NCBI RefSeq assembly: GCF_014196125.1
Contig: NZ_JACIDA010000001.1
Location: 1,488,001 to 1,552,000 of the forward strand
DNA: 64,000 nt
Direction of reading: 5' to 3'
Source of the DNA: Brevundimonas mediterranea
GTDB lineage: Bacteria; Pseudomonadota; Alphaproteobacteria; Caulobacterales; Caulobacteraceae
Shown here: positions 1 through 64,000 of the stretch, piece by piece
Position numbering within the stretch: the first letter of the stretch is position 1
Layout: every line of letters begins with the position of its first letter
Notes under the pieces: generated by a model
Told to the model about the DNA's origin: nothing
The model's database searches: none
The model's input: the letters and a program-made list of their open reading frames with translations, nothing else
Translations under genes and position numbers: made by a program

Positions 1-938
1 GACAGCATGCCGATCAGCGAGACCTTCTTCTTCTCGATCAGTTCGATGATCTTCCAGGTCAGGGCGGCGGCGGCGGCGGCCAGGACGGTGTTCAGCAGGG
101 CGACGCCCATCAGTTCGTTCGCAGCGCCCGCCGAGCCGGCGTTGAAGCCGATCCAGCCGACGAGCAGCAGCGAGGCGCCGATCATGGTCAGCACCGGGTT
201 GTGGGCGATGATCGGCTCGGCGCCATAGCCCTTCCGACGACCCAGGAAGATGGCGCAGACCAGCCCCGCGACGCCCGAGTTGACGTGAACGACCGCGCCG
301 CCGGCGAAGTCCAGCACGCCGGCGGCGCCGAGGAAGCCGCCGCCCCACACCCAGTGACAGATGGGCGAGTAGACCAACAGCGACCACAGGGCCGTGAACA
401 GCAGCAGACCCGAATATTTCATCCGCTCGGCGAAGGCGCCGGTGACCAGGGCCGGGGTGATGATGGCGAAGGTCATCTGGAAGGCGATGAACAGATATTC
501 GGGAATGCCGGTCAGCAGGGTGTTCGCCGTGCCCAGGGTCACGCCGTTCAGGAACAGCATATCCAGGCCGCCCACATAGGGCTGAAGCGCGGCGTCAGGG
601 TTGGCGCCGAAGGCGATGCTGTAGCCGGCGATGAACCAGACCAGCGAGACGACGGCGAAGACGCCGACCGACTGGGTGATGGTGGCGATGACGTTCTTGC
701 GGCGCACCATGCCGCCGTAGAACAGGGCCAGACCCGGCAGGGTCATCAACAGGACCAGAGCGGTCGAGGTGCCCAGCCAGGCCGTGCCGGCGCCGTCCAG
801 TTCCAGCACCGACTGGTGCGCCAGCAGCGCCGGCGCCGCCTCGGGCGTCTGGGCGAAGGCGCCGCCCGCATAGAATAGACCAATGGTCAGAAGCAGGAGC
901 GCGGCGGCTCCCGGAAGTCGATTCCAGACACGCGACAT
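1..938 (-). CDS. amtB: Ammonium transporter Amt (3' end outside window)
   Basis: Inner-membrane channel that takes up ammonium/ammonia. The reading frame opens at ATG 938 and runs off the window edge without a stop, so about 312 residues of a roughly 400-440 residue family are visible. A signal-like N-terminus ending near GGAFAQTP is followed by Amt helices with recognisable blocks LFYGGMVRRKN, FAIITPALVTGAFAERMK, HWVWGGGFLG and DFAGGAVVHVNSG. The last carries one of the two conserved pore histidines. No glnK (PII) gene lies just upstream, where one is often found; the upstream neighbour is the end of the leuB operon, separated by a hairpin. I saw no convincing sigma-54 promoter in the gap. 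Family assignment is secure, regulation is not. Confidence 0.95.
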   Translation of the reverse strand, partial: MSRVWNRLPGAAALLLLTIGLFYAGGAFAQTPEAAPALLAHQSVLELDGAGTAWLGTSTALVLLMTLPGLALFYGGMVRRKNVIATITQSVGVFAVVSLVWFIAGYSIAFGANPDAALQPYVGGLDMLFLNGVTLGTANTLLTGIPEYLFIAFQMTFAIITPALVTGAFAERMKYSGLLLFTALWSLLVYSPICHWVWGGGFLGAAGVLDFAGGAVVHVNSGVAGLVCAIFLGRRKGYGAEPIIAHNPVLTMIGASLLLVGWIGFNAGSAGAANELMGVALLNTVLAAAAAALTWKIIELIEKKKVSLIGML

Positions 939-1055
939 GAGCAAAAATCCCCCTTAGCAATCTCGCAGATGCGAAGGTTTTACTGCAATCGCTTCCAACG
1001 CAAGGGGCTTGACCGCAAACGGTGCAACTTTCTTGCAACGGTCATTCAAGAAAAG

Positions 1056-1093
1056 TTAAGGCTCGCATGATTTTTGCATCATGCGAGCCTTAA
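1056..1093 (-). terminator. Hairpin terminator after leuB
   Basis: Perfect 16-bp inverted repeat (1056-1071 and 1078-1093) around a 6-nt loop. On the minus strand it is followed by a short T-rich stretch (CTTTTCTT). It lies about 60 bp past the leuB stop and before amtB, so it most likely ends the ilv-leu transcript. Confidence 0.75.
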
Positions 1094-1154
1094 TCCTTCA
1101 AATCGTGTTCTCGGTAACGCCGTTCGCGGTACGAAATTCGCAGCACTGATCGGG

Positions 1155-2261
1155 TCAGGCCCAGTGCATCTGCACCCGATGCGCCGCCGCCCAGTGGATG
1201 GCGCGGATGGCGTCGATCACGGCCTCAGTTGCGGCGCGCGTGCCCAATGTCCCGCCCAGATCGGCGGTCATGGCGCCGGCGGCCAGAACGGCGGCGACGG
1301 CGGCTTCGATCGAATCGGCCTCGTCCTCCAGCTTCAGGCTGTGGCGCAGCAGCAGGGCTGCCGACAATATGGTGCCGACCGGATTGGCCAGATCCTGACC
1401 GGCGATGTCCGGCGCCGAGCCGTGGATCGGCTCGAACAGGCCCGGACCTTCGGTGCCCAGCGACGCCGACGGCAACAGGCCGATCGAACCGCCCAGCACC
1501 GAAATCTCGTCCGACAGGATGTCGCCGAACATGTTCTCGGTCAGGATGACGTCGTATTCGCGCGGTTTGCGGATCAGGTGCATGGCCATGGAATCGACCA
1601 GGGCGTGCTCCAGCGCGATCTCGGGGAATTCCTCGGCATGGATGCGGGTCACCACCTCGCGCCACAGGCGGCTGGTCTCCATGACATTGGCCTTGTCGAC
1701 CGAGGTCACCTTGCCGCGCCGCTGGCGGGCGGTCTGGAAGGCGGCGCGGGTGACGCGCTCGATCTCCGGCACCGTGTATTCGCACAGGTCGGTGGCGCGG
1801 TCGGCGGTGCGGGTCTTCTCGCCGAAATAGACGCCGCCGGTCAGTTCGCGGAAGACGATCAGATCGACGCCCTCGACGATCTCGCGCTTCAGAGGCGAGC
1901 GGTGCGCCAGCACCGGCGACACCTGCAGCGGCCGCAGATTGGCGAACAGGCCCATGGCCTTGCGGATCGCCAACAGGCCTTCCTCGGGCCGGCGCTTGCC
2001 GCCGTCCCACTTGGGTCCGCCGACGGCGCCCAGCAGAACCGCGTCGGCGGCGACGCAGGCGGCGCGGGTCGCCTCCGGCAGGGGCTCGCCCGTCTCGTCG
2101 ATGGCGGCGCCGCCGATCAGATGTTCGGAGAAGTTGAAGCTGTGGCCATAGAAGTCGCCGATGACCGCCAGGACGTCGCGCGCGGCGCGCGTCACTTCCG
2201 GTCCGACGCCGTCGCCGGGCAACAGGACGATATTATAGGTCTTGGGGGCGGTGTTGGGCAT
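1155..2261 (-). CDS. leuB: 3-isopropylmalate dehydrogenase
   Basis: Third enzyme step of leucine synthesis: NAD-dependent oxidation and decarboxylation of 3-isopropylmalate to 2-oxoisocaproate. The 368 residues match the usual length. Family blocks seen include LLPGDGVGPEVT at the N-terminus, the substrate-binding region RELTGGVYFG, VDKANVMETSRLWR, and the cofactor segment LFEPIHGSAPDIAGQ. The ATG overlaps the leuD stop by one base (TGATG), so translation is probably coupled. It is the last gene of the operon, followed by the hairpin at 1056-1093. Confidence 0.98.
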   Translation of the reverse strand: MPNTAPKTYNIVLLPGDGVGPEVTRAARDVLAVIGDFYGHSFNFSEHLIGGAAIDETGEPLPEATRAACVAADAVLLGAVGGPKWDGGKRRPEEGLLAIRKAMGLFANLRPLQVSPVLAHRSPLKREIVEGVDLIVFRELTGGVYFGEKTRTADRATDLCEYTVPEIERVTRAAFQTARQRRGKVTSVDKANVMETSRLWREVVTRIHAEEFPEIALEHALVDSMAMHLIRKPREYDVILTENMFGDILSDEISVLGGSIGLLPSASLGTEGPGLFEPIHGSAPDIAGQDLANPVGTILSAALLLRHSLKLEDEADSIEAAVAAVLAAGAMTADLGGTLGTRAATEAVIDAIRAIHWAAAHRVQMHWA

Positions 2262-2845
2262 CAGACGGTCTCTCTCGAACGCTCGAAGGCTTCGATCTCA
2301 GGCAGGTTTGATTGCAGCCAGCCCAGGGTGTCCACCCCGTTCAGCAGGCATTCGCGGGCGAAGGATTCGACCCCGAACGGCACGGGCTGAGCATTGCCGC
2401 GCCGGATCTGCTCAGCCTGAAGGTCGATCGTGACCGGCTGGTCCGGTTGTGACGCGAGATCGTCCCAGACGTCCTGGCTGACGACGATGGGCAGCAGGCC
2501 GTTTTTCAACGCGTTAGATGTAAAAATGTCAGCGATCTCGGTCGAGATCACCGCCCGGAACCCATAGTCGTACAGGGCCCAAGGGGCGTGTTCGCGCGAG
2601 GAGCCGCAGGCGAAATTCTTGCCCGCCAGCAGGATGCGATGCTCGGCCGGATCGATGCGGTTCAGGATGGCCTCAGGCTTTTCCGACCCGTCCGTCTCAT
2701 AGCGCCAGTCATAGAAGGCCGCCTTGCCCAGGCCCTCGCGCGACGTCGTGGTCAGGAAGCGCGCGGGGATGATCTGGTCGGTGTCGATATTCGCCTGACT
2801 CAAGGTCACGGTCTTGGAGGTCAAAACCTGAAAGGGCTCAGACAT
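2261..2845 (-). CDS. leuD: 3-isopropylmalate dehydratase small subunit
   Basis: Small subunit of the LeuCD isomerase that converts 2- to 3-isopropylmalate. 194 residues; blocks [27 protein letters not shown] and [14 protein letters not shown] are typical. I place the start at ATG 2845 because a good Shine-Dalgarno sequence (GAGGTGGA) lies five bases upstream. An ATG four codons earlier (2857) would swallow that site. The start overlaps the leuC stop by 8 bp, and the stop overlaps the leuB start. Confidence 0.97.
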
Positions 2846-4250
2846 GCTCCACCTCATTCAGATAGACGCGCGGATCGGTCAGCACCCCGGCCACCGCCGT
2901 CGCCGCCGCCGTCGCCGGACTGGCCAGGATGGTGCGGGCTTCCTTGCCCTGACGGCCCTCGAAATTGCGGTTAGAGGTCGAGACGGCCAACTGTCCCGGC
3001 GCGACGAAATCCCCGTTCATGGCGATACACATGGAACAGCCCGGAATACGCCACTCGGCGCCGGCCGCGATGAAGACCTCGTGCAGGCCTTCCGCCTCGG
3101 CGTCGCGCCGCACCGCTTCCGAGCCCGGCACCACCAGCATCCGCAGACCGGGCTTGACCTTGCGGCCGCGCAGCACCTCGGCGGCGGCGCGCAGGTCGGG
3201 CAGACGGCCGTTGGTGCAGGAGCCGATGAAGACCACGTCCACCGGCTGGCTGGTCGTCGCCTCCCCGGCGGTAAAGCCCATATAGGCGATGGCCTTGCGG
3301 TCGGAGTCCGACTGGGGTTGCGGCACAGGCGTGCCGATCGGGGCGCCGGCGTCCGGCGTGGTGCCCCACGTCGCCATCGGGCGGATGGCGGCGCCGTCGA
3401 TGACGACCTCCTTGTCGAAGATTGCGCCTGGATCGCTGGACAGCTTCAGCCATTCCGCCGTCGCCGCCTCATAGTCGGCGGGGACGTGTTTGCGGCCGCG
3501 CAGCCAGTCGATGGTGGTCTGGTCCGGGGCGATCATGCCTGCACGGGCGCCCGCCTCGATGGACATGTTGCACAGGGTCATCCGCCCTTCCATGTCCAGC
3601 GACCGCACCGCCTCGCCGGCGTATTCGATGACATAGCCGGTGCCGCCGCCGAAGCCGATGGCGGCGATGACGGCCAGCGCGACATCCTTGCCCGACACAC
3701 CGGGCTGCAGCCGCCCGTCCACAGTCACCCGCATGGCCTTGGCCTTGCGCTGCAACAGGCACTGTGTGGCCAGCACATGGCCGACCTCGGACGTGCCGAT
3801 TCCGAAGGCAAGGGCCCCAAAGGCGCCGTGGGTGGCGGTATGGCTATCGCCACAGACTACGGTCATGCCCGGCTGGGTCAGGCCCAGTTCCGGCCCCATC
3901 ACATGGACCACGCCGCGATCATCGGAGCCCCAGCCCGCCAGCGTCACCCCATGAGCGGCGCAGTTCTTTTCCAGCCGATGCACCTGGGCCTCGGCCTGGG
4001 CGGTGACATAGGGTTTCAGCCCGTTCAGGCCCGCAGGCAGGGTCGGGGTCGAATGGTCCAGGGTGGCGTAGGTCCGGTCGGGGCGGCGCACCTTCAGTCC
4101 GCGCGCCTCGATTTCACTAAAGGCCTGAGGGCTGGTGACCTCGTGGACCAGGTGCAGGTCGATATACAGAACACCGGGCGTGTCGGCCGTCTCGGGCCGG
4201 ACTACGTGGGCGTCCCAGACCTTGTCGAACAGGGTTTTGGGATCAGGCAT
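2838..4250 (-). CDS. leuC: 3-isopropylmalate dehydratase large subunit
   Basis: Catalytic large subunit of LeuCD, a [4Fe-4S] aconitase-family hydro-lyase. 470 residues, normal length. Cluster ligands are visible in [14 protein letters not shown] and in [13 protein letters not shown] near the C-terminus; other family blocks are [20 protein letters not shown] and [10 protein letters not shown]. The gene overlaps leuA by 8 bp upstream and leuD by 8 bp downstream, which indicates one tightly packed transcript. Confidence 0.98.
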
Positions 4251-5490
4251 ACTGGGCCACCGTCTCCTCTACCCCATCGACGCGGTCGATGATGGCGATC
4301 AGTTCGGCGTCGTTGATCTCGCCGATCTGATCCGCGCGCTGCTTGAAACCGACGACCACGGCCGCCAGGCGTTCGCCCTCGATGGGCCGGCCGATGGTCT
4401 CGGCGCGCTTCGCGATGGCGTGACGACCCGAATGTTTCCCCAGCACGAACCAGCTGCCCTCGAAACCGACGTCCTGGGGCCGCATGATCTCATAGGTGCG
4501 GCTGTCGGCCAGCATGCCGTGCTGGTGAATGCCGGCCTCGTGGGCGAAGGCGTTGATGCCGACGACGGACTTGTTGCGGGCGATGACCGTCTCGGTGATC
4601 TCGCACAGGATCTTGGAGGCGCGGACCAGGTGGCGGCTGTCGGCGCCGGTGGTGACGCCATAACGGTCCTCGCGAACCTTCAGGGCCATGATGACTTCTT
4701 CGATCGAGGCGTTGCCGGCCCGTTCGCCGATGCCGTTGATCGCGCCTTCGACCTGACGCGCCCCGCCCTCGATGGCGGCCAGGGAGTTGGCGACCGCCAT
4801 GCCCAGGTCGTCGTGGCAGTGGGCCGAGAAGATCACGTTGGGATGCCGCTTGTGGATCCGCGCCGCCAGGGCCGCAAAACGCTCACGCACCTCTTCAGGC
4901 GTCGCATAGCCGACGGTGTCGGGTACGTTCAGGGTCCGGGCGCCGGCGTCGGCGGCGGCCTCCATCACATCGGCCAGGAACTCCGGCTCGGTGCGGAAGG
5001 CGTCCTCGGCCGAGAACTCGACGTCGTCGAACAGGCTGCGGGCGTACTCCACCGAACGCACCGCCGTCGACAGCACCTCGTTGGTGGACATCTTCAGCTT
5101 GGCTGCCCGGTGGATCGGGCTGGTGGCCAAAAAGATGTGGCAGCGACGATGCGACTTGGGCGCTGGAGCCAGGGCTCGGAAACTGGCGTCGATGTCCTTT
5201 TCGTTCGAGCGCGACAGCGAGCAGAAGATCGGCCCCTCGATCTCGCCGGCCACGCGGCGGATACAGTCTTCGTCGCCCGGCGAGGCGGCGGCGAAGCCGG
5301 CCTCGATAACGTCGACGCCCAGGTCCTTCAGGACCTGGGCCATCTTCACCTTGGCTTGGGCGCTCATGGAGAAGCCGGGCGCCTGCTCCCCGTCCCGCAT
5401 CGTCGTGTCGAAGATGATGACGCGGTTGGGGTCGGCGGCGATCTCCTCAGTTCGGGATACGCCGGATACTCGTACTTGTTCGGCGGTCAT
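4243..5490 (-). CDS. leuA: 2-isopropylmalate synthase, short form without regulatory domain
   Basis: Condenses acetyl-CoA with 2-oxoisovalerate, the committed step to leucine. The catalytic TIM barrel is complete: [13 protein letters not shown] (catalytic Arg and metal Asp), the metal-binding [16 protein letters not shown], and [14 protein letters not shown]. The protein ends after 415 residues, soon after the LGKHSGRHA linker region. Usual LeuA proteins have about 510-560 residues, with a C-terminal LeuA dimer/allosteric domain that binds leucine. That domain is absent here, because the stop is followed directly by leuC with an 8-bp overlap. Start ATG 5490 overlaps the ilvM stop (TAATG); a 29-codon upstream extension in frame would overlap ilvM and is unlikely. 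Homocitrate or citramalate synthase is possible by length, but leuCDB context and sequence favour LeuA. Confidence 0.93.
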
Positions 5491-5753
5491 TACGCGGCCT
5501 CGGATTGAATAATGTCGTTGCCGATGCGGCGCACGCCGAACAGGCGGTCGATCTGGCGGCCCAGATTTTCCATGCACCGACCGGCGTCGCGGCCGCGCAC
5601 AGTCAGGGCGATGTGGCGGAAGGCTCCCCCCGAACCAGGAACGTCGGCCATGTTCATGCCGTCGATGTGGAAGCCCCGGCGCTCCACAAGGCCGATGAGA
5701 CGCTGAAGCGAACCGTCTGCACGGTCGATCTGGATGTGGATCGTGTCGCTCAT
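5490..5753 (-). CDS. ilvM: Acetolactate synthase small subunit, IlvM-like (single ACT domain)
   Basis: 87 residues forming a single ACT domain (HIQIDRADGSLQRLIGLVERR, then the strand region around HIALTVRGRD). This is the size of E. coli IlvM and about half of the usual IlvN (around 160-180 residues). It should pair with the large subunit just upstream, whose stop is one base before its ATG. Its stop overlaps the leuA start (TAATG). Whether it confers valine sensitivity cannot be told from sequence; the known IlvG-IlvM enzyme is valine-resistant. Confidence 0.88.
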   Translation of the reverse strand: MSDTIHIQIDRADGSLQRLIGLVERRGFHIDGMNMADVPGSGGAFRHIALTVRGRDAGRCMENLGRQIDRLFGVRRIGNDIIQSEAA

Positions 5754-5754
5754 C

Positions 5755-7467
5755 TCAGGAGCCCTCCATCATTTCGGCGTTGTTCTTGCCCGGCGGAACC
5801 AGCGGCCAGACATTGTCTCGGGAATCGATGACCACATGGGCCAGGCAGGGGCCGTCGGCGGCCAGCAGACGCTGGATGCCCTCGGACACCTGATCGCGGC
5901 GATCGATACGGAAGGCCTCGATGCCAAAGGCTTCGGCCACCTTCACGAAGTCCGGATTGTCGGACAGGTCGATCTCGGAATAGTTCTCGGCGAAGAACAG
6001 CTCCTGCCACTGGCGCACCAGGCCCAGCGAGGAGTTGTCGATCAGCACGATCTTCAGCGGGATGCCGTAACGCTTCAGCGTCGCCAGCTCCTGGATGTTC
6101 ATCATGAAGCCGCCGTCGCCGGCGATGGTGACGACCGTCGCCGACGGATCGGCCAGCTTGGCGCCGATGCCGGCGGGCAGGCCGAAACCCATGGCCCCCA
6201 GGCCGCCCGAGGTGATGTGGGCTTCGGGCCGCGAGAAGCGGCAGTGCATGGCGGCCCACATCTGGTGTTGACCCACGTCGCAGGCGGCGACGAAATCATC
6301 GCCCGCTGCTTCCGAAACCGCCTTCAGCAGGGCCGGGGCGTAGACGCCCTCGCCCGGCGCGTCATAGCGATAGGCGTGGGTCGCGGCGGCCTGGCTGCAT
6401 TCGACGACCCACGGCTGGATGTCCAGGGCCGGGCCGCCGGCCATGCGCGCCGTCAGGGCCTCGACCCCGTCCTTCAGCTCGCCGACGACGGCGACATTGG
6501 CCGCCCGCAGCTTGCCGACTTCCGAGGCGTCGATGTCGAAATGGACGATACGGGCGTTGGGCGCGAACTCGGCCAGCTTGCCGGTGGCGCGGTCGTCGAA
6601 CCGGGCGCCGACGACGATCAGCAGGTCGCTGTCCTGCACCGCATGATTGGCGGCGCGCGTCCCGTGCATGCCCAGCATGCCCAGCATGCCAGGCGCGTCG
6701 GTCGGGATGGTGCCCAGGGCGTTCAGGGTCGAGACCTGGGGGATGCCGGTCGCGGCGACGAAGGCGCGCAGGGCCTCGGTCGCACGGCCGATCTTCACCC
6801 CGCCGCCGATATAGACCAGCGGCTTCTTCGCGGCCCGGATCGCAGCCTCGGCGGCGGCCACGGCGTCGTGGTCGATGCGCGGCGTGTCGTTCGGAATGTG
6901 GAAGCCATAGTCGTCGCTGGTCGTGGCGAACTGCACGTCCTTGGGCAGATCGACCAGGACCGGACCGGGGCGGCCCGAGGCGGCGATATGGAAGGCCTCC
7001 TCGATGGCGGCCGGAACATCGGCGGCGGACCGGACCAGGATCGAGTGTTTCACGATCGGCAGAGTGACGCCCAGGATGTCGATCTCCTGGAAGGCGTCGG
7101 TGCCCATCAAGCCCTGGGCGACATTGCCGGTGATGCAGACCATCGGCACGGAATCCATCAGCGCATTGGCGATGCCGGTGATCAGATTGGTGGCGCCGGG
7201 GCCGGAGGTGGCCATGCACACCCCGACCTTGCCGCTCTTCCTCGCATAGGCGTCGGCGGCGAAGGCCGCGCCCTGCTCGTGGCGGACCAGGATGTGTTTC
7301 AGCTTCGATCCGGCCAGGGCGTCATAGACCGGCATGATGGCGCCGCCCGGATAACCGAACACCACCTCCACGCCCAGCCGCTCCAGGGTGGAGACCAGCA
7401 GGCGCGCCCCCGATTGGGGGGCGGCCTCGGCTGAGGATTTGAAGGCGGCGGCGGTCATCAGGGTCAT
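5755..7467 (-). CDS. ilvG: Acetolactate synthase large subunit (IlvG/IlvB type)
   Basis: Thiamine-diphosphate enzyme that makes acetolactate or acetohydroxybutyrate, the first common step to valine, leucine and isoleucine. 570 residues. The N-terminal domain has FGYPGGAIMPVYDAL and the catalytic Glu in HEQGAAFAADAYAR; MATSGPGATNLITGIANA follows. The C-terminal domain has the ThDP/Mg motif region GDGGFMMNIQELATLKRY. No signal or membrane segment. It lies 19 bp after ilvC. The symbol ilvG is chosen because of the IlvM-type partner; ilvB would also be acceptable. Confidence 0.96.
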   Translation of the reverse strand: MTLMTAAAFKSSAEAAPQSGARLLVSTLERLGVEVVFGYPGGAIMPVYDALAGSKLKHILVRHEQGAAFAADAYARKSGKVGVCMATSGPGATNLITGIANALMDSVPMVCITGNVAQGLMGTDAFQEIDILGVTLPIVKHSILVRSAADVPAAIEEAFHIAASGRPGPVLVDLPKDVQFATTSDDYGFHIPNDTPRIDHDAVAAAEAAIRAAKKPLVYIGGGVKIGRATEALRAFVAATGIPQVSTLNALGTIPTDAPGMLGMLGMHGTRAANHAVQDSDLLIVVGARFDDRATGKLAEFAPNARIVHFDIDASEVGKLRAANVAVVGELKDGVEALTARMAGGPALDIQPWVVECSQAAATHAYRYDAPGEGVYAPALLKAVSEAAGDDFVAACDVGQHQMWAAMHCRFSRPEAHITSGGLGAMGFGLPAGIGAKLADPSATVVTIAGDGGFMMNIQELATLKRYGIPLKIVLIDNSSLGLVRQWQELFFAENYSEIDLSDNPDFVKVAEAFGIEAFRIDRRDQVSEGIQRLLAADGPCLAHVVIDSRDNVWPLVPPGKNNAEMMEGS

Positions 7468-7486
7468 CCGGTCTTTCGCTCGCGAC

Positions 7487-8500
7487 TCAGGCCGCTTCGG
7501 ACTTGGGCGTGTTCAGCCAGGCCATACGTTCGCGCAGGCGGGCGCCGACCTGTTCGATCTGGCTTTCGCGGTCCGCCTTCAGCCAAGCTTCGTACTGGGG
7601 TTTGCCGGCCTCGTTCTCGGCGATCCAGTTGCGCGCGAAGGTGCCGTCCTGGATCTCGTCCAGAATGGTCTTCATGCGGGCCTTGGTCTCTTCGTTGACG
7701 ACGCGCGGGCCGCTGGCGACGGCGCCGTACTTGGCGGTTTCCGAGATGAAGTGGTGCATCTTCGAGATGCCGCCTTCGTAGAACAGGTCCACGATCAGCT
7801 TCAGCTCGTGCAGGCATTCGAAATAGGCGATCTCGGGCTGGTAGCCGGCCTCGACCAGGGTGTTGAACCCCTGCATGACCAGTTCCTTGGCGCCGCCGCA
7901 CAGGACGGCCTGTTCGCCGAACAGATCGGTCTCGGTCTCTTCGCGGAAGGTGGTTTCCAGCAGGCCGCCGGTCGCGCCGCCATTGCCCTTGGCGTAGCCC
8001 ATGGCCCGGTCGCGGGCCTTGCCGGTCACGTCCTTCTCGATGGCGAACAGGCTGGGCACGCCGCGGCCGCGCTGGAACTCGCGACGGACCAGATCGCCCG
8101 GCCCCTTGGGCGCGACCAGGATCACGTCCATGTCGGGACGCGGGGTGATGCGCTCGTAGATGATCGAGAAGCCGTGGGCGAACAGCAGGGCCGAGCCCTC
8201 CTTGGCGTTCGGCTCGATGATGTCGCGATAGACGTCGCCCTGGACCATGTCCGGCGTCAGGATGGCGATGATGTCGGCGCCCTTGACGGCTTCGGCCGGT
8301 TCGGCGGTCGGGACGCCGTCCTCGGTGGCGTGTTTCCAGCCGGTGCCGCCGTGACGGACGCCGGCGACCACATCATGGCCGCTGTCCTTCAGGTTCTGGG
8401 CGTGGGCGCGACCCTGCGAGCCATAGCCGATGATGGCGATGCGCTGGCCGGCGATGGCGCCCGGCTTGATGTCTTCGTTGGTGTAGATGGTGATGGCCAT
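7487..8500 (-). CDS. ilvC: Ketol-acid reductoisomerase (class I)
   Basis: NADPH- and Mg-dependent isomerisation and reduction of acetolactate. 337 residues, the short class I form. The N-terminal Rossmann motif is [17 protein letters not shown]. The C-terminal knotted domain shows [16 protein letters not shown] and [14 protein letters not shown], carrying metal-binding acidic residues. It begins 6 bp after the ilvD stop and ends 19 bp before the acetolactate synthase gene, so it belongs to the same operon. Confidence 0.98.
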
Positions 8501-8506
8501 GGTGGG

Positions 8507-10246
8507 TCAGGCGTCCTGAGCAGCAGCGGTTTTGTGAGACGCCGGCACCTGGGCCGGCGGCGGGTTGGGAATGGTCACCGCGCCCTGGGCCGCAGAGGCG
8601 ACCGAGGCGCGGTACTTGGCGAAGACACCTCGCGCCGGACGGACCACGTGGGGCGTAAAGCCCGCCCGGCGCGTCGCCAGATCGACGTCGACGTCGATAC
8701 GGCGGTTGGTGACGTCGATGGTGATGCGGTCACCATCGCGAATGAGAGCGATCGGGCCGCCGACAGCGGCTTCCGGCGAGATGTGGCCGGCGACGAAGCC
8801 GTAGCTTGCGCCCGAGAAGCGGCCGTCGGTCAGCAGGGCGACATTGTCGATCTTGCGGCCCTTCAGGGCGGCGGTGACCTGCAGCATCTCGCGCATGCCC
8901 GGACCGCCCTTGGGCCCTTCGTAGCGGATGATGATGACGTCGCCCTCGCCCACCGAACCGTCCTGGACCGCGTGGAAGGCGTCTTCCTCGCTGTCGAAGA
9001 CGCAGGCCGGACCTTCGAACCTGTCGACCTTATGCCCCGTCAGCTTGATGACCGCGCCTTCCGGGGCGACGTCGCCATAGATGACGGCGAAGCTGCCGCG
9101 CTCCATGACGGGGGCGTCGAAGGTGGTCACGACGACCTGGCCGGGGGTTTCCTCGGCGTCGCCGGCCTCGGCGAACAGGCTGCGGCCGCTGACGGTCGGG
9201 GTGTTCACGATCTTGCCGGCCTCGGCCATGCGTTGCGTGACCAGGCGGGTGCCGCCGGCGGCGAACAGGTGCGAGGCCAGGAACCGACCACCCGGCTTCA
9301 GGTCGCAGATGACCGGCGCCTCGACACAGGCCTGGTGGCAGTCCTCGACGCCGAAATCGACCCCGGCCTCCGCCGCGATGGCCGTCAGGTGCATGACGGC
9401 GTTGGTCGAACCGCCCGAGGCGGAAACGGCGACGGCTGCGTTCTTCAGGCTGGTGCGGGTGATGTATTTGCGCGCCGTGTCTCCGGAGAAGACCCGCTCG
9501 ACGATCAGACGGCCGCAGCGTTCGCCCTCGGCCGCCTTGCCGGGATCGACCGCCGGCACGTCGTTGGCGCCCATGGGCGAGATGCCCATGACCGACAAGG
9601 CCATAGCCATGGTGTTGGCCGTGAACTGACCGCCGCAGGCGCCGGCGCCGGGGCAGACGGCTTGCTCAACCGCCTTCAGCCCGGCGTCGTCCAGCGTGCC
9701 GGCCGAATGGGCGCCGATGGCCTCGAACACCTCCTGGACCGAGACCTCCTTCGTCCCGATCACGCCAGGCATGATGGTGCCGCCGTAATAGACCAGGCCG
9801 GGGATATCCATCCGCGCCAGGGCCATGGCCGCCGCCGGGATGGTCTTGTCGCAGCCGACGATGCAGACCACGCCGTCCAGCTGGTGGCCCTCGATGGCCA
9901 GTTCGATGCTGTCGGCCACGACCTCGCGGCTGATCAGCGAGGCCTTCATCCCCGCCGTGCCCATCGAGATGCCGTCGGTCACGACGATGGTGTTGAAATC
10001 GACCGGATATCCGCCCGCTGCGACGATGCCGGCGCGCACATCCTTGGCCAAGCGGTCCAGGTGCATGTTGCACGGGGTGACCGTCGACCAGGTGTTGACG
10101 ATGCCGATCATCGGCTTGTCGAAGTCGGCGTCCTGCATCCCGGCCGCCCGCAGATACGACCGCGCCGCCGCCCGGTTCGGGCCGTGCGTCACCGCCGCGC
10201 TGCGCGCATTGGGCTTGTTGGGTTCTGAGGTAGAATCTTGCGTCAT
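8507..10246 (-). CDS. ilvD: Dihydroxy-acid dehydratase
   Basis: Fe-S dehydratase of the valine/isoleucine branch. About 579 residues. Cluster-binding cysteines appear in NTWSTVTPCNMHL, VGCDKTIPAAAMA and CPGAGACGGQFTANTM. The C-terminus contains LLTDGRFSGASYGFVAGH. I use ATG 10246; an in-frame start 10 codons upstream (10276) lies in the T-run just after the attenuator stem and would remove the leader spacing. First enzyme gene of the operon, about 30 bp after the leader terminator. Confidence 0.97.
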   Translation of the reverse strand: MTQDSTSEPNKPNARSAAVTHGPNRAAARSYLRAAGMQDADFDKPMIGIVNTWSTVTPCNMHLDRLAKDVRAGIVAAGGYPVDFNTIVVTDGISMGTAGMKASLISREVVADSIELAIEGHQLDGVVCIVGCDKTIPAAAMALARMDIPGLVYYGGTIMPGVIGTKEVSVQEVFEAIGAHSAGTLDDAGLKAVEQAVCPGAGACGGQFTANTMAMALSVMGISPMGANDVPAVDPGKAAEGERCGRLIVERVFSGDTARKYITRTSLKNAAVAVSASGGSTNAVMHLTAIAAEAGVDFGVEDCHQACVEAPVICDLKPGGRFLASHLFAAGGTRLVTQRMAEAGKIVNTPTVSGRSLFAEAGDAEETPGQVVVTTFDAPVMERGSFAVIYGDVAPEGAVIKLTGHKVDRFEGPACVFDSEEDAFHAVQDGSVGEGDVIIIRYEGPKGGPGMREMLQVTAALKGRKIDNVALLTDGRFSGASYGFVAGHISPEAAVGGPIALIRDGDRITIDVTNRRIDVDVDLATRRAGFTPHVVRPARGVFAKYRASVASAAQGAVTIPNPPPAQVPASHKTAAAQDA

Positions 10247-10277
10247 TGGTCCGGTTCTTTTTGAACCGCCAAGCACG

Positions 10278-10307
10278 AAAAACCCCGCTTCCTTTCGGGA
10301 GCGGGGT
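10278..10307 (-). terminator. Transcription attenuator terminator of the ilv-leu operon
   Basis: On the minus strand an 8-bp GC-rich stem (10300-10307 with 10282-10289), extended by two pairs past one mismatch, closes a GAAA tetraloop and is followed by TTTTT. This is a textbook Rho-independent terminator placed between the leader peptide stop (10337) and ilvD (10246). Confidence 0.88.
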
Positions 10308-10360
10308 GGTGCGAGGCGATCCTGAGTGTGTCTAGGTCAGGTCGCGTGCATCCACGCCGC
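10301..10360 (-). promoter_or_regulatory. Alternative antiterminator pairing
   Basis: Minus-strand segment 10360-10352 (GCGGCGTGG), just after the regulatory codons of the leader peptide, can pair with 10309-10301 (CCACCCCGC) at 8 of 9 positions. The second segment contains nearly the whole left arm of the attenuator stem, so the two helices exclude each other. A further small hairpin (10357-10353 with 10348-10344) overlaps the first segment and could act as protector. Pairing was judged by eye, without folding energies. Confidence 0.7.
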
Positions 10361-10489
10361 TTGCGTAAGCAGGCCGAGGAGTACGAGGAGAATGAGGAAT
10401 ACGGGGCCTTCCAGGCCGACCGGCGCGCGAACGGCCGCCACCGCCTTCGCGGTGCGTCCCTTCATCATGTCGCGCGTCATCGTGGCCAC
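10337..10489 (-). CDS. ilvL: ilv-leu operon leader peptide
   Basis: Short open frame of about 50 codons before ilvD. Near its C-terminus it encodes VFLILLVLLGLL (minus-strand codons from 10402 down to 10367), which holds seven Leu, two Val and one Ile, the three end-products of the operon. A GTG at 10489 has the Shine-Dalgarno sequence AGGGAG six bases upstream. ATG 10480 is an alternative start with no well-placed ribosome site. The stop (10337) lies 30 bp before the attenuator. Ribosome stalling on these codons during amino acid shortage would favour the antiterminator. The peptide itself is probably not functional. Confidence 0.85.
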   Translation of the reverse strand: MATMTRDMMKGRTAKAVAAVRAPVGLEGPVFLILLVLLGLLTQAAWMHAT

Positions 10490-10635
10490 GGGTGGCTCCC
10501 TGTTCTGACGCCAAGAAACCATATGGACCGGGACCGCACAACCCCTGTCGCAAAAATTTTGCTCAATGAACCGAAAACCGCCCCAACAGAGGTGTTTCTT
10601 GCCGGACACGCCGCCACTCCATCCGACCGTAACGC

Positions 10636-10661
10636 TTGCTCACGCCATGTTAGGGCTAAGG
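10636..10661 (+). promoter_or_regulatory. Putative housekeeping promoter of gap
   Basis: TTGCTC (10636-10641), a 13-bp spacer, and GCTAAGG (10655-10661). This resembles the Caulobacter housekeeping consensus (TTGAC, 10-14 bp, GCTANAWC). It sits about 80 bp before the gap start in the divergent gap/ilv region (10490-10739). Confidence 0.4.
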
Positions 10662-10739
10662 CGCGGCGGCGGGGTTGAAACCGGCGCGCGAGAGTTCCAT
10701 TGAGACGCCAACAACATAATCGTTCAGAGGAGCCTCCCC

Positions 10740-11747
<1,008 letters not shown>

Positions 11748-11769
11748 AAATCTAAGAGCGGGGGCTCTG

Positions 11770-12063
11770 ATGGCGGGACTGGTGCTTTTTGCCGAATGGA
11801 TCGTGTCAGCCATCACAGGCTGGCTCGGTTGGTGGCTTTGGCTCTTTGTCCCGCCCGTCGTCGCACTCTTCATCGCCTTCTCCGGCAACGGGCGCGCCTT
11901 AAACCGGATGAAGGAAATGGGATTAGCGGACGAAGAAGCAGAGCGCCGCTTCGTCGATAGCGTAATGGGACCGAGCCTTAAATTCGTTCTCTGGCAAGCC
12001 ATCATCAATGCACTGATTTTTATAGCCCTCTTGGGAGCGCGTAACCTGATCGCGCCCACTTGA
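11770..12063 (+). CDS. Small membrane protein between gap and pgk
   Basis: 97 residues, not recognised. A long hydrophobic stretch (about residues 4-38, rich in Trp: [20 protein letters not shown]) and a second near the C-terminus (about 72-90, [19 protein letters not shown]) suggest two membrane segments with a charged cytoplasmic loop ([17 protein letters not shown]). It starts 22 bp after gap and ends just before pgk, so it is probably co-transcribed. Base composition is less GC-rich at third positions than in the flanking genes (runs such as CCTTAAATTCG), which hints at a newer acquisition or weak codon selection. Confidence 0.7.
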
Positions 12064-12086
12064 AATCTGGACCTGACACAATAGCC

Positions 12087-13283
12087 ATGACCTTCCGCAC
12101 CCTCGACGACGCTCACGACCTCGCCGGCAAGACGGCCCTGGTCCGCGTGGACTTCAACGTCCCGATGGAGGACGGCAAGGTCACGGACGACACCCGGCTG
12201 CGGGTCGCCCTGCCGACGATCCAGCGCTTGCGCGACGCCGGCGCCAAGGTCGCGCTGCTGGCCCATTTCGACCGTCCCAAGGGCCAGCGCGTCCCGTCGA
12301 TGAGCCTGAAGCCGGTCGTGGACGATCTGGAGAACCTGCTCGGCGCCCCCGTCCGTTTCGCCGACGACTGCATAGGCCCGGACGCCGTGGACGCCATCCG
12401 AGACCTGGACGCCGGCGGCGTGGTGCTGCTGGAGAACGTCCGCTTCCACGCGGCGGAAGAGGCCAATGATCCGGTCTTCGCCCAGAAGCTGGCCGACCTG
12501 GGCGACCTCTATGTCAACGACGCCTTCTCGGCGGCCCACCGCGCCCACGCCTCGACCGAAGGGATCGCCCACCACCTGCCCGCCTACGCCGGCGAATCCA
12601 TGCGCCGCGAATTGGACGCCCTGGACGCCGCCCTGGGCAATCCGCAGAAGCCGGTCCTGGGCATCGTCGGCGGGGCCAAGGTCTCGACCAAGCTGGACCT
12701 GCTGAAGAACCTGGTCGGCAAGCTGGACCGGCTGGCCATCGGCGGCGGCATGGCCAACACCTTCCTGTTCGCCCAGGGCATCGACATCGGCGGCTCGCTG
12801 GCCGAACGCGACATGGCCGACACGGCCCGCGAGATCATGGCTGAGGCCGAGGCGAAGGGCTGCAAACTGCTGCTGCCCGTCGATTTCGTGGTCGCGACCG
12901 AGGTCAAGCCCGGCGCCGCATCCCGCCCCGTCATCGCCGGCGCCGCCCTGTCGGCCGACGACAAGATCCTCGACGCCGGCCCCGCCACGGTCGCGCGGCT
13001 GCTGGAGGCCCTGACCGCTTCGAAGACCCTGATCTGGAACGGCCCTCTGGGCGTGTTCGAGGTGCCGCCCTTCGACGCCGCCACCGTGACCGTCGCCCGT
13101 CATGCGGCGGCCCTGGCCAAGGCCGGGCTTCTGGTCGCGGTCGGCGGCGGCGGCGACACGGTCTCGGCCCTGAACCACGCCGGCGTATCGGACGACATGA
13201 CCTTCGTCTCCACCGCCGGCGGCGCCTTCCTGGAATGGATGGAGGGCAAGCCCCTGCCCGGCGTCGAAGCCCTGCGCGTCTGA
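12087..13283 (+). CDS. pgk: Phosphoglycerate kinase
   Basis: Transfers phosphate between 1,3-bisphosphoglycerate and ADP. 398 residues. The N-terminus has [19 protein letters not shown]; then [25 protein letters not shown] (hinge/phosphate binding) and the C-terminal nucleotide motif [15 protein letters not shown] 12087 is chosen because the protein then starts at the usual distance from the first conserved block; a TTG nine codons upstream is in frame. No strong Shine-Dalgarno sequence is seen, which may mean coupling to the preceding gene. Confidence 0.97.
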
Positions 13284-13292
13284 TCGGCAGCG

Positions 13293-13315
13293 ATGCAGGC
13301 GGATCACGCCTGCAT
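13293..13315 (+). terminator. Hairpin after pgk
   Basis: Perfect 9-bp inverted repeat (13293-13301 and 13307-13315) with a 5-nt loop starting 10 bp after the pgk stop. There is no T-run, so it may be a weak terminator or an RNA-stability element between pgk and fba. Confidence 0.4.
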
Positions 13316-13353
13316 ACCGGCCTTCCGAATTCGCGTTGAAACGGCTGTAACGC

Positions 13354-13372
13354 GGCGTGACTTCGTCACGCC
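13354..13372. promoter_or_regulatory. Palindrome upstream of fba
   Basis: GGCGTGAC and GTCACGCC (13354-13361, 13365-13372) form a perfect 8-bp inverted repeat around a 3-nt centre, 57 bp before the fba start. The position suits an operator or a hairpin in the leader; no factor can be named. Confidence 0.35.
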
Positions 13373-13428
13373 TCGCCGCTAGTCTCTTGCCCAATCAAAA
13401 AAGACTATTCGGCTCAGGAGACTATCCC

Positions 13429-14514
13429 ATGGCGCGCATCACGCTGCGACAGCTGCTCGACCACGCGGCAGAGAACGACTACGGCCTGCCGGCCTACAAC
13501 ATCAACAATATGGAACAGGGTCTGGCGATCATGGAGGCGGCCCACGAGGTCAACGCCCCCGTCATCATCCAGGCCTCGCGTGGCGCCCGCAACTACGCCA
13601 ACGACGTTGTCCTGGCCAAGCTGATCGACGCCCTGGCCGAACTCTATCCCGACATTCCGGTCTGCATGCACCAGGACCACGGCAACGGCCCGGCCACCTG
13701 CGCCACCGCCATCCAGTACGGCTTCACCTCGGTGATGATGGACGGCTCGCTGGAGGAGGACGCCAAGACCCCCGCCTCCTACGAATACAATGTCGAGGTC
13801 ACCCGTCGCGTCACTGAAATGGCCCACGCCTGCGGCGTCTCGGTCGAGGGGGAACTGGGCGTGCTGGGCTCGCTGGAGACCGGCATGGGCGAGGCCGAGG
13901 ACGGCCACGGCTTCGAGGGCAAGCTGGACCATTCGCAACTGCTGACCGATCCGGACCAGGCCGTCGATTTCGTCGCCGCCACCAAGGTCGACGCCCTGGC
14001 CATCGCCATGGGCACCAGCCACGGCGCCTACAAGTTCACCAAGAAGCCGGACGGCGAAGTCCTGGCCATGAATGTGATCGAGGAAATCCACCGCCGCCTG
14101 CCCAACACCCACCTGGTGATGCACGGCAGCTCGTCGGTGCCGCAGGACCTGCAGGACATCATCAACCAGTACGGCGGCGAAATGCCCCAGACTTGGGGCG
14201 TGCCGGTCGAGGAAATCCAGCGCGGCATTCGCCACGGCGTGCGCAAGGTCAATATCGACACCGACAACCGCATGGCCATCACCGGCGCCATCCGTAAGGC
14301 CCTGATGGAGAACCCGCGGGAGTTCGATCCGCGCGCCTATCTGAAGCCCGCCAAGGCCGCGATGAAAAAGCTCTGCATGGAGCGTTATCAGCAGTTCGGT
14401 TGCGAAGGCCAGGCCTCTCGGATCCGTCCCCTGTCCACCGCCCAGATGGCCACGCGCTACGCCTCGGGCGACCTGGACCCGTCCTTCCGCAACGCCGCCG
14501 TCAAGGCCGCCTGA
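13429..14514 (+). CDS. fba: Class II fructose-bisphosphate aldolase
   Basis: Zinc-dependent aldolase cleaving fructose 1,6-bisphosphate. 361 residues. Zinc/catalytic motifs are visible as [28 protein letters not shown] and VMHGSSSVP; the C-terminal helices ([16 protein letters not shown]) fit the CbbA/Calvin-type subclass. ATG 13429 has GGAG eight bases upstream; upstream in-frame codons overlap the promoter region. Downstream it converges with a lipoprotein gene 4 bp away. Confidence 0.97.
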
Positions 14515-14518
14515 CCGA

Positions 14519-15157
14519 TCAGAAGACCGGGTAGCGGCCGCTCAGTTCGCGCCGCACCCGGAACAGGTCCCATTCGGCGCGATCCAGCGCGTCGCGCGCC
14601 TCACGGGCGTCGCGGCGCGCATCGCGGATCTCGCCGCGGACCTCCTGTATCCGGTCGCGGATGCGCTCGCGCTCCTCGTCCGTCAGCCCTTCGCCGCGCA
14701 GCTCGTTCTGCTTCGCCTCCAACTTGTCCTCGCGGTTGTCGATCCGGGCCTCGGCGCGGTTCAACGCACCCTCCGCCGCCTCGACGGCCGCCTCGACCTC
14801 GTGCAGCCTCAGTCCGTCCCGATAGGCGGGTACGAACGCCGCCTCCTCTTCAGGTCGGCAGACCCCGTAATAGGTATTGCCGGCCCGACCCTCGATCCAG
14901 CCCCGCTCGAAGGTGCAATAGGTCCGCAGGCCGTCTTCGCGCGCCGAACCATAGGCCGACGGATTGGGCGCCACCTGATATTTGGCGCAGGCTTGGGCAT
15001 GATCGTCCAGCCGGCTCATCGGATAGCCAGCCGCCCCGTCGGCGTAACCCTTCTCCCCCCAGGCGCCGACCAGGCATTCGTCCTTGCTCATGGTCGTGCA
15101 ACTGCTGAGCATGCCCGCCACCAAGACCGAGCCGCCGACGATCATCAAACGCTTCAT
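14519..15157 (-). CDS. DUF2799-like lipoprotein with C-terminal coiled coil
   Basis: 212 residues from ATG 15157. A signal peptide ends in a lipobox (MLSSC, Cys near residue 19), so the product should be a lipid-anchored envelope protein. The next 90 residues (CLVGAWGEKGYADGAAG, then a Cys-containing segment RTYCTFERGWIEG) resemble DUF2799. From about residue 110 the protein is a highly charged heptad-like helix (EAAEGALNRAEARIDNREDK and onward), probably a coiled coil. Function unknown. A 10-codon upstream extension (15187) lacks a signal peptide start and is not favoured. Confidence 0.85.
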   Translation of the reverse strand: MKRLMIVGGSVLVAGMLSSCTTMSKDECLVGAWGEKGYADGAAGYPMSRLDDHAQACAKYQVAPNPSAYGSAREDGLRTYCTFERGWIEGRAGNTYYGVCRPEEEAAFVPAYRDGLRLHEVEAAVEAAEGALNRAEARIDNREDKLEAKQNELRGEGLTDEERERIRDRIQEVRGEIRDARRDAREARDALDRAEWDLFRVRRELSGRYPVF

Positions 15158-15240
15158 CTTACCTATCCCCAAGGCCCCAAGCGTCACTATCGAACGACCT
15201 CTCGCCCTCGCGCAAGTCGTGCGCCGTGCTAGGAAGCCCT

Positions 15241-16260
15241 GTGTCCGACCCTGATCTGATCGACGACGAAGACCAGTCCCCTGCTGCGGCCCCCGCCGAT
15301 CTGCTGGAGGCCCGCATCGACGCGTCGGGCCTGCGCTTGGACAAGGCCCTGGCCGAGGCCTTCCCGGTCCTGTCTCGCGCGCGCCTCCAGGCCCTCATCG
15401 CCGCCGGCGCCGTCAGCCGCGACGGCCTGCCCCTGACCGGCGGCTCGGCCAAGGCCCAGCCCGGCCTCTATGTCGTGGCCCTGCCGCCCGTCGCCCCGGC
15501 CACGCCCCAGCCCGAGGCCATCCCCCTGACGGTCCTCTATGAGGACGCCGACCTGATCGTGATCGACAAGCCCGCAGGCATGGCCGCCCACCCGGCGCCC
15601 GGCACGCCGAACGGCACCCTGGTCAACGCCCTCCTCGCCCACTGCGGCGACAGCCTGTCGGGCATCGGCGGCGTCGCCCGCCCCGGCATCGTCCACCGCC
15701 TGGACAAGGACACGTCCGGCGTCATGGTCGCCGCCAAGACCGACCGCGCCCACCAGGGCCTGTCCGCCCTGTTCGCGACCCACGACATCGAACGCACCTA
15801 TATCGCCTTGACGCGCGGCGCCCCATCTCCGTCCAGAGGTCGGATCGAAACCCGCATCGGACGCTCGACGGGCGACCGCAAGAAGATGGCTGTGCTGAAG
15901 GCTGGCGGACGCGAGGCGATCACCGACTATGTCGTCCAGGCGACCTTCGGCGAACCGGCCAAAGCGAGCGGCGCGCCCCTAGCCGCCCGTGTCGCCTGCA
16001 CCCTGCATACCGGCCGCACCCACCAGATCCGTGTTCACCTGTCGTCGAAAGGTTCGCCGATCCTGGGCGACGCCACCTATGGCTCAGGCAGCCCCGCCGC
16101 CGCAGTCCGGGCTGGGATCGCCGAGGCAGGCCTGGTCCGCCAGGCCCTGCACGCGGCTGTCCTCGGCTTCGTTCATCCGGTCACCGGCGAAATCCTTCGC
16201 TTCGAGACCCCGCCGCCCACCGATATGGTGCGGCTCGAAGCCCTGCTCTCCAACCTTTGA
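15241..16260 (+). CDS. rluD: RluA/RluD-family 23S rRNA pseudouridine synthase
   Basis: Converts specific uridines in 23S rRNA to pseudouridine. 339 residues: an N-terminal S4-like RNA-binding region (LRLDKALAEAFPVLSRARLQALI), then the catalytic domain with VHRLDKDTSGVMVAAKT (catalytic Asp) and LHTGRTHQIRVHL. Start GTG 15241 is preceded by AGGAAG at the right distance; an ATG/CTG region five codons earlier is less likely. Exact target sites (RluD versus other RluA members) cannot be fixed from sequence. The following small gene starts 8 bp after its stop. Confidence 0.92.
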   Translation: MSDPDLIDDEDQSPAAAPADLLEARIDASGLRLDKALAEAFPVLSRARLQALIAAGAVSRDGLPLTGGSAKAQPGLYVVALPPVAPATPQPEAIPLTVLYEDADLIVIDKPAGMAAHPAPGTPNGTLVNALLAHCGDSLSGIGGVARPGIVHRLDKDTSGVMVAAKTDRAHQGLSALFATHDIERTYIALTRGAPSPSRGRIETRIGRSTGDRKKMAVLKAGGREAITDYVVQATFGEPAKASGAPLAARVACTLHTGRTHQIRVHLSSKGSPILGDATYGSGSPAAAVRAGIAEAGLVRQALHAAVLGFVHPVTGEILRFETPPPTDMVRLEALLSNL

Positions 16261-16268
16261 GGCCCTCC

Positions 16269-16574
16269 ATGCTCGACCCGGACATCCACGACAACGCCGA
16301 GCTCAAGCGTTACGAACTGCCCGTCGATGGCGAGGTGGCCGTCGTCACCTACAACCTGTCTCCGCCGAACCTGATGATCACGGAGACCCTGGTCCCCGAA
16401 CGTCTTGAGGGCCAGGGCATCGCCAGCCGCCTGGCGAAACACGTTCTCGCAGACGCCAAGGCCCGCAACCTGCTGATCCTGCCGGTCTGCCCCTTCTTCT
16501 CCGCCTATCTTCAGAAGCATCCCGAATACGCCGAAGGGGTCCATCCGACCTATCGCGGCATCCTTGGAATTTGA
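16269..16574 (+). CDS. Small GNAT-like N-acetyltransferase (YjdJ type)
   Basis: 101 residues. The core LVPERLEGQGIASRLAKHVL contains the acetyl-CoA binding Q/R-x-x-G-x-A pattern (EGQGIASRLA), and LPVCPFFSAYLQKHPEY matches small GNAT-fold proteins of the YjdJ/GCN5-like type. ATG 16269 follows the pseudouridine synthase stop by 8 bp, so the two are likely co-transcribed. Substrate unknown. Confidence 0.85.
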   Translation: MLDPDIHDNAELKRYELPVDGEVAVVTYNLSPPNLMITETLVPERLEGQGIASRLAKHVLADAKARNLLILPVCPFFSAYLQKHPEYAEGVHPTYRGILGI

Positions 16575-16659
16575 TGAGGCCATAGCCTCTTCCCGCGTCC
16601 ACGGGTTGTCAAACCGGTCCATTTCGACATACCGTCCGTATACAAGAGGATTTCACACC

Positions 16660-16962
16660 ATGATTATTCTCGCTTCCCTCCTAGCGCTCTCCGGTCAAGC
16701 TACGCCTCTGGCGTCTCCGACCGGATCGCCCCCTGTTTCGATTCAGGAAGCCGGCGAAGCCACCACGGCCGCCGCCCGCGCGAACGGAACGACGGCGGAG
16801 GAACGTCGTGCCGGACGACCTCTGGTCTGTCGGAACGAGACCGTCCTTGGATCGCGCTTTCCTGTCCGACGCTGCCGGCCTGCAGATCTGACTCCGGAGG
16901 AGCGCGCGCTCGCCGCCGACCAGCTTCGTCGGCAACAGACCACGACTTTGAATGGGACGTGA
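16660..16962 (+). CDS. Small exported protein, unknown function
   Basis: 100 residues with a signal peptide-like start (MIILASLLALSGQATPLA) and a Shine-Dalgarno AAGAGGA eight bases upstream of ATG 16660. The mature part has two cysteines in a compact segment (LVCRNETVLGSRFPVRRC) followed by a charged helix. Similar small periplasmic proteins with a paired-Cys motif are common in Caulobacterales and sphingomonads, but I cannot name a function. Confidence 0.72.
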   Translation: MIILASLLALSGQATPLASPTGSPPVSIQEAGEATTAAARANGTTAEERRAGRPLVCRNETVLGSRFPVRRCRPADLTPEERALAADQLRRQQTTTLNGT

Positions 16963-17045
16963 CGCCGCCCCGCAGGAGCGTCTTGAATAGCAACTGACAC
17001 GTTTCTATATTGAGCTCTGGCCGGCACGAGTGGCGCCAGGGCCAC

Positions 17046-17089
17046 GGTCACGCTTTCGTGTGACCCCCCGCCTCTAAAAACGGCGGCAA
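17046..17089 (+). promoter_or_regulatory. Hairpins in the rpoH upstream region
   Basis: GGTCAC/GTGACC (17046-17051, 17060-17065) and CCGCC/GGCGG (17069-17073 region and 17082-17086 region) give two small hairpins about 100-140 bp before rpoH. Caulobacter rpoH is known to have more than one promoter and heat-shock control; which element acts here cannot be read directly. Confidence 0.3.
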
Positions 17090-17183
17090 CCCATCGCTAC
17101 TTCATCGGTTGAGGGGTGAGACGTCGGCGCACATGGTGGCCGGTGTCGAAGCGCCCGCTCGTTTTGACGGTCGGAGGGACCAT

Positions 17184-18071
17184 ATGGCTGCCAATAGTAC
17201 GCTCGCGGTGATGTCGCCTGAACAAGGCCTGTCGCGTTATCTGACCGAAATCCGCAAATTCCCGATGCTGACCAAGGACGAGGAGTTCATGCTCGCCAAG
17301 CGTTGGTCGGAACACCAGGATCCCGAAGCCGCCCATCGTCTCGTGACCTCCCACCTTCGTCTCGTGGCCAAGATCGCCATGGGGTATCGCGGCTACGGCC
17401 TGCCGATCGGCGAAGTGATTTCCGAGGGCAATGTCGGCCTGATGCAGGCCGTCAAGAAATTCGATCCCGACAAGGGCTTCCGCCTGGCCACCTACGCCAT
17501 GTGGTGGATCCGCGCCTCGATCCAGGAATATATCCTGCGCAGCTGGTCGCTGGTGAAGATGGGCACCACCGCCGCCCAGAAGAAGCTGTTCTTCAACCTG
17601 CGCAAGGCCAAGAGCCAGATCTCGGCCTTTGAGGAAGGCGACCTGCACCCCGAACACCTCGCCGCCATCGCCACCAAACTGGGCGTCAGCGAGGAAGAGG
17701 TCACCAATATGAACCGCCGCCTCGGCGGCGACGCCTCGCTGAACGCGCCCCTGCGCGCCGACGGCGAGAGCGAATGGCAGGACTGGCTGGCCGACGACAC
17801 GGCCGTGTCCCAGGAAACCCAGCTCGCCGACGACGAGGAAAAGGGCATCCGCATGAGCCTCCTGCAAGAGGCCATGGAGGAGCTGACGGATCGCGAGAAA
17901 CACATTCTCACGGAACGCCGCCTCAAGGACGATCCGGTAACCCTGGAAGAACTGGCCGGTCAGTACGGCGTCTCGCGCGAACGCGTGCGTCAGATCGAGG
18001 TCCGCGCCTTCGAGAAGCTGCAGAAAGCCATGCGCGCAGCGGCGGAGGAACGGAATCTGGTCGACGCCTGA
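17184..18071 (+). CDS. rpoH: RNA polymerase sigma-32 factor RpoH
   Basis: Heat-shock sigma factor. 295 residues. Region 2 is complete (LVTSHLRLVAKIAMGYRGYG, then the core-binding and -10 recognition helices with YAMWWIRASIQEYIL). The RpoH box QKKLFFNLR lies at residues 132-140 and separates it from other sigma-70 factors. Region 4.2 is VSRERVRQIEVRAFEKL. ATG 17184 has GGAGGGAC just upstream; upstream in-frame ATG codons lack this. It converges with the response-regulator-like gene. Confidence 0.97.
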   Translation: MAANSTLAVMSPEQGLSRYLTEIRKFPMLTKDEEFMLAKRWSEHQDPEAAHRLVTSHLRLVAKIAMGYRGYGLPIGEVISEGNVGLMQAVKKFDPDKGFRLATYAMWWIRASIQEYILRSWSLVKMGTTAAQKKLFFNLRKAKSQISAFEEGDLHPEHLAAIATKLGVSEEEVTNMNRRLGGDASLNAPLRADGESEWQDWLADDTAVSQETQLADDEEKGIRMSLLQEAMEELTDREKHILTERRLKDDPVTLEELAGQYGVSRERVRQIEVRAFEKLQKAMRAAAEERNLVDA

Positions 18072-18081
18072 CCCGGCTTTC

Positions 18082-18110
18082 GCGCCTCCCGCTCAAGGGG
18101 CGGGGGGCGC
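18082..18110. terminator. Hairpin between convergent genes
   Basis: An 11-bp GC-rich stem with one G-T pair (18082-18092 with 18100-18110) and a 7-nt loop lies between the convergent rpoH and the gene at 18119-18943. No T-run is seen on either strand. Confidence 0.35.
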
Positions 18111-18118
18111 GATGTCGT

Positions 18119-18943
18119 TCAGGACGCGCGCGCCATCTGCGCCGGCGCCGGCTGGACCAGGGCCATGATCGCGCCGATGGGCTGGGCCAGACCGCCCTTG
18201 GTGACGGCGCCGGCGCCCATAAAGGCTTCCAGCCCGCCGGCCGCGATCGCCAGCTTGGCGTCGCCGGTCTTGACCGCGACGGATTTCAACGTCTGAGCCT
18301 GTTGACGAATGGCGCGCGTGGCTTGCGCCGGATCCTGATCAAACTGGCTCATCGCGGCCACCAGGATGCGCAACGCCTGGTCCTTGACGTCGACAGGCCC
18401 GTCTGTCGAGCCGTCGGCCCGGCGCTTGCGCGCGCCTGAATATTCGCCCGAGTTGAACCGGCGCCGGTCAGGCCCGACATAGCCGACCGCCTCGACCCAG
18501 GGTCGCGGTTTCAGCGCGACATTCTCGACCCGTTTGAACAGGTCGCCGGTCGTATAGGGTTTGCGCAGAAACTCATGCACCCCGGCGTCGCGCGCGCCCT
18601 TGATGGCGGCGGCGGTCGCCTCGCCCGTCACCATGATGACCGGCGCCATACGGCAGCCCATCGACGACCGGCGCACGCGTCGGGTCAGGGTTTCCCCATT
18701 CAAGGTCTCGCCCGAACGTTCAGTGAAGATGACGCCCGGCTCGACGTCGCGCACCAGCTCCAGCGCCCGTTCTTCATCGCCCTCGGTATAGACCTCGCGC
18801 GCGCCCAGGCCCTTCATGATGTCGGACAGCAATCGCGCCGACGCCGCGTTCGGTTCGACGATCACGATCCGCCGCACAGCGGGTTCGAGACGGCTCAGGG
18901 TTCTGGCGTCGGCGGTGAACAAGGGCTTCTGCTCCGGCTTCAC
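18119..18943 (-). CDS. Response-regulator-like protein with degenerate receiver domain
   Basis: 274 residues. Residues about 24-140 fold like a CheY receiver: IVIVEPNAASARLLSDIMKG, then PGVIFTERSGETLNG, MVTGEA and FLRKPYTTGDLF. The switch Thr106 and Lys128 are kept, but the phosphoacceptor Asp is replaced by Glu75 and the acidic pocket is reduced to Glu30-Pro. The C-terminal 130 residues hold a basic linker (PDRRRFNSGEYSGARKRR) and a helical region of unknown type (QQAQTLKSVAVKTGDAKLA). It may be a constitutive or phosphorylation-independent output protein. No kinase is adjacent. Confidence 0.85.
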   Translation of the reverse strand: MKPEQKPLFTADARTLSRLEPAVRRIVIVEPNAASARLLSDIMKGLGAREVYTEGDEERALELVRDVEPGVIFTERSGETLNGETLTRRVRRSSMGCRMAPVIMVTGEATAAAIKGARDAGVHEFLRKPYTTGDLFKRVENVALKPRPWVEAVGYVGPDRRRFNSGEYSGARKRRADGSTDGPVDVKDQALRILVAAMSQFDQDPAQATRAIRQQAQTLKSVAVKTGDAKLAIAAGGLEAFMGAGAVTKGGLAQPIGAIMALVQPAPAQMARAS

Positions 18944-18997
18944 CCAAAGCCATACAGCAGGCTGGTTAAGGCCCGTTGAATCGACAGCCCCTTCGCG

Positions 18998-20293
<1,296 letters not shown>

Positions 20294-20427
20294 AGTCCGT
20301 ACTCCGCCTTAGCGTTCTCCTCGGAGACCGCGTCAAAACCAGCTGGCGCCGCGTCATCGCGACGATCTGAATGCGGGCGCAGCCTATAGCGAGGGAATCA
20401 TCCGATGTCGTCCCGAACCGTCGTATT

Positions 20428-21585
20428 TTACGACAGTTCCCCCACCGCCGTCTCGAACGCCCACTCCAGCCACGGCGTCGCATCGATCACGTCTGCGACC
20501 TCGACCGTGCAACCGCACCACAGCCTCAGTCCTGGCGGCGCATTCCGGTGCGGCTCCATGTCGAACACGGCCGCCTCGCCTTCCAGCAGGGCTTTGAACC
20601 GCACAACGAAAGCCTTCTGCCCAGCACCGTCCAGGGCCGCGATGCGCGGGTCGGTGAACTTCAGACAGACCGAGGTGGTCGAGCGGATCTCGGGCCGTTC
20701 GGGCAGGAAATCGATCCAGCCGGTCCGCGCCACCCATTCGGCCAGGGCGGCATAGTTCGCGTCCGTCCGCCGGATCAGTTCGCTCGAGCCGCCGATCCCT
20801 TGCGCCCACTCCAGAGCGTCGATCCAGTCCTCGATGGTCAGGATCGAGAAGGTGTTGATCACCACCCCCTGCCCCAGGGCCCGGTCGAACCCCTTGCCGT
20901 CCGTCAGCCGCAGCAGTTTGGGAATGGCCCGATCCGGCCGATACGTGTCCAGCCGCGCCACCGCGCGCGGCGACAGGGCCATCACGCCGATGCCCGCCTC
21001 CCCGCCCAGCGCCTTCTGGAAGCTGAAGGTCACGACATCCAGCTTGTCCCACGGCAGGGGCATGGCGAAGGCGGCCGAGGTGGCGTCGCAGACGGCCAGC
21101 CCCTCGCGATCGTCGGCGATCCAGTCGGCGTCCGGCACCCGCACGCCCGAGGTCGTGCCGTTCCACGGAAACACCACATCCTTGGACCAGTCGGCCTGGC
21201 TCAGGTCCGGCAGTTCGCCCCAGGGCGCTGTCAGCGCCTCCGGCTCCAGCCCCAGATGATCCTTCACGTCCGCCAGCCAGGTCAGGCCGAAATTCTCGAA
21301 CGCCACCACCTGCACCGGTCGCGCGCCCAGCATCCCCCAAAGGGCCGCCTCGACCGCCCCGGTGTCGGACCCGGGCGTATAGACCAGCACATGGCTCTCA
21401 GGGACTTCCAGCACGGCCCGCGTCAGCCTCAGGCCATGAGCGAACCGCTCCACCACCTCCGGCGCGCGAATGCCGCGCCCGAGCAGATCCTGCGGCAGGC
21501 CCGCCAGACTATAGCCGGGCCGTTTGGCCGTCGGACCGGCCGAAAACCACGGCCGCGCCGGCTTCACATCAGGCTTTGCGATCAT
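20428..21585 (-). CDS. serC: Phosphoserine aminotransferase
   Basis: PLP enzyme that transaminates 3-phosphohydroxypyruvate to phosphoserine in serine synthesis. 385 residues, matching the alphaproteobacterial/archaeal-type SerC. N-terminal PWFSAGPTAKRPGY; the PLP lysine is in TFSFQKALGGEAGIG; VVFPWNGTTSGVRVPDADW and INTFSILTIEDWIDAL are typical. The partner gene serA (phosphoglycerate dehydrogenase) is not in the gap to purA, nor elsewhere in the window. Confidence 0.93.
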   Translation of the reverse strand: MIAKPDVKPARPWFSAGPTAKRPGYSLAGLPQDLLGRGIRAPEVVERFAHGLRLTRAVLEVPESHVLVYTPGSDTGAVEAALWGMLGARPVQVVAFENFGLTWLADVKDHLGLEPEALTAPWGELPDLSQADWSKDVVFPWNGTTSGVRVPDADWIADDREGLAVCDATSAAFAMPLPWDKLDVVTFSFQKALGGEAGIGVMALSPRAVARLDTYRPDRAIPKLLRLTDGKGFDRALGQGVVINTFSILTIEDWIDALEWAQGIGGSSELIRRTDANYAALAEWVARTGWIDFLPERPEIRSTTSVCLKFTDPRIAALDGAGQKAFVVRFKALLEGEAAVFDMEPHRNAPPGLRLWCGCTVEVADVIDATPWLEWAFETAVGELS

Positions 21586-21630
21586 GGCTCTCCCCTTGCG
21601 CGACCGCGCTTCATGCGGCTTGTGCGCGGC

Positions 21631-22551
21631 TCAACGCCCCGGCGTATACGGCCGCTTGGCGCGCCAGTCTTCGGCGAATTTAGTCAGGGCCGCGTCCGGC
21701 TCGTCCGGCAGGGTCACGACCAGCCGCGCCAGCAGATCCCCGCGCCGCCCCTGGGCGAAGGCCCCGCGCCCCTTCAGCCGCAGCAGCTTGCCCGAGTTGG
21801 AGCCGGCCGGAATCGTCATCTGCACCGCGCCCTCGGGCGTCGGCACACGCACCTTGGCGCCCAGCACCGCATCGGGCACCGACACCGGCAGGTCCATGGT
21901 CAGGTCCGCCCCGTCGCGTTTGTAGATCGGATGCGGCTCGATCTTCAGCTCAATCAGGGCGTCGCCGTTCTCGGCCCCGCGTCCCGGCGCGCCCTGTCCG
22001 CGCAACCGGATGGTCTGGCCGTCCGCTGCTCCCTTGGGAATGGTCACGTCCAGGGTCCGGCCGTCCGAGAACTGGATCCGCTTGGTCGCTCCGGCGATGG
22101 CGTCTTCCAGACTGATGTCCAGCGTCGCCTTCACGTCCTGGCCGCGCGCGGTGAAGTCCCGCGCCCCGCGCTGACGTCCGCCCCCGCCGAACATGCCGAA
22201 CAGGTCGTCCAGATCGACGCCCTCGAAATTGGCCCGGCCGCCCGGCCCGCCGCCGAACCCGCCGCCCGCGCCTCCGAACGGGCTCCCGCCCGGCCGCGCC
22301 CCGCCGCTGAAGCCGCGATATTGCTCGTTGCCGTCGTTATCCAACTGGCCGGCGTCAAACTTGGCGCGTTTCTCGGCGTCGCCCAGAATGTCGAAGGCCG
22401 CCGTCACTCGTTTGAACTTGTCCTCGGTGATCTTGTCGCCGGGGTTCTTGTCGGGGTGCAGTTCCTTGGCCAGCTTGCGAAACGCCTTCTTGATCTCCTC
22501 CGCGCTCGCGCCCTTGGAAACGCCCAGTTCCTTATAGGGATCGCCTGCCAC
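21631..22551 (-). CDS. cbpA: DnaJ-type co-chaperone (CbpA-like, no zinc finger)
   Basis: 306 residues. N-terminal J domain with HPD (AKELHPDKNPGDKI), a Gly/Phe-rich linker (about residues 80-125), then two DnaJ C-terminal substrate-binding domains (KATLDISLEDAIAGATKRI; NGDALIELKIEPHPIYKRDG). The CXXCXGXG zinc repeats of DnaJ are absent, which makes it CbpA-like. Likely partner is DnaK. It sits between serC and the last GTA gene, all on the minus strand. Confidence 0.92.
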   Translation of the reverse strand: MAGDPYKELGVSKGASAEEIKKAFRKLAKELHPDKNPGDKITEDKFKRVTAAFDILGDAEKRAKFDAGQLDNDGNEQYRGFSGGARPGGSPFGGAGGGFGGGPGGRANFEGVDLDDLFGMFGGGGRQRGARDFTARGQDVKATLDISLEDAIAGATKRIQFSDGRTLDVTIPKGAADGQTIRLRGQGAPGRGAENGDALIELKIEPHPIYKRDGADLTMDLPVSVPDAVLGAKVRVPTPEGAVQMTIPAGSNSGKLLRLKGRGAFAQGRRGDLLARLVVTLPDEPDAALTKFAEDWRAKRPYTPGR

Positions 22552-22640
22552 CTGCGTTGCCGCTCCAACTCAAAAAACCAAGAGGCTGTCAGTTAAGCCA
22601 TGCCCCCGCCCCCGCAAAGGGCCGGACTCGGCATATTTGC

Positions 22641-25600
22641 TCAGATCAACCCGATTTCCGCCTCCACGCCCCAGCCGAACGCCTCGCCCCACTGCGCCAC
22701 GCCGATCCGCGCCGTCGGGGGCACGCCGCCCGGAAAGTCCGCCGTCCGCTCGGCGGCGGAATACAGAATCATCGTCCCCTCGACCTCCATCGTCCGTCGC
22801 ACCGCTCCGGCGTCCCTCACCCGCAGCCGGAACCGCATCGGATCGGCCGCCGCGGGCTCCCCGTCCCAGCCGTCGCCATACAGGCGCACGCGCGGCGTCC
22901 ACCGCACCGTCACCCCCTCGCCCCCGGCCTCGGCGACCAACCCCGCCGGCGACCACGGCCGGGCGTACAGCCCTTGCAAGGTGAAGCCGACCTCGCGGAA
23001 CCCCGCCTCGCCCGGCGGCGCCCCCGCCGGTCCGATACGACAGATCAGCGGCAGGCCCCGTTCGTTGCGCCCGATCTCCGCCCGCGCCAGCCGGTCGTCC
23101 AGAAACACCACCACCGATCCCGTTGCAGCCCCGGCCTGCATCTCGACCTCGGTGCCCTGCTGTCCGCGCAGCAAGCCTGTCAGCCGCCAGGTCTCCGCCC
23201 CGACCAGGGTCGCCGATCGATATTGCACCACCTCCCAACCCGCCGCCGTCTCGACCGCCAGGGCGTTGGCCCCGCCCAGCACCGCCAGCGCCGAGGCGCT
23301 CTGCGGCGCCGCTCCCTCGATCCGGACCGTCAGGGCCTGAACCTCGTCCCAGCGATGCCGAACCCCCGGCCCAAGCACCTCGACCAGCACCCCGACCGTC
23401 GCCGCCGTCTCCATGTCGCCCCGCGTCGTCAGGGTCTCCGCCCCGGCCCCGGCATGCAGCCGCATCGCCCGCCACGGCTCACCCGCCGCCGCCACGACCG
23501 GCCGCCCGTCGTCCTCGCCGCCCATCAAGGGCGGCAGGTCCATCACCCGCACAAAGGGCGCCCCGACCACGGCCGGCGCCTCGCCGCCGCGCCCGCCGCC
23601 CTGATCCTCATAGGTCCGCCGGACCCCGACCGGCTCCAGCACCGCCGACGGCGTCTCGTCCGCCGTCGTCCGCGTCACCCGCCAATCCCCGTCGCGGCCG
23701 TCCAGCCGCACCACATCCCCCGGCTCCAGCCGCAGGGCCTCCAGCGGCCCCAGCGCCAGGCTCATCGTCTCCGCCCCCGCCCCGTCCAGCGCCCGCTCCG
23801 CCGCCGCCCGCGCCAGGCCGCCGCCACACGCCAGCGGCAGATCCAGATCCACCCCGCCGCCGGTCGCCGCCTCAGGGTCCTCGGCCCGCACGACCACCGC
23901 CCCGGTCTGATAATCGGCCGTCTCGTCGATGAACCGCACCCGCGCCTCGCCGGGTCGCGGCTCCAGCGCGCGCGTCGCCGTCTCCGCCGCCCCCTGATCC
24001 GGCAGGGCCAGGGCCTCGCGCGCCAGATCGACGCAGATCGCCGTCCGCCCCAGCACCGCCACCCGCCCGTCCCGTTCAGCCGCCACCGCATCGAACGCCG
24101 CCAGCAGCGGCTCCAGCGCATCGCGCGTCCGCATCGGCCGGTCGATGACATAGCCGGCCGCCGCCCCCTCCACGCCCTCCACCGCCATCTCCTCCGCCGC
24201 CAGACCGCCCCGCGCCAGCACCGCCGCGATCAGGTCCCGCCCGTCCCCCGCCAGGCGTCCGTTCAGCCAGTGCCCGGCCCGCCACGCCCCTGCATCCGCC
24301 CAGACGTCCCCCCGCGCCGGAAAGGCCGGATAGGGACGCGCGTCCCAGCACCAGGCGTCCGCCCCCTCCAGCATCGGCCCGCCATAAACCGCCGACACTG
24401 GATTGTTCTCAGCCGCCGCATAATGCCCCAGCGCCGCCTCCAGCGCGCCTCGCTGCACCGCGTCGTCGCGCGCGCCGGTCGATCCCGGCGGCAGACGGCT
24501 TTCGCTGCTCTTGGGGTCCTGAAACAGGTTCGGCGCATTGCCGCCCCGGTCCACCGCTGCACAGCCGAACTCCGACAGCCGCACCGGTTTCATCCCCGGA
24601 ACCCAGGCCGTCGGCGTCGCGCTCCGCACCCCGCCCGGCCGGTCATGATGAAGGTTCGACCACCAGCCTTTCAGATCCTTGGGCCGGAACAGCCAGTCCT
24701 CGCCATGCGCCGTATCGACGATGGGCGTCCGCATCTGCGCCGCCCGATCCGCCTCATCCGCATAGTACCAGTCGAACCCTTCGCCGCCCGCGACGCCCGC
24801 CGCCAGATAGTTCGGGTCCGCCGCCCCATCGAACGCCGCCGCGTCTGCCCCGCCGTCTCCCTCGCGCCAGTCGGTCAGCGGCGGATACCAGTCGATGGAC
24901 ACATGATCGATATTCGTATCGGCCCACAGCGGGTCCAGATGGAACACCACCTCCCCGCCCGTCTGCCGCCCGAAATATTCGCTCCAGTCGGCCGCATAGG
25001 ACAGTTTCACCCCCGGCCCGACCACCGCCCGACATTCCCCCGCCAGCGCCCGGAATTGCTCGACCGCCGGAAAGCCCCCGGCCGCATCCCGCGTCCAGGT
25101 CACCCCCCGCATCTCCGACCCGATCAACAGGCCGTCCGCCCCCTCCTCGGCCGCCAGCGCCGCATAGTGCAGCGCCATCCGCCGCAGCCCCCAATCCTCG
25201 GCTCCGCCGAACAGGGCCGCGATCTCCGCCGTCGCCCCCGCCCCATCCACGCCCGCCACCCGTCCGCGCCACGGATAGCCGGGGCAGTCCATGAAGACGA
25301 ACGGATACAGCGTCACCTCCAGCCCCCGCGCCTTCAGCTCGCGGATCGCCTGCCGCACGCTCTCGTCCGACGGCGTCCCGCCATAGGCCGGGGCAGATCC
25401 TCCCCCGCTGGGGGAGGTGTCGGCAGAGCCGACGGAGGGGGCCCGACTGACCTCATAAGCTTCGCCGCGTTCGACGCCCGCCACCGACCAATCCATCGGC
25501 TCGGTCGGCTTGTCGCGCCGCTCCACCCCCGGCCGCACCCGGCAATGTCCCGCCCTCAGATCATCCCCGAACCAGCCCACCACCAGACTGACCCGTTTCA

Positions 25601-26369
25601 GGTTCGGCAGTTGCGCCTGCAGCTGATCCAGCGACACGACCAGATCCGCCCGGCCCTCGCCGTTGTGCACATTCTCCGCCGCCGTCCGCGTCAGCCCCTC
25701 GCGCCGCACCACTGCCTCGGTCGCCAGGGCGAACTCCCCCGCACCGGGGATCAGGCACACGCCTTCCAGCAGGTCCTCCAGCCGCGCCCGTTCCCCGCGC
25801 GGTCGCCGGAACACCTCGAAACTCAGCTGCGGAACCCGGTCCCCGAACGGCCCCAGCGGCAAGTCCTCGAACACCACATAGGCCGTGCCGCGATAGGCCG
25901 GCGCTTCCCCCTCCACCGCCTCGATCAGCGGATCCGGCGTCTGCGCTTCGCCCCCGCGATACACCCGCATCGCCACGCCGCTCAGGTCCATCAGCCGCCC
26001 GTCGGCCCAGACCCGGCCGATCCCGTCGATCTCCCCCTCGCACAGGGCCACGGCGAAGCTCAGCGAATAGACATAGTCGACCGTCTTCGGCCCGCCCTTT
26101 CCAGCCCGCCCCTTGGCCTTGCCCTCCAGGAACCGCGCCGCCCAGATCACCTGACCCGTCACCCGCGCCCGCCCGAACACACAGGCCATCGGCGCCCCTT
26201 CCGCCGTCCCCTGCACCTTCAGGGTCTCCAGCCTCGGCCCGACCTGCCGCGCCGGCGACAGCGACCCAACCACCCGATTGTCGATCGCCCGCCCGATCGT
26301 CGCCCCGATCACCCGTCCGACCGGCCCCCCGACCGACTGCCCCACCGCGCTCAGTACGACTTGCGCCAT
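22641..26369 (-). CDS. GTA tail fibre/host-specificity protein (g15-like, TIM-barrel domain)
   Basis: 1242 residues, close to the RcGTA g15 'megatron' (about 1300). An N-terminal tail-hub region is followed by the GTA TIM-barrel-like domain (about residues 330-640: GGTPSDESVRQAI, DCPGYPWRGR, IGSEMRGVTWTRDA, HVSIDWYPPLTDW), then a tail-protein region with an RMT-type C-terminus. It would form the baseplate spike that contacts the recipient cell. A palindromic repeat lies in frame at about residues 309-324 (translated as SVGSADTSPSGGG), in a loop just before the TIM barrel. The frame is otherwise open end to end. Last gene of the GTA cluster. Confidence 0.93.
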   Translation of the reverse strand: MAQVVLSAVGQSVGGPVGRVIGATIGRAIDNRVVGSLSPARQVGPRLETLKVQGTAEGAPMACVFGRARVTGQVIWAARFLEGKAKGRAGKGGPKTVDYVYSLSFAVALCEGEIDGIGRVWADGRLMDLSGVAMRVYRGGEAQTPDPLIEAVEGEAPAYRGTAYVVFEDLPLGPFGDRVPQLSFEVFRRPRGERARLEDLLEGVCLIPGAGEFALATEAVVRREGLTRTAAENVHNGEGRADLVVSLDQLQAQLPNLKRVSLVVGWFGDDLRAGHCRVRPGVERRDKPTEPMDWSVAGVERGEAYEVSRAPSVGSADTSPSGGGSAPAYGGTPSDESVRQAIRELKARGLEVTLYPFVFMDCPGYPWRGRVAGVDGAGATAEIAALFGGAEDWGLRRMALHYAALAAEEGADGLLIGSEMRGVTWTRDAAGGFPAVEQFRALAGECRAVVGPGVKLSYAADWSEYFGRQTGGEVVFHLDPLWADTNIDHVSIDWYPPLTDWREGDGGADAAAFDGAADPNYLAAGVAGGEGFDWYYADEADRAAQMRTPIVDTAHGEDWLFRPKDLKGWWSNLHHDRPGGVRSATPTAWVPGMKPVRLSEFGCAAVDRGGNAPNLFQDPKSSESRLPPGSTGARDDAVQRGALEAALGHYAAAENNPVSAVYGGPMLEGADAWCWDARPYPAFPARGDVWADAGAWRAGHWLNGRLAGDGRDLIAAVLARGGLAAEEMAVEGVEGAAAGYVIDRPMRTRDALEPLLAAFDAVAAERDGRVAVLGRTAICVDLAREALALPDQGAAETATRALEPRPGEARVRFIDETADYQTGAVVVRAEDPEAATGGGVDLDLPLACGGGLARAAAERALDGAGAETMSLALGPLEALRLEPGDVVRLDGRDGDWRVTRTTADETPSAVLEPVGVRRTYEDQGGGRGGEAPAVVGAPFVRVMDLPPLMGGEDDGRPVVAAAGEPWRAMRLHAGAGAETLTTRGDMETAATVGVLVEVLGPGVRHRWDEVQALTVRIEGAAPQSASALAVLGGANALAVETAAGWEVVQYRSATLVGAETWRLTGLLRGQQGTEVEMQAGAATGSVVVFLDDRLARAEIGRNERGLPLICRIGPAGAPPGEAGFREVGFTLQGLYARPWSPAGLVAEAGGEGVTVRWTPRVRLYGDGWDGEPAAADPMRFRLRVRDAGAVRRTMEVEGTMILYSAAERTADFPGGVPPTARIGVAQWGEAFGWGVEAEIGLI
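25399..25444. repeat. Palindromic repeat inside GTA g15
   Basis: Two hairpins in tandem: CCTCCCCC/GGGGGAGG and GTCGGC/GCCGAC, then GAGGGGG. It belongs to the same style of repeat as the others here but is a shorter subtype. It is in frame within the g15 coding sequence. Confidence 0.75.
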
Positions 26370-26387
26370 CTACGCCTCCTCAAATCG

Positions 26388-26534
26388 TCTCCCTCCCCCG
26401 CGGGGGAGGGGGGCCGCGCAGCGGCCGGGTGGGGGCGGCCCGGCAAGGCCGCACGGACCGAGCGTGTATCGCCTTGCCCGCCCCACCCGGTCTCTCCTAC
26501 GGCTCGCCCTGCCCTCCCCGGTCGGGGAGGGAGA
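26388..26534. repeat. Palindromic intergenic repeat, full element
   Basis: Starts TCTCCCTCCCCCGCGGGGGAGGG and ends with the inverted GGTCGGGGAGGGAGA, each arm holding two hairpins and a GGGTGGG/CCCACCC segment, around an unrelated middle. It fills the space between g14 and g15 and reaches the g14 stop. Confidence 0.8.
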
Positions 26535-26537
26535 TAT

Positions 26538-27068
26538 TCAATCCGGAAACCGGAACACCGCCGCCAAACGCCTACGCCACCACATCCCCATCCAGCTCTC
26601 CACCACCGCCCGTCCCCAATAGGCGTGGATCATCCTCGGCTCCGGCCCGCCGCAGTCGCTCAGGATGGCGCAGTGTTTCACCGCCGCACCCGCCGACATC
26701 CGGAACAGCAGCACGTCCCCCGCCCGCATCGCCTCGACCGGCACGGGCCTCAGCCACCGCCCCGCCGCCTCCAGCAAGGTCTCGCGCCCGCCGGTCTCGG
26801 CCCAGTCCGGCGAATAGGCCGGCAGGCCCTCCGGCTCATCCCCCACCACCTCGCGCCACACCCCGCGCACCAGCCCCAGACAATCCGCCCCCACGCCCTT
26901 CATGCTGGCCTGATGCCGATACGGCGTCCCCAGCCAGGCCCGCGCAACAACCACCGCCGCCGCACGCGCCTCTCCCTCCCCCTGCGGGGGAGGGGGGGCG
27001 AGCCGGAGGCGAGACCGGGTGGGAAGGGCCAGGCGACCCGCATCCGCTGCCCCTGCCGCCCCCCTCAC
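26538..27068 (-). CDS. GTA peptidase (g14-like, NlpC/P60)
   Basis: 176 residues. NlpC/P60 cell-wall peptidase domain: LGTPYRHQASMKGVGADCLG (catalytic Cys), AGDVLLFRM and AVKHCAILS (catalytic His region). In GTAs this hydrolase is part of the tail tip and opens the recipient wall. GTG 27068 overlaps the g13 stop (GTGA), as expected for coupled tail genes. Between this start and the domain lies a 60-bp palindromic repeat (26971-27030), read in frame as 20 extra codons. The normal protein would begin almost directly at the domain. Confidence 0.9.
   Translation of the reverse strand: MRGAAGAADAGRLALPTRSRLRLAPPPPQGEGEARAAAVVVARAWLGTPYRHQASMKGVGADCLGLVRGVWREVVGDEPEGLPAYSPDWAETGGRETLLEAAGRWLRPVPVEAMRAGDVLLFRMSAGAAVKHCAILSDCGGPEPRMIHAYWGRAVVESWMGMWWRRRLAAVFRFPD
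26971..27030. repeat. Palindromic repeat arm in the 5' end of GTA g14
   Basis: TCTCCCTCCCCCTGCGGGGGAGGG followed by a CGAGCC/GGAGGCGAG hairpin and GGGTGGGAAGGGCC. Exactly 60 bp, a multiple of three, so the g14 frame is kept. Confidence 0.8.
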
Positions 27069-27691
27069 CGCCGGCTCCCGCCGTCGTTCCGCGCGCTCCC
27101 CGCCGGATAGGCCGTCAGGAAGTCATCTCCCGGCACGTCCGCGAACCCCCGGAAATTCACCCCATTCCCGAACGTGCCGACACAGGTCTCCCACTGCTTG
27201 TCACAGCGCCGCCCCGCCGCCGCGACCCCGCAGCGTTCATCCCCCAGCCGCGCGTCGCACATCCGGCCATAGGTCCGCCCGACCACCCGCTCCAGCTTCG
27301 CCAGCGGCCCTTCCAGATCGGCCAGGAACCGCCCCTCCTCGCGCCGCATCCGCGCCAGGGTCCCGGCCCACAGCCGAACCTTCAGCCCCGGCTCCGACCA
27401 GTCCACCCGCCACAGCTCGACCTTCGCTCCGTCGAACAGCCCCGCCGCCACATCCGCCTCGGTGATCGCCGCGTCATCCAGCGCGCCCGCCGCCGAAACA
27501 GCGCCCGCCGCCAGACCCACGGCGGTCCAGCCGCTTCCGGCCCGACAGACCAATCCGTCCACCGCCAGGTCGCGGTCGTGATCGGTGAACCCCGTCACCA
27601 CCCCGTCGGCCCGCTCCAGCCGCCAAACATGACACAGCGTCGCCGCCCCGCGCTCGATGCGGGCGGCCATTTCGTCCGGTATGTCTCTCAT
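27065..27691 (-). CDS. GTA hub protein (g13-like, DUF2163/BR0599)
   Basis: 208 residues from ATG 27691. Matches the DUF2163/BR0599 tail protein family: an N-terminal domain (TLCHVWRLERADGVVTGFTDHD) and a C-terminal Cys-rich Fe-S-like segment (CDARLGDERCG, CDKQWETCVGTFGN). Together with g12, g14 and g15 it builds the GTA baseplate. The stop overlaps the g14 GTG. A 30-codon upstream extension runs into the repeat and is not used. Confidence 0.93.
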   Translation of the reverse strand: MRDIPDEMAARIERGAATLCHVWRLERADGVVTGFTDHDRDLAVDGLVCRAGSGWTAVGLAAGAVSAAGALDDAAITEADVAAGLFDGAKVELWRVDWSEPGLKVRLWAGTLARMRREEGRFLADLEGPLAKLERVVGRTYGRMCDARLGDERCGVAAAGRRCDKQWETCVGTFGNGVNFRGFADVPGDDFLTAYPAGSARNDGGSRR

Positions 27692-27712
27692 CGTCACCTC
27701 TGTCGTGAGGGC

Positions 27713-27800
27713 GTGACTCGTGACTCGTGAATCGTGAGCGGCGACTTCCCCGAGGCCCGCCGCCGCACCCTCGCGGCTCACGATTCACCAGTCACCATTC
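27713..27800. repeat. Inverted repeat with tandem GTGAATC/GTGACTC units
   Basis: A perfect 13-bp inverted repeat (27727-27739 and 27776-27788) extends imperfectly outwards through tandem 7-8 bp units of the type CGTGACT/CGTGAAT. It fills the 116-bp gap between g12 and g13, where GTA genes normally touch. It differs from the C-rich palindromic repeats. Confidence 0.65.
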
Positions 27801-27807
27801 ACCCGCT

Positions 27808-28419
27808 TCAGACCCGCACCTCGACCAGCGGAACCGCCGCCATCCGACCGGCGTCGAAACTCTCCAGCGTCGTCTCGATCCGGTCCGCATCGAACCGCAC
27901 CGGCGTGTCGAACTGAAAGCCCGCCGTCACCGGCGCGCCCGCCGCCGGCGCGCCGGCCAGCCTCACCGTCCCCGTCGCCGCATCGACGACGAAGCCTGAG
28001 ATCTCCACGCCCCCGACCGACACCCGCACAGATTCCTCGACCGGCTTGGCGATGGGTCGCGCCACATCGCCGTACAGTTTCACCAGCGCGAACGCCGTCC
28101 GCACCCCGTCGCCGACGCCCAGCGCCTGATCCCCGGCCGAAACCGTCCCGCTGGGCGCGCACGACTTGAAGTCGGCGAAGTCCTTGAACCGGAACCCGTA
28201 CAGCCGCCCCCGCCGCGCTTCGAAGAAGGCGATCAGCGCCGCCATATCGTCCAGCGACCTCAGGTTCGCCCCGATCAGATACCGCCGCCGCCCCAGGGCC
28301 CACGGCGTGGACCGTCGCTCGAACCCCGACCCCAGAGTGGTGATCTCCGTCCTCCGCTCGACCCCGCCGGTCGAACCGAACGCCAGCCGCGCGGGCAGGC
28401 GCACCTCATGAAAGGCCAT
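27808..28419 (-). CDS. GTA distal tail protein (g12-like, DUF2460)
   Basis: 203 residues. Typical DUF2460 start (MAFHEVRLPARLAFGSTGG) and body (GFERRSTPWALGRRRYLIG; IAFFEARRGRLYGFRFKDF). It links the tail tube to the baseplate. ATG 28419 has a strong Shine-Dalgarno sequence (AGGAGGAAG). Upstream in the cluster, a plus-strand gene (28591-29304) now separates it from g11. Confidence 0.93.
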   Translation of the reverse strand: MAFHEVRLPARLAFGSTGGVERRTEITTLGSGFERRSTPWALGRRRYLIGANLRSLDDMAALIAFFEARRGRLYGFRFKDFADFKSCAPSGTVSAGDQALGVGDGVRTAFALVKLYGDVARPIAKPVEESVRVSVGGVEISGFVVDAATGTVRLAGAPAAGAPVTAGFQFDTPVRFDADRIETTLESFDAGRMAAVPLVEVRV

Positions 28420-28590
28420 CCGCATCTTCCTCCTGCTCAGAAACGGGCGGCCTATTCGCCCACAGTCTTGTTCGCCCCGGCCGCGCATTGCGGCGGAAAT
28501 CGGGGAACCAGTCGCCAGCTTGGCCTTTACCGATTGCTCGAGCGGCGAAGCTCGGCGATGTTGACCCCGCGCCAAGCTTCGGCGCCAAAC

Positions 28591-29304
28591 ATGGAGATCC
28601 AGGTGCGCGGCGAAATTCTCAGCTACGACGGCACGACCCAATCCGGCCTGATCAGCGGCGACGACGGCGCCCGCTACAACTTCACGGCCGCCGCGCTTCA
28701 GTCGCCGGCCGTTCCCGCCGCCGGCCTCCGCGTCGATTTCGTGCCCGAGGCCGACGCCGCCACCCAGATCCTGATCCTGGCCGGCGCCCCCTCGACCGTC
28801 GGCGTCGCCGGCGGCCTGTCCGCCCCGACCGCGACCGGCGCGGGCTTCGACTTCACCAGCGCCATGTTTTCCTTCAACGGTCGGCTCCGCCGCTCGCATT
28901 TCTGGATCGGCTTCCTGATCATCTTCGGCGCCAGCCTCGTGCTGGGCTGGATTCCTTTCCTGGGCGGACTGATCTCCATCGCCCTGATCTGGCCGAACCT
29001 GGCCATCTCCGTGAAACGCCTGCATGACATGGGCAAGAGCGGCTGGCTGATCGCCATCCCCTTCGGCGTCAACATCATCCTGACGTTCATCGCCTTTGGC
29101 ATCATGATCAGCAATGTCATCGCCAACGGCGGAACGGCCGACTATTACGAAGACAATCCTGAGGCCGCCCTGGCCGTTATGGGCCCGGCCATTGGCCTGA
29201 TCGGTCTCGCCGGCCTGGTCAGCCTGGGCTTCCTACTCTGGATCGGCCTGGTCGACAGCCAGAAGGGCGAGAACCGCTTCGGCCCGAACCCCAAGGGCGA
29301 ATAA
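28591..29304 (+). CDS. Cold-shock-like OB domain fused to DUF805 membrane domain
   Basis: 237 residues on the strand opposite to the surrounding GTA genes. Residues about 1-55 look like a small OB/cold-shock-type fold (GEILSYDGTTQSGLISGDDG), then a linker, then DUF805 (FSFNGRLRRSHFWIGFLI; LAISVKRLHDMGKSGW; ending VDSQKGENRFGPNPKG) with about four membrane helices. ATG 28591 is chosen as the start of the conserved part; frame-open codons upstream overlap g12. It is followed by a strong terminator, so it is an independent unit placed in the GTA cluster. Function unknown. Confidence 0.88.
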   Translation: MEIQVRGEILSYDGTTQSGLISGDDGARYNFTAAALQSPAVPAAGLRVDFVPEADAATQILILAGAPSTVGVAGGLSAPTATGAGFDFTSAMFSFNGRLRRSHFWIGFLIIFGASLVLGWIPFLGGLISIALIWPNLAISVKRLHDMGKSGWLIAIPFGVNIILTFIAFGIMISNVIANGGTADYYEDNPEAALAVMGPAIGLIGLAGLVSLGFLLWIGLVDSQKGENRFGPNPKGE

Positions 29305-29328
29305 GCCTCATCGCCTAAATGACTTCCG

Positions 29329-29360
29329 CGCCGCCCCGTCCGCGACGGGGCGGCGTTTCT
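29329..29360 (+). terminator. Terminator of the DUF805 gene
   Basis: Perfect 12-bp stem (29329-29340 with 29344-29355), 3-nt loop, then TTTCT. It lies between the convergent DUF805 gene and GTA g11. Confidence 0.75.
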
Positions 29361-29889
29361 ACATCCGCCGCGCCCCCAGGCTGACCGCCCGCGCCAGCAT
29401 CTGGGCGATCTGGGCCTCGGACCGCAGCAGGGCCGGCGCCCCGCCGTCCACCGCCACATTGACCGTCACCCCGCCCGCTGACACCGGCCCGACCTCGCCG
29501 CCCGTCGCCGGCCGGAACACCTCCGGCCCGCGCTCCCCGACCAGATAGGCTGCACCGCCCACCACCGGTCCCCCATCGGCCCGCGCCCCGCCGAAACTGC
29601 TCATCGCCGCCTGGATCGCCGTGCTCAGTCCGCCGCCCGATCCACCCGATCCCGCCGCCGCATTGATCGCGTTCAGCACCGCCTTCGCCAGTTCCGACAG
29701 CGACACCTCCCCGTCCGCCGCCGCCCGCGCCAGCGACCGGGTCAGACTGTCGCCCGCCCGGCCGAACGCCGCCTCTATCGCATTGGCTGCATCCTCCGCC
29801 GGCCCCTTCAGCGCCTCCAGCGCCGCCCCCGCCTCGGCGGCCCTCAGCGGCACATCGTCGATCCCGCTCCGCCCGAACTCATCCGCCAT
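29359..29889 (-). CDS. GTA tail tape-measure-like protein (g11-like)
   Basis: 176 residues. Gly/Ala-rich phage tail protein with FGGARADGGPVVGGAAYLVGER and GPEVFRPATGGEV, the signature end of tape-measure proteins, after an amphipathic helical part (LKGPAEDAANAIEAAFGRAG). RcGTA g11 is about 220 residues, so this is somewhat short but plausible. It overlaps g10.1 by 11 bp. Confidence 0.88.
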   Translation of the reverse strand: MADEFGRSGIDDVPLRAAEAGAALEALKGPAEDAANAIEAAFGRAGDSLTRSLARAAADGEVSLSELAKAVLNAINAAAGSGGSGGGLSTAIQAAMSSFGGARADGGPVVGGAAYLVGERGPEVFRPATGGEVGPVSAGGVTVNVAVDGGAPALLRSEAQIAQMLARAVSLGARRM

Positions 29890-30079
29890 CCGGCCAGTCC
29901 TCCATCAGTTTCGCCAGCCCCGCCCGTCCCATCGGCGCCGTCCCGCGCGGCGCCTCCGTCAGCATCCGCCATTCCTTCAGCGACAGCCGCCAGAAGGCTT
30001 CGGGCGTCACCCCCATCCGCACCGCCGCCCGCAGCATCTCGCCCCACGGGGTCAATTGGGGCGTCTGTTCCGCCGTCAC
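29879..30079 (-). CDS. GTA tail assembly chaperone (g10.1-like, rcc01693 family)
   Basis: 66 residues: PWGEMLRAAVRMGVTPEAFW and LKEWRMLTEA are the family core. GTG 30079 overlaps the g10 stop (GTGA) and the gene runs into g11. Small phage tail-assembly chaperones of this size sit at the same place in other GTA clusters. Confidence 0.88.
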   Translation of the reverse strand: MTAEQTPQLTPWGEMLRAAVRMGVTPEAFWRLSLKEWRMLTEAPRGTAPMGRAGLAKLMEDWPDGG

Positions 30080-30411
30080 CGCGCCGCCGCCTCGAAGGCC
30101 GCCGCCACCGCCCGCGCCGCCTCGCGCGGTTCGACCCCGGCCACATCCAAGGTCTCCCCGCCCCCGCGCAGCACCGCCGCCAGCACCACCATCAGGTCCC
30201 GCGCCGACAAAGCCTTCATCCGCTCCGCCGCCGCCGCCAGCCCTTCGACCGCCAACCCGGTCTCGATCTCCGCCAACGCGCCCAGCGTCAGACACACCCG
30301 ACGACGCACCCCGCCCAGCACCACCCCCGCCTCGCCGCGCGCACCAATCTCCCCCCCTTGGGGGGAGAGGGCCGCCCCGCGGCCCGAGGGGGGCCAGTCC
30401 CCGCCGCTCAT
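30076..30411 (-). CDS. GTA g10-like tail protein with in-frame repeat at its N-terminus
   Basis: 111 residues from ATG 30411, which overlaps the g9 remnant stop (ATGA). The conserved GTA g10 core begins after residue 28 (GVVLGGVRRRVCLTLGALAE; RMKALSARDLMVVLAAVLRGG). Residues about 4-22 (DWPPSGRGAALSPQGGEI) are the translation of a palindromic repeat at 30348-30402. An internal GTG just after the repeat could serve as a second start. The frame is also open upstream into the portal remnant. Confidence 0.87.
   Translation of the reverse strand: MSGGDWPPSGRGAALSPQGGEIGARGEAGVVLGGVRRRVCLTLGALAEIETGLAVEGLAAAAERMKALSARDLMVVLAAVLRGGGETLDVAGVEPREAARAVAAAFEAAAR
30348..30402. repeat. Palindromic repeat in the 5' end of GTA g10
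   Basis: TCTCCCCCCCTTGGGGGGAGAG hairpin (split here as two arms of about 9 bp) followed by GGCCGC/GCGGCC and GAGGGGGGCC. A variant of the repeat family, in frame in g10. Confidence 0.7.
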
Positions 30412-30545
30412 GTCGCCGAAAACCCGATCTCTCCGGCGCTCGCCAGGCTCAGCGCAAAGGTCGCCTCCCCCTCGTGCTCGCCGGCGTACTCTAGCGCCGC
30501 CACCAGGAACGGCCCCTCCAGCACGCCGAAGTCCGGCACCACCAT
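30408..30545 (-). pseudogene. 3' remnant of GTA major tail protein gene (g9)
   Basis: The last 45 codons of a TP901-1-type major tail protein: VVPDFGVLEGPFLVAALEYA, then GEHEGEATFALSLASAGEIG. Complete g9 proteins have about 130-140 residues ending in this block. Upstream sequence switches to a portal gene start at about 30548-30556. The stop overlaps the g10 start exactly as in an intact GTA cluster. Confidence 0.82.
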
Positions 30546-30547
30546 TG

Positions 30548-30675
30548 GCCGTCCACCGCGCCCGCCCCACACCCGACAGCAGCACCGCCGCCCGACTGGC
30601 CTTCTCTTCGGGCGCCCCCCGATTGGACGCACGCCCGCGCCCCGCCTGGCCGAACGGCCACCGGATCGAAACCAT
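30548..30675 (-). pseudogene. 5' remnant of GTA portal gene (g3)
   Basis: ATG 30675 opens a frame whose first 40-odd codons read like a GTA portal N-terminus: RWPFGQ, then APEEKASRAAVLLSGVGRARW, where family members have 'APE(E/T)KASR...GRPVW-(T/S)PRDYA'. After this it runs into the g9 remnant in a different frame and stays open into g10. About 350 portal codons plus protease, capsid, g6, g7, g8 and most of g9 are missing. Confidence 0.75.
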
Positions 30676-30718
30676 CGCACTCTCCCTGAAAAGCGGCGTC
30701 ATGCCGACACACGCTGAC

Positions 30719-30866
30719 TCTCCCTCCCTCTCGGGGGAGGGGGGGCGAGCCGGAGGCGAGACCGGGTGGGAAGGGCCGCGCACCGCATCCCCCACGCCAT
30801 CCCATCGTCCCCTGCCGCTCCCGCCCGGCGGCTTCGCCGCCCCCCTCCCCCGCAGGGGGAGGGAGA
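30719..30866. repeat. Palindromic repeat, full element, between terminase and portal remnant
   Basis: Two inverted arms, TCTCCCTCCCTCTCGGGGGAGGG ... GGGTGGG on the left and CCCCTCCCCCGCAGGGGGAG ending in GGAGA on the right, around a 45-bp middle. It fills the gap between the terminase stop and the portal start. Confidence 0.8.
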
Positions 30867-30876
30867 AACCAAGGCC

Positions 30877-32046
30877 TCACAACCGCCGTATCCTCGGCCC
30901 CTCCGCCGCCTTCCCCAGCATCAGCTGCGACACCGCCCACACCAGGGCGTCAGCGCGGTCCGGGCTGGGCCCGCCCTCGCACCCCAGGGCCAGCATCTCC
31001 TCCTCCAGGGCCGGGAAGTCCCCGCAATGCACCACCCGCCCCTGCTCATACAGCAGGGCCACCGGCTCGGCCCGCGCGGCCTTGGACCGCGAGGCGTGCA
31101 GCAGTTCGACCGGGGCCGGACAGTCGGATTGTCTCAGGACGTTGCGCACCATCTCCCCGCCCTGGTTGGCCTCGGCCGCCACCTCCTGGGCGTCGAAATC
31201 CCGCGCCGCCCGACACACCGCCGCCGCCCAGCCGCCGGGCGACAGTCCCCGCACCGTCCGGTCGGCCAGGATGAAGGCCCGCCGGTCCTTGCGCCCCGCC
31301 ACCACGATGCCGCAGGCGTCGCCGTGCGCGCTCGCCGGCGGATCGACCGCCACGATCACCCGGTCCAGCTCGGCCGGTCGGCTTCCGCGCGCCCGTTTCA
31401 GATCCTCGACCCCGAACAGGGCGCCCTCGCCTTCGACCACCTGTCCCTCCAACTCCTGCGCCGCCAGCCGGGTCCCGCCGTACACATCGGTCAGATGGGC
31501 CAGAAACCCCGGCGACAGATTCTCGGCGTTCAGGGCCGTGGCCGCCCGATCCACCCGTGTCCCCGCCTCGGCCATCAGCCGCCGCAGCGCCGGGATCGGC
31601 CGGGGCGTCGTCGTCACCGCCAGCTTGGGGGCCGCCCCCAGACGCAGGCCGAATCTCAGGTTCGACAGCACCGCCTCGGGCTTGCGCCAGGCGCAGAATT
31701 CGTCGGCCCAGGCGGCGTGGAATTGCGGCCCGCGCAGACTGTCCGGATCCTCGGCCGAAAAGGCGTAGGCGGCCGATCCGTTCTTCCACAGCAACCGCCG
31801 CCGCCCCGCCTCCCAGCGCGGCCGGTCGCCCGGTTCGGCCAGGGCCTTGATCCCCGATACGCCCTCGACCATCACCTCGCGCACATCATGCAGGGCGGGT
31901 CCGACCAACGCCAGATTGACCTTGGACTTGCGCGCCAGGGTGTCGATCCAGACCGACCCGGCGAAGGTCTTCCCCGATCCCCGCCCGCCCAGCAGCAGCC
32001 AGGTGGCCCAGCCGGGTTCAACCGGTTCGATCTGGTGACGGTTCAC
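30877..32046 (-). CDS. GTA terminase large subunit (g2-like)
   Basis: DNA-packaging motor. The ATPase domain has Walker A LLLGGRGSGKTFAG, and a Walker B-type region around FHAAWADEFCAWRKPE; the nuclease half includes VIVAVDPPASAHGDACG and SPDRADALVWAVSQLML. The start is uncertain. GTG 32046 gives 389 residues and a 29-bp overlap with the upstream gene. ATG 32193 gives 438, but its first 30 codons only repeat the upstream gene in another frame. With either start, the usual N-terminal segment (RDWRFWARPEQ-like) is shortened or replaced, so an N-terminal deletion or frameshift near 32100 is possible. Confidence 0.87.
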   Translation of the reverse strand: MNRHQIEPVEPGWATWLLLGGRGSGKTFAGSVWIDTLARKSKVNLALVGPALHDVREVMVEGVSGIKALAEPGDRPRWEAGRRRLLWKNGSAAYAFSAEDPDSLRGPQFHAAWADEFCAWRKPEAVLSNLRFGLRLGAAPKLAVTTTPRPIPALRRLMAEAGTRVDRAATALNAENLSPGFLAHLTDVYGGTRLAAQELEGQVVEGEGALFGVEDLKRARGSRPAELDRVIVAVDPPASAHGDACGIVVAGRKDRRAFILADRTVRGLSPGGWAAAVCRAARDFDAQEVAAEANQGGEMVRNVLRQSDCPAPVELLHASRSKAARAEPVALLYEQGRVVHCGDFPALEEEMLALGCEGGPSPDRADALVWAVSQLMLGKAAEGPRIRRL

Positions 32047-32428
32047 CAGGGCCTTGCGGGCCTCCCGTCTCAGGATGGCCCCCTCCAGCTTGTCGATCTC
32101 GCTTGCTCTCGATGATCGCTTCGATCCGATCGCAGTTAGCGGCCAACTCGCGTCGCAGTCGCTCGTCCTCTTCGGGGTCGTAGATCCGTCCACCCATCTC
32201 GTCCTCTTCGCTGTCTTCGGCCTCGACGCGCGGGCGGATCGCGTCCACCAGCTTGGCGGCGCGCGCGATCACCCCGGCGCGACGCGCCAGCTTTTCCGCC
32301 TCATCCAGGGTCTCGGGTTCCTCGCTGCAGATCATGTCGGTCGCACGCTCGACCGCCGTCTTCAGCCGTTCGAACAGGGACGCCAGCCAGCTGCCGCCCG
32401 TTCCGCTCTCTTCGCCTTTTCCCGCCAT
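32018..32428 (-). CDS. Small protein preceding the GTA terminase (g1-like position)
   Basis: 136 residues from ATG 32428. Highly charged and helical: LFERLKTAVERATDMIC, DEAEKLARRAGVIARAAKLV, then an acidic stretch (VEAEDSEEDEMGGRIYDPEEDERL). The position before the large terminase fits GTA g1 (small terminase), but I recognise only the context. Its last 30 codons overlap the reading frame of the terminase region, and its C-terminus (RQAGGGHPETGGPQGPGE) looks like an out-of-frame read, consistent with a frameshift around 32100. Confidence 0.7.
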   Translation of the reverse strand: MAGKGEESGTGGSWLASLFERLKTAVERATDMICSEEPETLDEAEKLARRAGVIARAAKLVDAIRPRVEAEDSEEDEMGGRIYDPEEDERLRRELAANCDRIEAIIESKRDRQAGGGHPETGGPQGPGEPSPDRTG

Positions 32429-32552
32429 GCCCAAACCATAACGCACCAGCGTCCTCAGGCTGGAAACTCGCCCCGAGAAAAGCATAAGCCTTTGTATTTA
32501 AGCGATTTGGACCAGCGTCATTGTAACAGTTGACGTGTCGAACCCGACATCC

Positions 32553-33026
32553 CTACCCGCGTTCGACCGCCCACTCCGGCGCCTCGAAATCCAGCGCATC
32601 CTCCGGCTCGGCCAGCGACAGTTCCGAGATCGTTTGCCCCCGCACCGACACCCCGGCCTTATGCACCGTCTCCGGATCGCCCGAGACCAGCGGATGCCAG
32701 GCCGCCAGCGGCCGTCCCTCGTGCAGCCGGCGATAAGCGCAGGACTTGGGCATCCACGCCAGGCTCTGGATATTGTGCGGCGTCAGCTTGATGCAGTCCG
32801 GCACCTGGGCCTTGCGGTTCGCATAGTCGGCGCAGGAACAGGCGGCGGAATCGAACAGTTTGCAGTGGACCCGCGTCGGGATCACCGCGCCCGTATCCTC
32901 GTCCTCGAACCGGATCACGCAGCACAGGCCGCACCCGTCGCACAGGCCCTCCCACTCGGCCGTGGACATCTCGACCAGGGTCTTGGTTTCCCAATAGGGC
33001 TGAAGCGGGGACGGAACGGGGATCAT
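32553..33026 (-). CDS. YcgN family cysteine-cluster protein (UPF0260)
   Basis: 157 residues. Conserved cysteines in [37 protein letters not shown] and PDCIKLTP match the YcgN/UPF0260 family, which likely binds a metal or Fe-S centre. Function unknown. It starts 32 bp after the end of the next upstream minus-strand gene. Confidence 0.93.
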
Positions 33027-33058
33027 GGGACGGCGCGCCTAATCGGTGGATGCGGCGA

Positions 33059-34105
33059 TCAGATGGCGGCCGCGCCCTGGACCAGGCACCCATACCACCC
33101 CAGACCCTCATAGGTCTCGTATCCGGGCGTGCGAGCGTAGCCGACGGTCCGGTCGCCCTTGGCGTAGCTGCCCATGCCGCCGCCAGCCACGTCCAGTTTC
33201 ACCGTCTCGCTCAGCACCCCCACCCCGTCCGACGCCGCCAGCACCCGGTGCTTCTGGTCCAGCAACAGCACCCGCGTCCGCGCCCGTTCCTCGGGCGTCA
33301 GACGCACCCCGTCCACCACCGTCTGCGCCTGGCTCTGCCAGTCAAAATGGATGCCCAGCACCCCGATCACCGCCCCGTTCGCCAAGCCGCCCTTGCGGAT
33401 GGCGGTGGCGTAAGTCGCTGTCGGCGCGCTGTTCAGCGCCTCCAGCCGCGCGATATCCGCCACCGCGAAATCATCGCCCGACTTCGTCGCCATCGCGTCG
33501 CGGAACCACGACATGTCCCGCGCCGACTGCCCCTGGACCGCGTAGCGATCCGGCCGTCCATTGGCCACGACTAGGCCGTTCCGGTCGCAGATCCACAGGT
33601 CCAGATAGACGGTATAGGCGTCCAGAATGACCTTCAGCCTCTGGCTGGCGTGCTCCGCCCGGGCGGCGTCGGGTTCGGCGACACAATCGACCACCGCGCT
33701 GTCAGTCGCCCACCAGCGCACGTCGCAGGTCCGCTCGTACAGGTTCCGGTCTATGATCTCGATGGCGTTCAGGGCCAGGTCCGCCAGCCTCTGCCCCCGC
33801 AACTGGCCCAGGATCGCCCCGCCGATGGCCGACAGCTCGGTCAGGTCGCCCCGCACCTGCTGTTCCAGGGCGCCGGCGATGTCGTCGATCTGGCCCGAGA
33901 TCCGCTTGAACTCCTCGGCCACCACCATGAAGCTGCGTCCGGCCTCGCCGCTGCGTGCGGCCACGACCTGGGCGTTGACCACCAGCATCTTGGCGGCTCG
34001 GTTGACCGAGGCGATCTCGCCGATCTTCTCGCCCGCCACGGTGTTCAGCCGTTCGGACAGCTCAAGAATACGCTCGGGCCTGACGCCCGCGCCCACGTCA
34101 GTCAT
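33059..34105 (-). CDS. Soluble chemoreceptor-like protein: MCP fragment followed by Cache-like domain
   Basis: 348 residues from ATG 34105. N-terminal part (about 10-110) resembles part of an MCP signalling hairpin (NRAAKMLVVNAQVVAARSGE; FMVVAEEFKRISGQIDDIAG). The C-terminal part (about 165-345) looks like a Cache sensor (DLWICDRNGLVVANGRPDRY; MSWFRDAMATKSGDD; VIGVLGIHFDWQ). No signal peptide or membrane segment is seen, so it should be cytoplasmic. The domain order is the reverse of classical receptors. Ligand and partner unknown. Confidence 0.82.
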   Translation of the reverse strand: MTDVGAGVRPERILELSERLNTVAGEKIGEIASVNRAAKMLVVNAQVVAARSGEAGRSFMVVAEEFKRISGQIDDIAGALEQQVRGDLTELSAIGGAILGQLRGQRLADLALNAIEIIDRNLYERTCDVRWWATDSAVVDCVAEPDAARAEHASQRLKVILDAYTVYLDLWICDRNGLVVANGRPDRYAVQGQSARDMSWFRDAMATKSGDDFAVADIARLEALNSAPTATYATAIRKGGLANGAVIGVLGIHFDWQSQAQTVVDGVRLTPEERARTRVLLLDQKHRVLAASDGVGVLSETVKLDVAGGGMGSYAKGDRTVGYARTPGYETYEGLGWYGCLVQGAAAI

Positions 34106-34213
34106 CGGAGATCCCCACCTCGCCACCCTGGCGCGCCACAAGGGGAGGAGGGGCGAAACCGAAGATGCTCAGGCACCTAAAACCCTAAAACTTAATGCAA
34201 TATAACCATGTTC

Positions 34214-34552
34214 TCAGTGACCGACGGTCTTTGAGAACAGGTTGATCACCACCACCCCGCCGATGATCAAGGCAAGGCCCGCGATCGCCGGCCAATCCAG
34301 CCTCTGGCGGAAGGCGACCGCCCCGATCACCGAGATCGCCACCACCCCCAGACCGCTCCAGATCGCATAGGCGATTCCCACCGGCATCTGTTTCAGCGCG
34401 ACCGACAGCAGATAGAAGGCCAGGCCGTAGCAGATCGCCATCCCCGCCGTGGGCCAGACCCTCGTGAACTGCTGGCTCTGCTGCAACAGGGTGGTGCCGA
34501 CGACCTCCAGCCCGATGGCCCCCAGCAGGGCGGCCCAGGTTATGGGGCTCAC
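34214..34552 (-). CDS. SMR-family multidrug efflux protein
   Basis: 112 residues with four membrane helices. The conserved membrane Glu is in GLEVVGTTLLQQS; the central blocks are YLLSVALKQMPVGIAYAIWSGLG and a final helix IAGLALIIGGVVVINLF. Small homodimeric proton-coupled exporter of cationic compounds (EmrE/QacE type). GTG 34552 overlaps the tetR stop (GTGA), so it is co-translated with its probable regulator. Confidence 0.93.
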   Translation of the reverse strand: MSPITWAALLGAIGLEVVGTTLLQQSQQFTRVWPTAGMAICYGLAFYLLSVALKQMPVGIAYAIWSGLGVVAISVIGAVAFRQRLDWPAIAGLALIIGGVVVINLFSKTVGH

Positions 34553-35127
34553 GCCTCGTTGGCCGTGATCGGATGGCCGGGCGTCAGCAGCGACAGCAGG
34601 GCCTGCCTCTGGTCCAGCGACACCGCATGTGTGCCGAAGATGTCCGACATCCACAGCCCGTCCGCAATAAGCCTCAACATCAGCGCGTCGTCCGCCCCGA
34701 CCGGGTCGCTGGGATCGTCGATCTTCACCTTGTCGATCCAGGTGTTCCAGCGTTGCGCCAGTGTGGGCTCGATGGCGCAGGCGGCCATGACGACCCGTCC
34801 GATGCTGATGTCCTGGGGCGTGAAGGGCTCGTTGACCGTCGCCCGCAGATAGGCCCGGGCGTTGCGGCCATAGGGCTCAGGATCCCGCGCCGCCTCGGCC
34901 AGGATGCTGTCAGCGTGCATCTCGCCCAGATGATCGATCATCCCTTCCAACAGCGCGATCTTGCTGGGGAAATGATGCAGCAAGGCCCCCTTGCTGACCG
35001 TCGTCCGCGCCGCCACTGCATCCAGGGTGAAACCCGACGCCCCCAGTTCGGCGGCGACTTCCAGCGCCTTTTCGATAATTTCGGCTCGGGTGTCGTCGGG
35101 GGCGCGGCGGCGTGTCGTGGTGTCCAT
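34549..35127 (-). CDS. TetR-family regulator of the adjacent SMR exporter
   Basis: 192 residues. N-terminal HTH (RAEIIEKALEVAAELGASGF; ARTTVSKGALLHHFPSKIAL) and a variable ligand domain. The gene overlaps the exporter by 4 bp. The promoter spacer upstream contains a candidate operator (35139-35152), which suggests autoregulation and control of the efflux gene. The predicted transcription start coincides with the ATG. Confidence 0.93.
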   Translation of the reverse strand: MDTTTRRRAPDDTRAEIIEKALEVAAELGASGFTLDAVAARTTVSKGALLHHFPSKIALLEGMIDHLGEMHADSILAEAARDPEPYGRNARAYLRATVNEPFTPQDISIGRVVMAACAIEPTLAQRWNTWIDKVKIDDPSDPVGADDALMLRLIADGLWMSDIFGTHAVSLDQRQALLSLLTPGHPITANEA

Positions 35128-35133
35128 TACCGC

Positions 35134-35161
35134 TACATACCGACTGGACGGTCACTGTCAA
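35134..35161 (-). promoter_or_regulatory. Promoter and candidate operator of tetR-SMR operon
   Basis: On the minus strand TTGACA (35161-35156), 16-bp spacer, TATGTA (35139-35134). The spacer holds ACCGACTGGACGGT (35152-35139 read from the plus strand), a partly symmetric site with ACCG-C/G-CGGT halves. The start would fall about 7 bp downstream, at or next to ATG 35127. Confidence 0.6.
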
Positions 35162-35210
35162 TTCTCAAAGGCCGTGGCGGATCGACCGTCCCTCCTCTAT
35201 ATGGCCGCCA

Positions 35211-37024
<1,814 letters not shown>

Positions 37025-37028
<4 letters not shown>

Positions 37029-37201
37029 CCTTCCTTTTCGTCGCCTTCCGCAGGGGTCTTGGATCCCCCGCGGCGGTTCTGCGCCACGCCCACGGCGATG
37101 AAGGCGACGAGGCCGAAGGCGAACCACAGGCCGAAATTCTTGGTCAACAGGCCGATCAGCCCGAAGATCAGAAGGACGCCGAACGGAGTGAGCTTTTTCA
37201 T
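37025..37201 (-). CDS. Small membrane protein (58 residues)
   Basis: Short frame (ATG 37201) overlapping the end of uup by 4 bp on the other strand. Sequence begins MKKLTPFGVLLIFGLIGLL and continues with a second hydrophobic stretch (LWFAFGLVAFIAVGVA), then a charged tail (RRGGSKTPAEGDEKEG). Two membrane segments are likely. No family recognised. Confidence 0.65.
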
Positions 37202-37293
37202 GGCGTCGACCTTATGGCGGATTTCGGCGTTTGGCGAGTTGGCCGACGCCGCCGCCTCTTGAAACCAAACCCGCCGTCACCCACTCCACTGAC

Positions 37294-38268
37294 ATGACCC
37301 TGCGCACCCATGTCGTCGATTTCGCCCCCGCCCAGCAGGCGGCCGTGCGGCGGATCAACGCTGTCCTGGCCCGGGCGCCGCGCCTGCGCACCGACGCCTG
37401 GCGGATAGACGCCGGGCAGCGGTTGTCGCTGTGGCTGGACGCGGCGGCCGGGGCGATCACCGTGCCGCGTCTCAGAAAGCGCGGCGTCACGGTCGAGATC
37501 GTCCAGACCGACGGCGACCAGCCCGTCCCCTTGCGCATCCTGCGGCCCGAGGGTCCGCCTCGCGCCGTCATCCTGGACATCCACGGCGGCGGCTGGGTGC
37601 TGGGCAGCGCCGGGCTGAACGACCGGCTGAACGCCCATCTGGCCCGCCACGGCTTCTGCGTCGTCTCGGTGGATTACCGCCTGCTGTCCGAGCGGCGCGG
37701 AATCTATATCGAGGCCGCCATATCCGACTGTCTGGCCGCCGCCCACTGGACCGTGACCAATGTGGACCGGCTGGGCGCGGCGACCGTCTTCCTGACCGGC
37801 GAGTCCGCCGGCGCCCATCTGGCGGCCCTGACCGCCGTGGCCCTGCGCGACCAGGGGCTGATCGACCTGGTGAAGGGCTGTGTCTTCACCTACGGCGTGT
37901 TCGACCTGTCGGGCACGGAAAGCGTCCGCTCGGCCGGTCCTGAGACCCTGTTGTTCAACGGTCCCACCATGCAGGCCGACCTGGCCCGTCTGGCCCCCGA
38001 GCGTGACGAGGCAGGCCTGCGCCGTTCCGACGTCTCGCCCCTCTACGCCCACCTGACCGGCCTGCCGCCCGCCCTGTTCCTGGCCGGCGAATACGACCCG
38101 CTGTTCGAGGACAGCCTGTTGATGGCGACCCGCTGGGGCGAGGCGTCCGAGGCCGACCTGATCCGCGTCCCCGAAGTCCCCCACGGCTTCCTGCATTTCG
38201 GCGGCCCGGCCGCGCGGGGGGCGCGGGGGGCCGTCCGCGCCTGGCTCAACGGACGCCTGAAGTCATAA
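37294..38268 (+). CDS. Alpha/beta hydrolase, HSL-type esterase/lipase
   Basis: 324 residues from ATG 37294. Oxyanion-hole motif HGGG followed by Trp (residues 98-101), nucleophile Ser171 in GESAG, catalytic Asp in AGEYDPLFED and His in VPHGFLHF: the hormone-sensitive-lipase family. No signal peptide, so cytoplasmic. Substrate unknown. Confidence 0.92.
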   Translation: MTLRTHVVDFAPAQQAAVRRINAVLARAPRLRTDAWRIDAGQRLSLWLDAAAGAITVPRLRKRGVTVEIVQTDGDQPVPLRILRPEGPPRAVILDIHGGGWVLGSAGLNDRLNAHLARHGFCVVSVDYRLLSERRGIYIEAAISDCLAAAHWTVTNVDRLGAATVFLTGESAGAHLAALTAVALRDQGLIDLVKGCVFTYGVFDLSGTESVRSAGPETLLFNGPTMQADLARLAPERDEAGLRRSDVSPLYAHLTGLPPALFLAGEYDPLFEDSLLMATRWGEASEADLIRVPEVPHGFLHFGGPAARGARGAVRAWLNGRLKS

Positions 38269-38359
38269 GGAAAATTCCCGATTGTAGGACTGAGGGATTT
38301 CACCTACCTCCCGAGACTTGAGCGCCGCGTGATGCGGGCATTGGGGGAGAAGTAAGCCT

Positions 38360-39340
38360 TTGAACCCGGACCTGTTTCGTCGCCCCCCCTTTGGCTATGG
38401 TCTGGCGATCTGCATCTGGCTGGCGGCGCTCGGGATCCGCATGGCCCTGGCCGACTGGTTCCCGCCCGGCTTCCCCTATCTGACCTTCTTCCCGGCCGTG
38501 GTGGTCGTGGCCTATTTCGCCGGACTGTGGCCCGCGATCCTGACGGCCGTCCTGTCAGGTCTCAGCGCCTGGTGGTTCTGGATCGGCGCGCCCGGTTTCG
38601 ACTGGAGCTTGGCGACGGGGATGGCCCTGGCCTTCTACGTCTTCGTCGTCGCCGTCGACATCTTCTTCATCATCGGCATGAACTCCGCGACCGACAATCT
38701 GCGGCGCGAGGTGGCGCGCAACGCCGCCCTGGCCGAGAGCCGCGACCTGCTGCTGAAGGAGGTTCAGCACCGGGTCTCCAACAACATCCAGGTGGTCAGC
38801 AGCCTGCTGCGGCTCGAGGCCGGGATGTCGAAGGATCCCGCCGCCCGTCGCGCCCTCTCCGACGCCTCGGCGCGCACCGCCATGATCGCCAATGTGCAGC
38901 GCAGCCTGCTCGACGCCGACGGCGCGGCGGCGCCCTTCGACGACCTGGCGCGCCAGCTGGTCTGCGACGCCCTGAACGCCGCCGGCCGCACCGACGTGGC
39001 CGTCGTGGTCGAGGAAGCCCGGCACGCCCTGACGGCGGACGAGGCCACGCCGGTCGTCCTGATCCTGCTGGAATGCGTCAACAACGCCCTGGAACACGCC
39101 TTCCCCGACCGTCCCGGCCGCATCCACGTCCGCCTGTATGAACAGGGGTCGGAACGCCGCCTGGAGGTGCGCGACGACGGGGCCGGACCGCCGCCAGACT
39201 TCGATCCCGCCAAGGGGCGCAGCCTGGGCCTGCGGATCGTCCTCGGCCTGGCGGATCAGCTTCACGGCCGCTTCAGCATCGTCGACGCCGCCCCCGGCGC
39301 CCTGTGTGTTCTCAGCTACCCCCGACCCGCCGCGCACTGA
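38360..39340 (+). CDS. Membrane sensor histidine kinase, HisKA_2 type
   Basis: 326 residues. N-terminal DUF4118-like region with about four membrane helices (residues 12-108), then HisKA_2 dimerisation/phosphoacceptor helix LLLKEVQHRVSNNIQVVSSL (His137) and an HATPase domain (LECVNNALEHAFPD; VRDDGAGPPPDF; GRSLGLRIVLGLADQL). Start is TTG 38360 with GGGGGAGAA upstream; there is no ATG close by. No response regulator adjoins it. HisKA_2 kinases in alphaproteobacteria often feed the PhyR general stress pathway, but that is only inference here. Confidence 0.88.
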   Translation: MNPDLFRRPPFGYGLAICIWLAALGIRMALADWFPPGFPYLTFFPAVVVVAYFAGLWPAILTAVLSGLSAWWFWIGAPGFDWSLATGMALAFYVFVVAVDIFFIIGMNSATDNLRREVARNAALAESRDLLLKEVQHRVSNNIQVVSSLLRLEAGMSKDPAARRALSDASARTAMIANVQRSLLDADGAAAPFDDLARQLVCDALNAAGRTDVAVVVEEARHALTADEATPVVLILLECVNNALEHAFPDRPGRIHVRLYEQGSERRLEVRDDGAGPPPDFDPAKGRSLGLRIVLGLADQLHGRFSIVDAAPGALCVLSYPRPAAH

Positions 39341-39960
39341 CATCGCGCCACCGGGTTTCTGTGGACAAGACAAAACACTGATCCGCCAACGCGAATTCGA
39401 TCCGTCCACCGATGTTCACAGACTTGTCCACCGCCGCCGGGCCAATCGTGCACATCGGGGCGAGTTCGGGCGCTTGCCTCATAGCGGGTTTCGCGAGAAC
39501 GTCAACGGGCCGAGGGACACGGCGGCGCGGAAATCGGGGGAGACCCCGGCCTCAAGCGAACCGGCCCGGCTCTACGACCCGGCGCGATCGGGCGATCTTC
39601 GGATCGTAACGGGCGCCAGGCGGGATCCACGGCCCCGGTCTTTTGACGGTCTCAGGATCGACGAAGACGGGGGAACCGGATCGGGATCGACGGACGACGC
39701 GGACGCAATGCCGTGGGACGCCAGAGACCCGGAGCGCGACAGGATACAGCCGACCGCCCTTTCGGGTTCGCTCGAAACGGCGCTGACGCCAAGGTCCAGA
39801 CCCAGCCGGCCAAGTCCAACCCGGACTTGGCGAGGGGACGAAGAGCACGGGTTCCCCCCGAACGCTTCGTCCCCTCGCTCAATTGGGGGCCGGATTTCAC
39901 ACACTTACGCTAGACAGACGCCGCGCCATCTGCACCCATGCCGTGCAGTTGGAGATCGTC
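39341..39960. other. 620-bp non-coding stretch with DnaA-box-like sites and strong hairpins
   Basis: No frame here has coding character. TGTGGACAA (39360-39368) and CTTGTCCAC (39423-39431) are inverted DnaA-box-like nonamers one base off the consensus. Further on lie an 8-bp hairpin (39810-39817/39823-39830) and, sharing its edge, a perfect 14-bp inverted repeat (39830-39843/39865-39878). A structured RNA or complex control region is possible. I could not match it to RNase P, tmRNA, SRP or 6S RNA. Confidence 0.6.
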
Positions 39961-41148
39961 ATGCGCGCATTACAGACCGCCCTGTGCATCCTGGCCGCCG
40001 GCGCCGTGACGACGGCCGGTTCGGCGAAGGCCGACCAACGGCCGCAGGACGTGGGGCCGACCCCTCCGACGCCCTCGCCCATCAGCGTCAGGTCCGGCGC
40101 CTTGGTCGGGCCGGCCCAGTCGGTCGAGAACACCATCCTGCAGCTGCCCCAGGCCGAAGCGACGTGCGAAGGCCTCGCGGTGCAGCCCCTCTACAGCGAA
40201 GCCCTGCCGGCGCAGCCGTCCGCGCGACGAGGGGTGTCCGACGCAGAGACGATCCTGGCCTTCTCGGTCGCGTCGGATGGGCGCACGATGGATATCCGTC
40301 CCGCCGACGCAGCCCCCGCAGCCTTCGACACCCTGCAGGCCGGTCTCGCCGCCTGGCGTTTCTCCGCCCAAGCGCGCAAGGATTGCCGCCTGACGATCCG
40401 CTGGCGCAGCGTTCGACTGGATGAGGCGGAAGTCCCGGACCTGCTGAACTATTTCGCCGTCACCCGGACCACCGGGGCCCTGCGCGACGCCGTGGCGAAA
40501 CGCCTGGGCGGACAGGGCGCAGACTGCGGCGACCGGTTCGGCGGCCGCCGACCGGACACGGTCGTGTTTCCCGACTTTGAAAAAGGGCGCAAGCCCTCGC
40601 CCGGCGGCCGCAGTTGGTCCGTGACCCGCTGGAACATCGACGCCGATGGCCGCGCGACCGACGTCGAGACTCTCGGTTCGTCCGGCGACGTAGACCTGGA
40701 CTCCGAGGCTCGCCGTGCGGCGGCCGAGACCCGGATGCAGCCCGGACCGGCCCGGACCGGCTGTGTGTACAATCTCTATCGCTCGGGCGAGACCCTGGCG
40801 GCCCCGCCCCTGACGCCGGAAGATCAGCGTGAAGACCCGCTGCAGCAATGCCCGCCGGCCGTCGCAGACCGGTTCTCCGTTCGGGCCAATCCCGTATTTC
40901 CGACCGTCTTCAACGAGCGCTCCATAGAGGGCTGGGCTCTGATCCGCTTCGACATCGCCCCCTGGGGCCAGATCGGCAATGTCTCGGTGATCGAGGCCCA
41001 GCCGGCCGCCGCCTTCGGCGTCGACGCCCTGCGGCTGGTGCAGTCCAGCCAGGCCACGCCGGGGTTCGAGGCCGGCGTGCGGTGCGTTGTTCCCGTCCGC
41101 TACAAGCTGCGGGACGAGACGGCCGCTCCCGACGTGGATCAGAACTGA
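39961..41148 (+). CDS. Exported protein with TonB C-terminal-like domains
   Basis: 395 residues from ATG 39961 (GGAG upstream). Signal peptide MRALQTALCILAAGAVTTAG. The body has repeated Cys-flanked segments, and two regions resemble the TonB C-terminal fold (SWSVTRWNIDADGRATDVET; the last ones NPVFPTVFNERSIEGWALIR and GQIGNVSVIEAQPAAAFG). There is no transmembrane anchor other than the signal peptide and no proline-rich linker. It is therefore probably a periplasmic protein using the TonB fold, not a true energy transducer. Confidence 0.78.
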   Translation: MRALQTALCILAAGAVTTAGSAKADQRPQDVGPTPPTPSPISVRSGALVGPAQSVENTILQLPQAEATCEGLAVQPLYSEALPAQPSARRGVSDAETILAFSVASDGRTMDIRPADAAPAAFDTLQAGLAAWRFSAQARKDCRLTIRWRSVRLDEAEVPDLLNYFAVTRTTGALRDAVAKRLGGQGADCGDRFGGRRPDTVVFPDFEKGRKPSPGGRSWSVTRWNIDADGRATDVETLGSSGDVDLDSEARRAAAETRMQPGPARTGCVYNLYRSGETLAAPPLTPEDQREDPLQQCPPAVADRFSVRANPVFPTVFNERSIEGWALIRFDIAPWGQIGNVSVIEAQPAAAFGVDALRLVQSSQATPGFEAGVRCVVPVRYKLRDETAAPDVDQN

Positions 41149-41192
41149 ACCCCCGCCTTCCCAAGGCCCCCATCCCCCCGTAAAGCAGGGCC

Positions 41193-42236
41193 ATGATCCA
41201 GCTTGGGAATCGCCTGCTGACCCGTCGCCGCGCCCTGCTCGCGGGCGGTGCGGCCGTGGTCGGGGGGGCGGCGCTGGGCTTGCGCGCCTGCGACCGCTCA
41301 GAGGCGCCGGTGGATGAACAGGGCCGGGTGCGGCTGCGTTTCGCCACCGACTGGCGGGCTCAGGCCGAACAGGGCGGCTTCTATCAGGCCCTGGCGACCG
41401 GCGCCTATGAGAAGCGCGGCCTGAACGTCCAGATCGTTCAGGGCGGGCCGGGCGTGAACGTGCCGCAACTGCTGGCCTCGGGCGCCGTCGAACTGGGCAT
41501 GGGGTCCAACAGCTTCATCCCGATGAACCTGGTCGCGGCCGGCGCACCCGTTAAGGCCGTCGCCGCCTTCTTCCAGAAGGACCCCCAGGTGCTGATCGCC
41601 CACCCTGATCCGGCGCTGGAGACCATCGCCGATCTGGCCGGCCGGCCCTTCCTGCTGGCCGACGCCTCGATCAACGCCTTCTGGGTCTGGCTGAAGGCCA
41701 AATACGGCTTCACCGACGACCAGGTGCGCAAATACACCTTCAACCTGGCGCCCTTCCTGGCCGACGAGCGGGCGGTGCAGCAGGGCTATCTGACCAGCGA
41801 ACCCTATACGATCGAGCAGGAGGCGGGGTTCGAGCCCAAGGTCTTCCTGCTGGCGGACGAGGGCTATCCCTCCTACGCCGCCATGGTTCTGGCGCCCAAC
41901 GCCTTTGCACGCGACAACGCCACGGCCCTGCGCAGCTTCATCGCTGCCTCGGCGGAGGGCTGGCGCGACTATCTGCGGGGCGATGCGGCGCCGGGCGACG
42001 CCCTGATCCGCAAGGACAATCCGGAAATGACCCAGGCCATCCTGGACCAGGCCCGGCAGAAGCTGCGCGACAACGCCATCGTCGACGGGGGCGACGCCGC
42101 CCTGTACGGCCTGGGCGCCATGACGGCCGACCGCTGGCAGGCCTTCTTCGAGGTGGTCAGCCAGGCGGGGGTGTTCGACCCCGGCCTGAACTGGCGCGAG
42201 GCCTTCACCGACAACTATCTGCCGGGCCGTGGCTGA
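41193..42236 (+). CDS. ABC transporter substrate-binding protein, NitT/TauT type
   Basis: 347 residues. Twin-arginine-like signal (LLTRRRALLAGGAAVVGGAA) ending near Cys33, so it may be a lipoprotein or Tat-exported. The mature part is an SsuA/ThiY-like binding fold (VRLRFATDWRAQAEQGGFYQ; LASGAVELGMGSNSFIPMN; LTSEPYTIEQEAGF). The CCCFC iron motif of ThiY is absent. Substrate unknown (sulfonate, nitrate or pyrimidine-like by family). The next gene overlaps by 8 bp. Confidence 0.9.
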   Translation: MIQLGNRLLTRRRALLAGGAAVVGGAALGLRACDRSEAPVDEQGRVRLRFATDWRAQAEQGGFYQALATGAYEKRGLNVQIVQGGPGVNVPQLLASGAVELGMGSNSFIPMNLVAAGAPVKAVAAFFQKDPQVLIAHPDPALETIADLAGRPFLLADASINAFWVWLKAKYGFTDDQVRKYTFNLAPFLADERAVQQGYLTSEPYTIEQEAGFEPKVFLLADEGYPSYAAMVLAPNAFARDNATALRSFIAASAEGWRDYLRGDAAPGDALIRKDNPEMTQAILDQARQKLRDNAIVDGGDAALYGLGAMTADRWQAFFEVVSQAGVFDPGLNWREAFTDNYLPGRG

Positions 42237-42990
42237 TCCCATCGCCGCGCTGCGGGGGGTGACGGTCGATCTCGTCGGCCGCGCCCCGCTTGGCCCCATC
42301 GACCTGAACGTGGCGCAGGGCGAGATCCTCGCCCTGGTCGGGGCCTCGGGCGCCGGCAAGTCCACCACATTGCGCCTGCTGGCCGGGCTTCAGACGCCCA
42401 GCGCGGGCGATGTAATCCGCGCCCTGGGGGTCGGCCGCACCGGCTTCGTCTTCCAGAGCCCGACCCTGATGCCCTGGGCCGAGGCCGTGACCAATGTCGC
42501 CCTGCCGCTGGAGCTGGCGGGCATGGCCAGGTCCCAGGCCCGCGAGCGCGCGGCCCTGGCCCTGAGCGCCGTCGGCCTGGGCGACCGGCCGGACGCCCGG
42601 CCGTCGCAGCTGTCGGGCGGCATGGCCATGCGCGCCGCCCTGGCCCGCGCCCTGGTCACGGCCCCCGACCTGCTGTTGCTGGACGAGCCCTTCGCCGCCC
42701 TGGACAGCGTCACCCGCCGCCGCCTGATCGAGGATCTGCACGCCCTCTGGGCCACGGCCCAGCCCCGGCCCGCCATGGTCTTCGTCACCCATGACGTCGA
42801 AGAGGCCGTCTATCTGGCCCAGCGGGTCGTGGTGCTGGCGGCGGCGACCGGGCGGCCGGTCGCCGACCTGGCGACGCCCGGCCCCCTGCCCCGGCCCGCC
42901 CGCTGGCGCGCCGAGCCCGCCTATCGCCAGACGGTCGAGGCGATCGCAGACGCGCTGGAGGCGGCCATGCGCCCAGAGGCCGCGCCATGA
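42229..42990 (+). CDS. ABC transporter ATP-binding protein, NitT/TauT type
   Basis: 253 residues from GTG 42229. Walker A VGASGAGKSTTLRLLAG, signature LSGGMAMRAALARAL, Walker B LLLLDEPFAALD, and H-loop FVTHDVEEAVYLA. It energises import by the next permease. It overlaps the binding-protein gene (8 bp) and the permease gene (ATGA). Confidence 0.95.
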   Translation: MADPIAALRGVTVDLVGRAPLGPIDLNVAQGEILALVGASGAGKSTTLRLLAGLQTPSAGDVIRALGVGRTGFVFQSPTLMPWAEAVTNVALPLELAGMARSQARERAALALSAVGLGDRPDARPSQLSGGMAMRAALARALVTAPDLLLLDEPFAALDSVTRRRLIEDLHALWATAQPRPAMVFVTHDVEEAVYLAQRVVVLAAATGRPVADLATPGPLPRPARWRAEPAYRQTVEAIADALEAAMRPEAAP

Positions 42991-43742
42991 GACGCCTGAC
43001 CGAACTGGCGCCGCCCATCGGCCTGGCCGTCCTGCTGCTGGCGGGGTGGGAGGCGGCGTGTCGTCTGTTGGACCTGCCCGTCTATTTCCTGCCGCCGCCC
43101 AGCGCGGTGGCCGTGGCCCTGGTCGAGGCGGGACCGCGCCTGGCCGCCTCGGCCCTGGTGACGTTCGGCATGGCGGTTCAGGCCCTGGTCCTGGCCGGTC
43201 TGGTCGGCGGGGGCCTGGCCCTGGCGGTGTCGCTGCACCCTGCGGCGGAGCGGGCCGTGCGGCCCCTGGCCGTGGCGCTTCAGGTCACGCCGGTCGTGGC
43301 CGTCGCCCCCCTGGTGCTGATCTGGGCCGGGCTGGACCACGCCGACCGGGCCGTGGTGGCCCTGGCGGCCGTCGTCGCCTTCTTCCCGCTGTTCTCGGGA
43401 ATTCTGACCGGGCTGAAGTCGGCCGATCCCGACCTGGAGCGGCTGTTCGACCTGTATGGCGCCACGCCCCTGCAAAGACTGTGGCGGCTGCGCCTGCCCT
43501 CGGCCCTTCCGTTCGCGCTGGAGGGTCTGCGGGTTGCAGCGGGTCTGGCGGTCATCGGCGCCGTGGTGGCCGAATTCGTCTCGGGCTCGGGCGCGACACA
43601 GGGTCTGGCCTGGCGGCTGCTGGAGGCGGGCAACCGCCTGCGCACGGCGGAAATGCTGGGCGGGGTCCTTTGCCTGACCCTGCTGGGCTTGGTGCTGAAC
43701 GCCGTTGTCGGGGTGATCGGACGATTCCTGTTGCGCCGTTAG
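42987..43742 (+). CDS. ABC transporter permease, NitT/TauT type
   Basis: 251 residues, about six membrane helices. Binding-protein-dependent transport domain with the EAA loop near FDLYGATPLQRLWRLRLPSA. The ATG overlaps the ATPase stop. It completes a three-gene importer; no TPP or other riboswitch-like element was seen before the first gene. Confidence 0.94.
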   Translation: MRRLTELAPPIGLAVLLLAGWEAACRLLDLPVYFLPPPSAVAVALVEAGPRLAASALVTFGMAVQALVLAGLVGGGLALAVSLHPAAERAVRPLAVALQVTPVVAVAPLVLIWAGLDHADRAVVALAAVVAFFPLFSGILTGLKSADPDLERLFDLYGATPLQRLWRLRLPSALPFALEGLRVAAGLAVIGAVVAEFVSGSGATQGLAWRLLEAGNRLRTAEMLGGVLCLTLLGLVLNAVVGVIGRFLLRR

Positions 43743-43806
43743 CGACGGGTTAAGCGATATCCGCCTAGGCTGGGGGTTGTCTTTTTGTTCGTGCGAGACC
43801 CGCCCC

Positions 43807-44697
43807 TTGCGACACGCCCTGATCCTGTCGACCGCCCTGATCGCCGCCTGCGCGGCGTCGGGCGCCGCCATGGCTCAATCTTCGGCGAGCGGCGCAGGCG
43901 GCCTGCGCTACCTGTCCTGGCCGGGCAAGCCGCCGGTGACGCAGGGCGCTGCACCGACGCTGCGCCGCATCCCGCAGCCGACGACGGTCGCCGCCGCCGT
44001 CGATACGCCCGTCAGCTTCATTCCGCTGGCCCGTCTGCCGGCCCCGGCGCCGGCGTCGAAGCCCACGCCGCATCGCGGCCTGACGCCGGCCAGCGACTGG
44101 ATCGCGCCCGTCCCGACGACGACGCCGACGATGGCGACGACGCCCCAGCCCTATGTCGCCGCGCCCGCCCCCGTCGCGGCCGCGCCGCCCCCTGTTCACG
44201 CCGAAACCGTCGTCGCAGCCCAGGACCCGGCGCCCGCACAGTCGCCGGTCCCGCCCCAGACCCAGACCCAGGCCCAGCCTCAGGCCCATGCCGAAGCCGC
44301 GCCTGATCCCGCCTTCGATCCGATGGCCCCACGACGCGACGCGCCGATCTTCCGGCTCCAGCGCCAGACGACCGCCCAGACCGCGCCCGAAACTGCGGCC
44401 CAGGCCCAGGGCGGGACCAAGGCTGAGACCGCCTCCGCCGCGCCGCCCGCCATGGTCCAGGCGGCCCTGGCCCCGGTCCAGGGCGCGCGCTTCTATTCGG
44501 TCCATCGTCAGGCCGGCCGTCAGCCGGACCGGATCAATACGGTCCAGCCCATCTATCTCGACGCCCTGCCGGTGGAGATGACCCAGACCCCGTCGTCCGC
44601 CGACCTGGCGCAACCCGACGGTCCGCCCGCCCTGCAGCGCAACAGCGACGGCTCGGTTCGGGCCGTGCCCCAGACCACGGGGGACGACCTGCCATGA
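43807..44697 (+). CDS. Pro/Ala/Gln-rich exported protein
   Basis: 296 residues if TTG 43807 is used, which puts a clean signal peptide (RHALILSTALIAACAASGAAMA) at the start; a TTG ten codons upstream is an alternative. The middle (about 90-180) is low-complexity, rich in Pro, Ala, Gln and Thr (PAPVAAAPPPVHAE; QTQTQAQPQAHAEA). The C-terminal part is more ordered (ARFYSVHRQAGRQPDRINTV). No family recognised. Its stop overlaps the DUF2336 gene start (ATGA), so the two are likely linked in function. Confidence 0.7.
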   Translation: MRHALILSTALIAACAASGAAMAQSSASGAGGLRYLSWPGKPPVTQGAAPTLRRIPQPTTVAAAVDTPVSFIPLARLPAPAPASKPTPHRGLTPASDWIAPVPTTTPTMATTPQPYVAAPAPVAAAPPPVHAETVVAAQDPAPAQSPVPPQTQTQAQPQAHAEAAPDPAFDPMAPRRDAPIFRLQRQTTAQTAPETAAQAQGGTKAETASAAPPAMVQAALAPVQGARFYSVHRQAGRQPDRINTVQPIYLDALPVEMTQTPSSADLAQPDGPPALQRNSDGSVRAVPQTTGDDLP

Positions 44698-45809
44698 CCG
44701 AACCCTCCGCCGAAGAACGGGCCATCATCATGGGCTCGCGCCTGCCCGATCTGATCGCCCTGGCCAACGAGGCCTCCAGCGAGAAGCGCCGGCTGCTGCT
44801 GCGCGAACTGACCGACCACTTCCTAGGCGGCGTCGAGCACAGCGTGGCCGAGACCGAGCTTTACGGCTCCGTCCTCGAAACCCTGTCGGAGGAGATGGAG
44901 ACGGCCGTCCGCGCGGAACTGGCCGCCCGTTTCGCCGAGGCGCCCAACGCCCCGGCCAGCCTGATCCGACGCCTGGCCGAAGACCAGATCGACGTCGCCG
45001 GGCCGGTGCTGCGCGGCTCCACCGTCCTGACCGACGCGGACCTGATCGGCGTGATCAGCCGCCAGGGCCAGGACCATATGCGCGCCGTCTCCGGCCGTAC
45101 CGAGGTGTCCGAGGCCGTGTCCGAGATCATCGTCGAACGCGGCGACGACCACACCCTGGGCGTCCTGCTGCGCAACGACGGCGCCCAGCTGTCGCGCGCC
45201 GCGTCTGAGACTGCGGTCGAGCGCGCCAAGAACAACCCCGAGCTTCACGCCCCGGCGGTCGAGCGCAAGAGCCTGCCCGCCGACCTGCTGAACGACATGT
45301 ATTTCGTCGTCGAGGCCCGGCTGCGTCACCAGATCCTGGAACAGAACGCCCAGATGGATCCGGACCTGCTGGAGGCCGCCCTGGCCGCCGGGCGCGCCCG
45401 TGTCGCCACCGACGACGGCGCCCTGCCGGCCGACTACGCCGAAAGCCTGGCCTATGTCGACGAGTTGCACGCCGCCAACCAGCTGACCCCGCAGGTGCTG
45501 ATCCGCTTCCTGCGCTCCAAGGGCCGCACGGCCTTCCTGGTCGCCCTGTCGCGTCTTTCGGACGTCGATTTCCACACCGCCCGCAACATCGTCGATCGCC
45601 GCGACCTGGACGCCCTGTCGATCATCTGCAAGGCCGCCGACATCGACCGGGCGATCTTCCTGACCTACGCCGTGTCGCTTCTGGGCGGGGATTCCAATCC
45701 GATGGGCCGGGCCGCCGCCTATGGCCGCATGTACGGCGAACTGACCCGCGACGCCGCCCAGCGCACCCTGCGCTTCTGGCGCATGCGCCGCGTCGCCCAG
45801 GCGGCATAG
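44694..45809 (+). CDS. DUF2336 protein
   Basis: 371 residues, all-helical, no signal or membrane segment. Repeat-like helical units (LIRRLAEDQIDVAGPVLRGS; ISRQGQDHMRAVSGRTEVSE) resemble HEAT-type arrays and are typical of DUF2336, found mainly in alphaproteobacteria. Function unknown. The ATG overlaps the preceding gene stop. A second DUF2336 gene lies at 46658-47875 on the other strand. Confidence 0.88.
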   Translation: MTEPSAEERAIIMGSRLPDLIALANEASSEKRRLLLRELTDHFLGGVEHSVAETELYGSVLETLSEEMETAVRAELAARFAEAPNAPASLIRRLAEDQIDVAGPVLRGSTVLTDADLIGVISRQGQDHMRAVSGRTEVSEAVSEIIVERGDDHTLGVLLRNDGAQLSRAASETAVERAKNNPELHAPAVERKSLPADLLNDMYFVVEARLRHQILEQNAQMDPDLLEAALAAGRARVATDDGALPADYAESLAYVDELHAANQLTPQVLIRFLRSKGRTAFLVALSRLSDVDFHTARNIVDRRDLDALSIICKAADIDRAIFLTYAVSLLGGDSNPMGRAAAYGRMYGELTRDAAQRTLRFWRMRRVAQAA

Positions 45810-45819
45810 AAGCACGATT

Positions 45820-46003
45820 TCTCCCTCCCCCTGCGGGGGAGGGGCGTCGCGCCAGCGACGGGGTGGGGGCGGCCAGGCAAAAGCGCGCGCGTCTTAATGC
45901 AGGCCCCACCCGTCCTATTCTGAATCCATCTGTCTCGCGTCGCCCGGCCCGGCCCACCCGGCTTCGCTGCGCTACGCCCCCCTCCCCCGCAGGGGGAGGG
46001 AGA
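45820..46003. repeat. Palindromic intergenic repeat, full element
   Basis: 184 bp with inverted arms: TCTCCCTCCCCCTGCGGGGG, CGTCGC/GCGACG hairpin and GGGTGGGGGCGGCC on the left; CCCACCCGGC, CGCTGCG hairpin and CCCCTCCCCCGCAGGGGGAG, then GGAGA on the right. The middle (about 70 bp) is not shared with other copies. Confidence 0.8.
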
Positions 46004-46025
46004 GGTCTGTTCGCCGTTCCAAACA

Positions 46026-46059
46026 AAAACGCCCGCCTCCTTGCGGAAGCGGGCGTTTT
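46026..46059. terminator. Bidirectional terminator after mucR
   Basis: 11-bp stem AAAACGCCCGC / GCGGGCGTTTT (46026-46036, 46049-46059) with a 12-nt loop. T-runs occur on both strands, strongest on the minus strand (TTTTTGTTT), so it should end the mucR transcript. Confidence 0.85.
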
Positions 46060-46078
46060 CTACCGGTAAGGACCGGTC

Positions 46079-46525
46079 TTACTTCTTGGCGCGTGCGACG
46101 CGGGCGGGTTTACGGCCGCCCTGACCCAGGCCCATCTGCTTGGCCAGTTCCGAACGCGCCTTGGCGTAGTTCGGGGCGACCATCGGATAGTCTTTCGGCA
46201 GACCCCATTTGGCGCGGTAATCTTCGGGGCTCATGTCGTACTTGGTGCGCAGGTGACGCTTCAGCGACTTGAACTTGCGACCGTCTTCCAGGCAGATCAG
46301 GAAATCGGCGTTGATCGACTTGCGGATCGGTACGGCCGGTTCCTTGGGTTCCGGCGGAACCTCGACGGGACCGTTGGAAACGCCCGACAGAGCGGCGTGA
46401 ATATTGGCGATCAGCGCCGGCAGGGCTTCCGCCGTCACCGTGTTGTTGCCGACATAGGCCGACACGATGTCAGCGGTCATTTCCAGCAGTTCGGGCTTCT
46501 CGTCCATTCGCGGCGTCTCTTCCAT
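46079..46525 (-). CDS. mucR: MucR/Ros-family transcriptional regulator
   Basis: 148 residues. The zinc-finger domain shows FLICLEDGRKFKSLKRHLRT and EDYRAKWGLPKDYPMVAPNY, the MucR/Ros signature; the C-terminus is basic (GGRKPARVARAKK). In alphaproteobacteria these H-NS-like repressors bind AT-rich sites and control envelope, motility and cell-cycle genes. ATG 46525 gives the longest form; ATG 46507 has a better Shine-Dalgarno (GGAAGAG) and may be the true start. Confidence 0.93.
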   Translation of the reverse strand: MEETPRMDEKPELLEMTADIVSAYVGNNTVTAEALPALIANIHAALSGVSNGPVEVPPEPKEPAVPIRKSINADFLICLEDGRKFKSLKRHLRTKYDMSPEDYRAKWGLPKDYPMVAPNYAKARSELAKQMGLGQGGRKPARVARAKK

Positions 46526-46657
46526 GATCTATTTGTTTCGACTGAAACGCCAGCCGAACCCACCCTTTCGGCTCTTAGGGTTGTTTGATTGCAAAAGCAA
46601 TCCGCGCGTTATGCGAACGACAAGGCTCTATACAACCACACTTGTGGTCATGCTGAC

Positions 46658-47875
46658 CTAGCGTTTCAAGTCTTCGGTCAGGACCATCATGGCTGCACGT
46701 TCCGGCGCCGAATATTCATCGATCGCCTCATCCTCCCCCTCACGAATCGCACGCAGGAGACTGGGGGTCAGGGCCGATGACAGAGACCAGTTCCAGTAAC
46801 GCAATACGGTCTGCGCCCGATCCACGGCCAACATTTCATAGGTGATCTGCACACGTTCAAGGTCAGGATGCAGGGCGCCGTCGGCCGTCGTCTCCGGCCG
46901 ACGCATCGAGCGCCACAGATTCAGCAGGTCCGCACGCGACAGACCCGTCGCCTTGCACAGGATCGCCAGGGGCTCGCCGCCCGGATCCCCCAGGATCTTG
47001 GCGCCGGTCAGGGGTTTGACGCCCGCCAAGAAGGCGATCTCCGACGCCGTCTCGCGCGACAGGCCGTCTTGCGCCGCCACCGACAGGGCGTGTTCCAGCC
47101 CGTCATAGGGGCTCTTGTCGATGGCCGCGCGGTTGCGCTGGCGTCGCTCGATGAACTGCAGGGCCTTGCGCGCGACGGGGTCCGACCAGCCCTCGGCCGC
47201 GGCCATGGCGAAGACGTCCTCGGACACCTCCTGCATCACCTCGCGCGACACGGCGAACCGCTGCAGGATGGTGCGCCGGTCGTCCGGGCCGCACCACCAG
47301 AACATCACATAGGCGCCGGCCGGTCTCAGTTCAGGCCGTTTCAACAGCAGGCCGGACAGTTTCGGATGCGTCCGGCTCAGGCCGACCACGGCCTCGACCC
47401 CGACCTGGGACAGGCGGGCGGTGGGGTTGCGCAGCACCGCCTCCATCACCCCCATCTCGCCGAAGCCGAACAGGGTTTCGGTGACGATCTCGGACAGACC
47501 GCGCCGCTCGGCCATGATCAGCCGATGCTCGGGCCCCGCATCGCGCGCGCACCCGACCAGATCCGCGTCGCTCAGGGACGCGCACTGTTCGATCAGCAGA
47601 CGGGCGATCTCGGGCTCGTCGCGCAGCAGCAGGCGTGTGACGCTGCTGGGCAGTTCGGCCAGGGGCGCCAGCCGCGCCGCGACGCGTCGACGCTCCTCCG
47701 TCGATCCCAGCCGAAGCATCTCGACCAGCAGGTCGCCGGTCACGGCCCGTTCGAAGGCGTTGATCCGGCTGGCCGGCAGGGAGACGACGTCGGCCAGCCG
47801 CTTCAGCAACGCATGGCGCGCCTTCAGCGACGGCGGAGCCGCCTCTTCGTCATTCAGGGCCGATGCCTGGGTCAT
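46658..47875 (-). CDS. DUF2336 protein (second copy type)
   Basis: 405 residues, helical, no signal. Repeated helices such as LLKRLADVVSLPASRINAFE and LAILCKATGLSRADLLNLWR fit DUF2336. It is longer and clearly diverged from the one at 44694-45809. It ends 130 bp before mucR on the same strand but is separated by an AT-richer region, so they are probably transcribed apart. Confidence 0.87.
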   Translation of the reverse strand: MTQASALNDEEAAPPSLKARHALLKRLADVVSLPASRINAFERAVTGDLLVEMLRLGSTEERRRVAARLAPLAELPSSVTRLLLRDEPEIARLLIEQCASLSDADLVGCARDAGPEHRLIMAERRGLSEIVTETLFGFGEMGVMEAVLRNPTARLSQVGVEAVVGLSRTHPKLSGLLLKRPELRPAGAYVMFWWCGPDDRRTILQRFAVSREVMQEVSEDVFAMAAAEGWSDPVARKALQFIERRQRNRAAIDKSPYDGLEHALSVAAQDGLSRETASEIAFLAGVKPLTGAKILGDPGGEPLAILCKATGLSRADLLNLWRSMRRPETTADGALHPDLERVQITYEMLAVDRAQTVLRYWNWSLSSALTPSLLRAIREGEDEAIDEYSAPERAAMMVLTEDLKR

Positions 47876-47928
47876 GGCGCCAAGACTAGGGTCTCAGAGT
47901 TAACCCGACGTATCAGCGACGCTCGGCT

Positions 47929-48909
47929 TTACAGGCCCTCGAAAAGCGCCGTCGACAGATAGCGTTCGGCGAAGGACGGGATGATGACCACGATGGTCTT
48001 GCCCGCATTCTCGTCGCGGGCGGCCAGGCGAAAGGCCGCCGTCAGGGCCGCGCCCGAGCTGATGCCGACCGGGATTCCCTCGACGCGGGCCGCCTTGCGG
48101 GCCATGTCGAAACTCTCGTCGTTCGACACCTGTTCGATCCCGTCCACGACCGAGGCGTCATAGATGGCGGGGGTGAAGCCCGCGCCTATGCCCTGGATCT
48201 TGTGCGGGCCGGGCGCGCCGCCCGACAGGACCGGCGAGGCCTCGGGCTCCACCGCGATCATCCGGATCGAGGCCTTGCGGGCCTTCAGCGCCTGGCCGAC
48301 GCCCGAGATGGTGCCGCCGGTGCCGACGCCGGCCACCACCATGTCCACGGCGCCGTCGGTGTCGTTCCAGATCTCCTCGGCCGTGGTCGCGCGGTGGATG
48401 GCGGGATTGGCCAGGTTCTCGAATTGCGACGGCATGACCGCATTGGGCGTGGTCTCCAGCAGTTCCTGGGCGCGGGCGATGGCGCCCTTCATCCCCTTCT
48501 CGGCCGGGGTCAGCTCCAGCTGGGCGCCCAGCAGGGCCAGCATCTTGCGCCGTTCGATCGACATGCTCTCGGGCATGCACAGGATCAGTTTCAGCCCCTT
48601 GGCGGCGGCGACGAAGGCCAGGGCGATGCCGGTGTTGCCGCTGGTCGGCTCGATCAGCACCGTGTCGGCGTTGATCCTGCCCGCATCCTCCAGCGCCTCG
48701 ACCATGGCCACTCCGATCCGATCCTTGACCGAGGCGATCGGGTTGAAGAACTCCAGCTTGGCCAGCACGGTGGCCTTGGCGCCGTATTCGTCCGACAGGC
48801 GCGGCAGCCGCACCAGGGGGGTGTCGCCGATGGTGTCGATGATCGAGTCATAGACCTTGCCCCGCCCCTTCTTCAGATGGCGGGACGCGTCGTAGCTGAA
48901 GTCGGACAT
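47929..48909 (-). CDS. cysK: Cysteine synthase A
   Basis: PLP enzyme making cysteine from O-acetylserine and sulfide. 326 residues. PLP lysine 62 in [12 protein letters not shown]; substrate loop [19 protein letters not shown]; cofactor loop [18 protein letters not shown] 48909 has GGAG upstream; a long upstream open frame lacks homology. Cytoplasmic. Confidence 0.96.
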
Positions 48910-49034
48910 GGGGGCTCCGGTAAGGTCGGGTCGTTCAGGGTCCGTAACAGATAGGCGGCGAGACCGATCCGCAAGGGGGCAGTCGCGATGATTTCTGTCC
49001 GCCAGGATCAGATCCGGCGCCGCAGACAGCCGGC

Positions 49035-49163
49035 CTAGCCGAAGAAAACCCCGAACATCGCGATCCCGAACAGAGCGACGATGCCGACGAATGAAATAGC
49101 GGCGGCGACGGCGCCGAGGCCAAGTACGATCATGAGCGGGCGGTCGGACGATTTGTTGGTCAT
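49035..49163 (-). CDS. Very small membrane protein (42 residues)
   Basis: ATG 49163 opens a 42-codon frame with a single long hydrophobic stretch ([20 protein letters not shown], then [13 protein letters not shown]) after a short charged start. The Shine-Dalgarno is weak. Possibly a real small membrane protein; coding character is the only evidence. Confidence 0.45.
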
Positions 49164-49369
49164 TTGTGCAGCCTAGCGGCGGGATCAGTGAAGGTCGATC
49201 CAACATGCGCGCACGGGACGCCGGCTGAAAAAACGCATCCGCCAAGCCAAAACGGCACACCGCTCTCCTTATGAAGAGCCGTGGGGACACGCCATCGCTC
49301 ACGCAATCGTTAGACGCATTAAGAACGATACTAGGTTGCGCATCATCTCGCCGAGACGTTCCCTCAAAA

Positions 49370-49386
49370 GGGGAAAATTGTTCCCC
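49370..49386 (+). promoter_or_regulatory. Hairpin just before the ribosome site of the small exported protein
   Basis: GGGGAA/TTCCCC (49370-49375, 49381-49386) ends one base before CTGGAGG, the Shine-Dalgarno of the gene at 49399. It could affect ribosome access. Confidence 0.35.
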
Positions 49387-49398
49387 TGGAGGATCACG

Positions 49399-49659
49399 AT
49401 GAATATGAAATCGACAGTCCGACTTGCCGCAGTGGGCGCCGTTCTAGCGCTCTCAGCCCTCTCTGCCGCAGCAACGGCAAAGGCGCCCGGCCTCATGTAT
49501 CACCGGACGTTCTACAGCGACGAAACACTGACAACGCAGGTGGGCTTCTATCGCGACCGCTGTGTGAACGGAAATGTCACCGCGTCTCCGGTGAACGGCA
49601 CCACTTCGCCCTACTATACTTTGGAAGCCATCGGCTCGTGCCCTGGCGGCTACTGGTAA
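49399..49659 (+). CDS. Small exported protein (DUF6289-like)
   Basis: 86 residues with signal peptide ([20 protein letters not shown]) and a strong Shine-Dalgarno (TGGAGGA). The mature part of about 58 residues ([18 protein letters not shown], ending GSCPGGYW) resembles small secreted DUF6289-type proteins with two Cys. GC content is lower than in the neighbours. Function unknown. Confidence 0.75.
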
Positions 49660-49860
49660 CAACTCGATCCTTGGAGGGGCGAGACGATCGATACCCATCG
49701 TCTCTGGCGCAGCCAGATCGCCAGGTGAGAGTCGTCACGCCTTTCCGCACTCAGTACGCAAGCATCACCGACAACGATGCTTTTAGAAGCTCACTGAAGC
49801 GCACGACTAACGCCTAGCGAATGGCCAATGCGGGCTCCGTTCAGTGACAGAAACGCCGAG

Positions 49861-49886
49861 GGCCGCTCCAGGAAACTGGAGCGGCC
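49861..49886 (-). terminator. Hairpin at the end of the LytTR gene
   Basis: Perfect 11-bp stem (49861-49871, 49876-49886) with a 4-nt loop starting inside the stop region of the LytTR gene. Only a weak T-tract follows on the minus strand. Confidence 0.55.
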
Positions 49887-50644
49887 TACAACCACCCCTC
49901 CGCCCGCAGCGGTGCGACCCGCGTACGAGACACCGGCGCCGTCAGCCCGCCCTTCAGCCTCAGATTCAGATTGCGGCCGTCCTCGACCACGCCCTCGACG
50001 GCGGCCCGGGCGACCCACCAGGACCGGTGGGTCTGACGCCCGTCGACGTCCGCCAGTCCGGCCATGGCCTGCGACAGCGACATCAGGACGAGATCGGAGC
50101 CGAGGGGGGTGTGGACCCGGACATAATGGTCCTCCATCTGCAGGCAGATCACCTCGCGGCCCAGATGGGCGGACAGTCGGTCGCGCGGGTCGGCGGACAG
50201 GGGCGTCGGCGGCTCGGCGGCGGGGGCGGCGGTTCGCGCCAGGATCCACAGGGGGACGCCGGTCGCCAGGATGCTGACGATCAGGCTCTGGCCGTACCAT
50301 TCCAGCAGGCCGACCTCGAACGCGCCCGGCCACATCCGCTGGGCCAGGGCCCGACTGATCAGGGTCATGGGCGCCGCCAGCAGGACGACGATCGGCGGCG
50401 CCCATATCCAGACGGACAGCCCCCGTTCGCGCGCCCAAAGCGCCAGCCGGGGGACGATCAAGCCGAACAGGACCCAGCCCGACCAAAGACTGACGACCCA
50501 ATAGACGATCCGCAGCGGCGCCGCCCCGTTCAGATACGAACCGAACGGCCCGATCACGCCCAGCACCAGCCCCAGGGCGGTCGTGACGGCCAGCCCGACC
50601 AGCGCCAGGCGCCCGTGCGTCAATCGCGAATCCCCAGACTTCAT
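49886..50644 (-). CDS. Membrane-bound LytTR-family regulator
   Basis: 252 residues from ATG 50644. About four N-terminal membrane helices (residues 15-145: LALVGLAVTTALGLVLGVIG; VYWVVSLWSGWVLFGLIVP) then a LytTR DNA-binding domain (EVICLQMEDHYVRVHTPLGS; THRSWWVARAAVEGVVEDGR). A regulator tethered to the inner membrane. A longer 5' frame (50749) has no homology. No partner kinase nearby. Confidence 0.88.
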   Translation of the reverse strand: MKSGDSRLTHGRLALVGLAVTTALGLVLGVIGPFGSYLNGAAPLRIVYWVVSLWSGWVLFGLIVPRLALWARERGLSVWIWAPPIVVLLAAPMTLISRALAQRMWPGAFEVGLLEWYGQSLIVSILATGVPLWILARTAAPAAEPPTPLSADPRDRLSAHLGREVICLQMEDHYVRVHTPLGSDLVLMSLSQAMAGLADVDGRQTHRSWWVARAAVEGVVEDGRNLNLRLKGGLTAPVSRTRVAPLRAEGWL

Positions 50645-50802
50645 CCCTCTTCCTAGCCGTTCGGCGGCGTCTGCGGAATCGCCGCGCCGATCTTCCACTC
50701 GCCGGGCCGCGAACCCGTTCGCCCATTGGCGCAAACGGCGTGGCGCCATGGGGAGAGACCCGTTCAGAACTCCGCCGTCACAGCCCTTGAACGGAGCCTT
50801 CC

Positions 50803-51768
50803 ATGATCCTGCTCGCCGCCCTCGCCGCCCTCGCCCTTCAGACCCCGCCGTCCGCAGCGGTCCCGTCCGCGCCCCCGGCGACGACGCCCGCCGCCCAGCC
50901 GGCGCCCCAGACCGTCGGCTTCACCCGGCTGGAAGTTGCGGACGGCGCAGGCCCCGCCATCGAGGTCGGGATCTGGACGCCCCCGTCGAACGGAACCGGG
51001 GACGACGCCCGACGCCCCCTGATCGTCATCTCGCACGGCAACGGCGGCGATTTCCGCAGCCATGAGGCCACGGCCCGCGCCCTGGCCCAGGCCGGGTTCA
51101 CGGTCGCCGCCCTGACCCATACGGGCGATAACTGGCGCGATCAGAGCCAGGCTGCGAACGTCGCCCAGCGGCCGCGCCAGATCCATGTCCTGATCGACTA
51201 TCTGACGGGCCAGTGGGAGGATCGGGGCCGGATCGACCCGGACCGGATCGGCGCCTTCGGCTTCTCCTCCGGCGGCTTTTCCGTCCTGACGGCGGCGGGC
51301 GGCAAGCCCGACCTGAGCCGGGTCGTCGATCATTGCCGCGCTCACCCTGACTTCTACGACTGCCGCCTGGTGTCGGCCCATCCGGAAGCGATCCAGGCGG
51401 CGGCCGTTCAGGAGTGGGTCCATGACGCACGGATCAAGGCGGTCGTGGCCGCCGCCCCGGCCCTGGGCTTCACCTTCACGCGTGAAGGCCTCTCGGGCCT
51501 GACCCAGCCGGTCCAGCTGTGGCGGGCCGAAGACGACCACGTCCTGCCCAGCCCCTTCTACGCCGAGCCTGTTCGCGACGCCCTGCCACGTCCGCCCGAA
51601 TATCGTGTGGTTTCGGGCGCCGACCATTTCGACTTCCTGCCGCCCTGCTCCGCCCGACTGGCGGCGGCCGCGCCGATCATATGCGTCGCCACGCCCGGCT
51701 TCGACCGGGCGGCCTTTAATGATGATTTCAACCGGGAGGTCGTTCGCTTCTTCCGTCAGACTCTGTAA
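50803..51768 (+). CDS. Exported alpha/beta hydrolase (dienelactone hydrolase-like)
   Basis: 321 residues. Signal peptide (ILLAALAALALQTPPSAA) and a Pro/Ala linker, then the hydrolase fold: VISHGNGGDFRSHEATARAL, nucleophile in FGFSSGGFS, and C-terminal His in SGADHFDFLPP. Several cysteines in the lid region suggest a periplasmic disulfide. Substrate unknown. It converges with the chemoreceptor gene. Confidence 0.88.
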   Translation: MILLAALAALALQTPPSAAVPSAPPATTPAAQPAPQTVGFTRLEVADGAGPAIEVGIWTPPSNGTGDDARRPLIVISHGNGGDFRSHEATARALAQAGFTVAALTHTGDNWRDQSQAANVAQRPRQIHVLIDYLTGQWEDRGRIDPDRIGAFGFSSGGFSVLTAAGGKPDLSRVVDHCRAHPDFYDCRLVSAHPEAIQAAAVQEWVHDARIKAVVAAAPALGFTFTREGLSGLTQPVQLWRAEDDHVLPSPFYAEPVRDALPRPPEYRVVSGADHFDFLPPCSARLAAAAPIICVATPGFDRAAFNDDFNREVVRFFRQTL

Positions 51769-51790
51769 CCGCCGGACGGCGGCGCGCGGC

Positions 51791-53722
51791 CTAAAAGGAC
51801 TCCCACCCGTCCGCGTCGGGTTCCGACGCCGGCGCCAGGGCCGCGCCGCCGCGACCGACGGTCTTCAGGGCGGCGACGGTGCGGGCGGTAGAGGCTGCGG
51901 GCCGGGCCGGCGCCGGCGCGGGGGCCGAGGCGGCGGGGGGCGCGCCGACGCGGAAGCGGGCGACGGCGGCGTTCAGGCTGTCGGCCTCCTGCGACAGGGA
52001 ATGGCTGGCGGCGGTGGACTGTTCGACCATCGCGGCGTTCTGCTGGGTCATCTGGTCCATCTGGTTGACCGCCGTATTGACCTGCTGCAGGCCGGTGGCC
52101 TGTTCTGCGGCCGAGGAGGAGATGTCCGTCACCAAGCGTTCGATCTGGGCGACATGGGCGACGATCCGGTCCAGGGTCTGGCCGGTTTCTCCCACCAGAC
52201 GCACCCCGGATCCGACCTGGGTGGTGGACTGGGTGATCAGGGACTTGATCTCCTTGGCGGCCTGGGCCGACCGCTCGGCCAGGGCCCGGACCTCGGACGC
52301 GACGACGGCGAAGCCGCGGCCGCTCTCGCCCGCCCGCGCCGCCTCGACCCCGGCGTTCAGGGCCAGAAGGTTGGTCTGGAAGGCGATCTCGTCGATCACG
52401 CCGATGATCTGGCCGATCTCGGTGGACGAGCGTTCGATCTCGCTCATGGCGGTGATGGCGTCGCGGACCACCGCGCCGCTCCTGTCGGCGTCGCTGCGCG
52501 CCTCCTGGACCGCGCCGGCCGCCTGGACCGCGCCCGAGGCGGTCGCCCGCACCGTGGCCGTGATCTGATCCAGAGCCGCCGCCGTCTCCTCCAGGGAGGC
52601 GGCCTGCTGCTCGGTGCGGCGTGACAGGTCATCGGCGGCCTGGGCGATTTCCCCGGCCCCGGCGTTGATGGCGCCGGCGTTGACGGCGATCGATCCGATG
52701 ACCTCCTGCAGCCCGTCCAGGGCGACGTTGAAGTTGGACCGCAATTGTTCGTAGGCCGCCGGGAAGGCGTCCTGGATGCGGAAGGTCAGGTCGGCCCGCG
52801 CCAGCGCCTCGAGCCCCTGGGTCAGGCCGGTCACGACCGCCGCCTGTTCGCGCGCTGCGGCCGCGCGCGACTGATCGCCCGCCACCCGGTCTTCTTCTTC
52901 CCGGGCGCGGCGTTGATGGGCCTCGGCCGCCTCGGCCTGGGCGCGGGCGACGATCAGGGCCTGGATATCGACGACGGCGCGGGCGATGTCGCCGACCTCG
53001 TCCTTGCGGCGGGCCTCGCCCAGCTTCACCTCGGTCTGGCCCTGGGCCATGGCGCGCAGATCCCCGGTCAGGCGGCGGATCGGCGCCACCAAACCGCGCG
53101 ACCCCGCCAGGATCAGGCTGATGCTGATCAGCAGGCTGGCGACCACCGCGACCATCATCACCATCTGTCCGGCCTTGGCCTCAACCTCGGCGGCGAGGCG
53201 GTTCTTTTCGGCCGTGGCTTCGATCCTGTCGGCCGCCGCGCTCATGGCGGTCTCCAGGGCCGTGAACTGGGTCAGGAAGTCGGTCATCCCGCCCTGGGCC
53301 GCGACCGGGTCGGCGGCGGCCAGTTCGACCATCCGGGCCGCCGCCGCGATATAGGCCTGAAGCGGCGCCTCGACCGCCTTCAGGGCCGCCTGGATCTCCG
53401 GATCCGTCGCCAGGGCGTTGTTTTCCGCAATGGCCGTTTCGAAGATTTCGCGGTGTTCGGCCAGATCGGCCGTCACCGCATCGATATCGACGCCGTTGGC
53501 GGGATCCTTGGCCAGCATGGCCCCAAACACGTCGGAGCGCAGGGCGTCATGCATCATGTCGGCCTGCATGTGGTTACGCAACACGCTCGACGACACCGAC
53601 GCCCGGTCCAGCGCCCCCGCCAGCTTGGCGTTCATCACCAGACCGACGCCCGCCGTGCCGACGGAAAGCAGCAGGACGATGATCCCCGTGGCTGTGACCT
53701 TCTTGCCGATCGTCCAGATCAT
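51791..53722 (-). CDS. Methyl-accepting chemotaxis protein
   Basis: 643 residues from ATG 53722 (GGGAG upstream). TM1 about 8-30, periplasmic four-helix-type sensor (about 35-185), TM2 about 190-212, HAMP (VAPIRRLTGDLRAMAQGQTE), then a full signalling hairpin with tip EIAFQTNLLALNAGVEAARA. It ends DGWESF, resembling the NWETF CheR/CheB docking tail, after a Pro/Ala linker. Transmits ligand binding to CheA. Ligand unknown. Confidence 0.95.
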   Translation of the reverse strand: MIWTIGKKVTATGIIVLLLSVGTAGVGLVMNAKLAGALDRASVSSSVLRNHMQADMMHDALRSDVFGAMLAKDPANGVDIDAVTADLAEHREIFETAIAENNALATDPEIQAALKAVEAPLQAYIAAAARMVELAAADPVAAQGGMTDFLTQFTALETAMSAAADRIEATAEKNRLAAEVEAKAGQMVMMVAVVASLLISISLILAGSRGLVAPIRRLTGDLRAMAQGQTEVKLGEARRKDEVGDIARAVVDIQALIVARAQAEAAEAHQRRAREEEDRVAGDQSRAAAAREQAAVVTGLTQGLEALARADLTFRIQDAFPAAYEQLRSNFNVALDGLQEVIGSIAVNAGAINAGAGEIAQAADDLSRRTEQQAASLEETAAALDQITATVRATASGAVQAAGAVQEARSDADRSGAVVRDAITAMSEIERSSTEIGQIIGVIDEIAFQTNLLALNAGVEAARAGESGRGFAVVASEVRALAERSAQAAKEIKSLITQSTTQVGSGVRLVGETGQTLDRIVAHVAQIERLVTDISSSAAEQATGLQQVNTAVNQMDQMTQQNAAMVEQSTAASHSLSQEADSLNAAVARFRVGAPPAASAPAPAPARPAASTARTVAALKTVGRGGAALAPASEPDADGWESF

Positions 53723-53875
53723 GACCGCTCCCGCAAACCTGACATTCCTTCGAACCGCGGTACACGAATTCTGGTTAATGCATGATTTTCGGCCGCCTAC
53801 GTCGTTTCCTCGCGGTCGCTTAAGGGCGATTTTCATTCCGCCGGGATTACGCCGCTCTTTGAACAGAACGGACGT

Positions 53876-55114
53876 ATGGCCATGCAGAACGCTAAGCCCC
53901 AAGTTTTCAAACCCCTCGCCGCGGCAGTCGCCGCTGCATGCGCCGCAATGGGCGCCGCCCCGGCCCAGGCCCAAGACCTGGCCCAAGACCCGGCCCGCGC
54001 GGCGGACCCGGACTGGACCCTGTCGGCGGAATATACGGCCGATGTTTCGGGCGTGGTCTCGGGCGGCGCCAAACGCGCGGGCCGGTATCTGGATAATCTG
54101 AGCGTCGAACTGGACGGCGATCTGGAACAGGCTTGGGGCTGGCGCGGCGCGCGCCTGCACATGTCGGGCCTCTATAACGGCGGTGGCGAACCCAACGCCC
54201 TGGCCGGAACCCTGCAAGGCGTCGACAATATCGAGGTGGGGGCCCAGGGCGCCCGCCTGTTCGAAGCCTGGATCGAACAGGATCTGGGCGGCTCGGCCAC
54301 CCTGCTGGCCGGCCTGTACGACCTCAACAGCGAATTCTACGCCACCGAGGCCTCGGGCCTGCTGATCTCGCCGCCGTTCGGCATCGGTTCGGAACTGGCT
54401 TCGACCGGCCCCAACGGCCCGGCCATCTTCCCCTCGTCGTCCCTGGCGGCGCGGCTACGGGTCGGGGACACGGACAGGACCTATGTCCAGGCCGCCGTCG
54501 TCAACGCCGACGCCCGCACCTTCGGCGATCACGGCGGGGTGGACACGGACCTGGACCACGGCGTCCTGGCCATCGCCGAGTTCGGCAGCCACGCCCCCGT
54601 CGGCGGCGCCCCCATCCGCTACGCCCTGGGCGTCTGGCGCTACAACCAGCGCCAGGACGACATCCGCGACCTGACCCCCGACGGCGACCCGGCCCACAGC
54701 ATCGCCCAGGGCGCCTACGCCCTGGCCGAGGGTCATGTCTGGGGCGCCGCCGCCCCCGACGGCCCCCAGGTCGACGCCTTCGCCCGCCTGGGCCTGTCCG
54801 ACGGCGACACCACCGACTTCAAGGGCGGCTGGCAGGCCGGCGTTCTGGTGCGCCAGGTCTTCGCCGCCCGCCCCGACAGCCAGCTGTCCTTCGGTCTCCA
54901 CCAGGGCTGGCTGTCGTCCAAGGCCCGCGCCAACCTGGCCGATGCGCCCGCCGACCCGGCCCGCTATGAAGAAGGGCTGGAGCTAACCTACGCCGACCGC
55001 ATCGGCCGTTTCACGATCCAGCCCGACATCCAGCTGATCCGCGATCCCGGCGGCCTGAAGGACGCCGACGACGTGGTGGTGGTGTCGCTGCGCGTGATCA
55101 CGCCGCTGTTCTGA
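53876..55114 (+). CDS. OprB-family carbohydrate-selective porin
   Basis: 412 residues. Signal peptide (FKPLAAAVAAACAAMGAAPA) then a beta-rich outer-membrane domain: DNLSVELDGDLEQAWGWRGA, ATLLAGLYDLNSEFYATEAS, and a C-terminal aromatic end (LRVITPLF). This matches OprB-type porins for sugar uptake. It is divergent from the chemoreceptor gene (153-bp gap). Confidence 0.88.
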   Translation: MAMQNAKPQVFKPLAAAVAAACAAMGAAPAQAQDLAQDPARAADPDWTLSAEYTADVSGVVSGGAKRAGRYLDNLSVELDGDLEQAWGWRGARLHMSGLYNGGGEPNALAGTLQGVDNIEVGAQGARLFEAWIEQDLGGSATLLAGLYDLNSEFYATEASGLLISPPFGIGSELASTGPNGPAIFPSSSLAARLRVGDTDRTYVQAAVVNADARTFGDHGGVDTDLDHGVLAIAEFGSHAPVGGAPIRYALGVWRYNQRQDDIRDLTPDGDPAHSIAQGAYALAEGHVWGAAAPDGPQVDAFARLGLSDGDTTDFKGGWQAGVLVRQVFAARPDSQLSFGLHQGWLSSKARANLADAPADPARYEEGLELTYADRIGRFTIQPDIQLIRDPGGLKDADDVVVVSLRVITPLF

Positions 55115-55118
55115 ACCT

Positions 55119-55601
55119 CTAGCGTTCCAGCGCCACGCGGGCGGGATCGAAGCCCACGACTTCACGGATCACGATCATGCTCTTGAAACCGCGCACCCCC
55201 TTTTCGGGGATCAGTTCGCGGATGCCGAAGGCCTCATACTCCTGCATCGAGCGCACGGCGACGGTCAGCAGATAGTCGGTCTCGCCCGTGACGTCCCAGG
55301 CGCCCTGGACCTCGGAACTAGCCTTCATGGCGCGCTGGAAGGCGTCCATGACCTTGCGGTCCTGGGTGTTCATTTCGACCTGGACATGCAGGACGATGCG
55401 CGGCTCGACGTGGGCCGGATCGATCAGGGCGACGTCGGCGGCGATGACGCCCTCGGCCCGCAGTCGACGCAGCCGGCGCAGCACGGCGGACTCCGACAGC
55501 CCCACCGCCTCGGCCGTCACTCGCGCTGGCTCCAGATTGTTGCGCCGAACCCGCGCCAACAGCCTATGGTCGAAATCGTCGAGGGTGACGAAATTCGTCA
55601 T
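55119..55601 (-). CDS. Lrp/AsnC-family regulator
   Basis: 160 residues. N-terminal HTH (FDHRLLARVRRNNLEPARVT; SESAVLRRLRRLRAEGVI) and C-terminal RAM effector domain (SEVQGAWDVTGETDYLLTVA). Probably controls the divergent amino acid exporter gene. ATG 55601 is used; an in-frame start 37 codons upstream would overlap the promoter region. Confidence 0.93.
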   Translation of the reverse strand: MTNFVTLDDFDHRLLARVRRNNLEPARVTAEAVGLSESAVLRRLRRLRAEGVIAADVALIDPAHVEPRIVLHVQVEMNTQDRKVMDAFQRAMKASSEVQGAWDVTGETDYLLTVAVRSMQEYEAFGIRELIPEKGVRGFKSMIVIREVVGFDPARVALER

Positions 55602-55620
55602 TTCATGGCCTTTCATGACG
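55596..55620. promoter_or_regulatory. Candidate Lrp operator between lrp and rhtA
   Basis: CGTCAT (55596-55601) and ATGACG (55615-55620) form an inverted repeat over the lrp start codon, with TTTCATG repeated in the centre. The position suits autoregulation and control of the divergent exporter. Confidence 0.35.
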
Positions 55621-55685
55621 ATATCCGGCGCATGCAAGCCGAAAATCGCCGGGAAGCGCAAGCCGAATTGCAATAGGTTCAAGCC

Positions 55686-56588
55686 ATGACCTCCGTGGCC
55701 CTGAAACAGCACCTGACCTCGCCGATGGCCATGCGCCTGATCCCCTATCTGGCGCTGTTCGCGGGCATGGTGACGCTGGCGGGCGGCACCTCCTTCGCCA
55801 AGACCCTGTTCCCGATCATCGGGGCGGAGGGGACCTCGGCCTATCGCGTCGGGATTTCAGCTGTTCTGCTGGTGGCCGTGTTTAGGCCCTGGCGCTTCCG
55901 GCTGAGCCGCGCGGACCTGGGGGCCATCGCGCTGTACGGCGTCGTGCTGGGGGCGATGAACCTCAGCTTCTACATGTCGCTGCAGACCATTCCGCTGGGC
56001 CTTGCCATCGCCATCGAGTTCATGGGGCCGCTGACCTTGGCCCTGATCCATTCGCGAAAGCCGATCCATTTCGTCTGCATCGGCTTCGCCGTCCTGGGCC
56101 TGGGCCTGTTGCTGCCTCTCAAGGCCGGAGCGGGTGCGCTGGACCCCGTCGGCGTAGCCCTGGCAGGCTTCGCCGGCCTGTGCTGGGCGCTGTACATCGT
56201 GTTCGGCAAACGGCTGTCGCATATCCATGCTGGCCAGTCGGTCGCCCTGGGCATGAGCGTGGCGGCCATGGTCGTCGTGCCTTTCGGCGTGGCCCATGCC
56301 GGCGCGGCCCTACTGAACCCGGCCATCATCCTGGCCGGCGTGGCGGTGGCGATCTTCTCCAGCGCCCTGCCCTATTCGCTGGAGATGGTGGCCTTGCGCG
56401 GCATACCCAAACGCACCTTCGGCGTGGTGCTCAGCGCCGAGCCGGCGGTCGGCGCCCTGGCGGGCCTGATCGTGCTGCACGAACACCTGACCGGCCAGCA
56501 GTGGCTCGCCATCGCCGCCATCGTCGTCGCCTCGGTAGGGGCCATCGCGACCACGCGAGAGGAACGGGTTCGTCTCGAGCCGGCCTGA
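55686..56588 (+). CDS. rhtA: RhtA/EamA-family amino acid (threonine/homoserine) exporter
   Basis: 300 residues, ten membrane helices in two EamA halves. RhtA-like blocks: TSFAKTLFPIIGAEGTSAYR, IAIEFMGPLTLALIHSRKP, LPYSLEMVALRGIPKRTFG. Exports hydrophilic amino acids in characterised members; substrate not proven here. Divergent from an Lrp regulator, a usual pairing. Confidence 0.88.
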   Translation: MTSVALKQHLTSPMAMRLIPYLALFAGMVTLAGGTSFAKTLFPIIGAEGTSAYRVGISAVLLVAVFRPWRFRLSRADLGAIALYGVVLGAMNLSFYMSLQTIPLGLAIAIEFMGPLTLALIHSRKPIHFVCIGFAVLGLGLLLPLKAGAGALDPVGVALAGFAGLCWALYIVFGKRLSHIHAGQSVALGMSVAAMVVVPFGVAHAGAALLNPAIILAGVAVAIFSSALPYSLEMVALRGIPKRTFGVVLSAEPAVGALAGLIVLHEHLTGQQWLAIAAIVVASVGAIATTREERVRLEPA

Positions 56589-56682
56589 GGTTTCCTCAAA
56601 CAAATCCGGCTCCTGGGTCCGCCGGTTTGAAATAAAATACGGCAAGCGCGGCGCCATTTTCGGGCAAGCGCATTTGGGTCGA

Positions 56683-58368
56683 ATGAGGTTATCGATTGCG
56701 TTCGTCGGCGCCGGTCCGACCACCCTCTACACCCTGGCGGCGCTGTTGCCTGCGGCCCGGCCGGGACTGGCGATAAACGTCTTCGAAGAGGCGGCGACGG
56801 CCGGGCTGGGCAGCCCCTATCGCCCCGGCTGGAACGATCCCGCCATGCTGTCGAACATCGCCAGCATCGAAATCCCGCCCGTCGGCGAAACCCTGCTGTC
56901 CTGGCTGCGCCGTCTGCCCCGGCCCGAGTGCGCCGCCCTGGGCCTGGACCCCGACACGGCGGACGAGCGGACCTTCGTTCCCCGCGTGGCCCTGGGCGCC
57001 TATTTCCGCGACCAGTTCGCGGTCCTGGCCGAGGGCCTGCGGGCGCGGGGCGCCGAGGTCGAGATCCTGACAGGCGCCCGCGTCATCGACGCGGCGATCC
57101 TGGAAGCGGGAATCCGCCTGACGGTCGCCATGCCTCAGTCGCCCGCCCAGGATCGGGTGTTCGACTACGCCGTCCTCGCCACGGGGCATCAGTGGCCCAG
57201 CCGCCAGGAGGCGCGACCGGGTTATTTCACCAGTCCCTGGCCCGCCGCCGGCCTGTCGCGGATCGGTCCTGTGTCGATCGGTATCCGCGGCTCGTCCCTG
57301 ACCGCCATCGACGCCGCAATCGCAGTCGCCGCCGCCCACGGTCGGTTCGAACGTCGCGAAGACCGCCTCGTCTATACCCTCCAGGCCGGCGCCGAAGGTT
57401 TCGGCGTCACCATGATGTCGCGAAAGGGGCTGCTGCCCGAGGCCGACTTCTTCTTCCCCCTGCCGCATGCGCCGCTGTCGATCCTGACGCGCGAGGCGAT
57501 AACCGCCCTGACGGCCCGGGCCGACGACGACGTGCTGGATCGAGCCTTCGATCTGTTCAAGCGCGAACTGACGCTCGCCGACCCTGCATACGCCAGGGAC
57601 ATCGGCCTCGACGACGCGGATATCGAGACCTTCGCCGAACGCTATTTCCAGCGCCGAACCGCCGTGGATCCCTTCCGATGGGCCGAGGAGAACCTGGACG
57701 AGGCGCGGCGCAACCACGCCGACCGCGTCACCGTGGCCTGGCGCGACGCCATTCTGCGCATGCACGAGGTGATGGCCGCCATCGCGCCGCATCTGACCGG
57801 CGTCGCCTTCGCGCGGTTCAACACCCACCTGAAACCGGTCTTCGTCGATAATTACAGTTCGGTGCCGCATGAATCGATCGAACGCATGCTGGCGCTCCAC
57901 CGCGCGGGCCGGCTGGAGGTCCTGGCCCTGGGCGACGACCACCAGATCGACACCCGCCCGTCCGAGGGCGGCGCCGTGCTGAAGCGGGACGATGGCGAGC
58001 GGCGACATTTCCCGGTCTTCATCGAGGCCACCGGCCAACGGGCGCTGTCGGGTCTCCAGTTCCCCTTCCTGACCTTGCTGGAACAGGGCGTGGTCCAGGA
58101 CCAGGTCGAAGACGAGGACGCGCCGGCGACGCGGGGGATCCGCATCGACGCCCATTTCCATCCCGTCTCGGATTCGGGGCCTGTCGACCGCCTGTTCTGT
58201 CTCAGCCTGCCCTTCATCATGGGCCGTCACCCCTTTGTTCAGGGCGTCACCAGTTCGCATCAGATTGGTCAGAACGTCGGGGCGACCTTGGCCGGGATCG
58301 TCGGGGAGATCGGGGAGATTGAGGCCGGGATTGGCGCAGTCGCCCCCCTCGCTGTAGAGGCGGCCTGA
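56683..58368 (+). CDS. FAD/NAD(P)-binding protein (HI0933/PF13454-like)
   Basis: 561 residues from ATG 56683 (a TTG three codons upstream is also in frame). N-terminal dinucleotide motif FVGAGPTTLYTLAALLPA and a large body with LSNIASIEIPPVGETLLSWL and VFIEATGQRALSGLQFPFLT, typical of uncharacterised FAD-NAD(P)-binding proteins. Probably a cytoplasmic flavin oxidoreductase or monooxygenase-like enzyme. Its stop overlaps the DUF1543 start (TGATG). Confidence 0.85.
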   Translation: MRLSIAFVGAGPTTLYTLAALLPAARPGLAINVFEEAATAGLGSPYRPGWNDPAMLSNIASIEIPPVGETLLSWLRRLPRPECAALGLDPDTADERTFVPRVALGAYFRDQFAVLAEGLRARGAEVEILTGARVIDAAILEAGIRLTVAMPQSPAQDRVFDYAVLATGHQWPSRQEARPGYFTSPWPAAGLSRIGPVSIGIRGSSLTAIDAAIAVAAAHGRFERREDRLVYTLQAGAEGFGVTMMSRKGLLPEADFFFPLPHAPLSILTREAITALTARADDDVLDRAFDLFKRELTLADPAYARDIGLDDADIETFAERYFQRRTAVDPFRWAEENLDEARRNHADRVTVAWRDAILRMHEVMAAIAPHLTGVAFARFNTHLKPVFVDNYSSVPHESIERMLALHRAGRLEVLALGDDHQIDTRPSEGGAVLKRDDGERRHFPVFIEATGQRALSGLQFPFLTLLEQGVVQDQVEDEDAPATRGIRIDAHFHPVSDSGPVDRLFCLSLPFIMGRHPFVQGVTSSHQIGQNVGATLAGIVGEIGEIEAGIGAVAPLAVEAA

Positions 58369-58874
58369 TGAAACTGTTCGCGATCTACATCGGCGGCAAG
58401 CATCCCGGCGCCAATATCGAGGTCCACGACATGCGGTTCGTGGTCGCTCCGTCCATTGAGGAAACCTACGACGCCCTACGGGCGCAGTGGTGGGGCCGGC
58501 CCGGCAGCCTCCATATCGACTGCTGGTCCGAAATCAGCCAGGCCGACGGCTATGAGGTCAGTTTGCAGCCCACGCCCTTTCCGGGCGACGCGCGGCTCTA
58601 TTACGTCAATCTGGGCGGCTACGACGGGATCGATTTCGCGGAGAAGCACCGCAATGTCTTCGTCGTCGCCGACACCCTGGCCCAGGCCAAGACCCGCGCG
58701 ATCAAGCGGGCCAAGGGCTGGGACGCCCCCCACCGGGACGAGATGTTCGAGGCGGAACAGGCCTTCGCCCTGGACGAGACGGCAGCGGCCGAGCGGCTGT
58801 ATATCCACCTCACGCCCAGCCTCCTGACGGGGGACGCGCCCTTCACCTGTCACTACACCCCCCTCCGGGGCTAG
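58368..58874 (+). CDS. DUF1543 protein
   Basis: 168 residues, DUF1543 repeat fold: LFAIYIGGKHPGANIEVHDM (first unit) and LYYVNLGGYDGIDFAEKHRN (second unit). Function unknown. Translationally coupled to the FAD protein. Confidence 0.9.
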   Translation: MKLFAIYIGGKHPGANIEVHDMRFVVAPSIEETYDALRAQWWGRPGSLHIDCWSEISQADGYEVSLQPTPFPGDARLYYVNLGGYDGIDFAEKHRNVFVVADTLAQAKTRAIKRAKGWDAPHRDEMFEAEQAFALDETAAAERLYIHLTPSLLTGDAPFTCHYTPLRG

Positions 58875-58920
58875 GCGGACGCCAGCATCCGGGTTGCAAA
58901 CGCGCGGTCGTCGCCGTTTG

Positions 58921-58937
58921 TCAACGCGCCGTTAACC
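58921..58937 (+). promoter_or_regulatory. CtrA-type box upstream of fliI
   Basis: TCAA-CGCGCCG-TTAACC fits TTAA-N7-TTAAC with one mismatch. A second GGTTAAC lies at 58952-58958, 21 bp before the start codon. Early flagellar genes of Caulobacter are activated by CtrA, so this is expected for fliI-fliJ. Confidence 0.6.
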
Positions 58938-58978
58938 ACGATGGCCCATCTGGTTAACGCCTGTTCCTGGGGTCCGTT

Positions 58979-60322
58979 TTGCACACTCTCGTCGCCGCCG
59001 TCGAAGCGATCGATCCGCTGGTCGTCACCGGCAAGGTGGCGGGCGTGTCGGGCCTGCTGATCGAGTCGCGCGGCGGCCTGTCGCGTCTGGCGGTCGGGGC
59101 GCGGGCCGAGATCAGCCGGCGCGGGCTGGCGGCCCTGCCGGCCGAGGTGGTGGGCTTCCGCGACGCCAAGGCCCTGCTGATGCCGTTCGGCCCGGTCGAG
59201 GGGGTGGCGCCCGGCGCCGAGATCCGCATCATCGACCAGGCCGCCAGCGTGCGCCCGACCACGGCCTGGCTGGGCCGCATCATCGACGCCTTCGGCCAGC
59301 CGATCGACGGCAAGGGCCCCCTGCCCCAGGGACCGGCCCCCTATCCGTTGCGCGCCCCCCCGCCCCCGGCCCATTCGCGCGGCCGGGTGGGCGAGCGGCT
59401 GGACCTGGGGGTGCGGGCCATGGACGTCTTCACCACCACCTGTCGGGGCCAGCGGCTGGGCATCTTCGCCGGCTCGGGCGTGGGCAAGTCGGTGCTGCTG
59501 TCCATGCTGGCCAGACAGGCCACCTGCGACGCGGTCGTGGTCGGCCTGATCGGCGAACGGGGCCGCGAGGTGCGCGAGTTCGTCGAGGAGACCCTGGGCG
59601 AAGAGGGGCTGAGACGCGCGGTCGTCGTGGTCGCCACCTCGGACGAGCCGGCGCTGAAACGCCGCCAGTCGGCCTATATGACCATGGCCATCGCCGAATA
59701 TCTGCGCGACCAGGACCTGGAGGTCCTGTGCCTGATGGACAGCGTCACCCGGTTTGCGATGGCCCAGCGCGAGATCGGCCTGGCGGCGGGCGAACCGCCG
59801 ACGACCAAGGGTTATACTCCCACCGTCTTCACCGAACTGCCCAAGCTGCTGGAGCGGGCGGGGCCGGGACCGGTGCGACCCGACGGCACCACGGCAGCGC
59901 CCATCACCGCCCTGTTCACCGTCCTGGTGGACGGCGGCGACCATGACGAGCCCATCGCCGACGCCGTGCGAGGCATCCTCGACGGCCATATCGTCATGGA
60001 CCGCAAGATCGCCGAGCGCGGCCGCTTCCCCGCCATCGACGTGCTGAAATCCGTCAGCCGGACCATGCCCGGTTGCCAGACCCCGCCCGAGCGCGAGCTG
60101 AACAAGCGCGCCCGCCAGTCGCTGTCGGCCTATGCGAACATGGAAGAGCTGATCAAGATCGGCGCCTATCGCACCGGGGCCGACCCTATCGTGGACCGCG
60201 CCATCGCGCTGAACCCCGCGCTGGAAGATTTCTTGACCCAGGACAAGGACGACGCCACGCGTCTTACCGATTCCTTTACCCGCCTGGAGCAAATCCTGAA
60301 CCAAGGCATGATCAGAGAGTGA
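58979..60322 (+). CDS. fliI: Flagellar export ATPase FliI
   Basis: 447 residues. Walker A AGSGVGKS (residues 164-171), [20 protein letters not shown] and the C-terminal [20 protein letters not shown]. Energises the flagellar type III export apparatus. Start is TTG 58979: the N-terminus then matches Caulobacter-type FliI ([15 protein letters not shown]), with no ATG in range. fliJ follows after 4 bp. Confidence 0.96.
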
Positions 60323-60326
60323 CGAA

Positions 60327-60737
60327 ATGACCGCTTGGGCCCAATCCCTGATCCGCATCTCCAACTACGAAGTCGAGACCCTGCAGAAGCGCCTGGCCGA
60401 GATCACCAGCCGCCGCGCCACCGCCGAGATGCGTCTCGCCGTGCTGGACGCCGAGGTCGAGATCGAACGCGAGCGCGCCCGCATCGACGCCGACGCCGGC
60501 ATGATGCTGGCCGCCTATCTGAACGGCTGGAAGGCCCGCAAGGCCGCCGCCGAGGGTGATCTGAACGTGGTCGACGCCGAGGAAGCCGGCGCCCGCGACG
60601 CCCTGACCGGCGCCTTCGAAGAGCTGAAGAAGTTCGAACACGTCGCCGAAACCACCCGCCTGAACAAGCTCATCGCCATCGCCAAGCGCGAAACCGCCGC
60701 CTTCGACGAGCTGGGCCTGCGGAAACGTGCGGTCTAG
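60327..60737 (+). CDS. fliJ: Flagellar export protein FliJ
   Basis: 136 residues, almost entirely coiled coil (LRISNYEVETLQKRLAEITS; LDAEVEIERERARIDADAG). FliJ chaperones export substrates and stimulates FliI. Assignment rests on size, coiled coil and position; sequence identity in this family is low. Confidence 0.9.
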   Translation: MTAWAQSLIRISNYEVETLQKRLAEITSRRATAEMRLAVLDAEVEIERERARIDADAGMMLAAYLNGWKARKAAAEGDLNVVDAEEAGARDALTGAFEELKKFEHVAETTRLNKLIAIAKRETAAFDELGLRKRAV

Positions 60738-60750
60738 CCAGACACAAACC

Positions 60751-60914
60751 TCTCCCTCCCACTGCGGGGGAGGGGGGCGGAGGCGCAGCCGAAGCCGGGT
60801 GGGAACGGCTGGGCTACGTCCCACAGACCTGTCTGGCCGCCTATCCGTGCGACATCGCCTTGCCGCCCCCACCCCGTCGCTGCGCGACGCCCCTCCCCCG
60901 CAGGGGGAGGGAGA
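60751..60914. repeat. Palindromic intergenic repeat, full element, between fliJ and xylanase gene
   Basis: Same build as other copies: TCTCCCTCCCACTGCGGGGG arm with GGCGCAGCC hairpin and GGGTGGGAACGGC, and the inverted right arm CCCACCCCGTCGCTGCGCGA, ending CCCCTCCCCCGCAGGGGGAG, then GGAGA. Its right end supplies the purines just before the next start codon. Confidence 0.8.
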
Positions 60915-60919
60915 ATAGA

Positions 60920-61996
60920 ATGCCGATCTCCCGCCGCACCGTCCTCGCCTCGGGCCTAGCGCTTCCTCTGGCTGCGCCCCTGGCCGCCTGCGACCGCACC
61001 TCGGCCGAACCGACCCCGCCGAACGTCCCCCCGCTGAAATCCGTCGCCCCCTGCCCCTTCGGCACAGCGATCAAGGCGATGCAGATCGATGACCCCGACT
61101 GGGTCGCCCTGGCCCGCGCCAATGTCTCCCAGCTGACGCCCGAGTGGGAGATGAAGATGGAATATGTCCTGGCCGACGGCCTGGACCGCCCCCGCTTCGA
61201 CCGCACCGACCGGATCGCCGCCTTCGCCGCCGCCAATGGCATGGCCCTGCACGGCCACACCCTGATCTGGTACTCGCAGGGCAAGGAAGCGTTCGAGGGC
61301 CTGTCCGGCGCCGCCTTCGACCGCGCCTTCGACGGCTATATCGCCGCCATGGCCGGCCGGTATCGCGGCAAGGTCCGCAGCTGGGACGTGGTCAACGAAC
61401 CGATCCTGGATGACGGCTCGGCCATGCGCGACTGCCACTGGAGCGCCCGCTACGGCCACGACGGCTATATCCTGCGCGCATTCGAGAAAGCCCGGATCGC
61501 CGATCCGGAGGCCGTCCTGTTCCTGAACGAATACAACCAGGAATCGGTCCCGGCCAAGGGCGCCCAGTTCCTGAAACTGGTGGAACGCCTGCTGAAGGCC
61601 GGGTGTCCGCTCCAGGGTCTGGGGCTGCAGTCCCACCTTTGGATCGACATCCCCGAAGGCGTCATCGCCGCCTATATGCGCGAGATCGCCCAGTTCGGCC
61701 TGCCGATCCATGTGTCCGAGCTGGACTGCACCCTGCGGACGGAAAACCCGCTGGATCTGCGGTCCCAGGCCGACCGGCTGGCCCGCCAGACCGCCCGCGT
61801 CACGGAACTGGCCGAGGCCTTCACCGCCCTGCCCCCGGCGCAGCGGTTCGCCTTCACCGTCTGGGGCCTGCGCGACACCGACAGCTGGTATCGCCAGGGC
61901 GACAAGGACGACGGCCGCGACAAGCCCCTGGCCTTCGACAGTTTCGGCCGCCCCAATCCGATGGCGCAGGCGCTGGCGGAAGCCTTCAAGACCTAG
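60920..61996 (+). CDS. GH10 endo-1,4-beta-xylanase, exported lipoprotein
   Basis: 358 residues. Twin-arginine signal (SRRTVLASGLALPLAAPLAA) with lipobox ending at Cys24. GH10 fold: HGHTLIWYSQ, acid/base Glu160 in WDVVNEPI, nucleophile Glu267 in HVSELDCTL, and WGLRDTDSWY. Cleaves xylan chains outside or in the periplasm. ATG 60920 lies 5 bp after the palindromic repeat, whose AGGGAGA acts as Shine-Dalgarno. Confidence 0.93.
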   Translation: MPISRRTVLASGLALPLAAPLAACDRTSAEPTPPNVPPLKSVAPCPFGTAIKAMQIDDPDWVALARANVSQLTPEWEMKMEYVLADGLDRPRFDRTDRIAAFAAANGMALHGHTLIWYSQGKEAFEGLSGAAFDRAFDGYIAAMAGRYRGKVRSWDVVNEPILDDGSAMRDCHWSARYGHDGYILRAFEKARIADPEAVLFLNEYNQESVPAKGAQFLKLVERLLKAGCPLQGLGLQSHLWIDIPEGVIAAYMREIAQFGLPIHVSELDCTLRTENPLDLRSQADRLARQTARVTELAEAFTALPPAQRFAFTVWGLRDTDSWYRQGDKDDGRDKPLAFDSFGRPNPMAQALAEAFKT

Positions 61997-62005
61997 ACGG
62001 AGCGA

Positions 62006-62033
62006 CGCCCGCCGGCCCTGGGGCCGACGGGCG
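62006..62033 (+). terminator. Hairpin after the xylanase gene
   Basis: 12-bp stem with one mismatch (62006-62017, 62022-62033) around CTGG, starting 10 bp past the stop. No T-run. Confidence 0.4.
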
Positions 62034-62064
62034 CTGTACGACGGCGGGTGAGGGGTCGTCCGTC

Positions 62065-62289
62065 TTACTTCTTGCCGGGCTTGGCCGGCTTCACCTTGGC
62101 CGGGGTTTCGGCGCGGTGGTGACGGGCGCTGCGGGTTTGGTGCTGCGGACGGGCGCTCGAGGTCGCGGCCGGGCGGGCGGTCGCGGCGGATGCGGTCGAG
62201 GCAGGCGCGGTTCCGGCGAAGGCGGCGCCGCTGGTCAGCAGGACGGTGGCGACGGCGCCCAGGATGGCGGGGGTGCGGAAGGATTTCAT
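62065..62289 (-). CDS. Small basic exported protein
   Basis: 74 residues. Signal peptide (SFRTPAILGAVATVLLTSGA) cleaved near AFAG, then a Ser/Ala/Thr- and His/Arg/Lys-rich tail (HQTRSARHHRAETPAKVKPA). Low-complexity and basic; no family recognised. It is transcribed away from the two-component genes. Confidence 0.65.
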   Translation of the reverse strand: MKSFRTPAILGAVATVLLTSGAAFAGTAPASTASAATARPAATSSARPQHQTRSARHHRAETPAKVKPAKPGKK

Positions 62290-62482
62290 TTCGGGTCTCT
62301 CTGGTTGAGAACGTCCGGCCTCGTGTCGGACAGTCACTGTTTCGCGCCGCCCTCGGGCGGGTTCGCGTCCGTTCGGTGTCGCCGCATGTCGTCGGCGAAC
62401 AGATTTGTGTCCGACTGTATCCGCCGCGCTTTGGCCACGAGCCGGGACGACAGATCGCCGTCCTTTCCTGCGCCGAACGCCC

Positions 62483-63199
62483 ATGTCCCAGACCGCTGTC
62501 TTTCCCGTCCTGCTGGTCGTCGACGACGACCGCGACATCCGCAATCTGTTGTCGGAACACCTGGAACAGCACGGGTTTCGCACGGTGAAGGCGGCCGACG
62601 GGCGGGCGATGCGGGCCGCGCTGGAGGCCGGGCCGGTGGATCTGGTGGTGCTGGACCTGAACCTGCCCGACGAAGACGGGCTGAGCCTGTGCCGCGCCAT
62701 CCGGGCCACGTCGCGCACCCCGGTCATCATGCTGACCGCGCGCGGCGATCCGATAGACCGGATCGTGGGGCTGGAGATGGGCGCCGACGACTATATGGCC
62801 AAGCCGTTCGAGCCGCGCGAACTGGTGGCGCGCATCCGCACGGTCCTGCGCCGCGCCGGCCATGACCGCGACAGGATCGAGGGCCGCCACGCGAACTTCT
62901 CCGGTTGGTCGCTGGACATCGCCGCGCGCGCCCTGACGGCGCCCGACGGGCGACTGGCGCTCCTGTCCAGCGCCGATTTCGACCTGTTGCACGCCCTGGT
63001 GCGCAACGGCGGCCGGCCCCTGTCGCGCGAGCGGATCCGCGCCCTGTCCACCGTGGCCGACGCCGACGATCGCGCCATCGACCTGAGGGTCAGCCGCCTG
63101 CGTCAGAAACTGGGCGACGACGCCCGCAACCCGGCCCTGATCCGCACGGTGCGCAGCCTGGGCTATATGCTGTCGGGACCGGTGACATGGCGCGCCTGA
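62483..63199 (+). CDS. OmpR-family response regulator
   Basis: 238 residues from ATG 62483. Receiver with Asp58 in LVVLDLNLPDEDG, Thr85 and Lys107 (DDYMAKPFEPRELVARI), then a winged-helix output domain (LLSSADFDLLHALVRNGGRP; IDLRVSRLRQKLG; RTVRSLGYML). It overlaps the kinase gene by 13 bp, so they form a pair. Target genes unknown; the divergent small basic protein gene is one candidate. Confidence 0.95.
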   Translation: MSQTAVFPVLLVVDDDRDIRNLLSEHLEQHGFRTVKAADGRAMRAALEAGPVDLVVLDLNLPDEDGLSLCRAIRATSRTPVIMLTARGDPIDRIVGLEMGADDYMAKPFEPRELVARIRTVLRRAGHDRDRIEGRHANFSGWSLDIAARALTAPDGRLALLSSADFDLLHALVRNGGRPLSRERIRALSTVADADDRAIDLRVSRLRQKLGDDARNPALIRTVRSLGYMLSGPVTWRA

Positions 63200-64000
63200 G
63201 ACGCGACGTGGGCCGCGCCGCCGACGGATCGACCGTGCGGCTGTTCCTGCTGCTGCTGGTGGGGGCGATGGCGGCGGCGGCGGTCACCTTCCTGGCGCTT
63301 CAGGTCGGCCACCATCGTGGACTGAAGCGGGCGCACGACTTCACCACGGCCGAGCGGATCGGCGACCTGGCCCAGGCGGACGACGATCCGGCCGCAGGCG
63401 TGGCCGCCGGCCTGCCCCCGGCGCAGGGCCAGAGGCTGGGACCGCCCGATGCGGCCCTGACCCAGGCGGTGGCGGCGGCGCTTGACCGGCGCGGCGTCAG
63501 CGGCGTGACCGTGCGGGCCTATGAGGCGGCCGACGCCGTCTGCGGAGCCGATCCGGGCGAGCGGCTGCGCTGCCGCATCCTGACCCTGACGCCCGACGGC
63601 GGCCCGGCCATGGCCCCCGTGGCCGTCAGCCTGCCCGCCGCGCCGCGCCCCTGGAGCCTGGGAGGCGAGAGCGCGGCCCTGCTGGCGGCCGGTCTGGCGG
63701 CGGTGATCGCCACGGCCTGGCTGGCCTCGCGCCGCGCCGCCGCCCCGCTTGCGCGGCTGTCGGCCGGCGCCCTGGCCCTGGGCCGCGACCTGGACCAGCC
63801 GCCCCTGGTCGAGGAAGGCGCGCGCGAGGTGCGCCAGGCGGCGGCGGCCCTGAACGTCATGCAGACCCGGCTGCGGACCATGATCGCCGAGCGCACCCGA
63901 GTCCTGGCCGCCGTGGCCCATGACCTGCAGACCCCGCTGACCCGGATGCGGCTGAGGGTCGAGAAGATCGGCGACGAGGGCCTGCAGGCCCAGTTGATCG
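63187..64000 (+). CDS. Sensor histidine kinase (3' end outside window)
   Basis: About 271 residues visible from ATG 63187. TM1 about 18-42, periplasmic sensor of about 110 residues with a Cys pair (VCGADPGERLRC), TM2 about 155-178, HAMP-like linker, then the phosphoacceptor helix VAAVAHDLQTPLTRMRLRVE. The ATP-binding domain lies beyond the edge. Partner of the overlapping OmpR-type regulator. Confidence 0.92.
   Translation, partial: MARLRRDVGRAADGSTVRLFLLLLVGAMAAAAVTFLALQVGHHRGLKRAHDFTTAERIGDLAQADDDPAAGVAAGLPPAQGQRLGPPDAALTQAVAAALDRRGVSGVTVRAYEAADAVCGADPGERLRCRILTLTPDGGPAMAPVAVSLPAAPRPWSLGGESAALLAAGLAAVIATAWLASRRAAAPLARLSAGALALGRDLDQPPLVEEGAREVRQAAAALNVMQTRLRTMIAERTRVLAAVAHDLQTPLTRMRLRVEKIGDEGLQAQLI

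Follow-up and report, generated by a model that had tools for sequence, protein, structure and literature searches.

The closest described systems to the locus studied here are gene transfer agents (GTAs) and headless tail-like particles. F-type tailocins are headless, carry tape measure, distal tail, hub and tip genes and need a tail tube, and GTA uptake in Rhodobacter capsulatus needs ComEC. RcGTA-like clusters occur in 78% of Caulobacterales OTUs (PMC6821227), and GTA clusters have been pseudogenised or lost in several alphaproteobacterial lineages, which were proposed as cheaters (PMC10883770). In the RcGTA tail, stopper (g7), terminator (g8) and distal tail protein each form a single ring and the tube protein (g9) forms five (PMC7296036). 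In Caulobacter crescentus, gafY and gafZ are the GTA activators (PMC9632790, PMC11150451), and the lethality of gafYZ overexpression is GTA-dependent (PMC9632790).

The window, that is, the whole stretch of 64,000 nucleotides that was analyzed (G000:C1:1488001-1552000), belongs to a genome (G000) of 3.41 Mb on seven contigs, which is 99.74% complete. Its minus strand holds a cluster in the order g1, g2, joint, g10, g10.1, g11, g12, g13, g14 and g15, with a DUF805 gene on the opposite strand between g11 and g12 (Table 1). Judged by homology and gene order, this Brevundimonas locus is a GTA cluster of the RcGTA/CcGTA type, as g12 and g15 are homologous to RcGTA components and PF13547 (GTA_TIM) is present, a family that was matched among 14 control genomes in Caulobacter vibrioides only. 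The sequence-only reading had described the tail genes g10-g15 as open, and g10, g10.1, g11, g12, g13, g14 and g15 are each open in one frame over at least 98% of the HMM. RcGTA-type synteny from the terminase through the tail-tip genes is complete in the relative G032 and broken in the window, where an otherwise orthologous GTA locus carries an inactivating lesion of the kind that defines a pseudogenised GTA cluster.

Table 1. Features of the GTA cluster, in window coordinates
Feature	Position	Strand	Basis or remark
g1, cluster's first gene, 155 aa	32018..32485	-	ORF with relatives in the genus; without Pfam match
g2, terminase large subunit, open	30877..32193	-	PF03237 + PF17289; 96% aa identity with G032
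GC-rich inverted-repeat element, ~150 bp, between g2 and portal remnant	30712..30867	.	dispersed in the genome
portal (g3) remnant, first 44 codons + 1 base	30543..30675	-	96% nt identity with the intact G032 portal start
deletion junction	30542..30545	-	between 30543 and 30542; 2-bp microhomology TG at 30544-30543
g9 (tail tube) remnant, last 44 codons + stop	30408..30542	-	PF06199 match
g10, tail assembly chaperone family, open, 111 aa	30076..30411	-	PF11836
g10.1, tail assembly chaperone, open, 66 aa	29879..30079	-	PF09550; GTG start inferred from G032
g11, tape measure protein, open, 176 aa	29359..29889	-	PF09718 below curated cut-off; relatives; role by order
DUF805 gene, non-GTA, embedded antisense between g11 and g12	28591..29304	+	PF05656
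g12, distal tail protein, open	27808..28440	-	PF09343; RcGTA Rcc01695, E 3.8e-70
g13, hub protein, open, 208 aa	27065..27691	-	PF09931 + PF09356
g14, NlpC/P60 peptidase, open, start codon uncertain	26538..27068	-	PF00877
g15, megatron protein, open, 1242 aa	22641..26369	-	PF13547; RcGTA chain 6tba_8A, E 2.7e-238; named megatron protein 8gtc_M

The junction was resolved against G032, a metagenome-assembled genome that is intact across the deleted region and is the closest relative over the greater part of the cluster, its main blocks being 93-96% identical in nucleotides. Relative to it, the window lacks 5,067 bp in one clean deletion (reverse complement of L039, 4910-9976), comprising the rest of the portal gene, g3.5, the protease gene g4, the capsid gene g5, g6, g7, g8 and 92 of the 136 codons of g9, two thirds of that gene. 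The portal ATG lies at 30675 on the minus strand, and the portal-derived stretch 30675-30543 is part of a match to G032 that extends over 149 bp at 96% identity. A head-module deletion with 40-odd portal and 45 g9 codons left had been proposed from the letters of the window; the deletion and the extent of the remnants (44 portal codons plus one base, 44 g9 codons plus stop) bear this out, and the joint, which had been put at 30548-30556, lies at 30543/30542, with an ambiguity of 2 bp (TG, shared by both ends). The two parts are not in frame with each other: the portal frame crosses the g9 remnant in a different frame, meets no stop and ends only with g10, giving 199 aa. Since the Pfam portal match in G032 begins at portal residue 59, the 44-codon remnant is invisible to the Pfam model.

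A 36-nt exact pattern across the joint had no match in the GTDB r220 contigs, among which the window's genome is perhaps absent, and the portal-g10 open frame used as a protein query returned 34 proteins, nearly all of the g10 family and each with at most 59% query coverage, so that no second strain with the joint came to light in either search. Repeat-mediated deletion was rejected as the direct cause, as the 150-bp repeats lie near the breakpoints and not at them, and only 2 bp are shared. The motif GCTGGTGG, which we take to be the Chi sequence of E. coli, stands at the g9 side of the breakpoint in G032; as a rule for such breakpoints it was discarded, because both relatives used for G019, whose deletion has the same g9 breakpoint codon, are without it. 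Across 25 junction comparisons in 14 genomes, judged by eye, only short overlaps and no common motif were seen. A separate small deletion in G019 (L077, g9 codon 92 to g10 codon 31) has its left end at the g9 breakpoint of the window, which follows codon 92, and the portal of G078 is broken at almost the same place as the window's, where 44 codons are left.

GC-rich inverted repeats of about 150 bp are found at three gene boundaries of the cluster, 30712-30867, 26967-27107 and 26388-26534, with fold z-scores on the cluster strand of -2.3, -1.1 and -5.2, respectively, and with more copies in the genome. In C. crescentus, three GC-rich repeats of 150 bp are the terminator terGTA, which is read through with GafYZ (PMC11150451).

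The lost genes were not found elsewhere in the 99.74% complete genome. Neither a Pfam portal match nor a Pfam capsid match was obtained, and the single match to the tail-tube family PF06199 was the g9 remnant itself. No copy of the 5,067-bp G032 segment is present on any of the seven contigs; the segment gave 44 matches (best E 3e-30), all of them short. Nearly all fall in two repetitive parts of the query, at about 1277-1435 and 3667-3804, and three others span 36-40 bases. For comparison, portal-family matches were found in 120 and capsid-family matches in 117 of 131 genomes of the genus, prophage copies included, and in 103 and 100 of the 110 well-assembled ones, where some are again prophage copies.

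The content of the lost segment can be read from G032, in which the portal matches Rcc01684 of RcGTA, the capsid Rcc01687, g8 the tail terminator Rcc01690 (E 2e-5, and also Pfam tail completion) and g9 the tail tube Rcc01691 (E 5e-44); Pfam identifies g4 as a prohead protease and g6 as a connector. Neither g7 nor g3.5 had a Pfam match, g6 and g7 had no match among solved structures at E 0.01, and g7 is named by order only. As g8 and most of g9 are deleted, the tube that any tail-like particle needs was lost along with the head. The earlier proposal that the locus cannot make a DNA-filled particle thus agrees with the deletion of the head module and with the finding of no other portal-, capsid- or tail-tube-family gene in the genome. 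Going by gene content, no DNA-filled particle is to be expected from this cluster, and its leftover genes most likely make no particle at all.

Selection on the remaining genes was compared with that in two relatives. In the tail genes g10-g15, the changes private to the window's genome were 56 nonsynonymous and 104 synonymous (omega 0.203), against 69/131 in G032 (0.199) and 91/166 in G074 (0.21), with a Fisher p of 1.0 in both comparisons. The dN/dS of g10-g15 against relatives, which had been suggested as a check, thus gives purifying selection. For g1 and g2 together the counts were 11/19 in the window's genome (omega 0.209), 10/25 in G032 (0.144; p 0.60) and 47/29 in G074 (0.60; p 0.03 against the window's genome), where G074 has lesions of its own, in the terminase end and in g7. 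On these few changes, the terminase of the window's genome shows no sign of relaxation. If the tail had been neutral since the deletion, the upper confidence limit on omega of 0.281 would leave room for this in about the final 10% of the branch, corresponding to a synonymous distance near 0.006, and the comparison cannot separate a very recent deletion from a tail that is still selected. The closest relative also differs by gene, being G074 for g2 and G032 for g12; with such conflicting similarities among the three genomes, the branch assignments are approximate.

Altogether the deletion looks recent, and a recent deletion is sufficient to explain the open tail frames. We consider it very probable that a recent, simple deletion has produced a young GTA-null allele. 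An old, long-dead remnant of a decaying prophage or GTA, in favor of which stand the heavily eroded clusters of the relatives G089, G112 and G123, is by comparison very improbable: the remaining genes are open, omega is about 0.2 for tail and terminase alike, the close relative G032 keeps the whole module, and the 36-nt junction gave no exact match in the GTDB r220 contigs, where the window's genome itself may be missing.

The sequence-only reading had also offered that the tail part may have been kept for another use. Such a module might form a headless tail-like (F-type pyocin-like) or tail-tip particle, and the open frames of g10-g15 under purifying selection, together with an activator pair that looks intact, would suit this. 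A tail-only function would, however, free the terminase to drift, and no such drift is seen in the window's genome, so a kept tail is unsupported on this side; the tube g9 and terminator g8 are destroyed, with no other tube-family gene found in the genome.

A further case in favor of a kept tail would be G078, a single-contig genome whose terminase DNA is 77% identical to that of the window. Its deletion, separate from the one studied here, begins near portal codon 44 and extends to g10.1 codon 12; the portal start and g10.1 are now in one open frame. The tail omega of G078 is not raised compared with that of G077 (0.25-0.26 vs. 0.24-0.27 with outgroup G054; 0.23-0.24 vs. 0.24-0.32 with G001), the terminase gene is frame-broken, and the g2 ratio is raised with one of two outgroups (43 nonsynonymous and 44 synonymous changes vs. 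18 and 39, p 0.04 with G054; p 1.0 with G001). The tail of G078 is nevertheless damaged too, as the start of g10.1 is lost and g13, of 208 codons, is interrupted by an in-frame stop near codon 170. We therefore did not accept G078 as a clean parallel of a kept tail, given a g2 that lies in two frames and the stop in g13 (L062, oriented 10086-11293 and 14223-15035), both of which may be sequencing errors.

A survey of the genus weighs further on this point. GTA loci were fetched and scored for 105 of 110 well-assembled genomes, the window's included (G051, G064, G104, G110 and G128 were omitted), with 17 genes per locus scored by HMMs made from sequences that matched proteins of G032 and of the window, and a gene taken as open under a 75% coverage rule. 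This rule passes g13 and g2 of G078 and g2 of G074, whose terminase end is lost, so lesions are under-counted, also in genomes scored as intact. Flanking genes on both sides of the cluster were held by 59 of the 105 loci. Among these, 39 were open for g3-g15 (g3.5 excluded), four had frame splits (G038, G043, G094) or a marginal value (G073), which were not counted as deletions as they may be sequencing errors or threshold effects, and 16 had deletions that remove or cut genes, a fraction that is biased upward because fetched stretches of at most 20 kb favor shortened clusters. With G030, which is anchored on one side, 17 damaged clusters were obtained among the 105 genomes. Head genes (g3-g8) are damaged in 13 of the 17 and tail-tip genes (g11-g15) equally in 13; by the same rule, three clusters are hit in the head only (G000, G068, G078), three in the tip only (G026, G030, G065) and one in neither (G019). 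There is no sign of preferential tail retention among the 17.

With the tail tube and terminator destroyed, no relaxation seen in the terminase and tail-tip genes lost in the genus as often as head genes, the proposal of a tail kept for another use was not supported, and a headless particle of this kind is in our estimation highly unlikely. Nor do we give more than a slight chance to the narrower idea that the tip complex (tape-measure, distal-tail, hub, peptidase and megatron proteins) is kept because it is useful by itself, for example as a surface- or wall-active device still switched by GafYZ; if it were true, G078 would offer a parallel despite its g13 stop, since there too about 44 portal codons are left, the terminase is broken and the tail is unrelaxed. 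Misassembly, in which the head genes exist and were dropped at the junction, is on indirect grounds hardly credible: the joint is known from the assembly alone, but its breakpoints are without a repeat and share 2 bp, it is placed some 270 kb from the end of a contig of 1.79 Mb, the seven contigs of a 99.74% complete genome contain no copy of the deleted segment beyond short, mostly repeat matches, and other deletions stand in single-contig assemblies, e.g., G078, G127, G130, G066, G068 and G091.

The breakpoint pairs that were compared differ between genomes, while single ends sometimes coincide; judged from these breakpoints rather than from a tree, the deletions of the genus are apparently separate events. 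Right ends fall at g15 codon 1067-1072 in G127, G066, G030 and G119, with different left ends, and at codon 1073 or 1094 in G011, depending on the reference (loci L146, L137, L136, L145 and L041); a hot spot or a retained element upstream of dnaJ may lie behind this. The DUF805 gene has a tblastn match in 79 of the 105 fetched loci; in G066 and G127, deletions that begin at different left ends both finish at its stop codon, within 3 bp of one another, as though the gene had been shielded. In G121 (L091/L092) and G125 (L098/L099), about 14-20 kb lie between portal and capsid, which suggests large insertions within these clusters.

In 19 genomes the fetched locus has a portal but no g2. The g2 of G034 is on another contig and all 18 others have distant terminase matches elsewhere, so terminase loss was rejected as a further class of lesion, and g1 and g2, as well as g3.5, were excluded from the lesion count. 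The window's genome itself encodes another terminase large subunit, well away from the cluster (L160:8306-10405, minus strand; G000:C2:384305-386404), of 699 aa, with an N-terminus about 200 residues longer, the same two terminase domains and 56% identity to g2 over residues 187-438; a match of this kind is present in G032 and G074 too. A distant terminase of this sort may be the working GTA terminase in the species of the 18 genomes without a close g2.

Beginning 1.6 kb beyond the window is a gene pair that overlaps at ATGA. Its first protein (118 aa) has a DnaA-type helix-turn-helix (PF08299, E 6e-7, 29.8 bits, just below the 31.5 cut-off), and the second (237 aa) is a DUF6456 protein. From domain and order, rather than from comparison with the Caulobacter proteins, we infer that the pair is gafY-gafZ, with DUF6456 presumed to correspond to GafZ; a candidate GafYZ activator is thus present, and its genes look intact. 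A ComEC-family gene is also present in the genome, as in 10 of the 14 control genomes.

Considering the above results, we propose a plausible course of events for the young GTA-null allele. A single recent deletion of 5,067 bp would have taken the stretch between the portal start and the middle of g9 out of a GTA cluster that is otherwise open, and been sealed with 2 bp of shared sequence, perhaps by end joining or slippage. The cell would be left without capsid, DNA-filled particle or tail tube, and its gafYZ, terminase and tail-tip genes would now be passengers, whose intact look most likely reflects the short time since the loss. As the lethality of gafYZ in C. crescentus is GTA-dependent, the head deletion could spare the cell the cost of GTA lysis, and the cell may still receive GTA DNA. 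The allele is perhaps a non-producing 'cheater' of the kind proposed by Kogay and Zhaxybayeva, and drift would look alike. Theory expects such non-producing lineages, and the locus offers a young-looking, base-resolved candidate with activators that look intact and, in G032, a close relative in which the module is retained. The deletions of the genus, in head and tail alike, form a natural series for measuring how often GTA production is lost and how long the lineages that lost it persist.

In the open-licence literature that was searched, we found no account of this deletion or of a lesion survey in Brevundimonas. The solved RcGTA particle of R. capsulatus has chains that correspond to g12 and g15 of the window's genome and to four proteins of G032 (portal, capsid, g8 and g9), whereas the window's genome is without portal, capsid, tail terminator and tube, and its activator is two genes instead of the single GafA. 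With CcGTA of C. crescentus, itself of the RcGTA type, it shares GTA structural genes and adjacent genes of the gafY-gafZ type (PMC9632790, PMC11150451), but lacks most of the portal, the protease, the capsid, g6-g8 and most of g9, and no particle is expected. The remnant resembles an F-type tailocin in being headless with open tape measure, distal tail, hub and tip genes (g11-g15), and differs from it in a destroyed tail tube, of which only the 44 C-terminal codons of g9 are left. With the pseudogenised alphaproteobacterial GTA clusters it shares recurrent loss and the proposal of cheater lineages (PMC10883770); in contrast to those, the present lesion is base-resolved, young-looking and set among 17 damaged clusters of one genus. 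The deletion is apparently an instance of the published recurrent GTA loss, and one of several separate losses in the genus.
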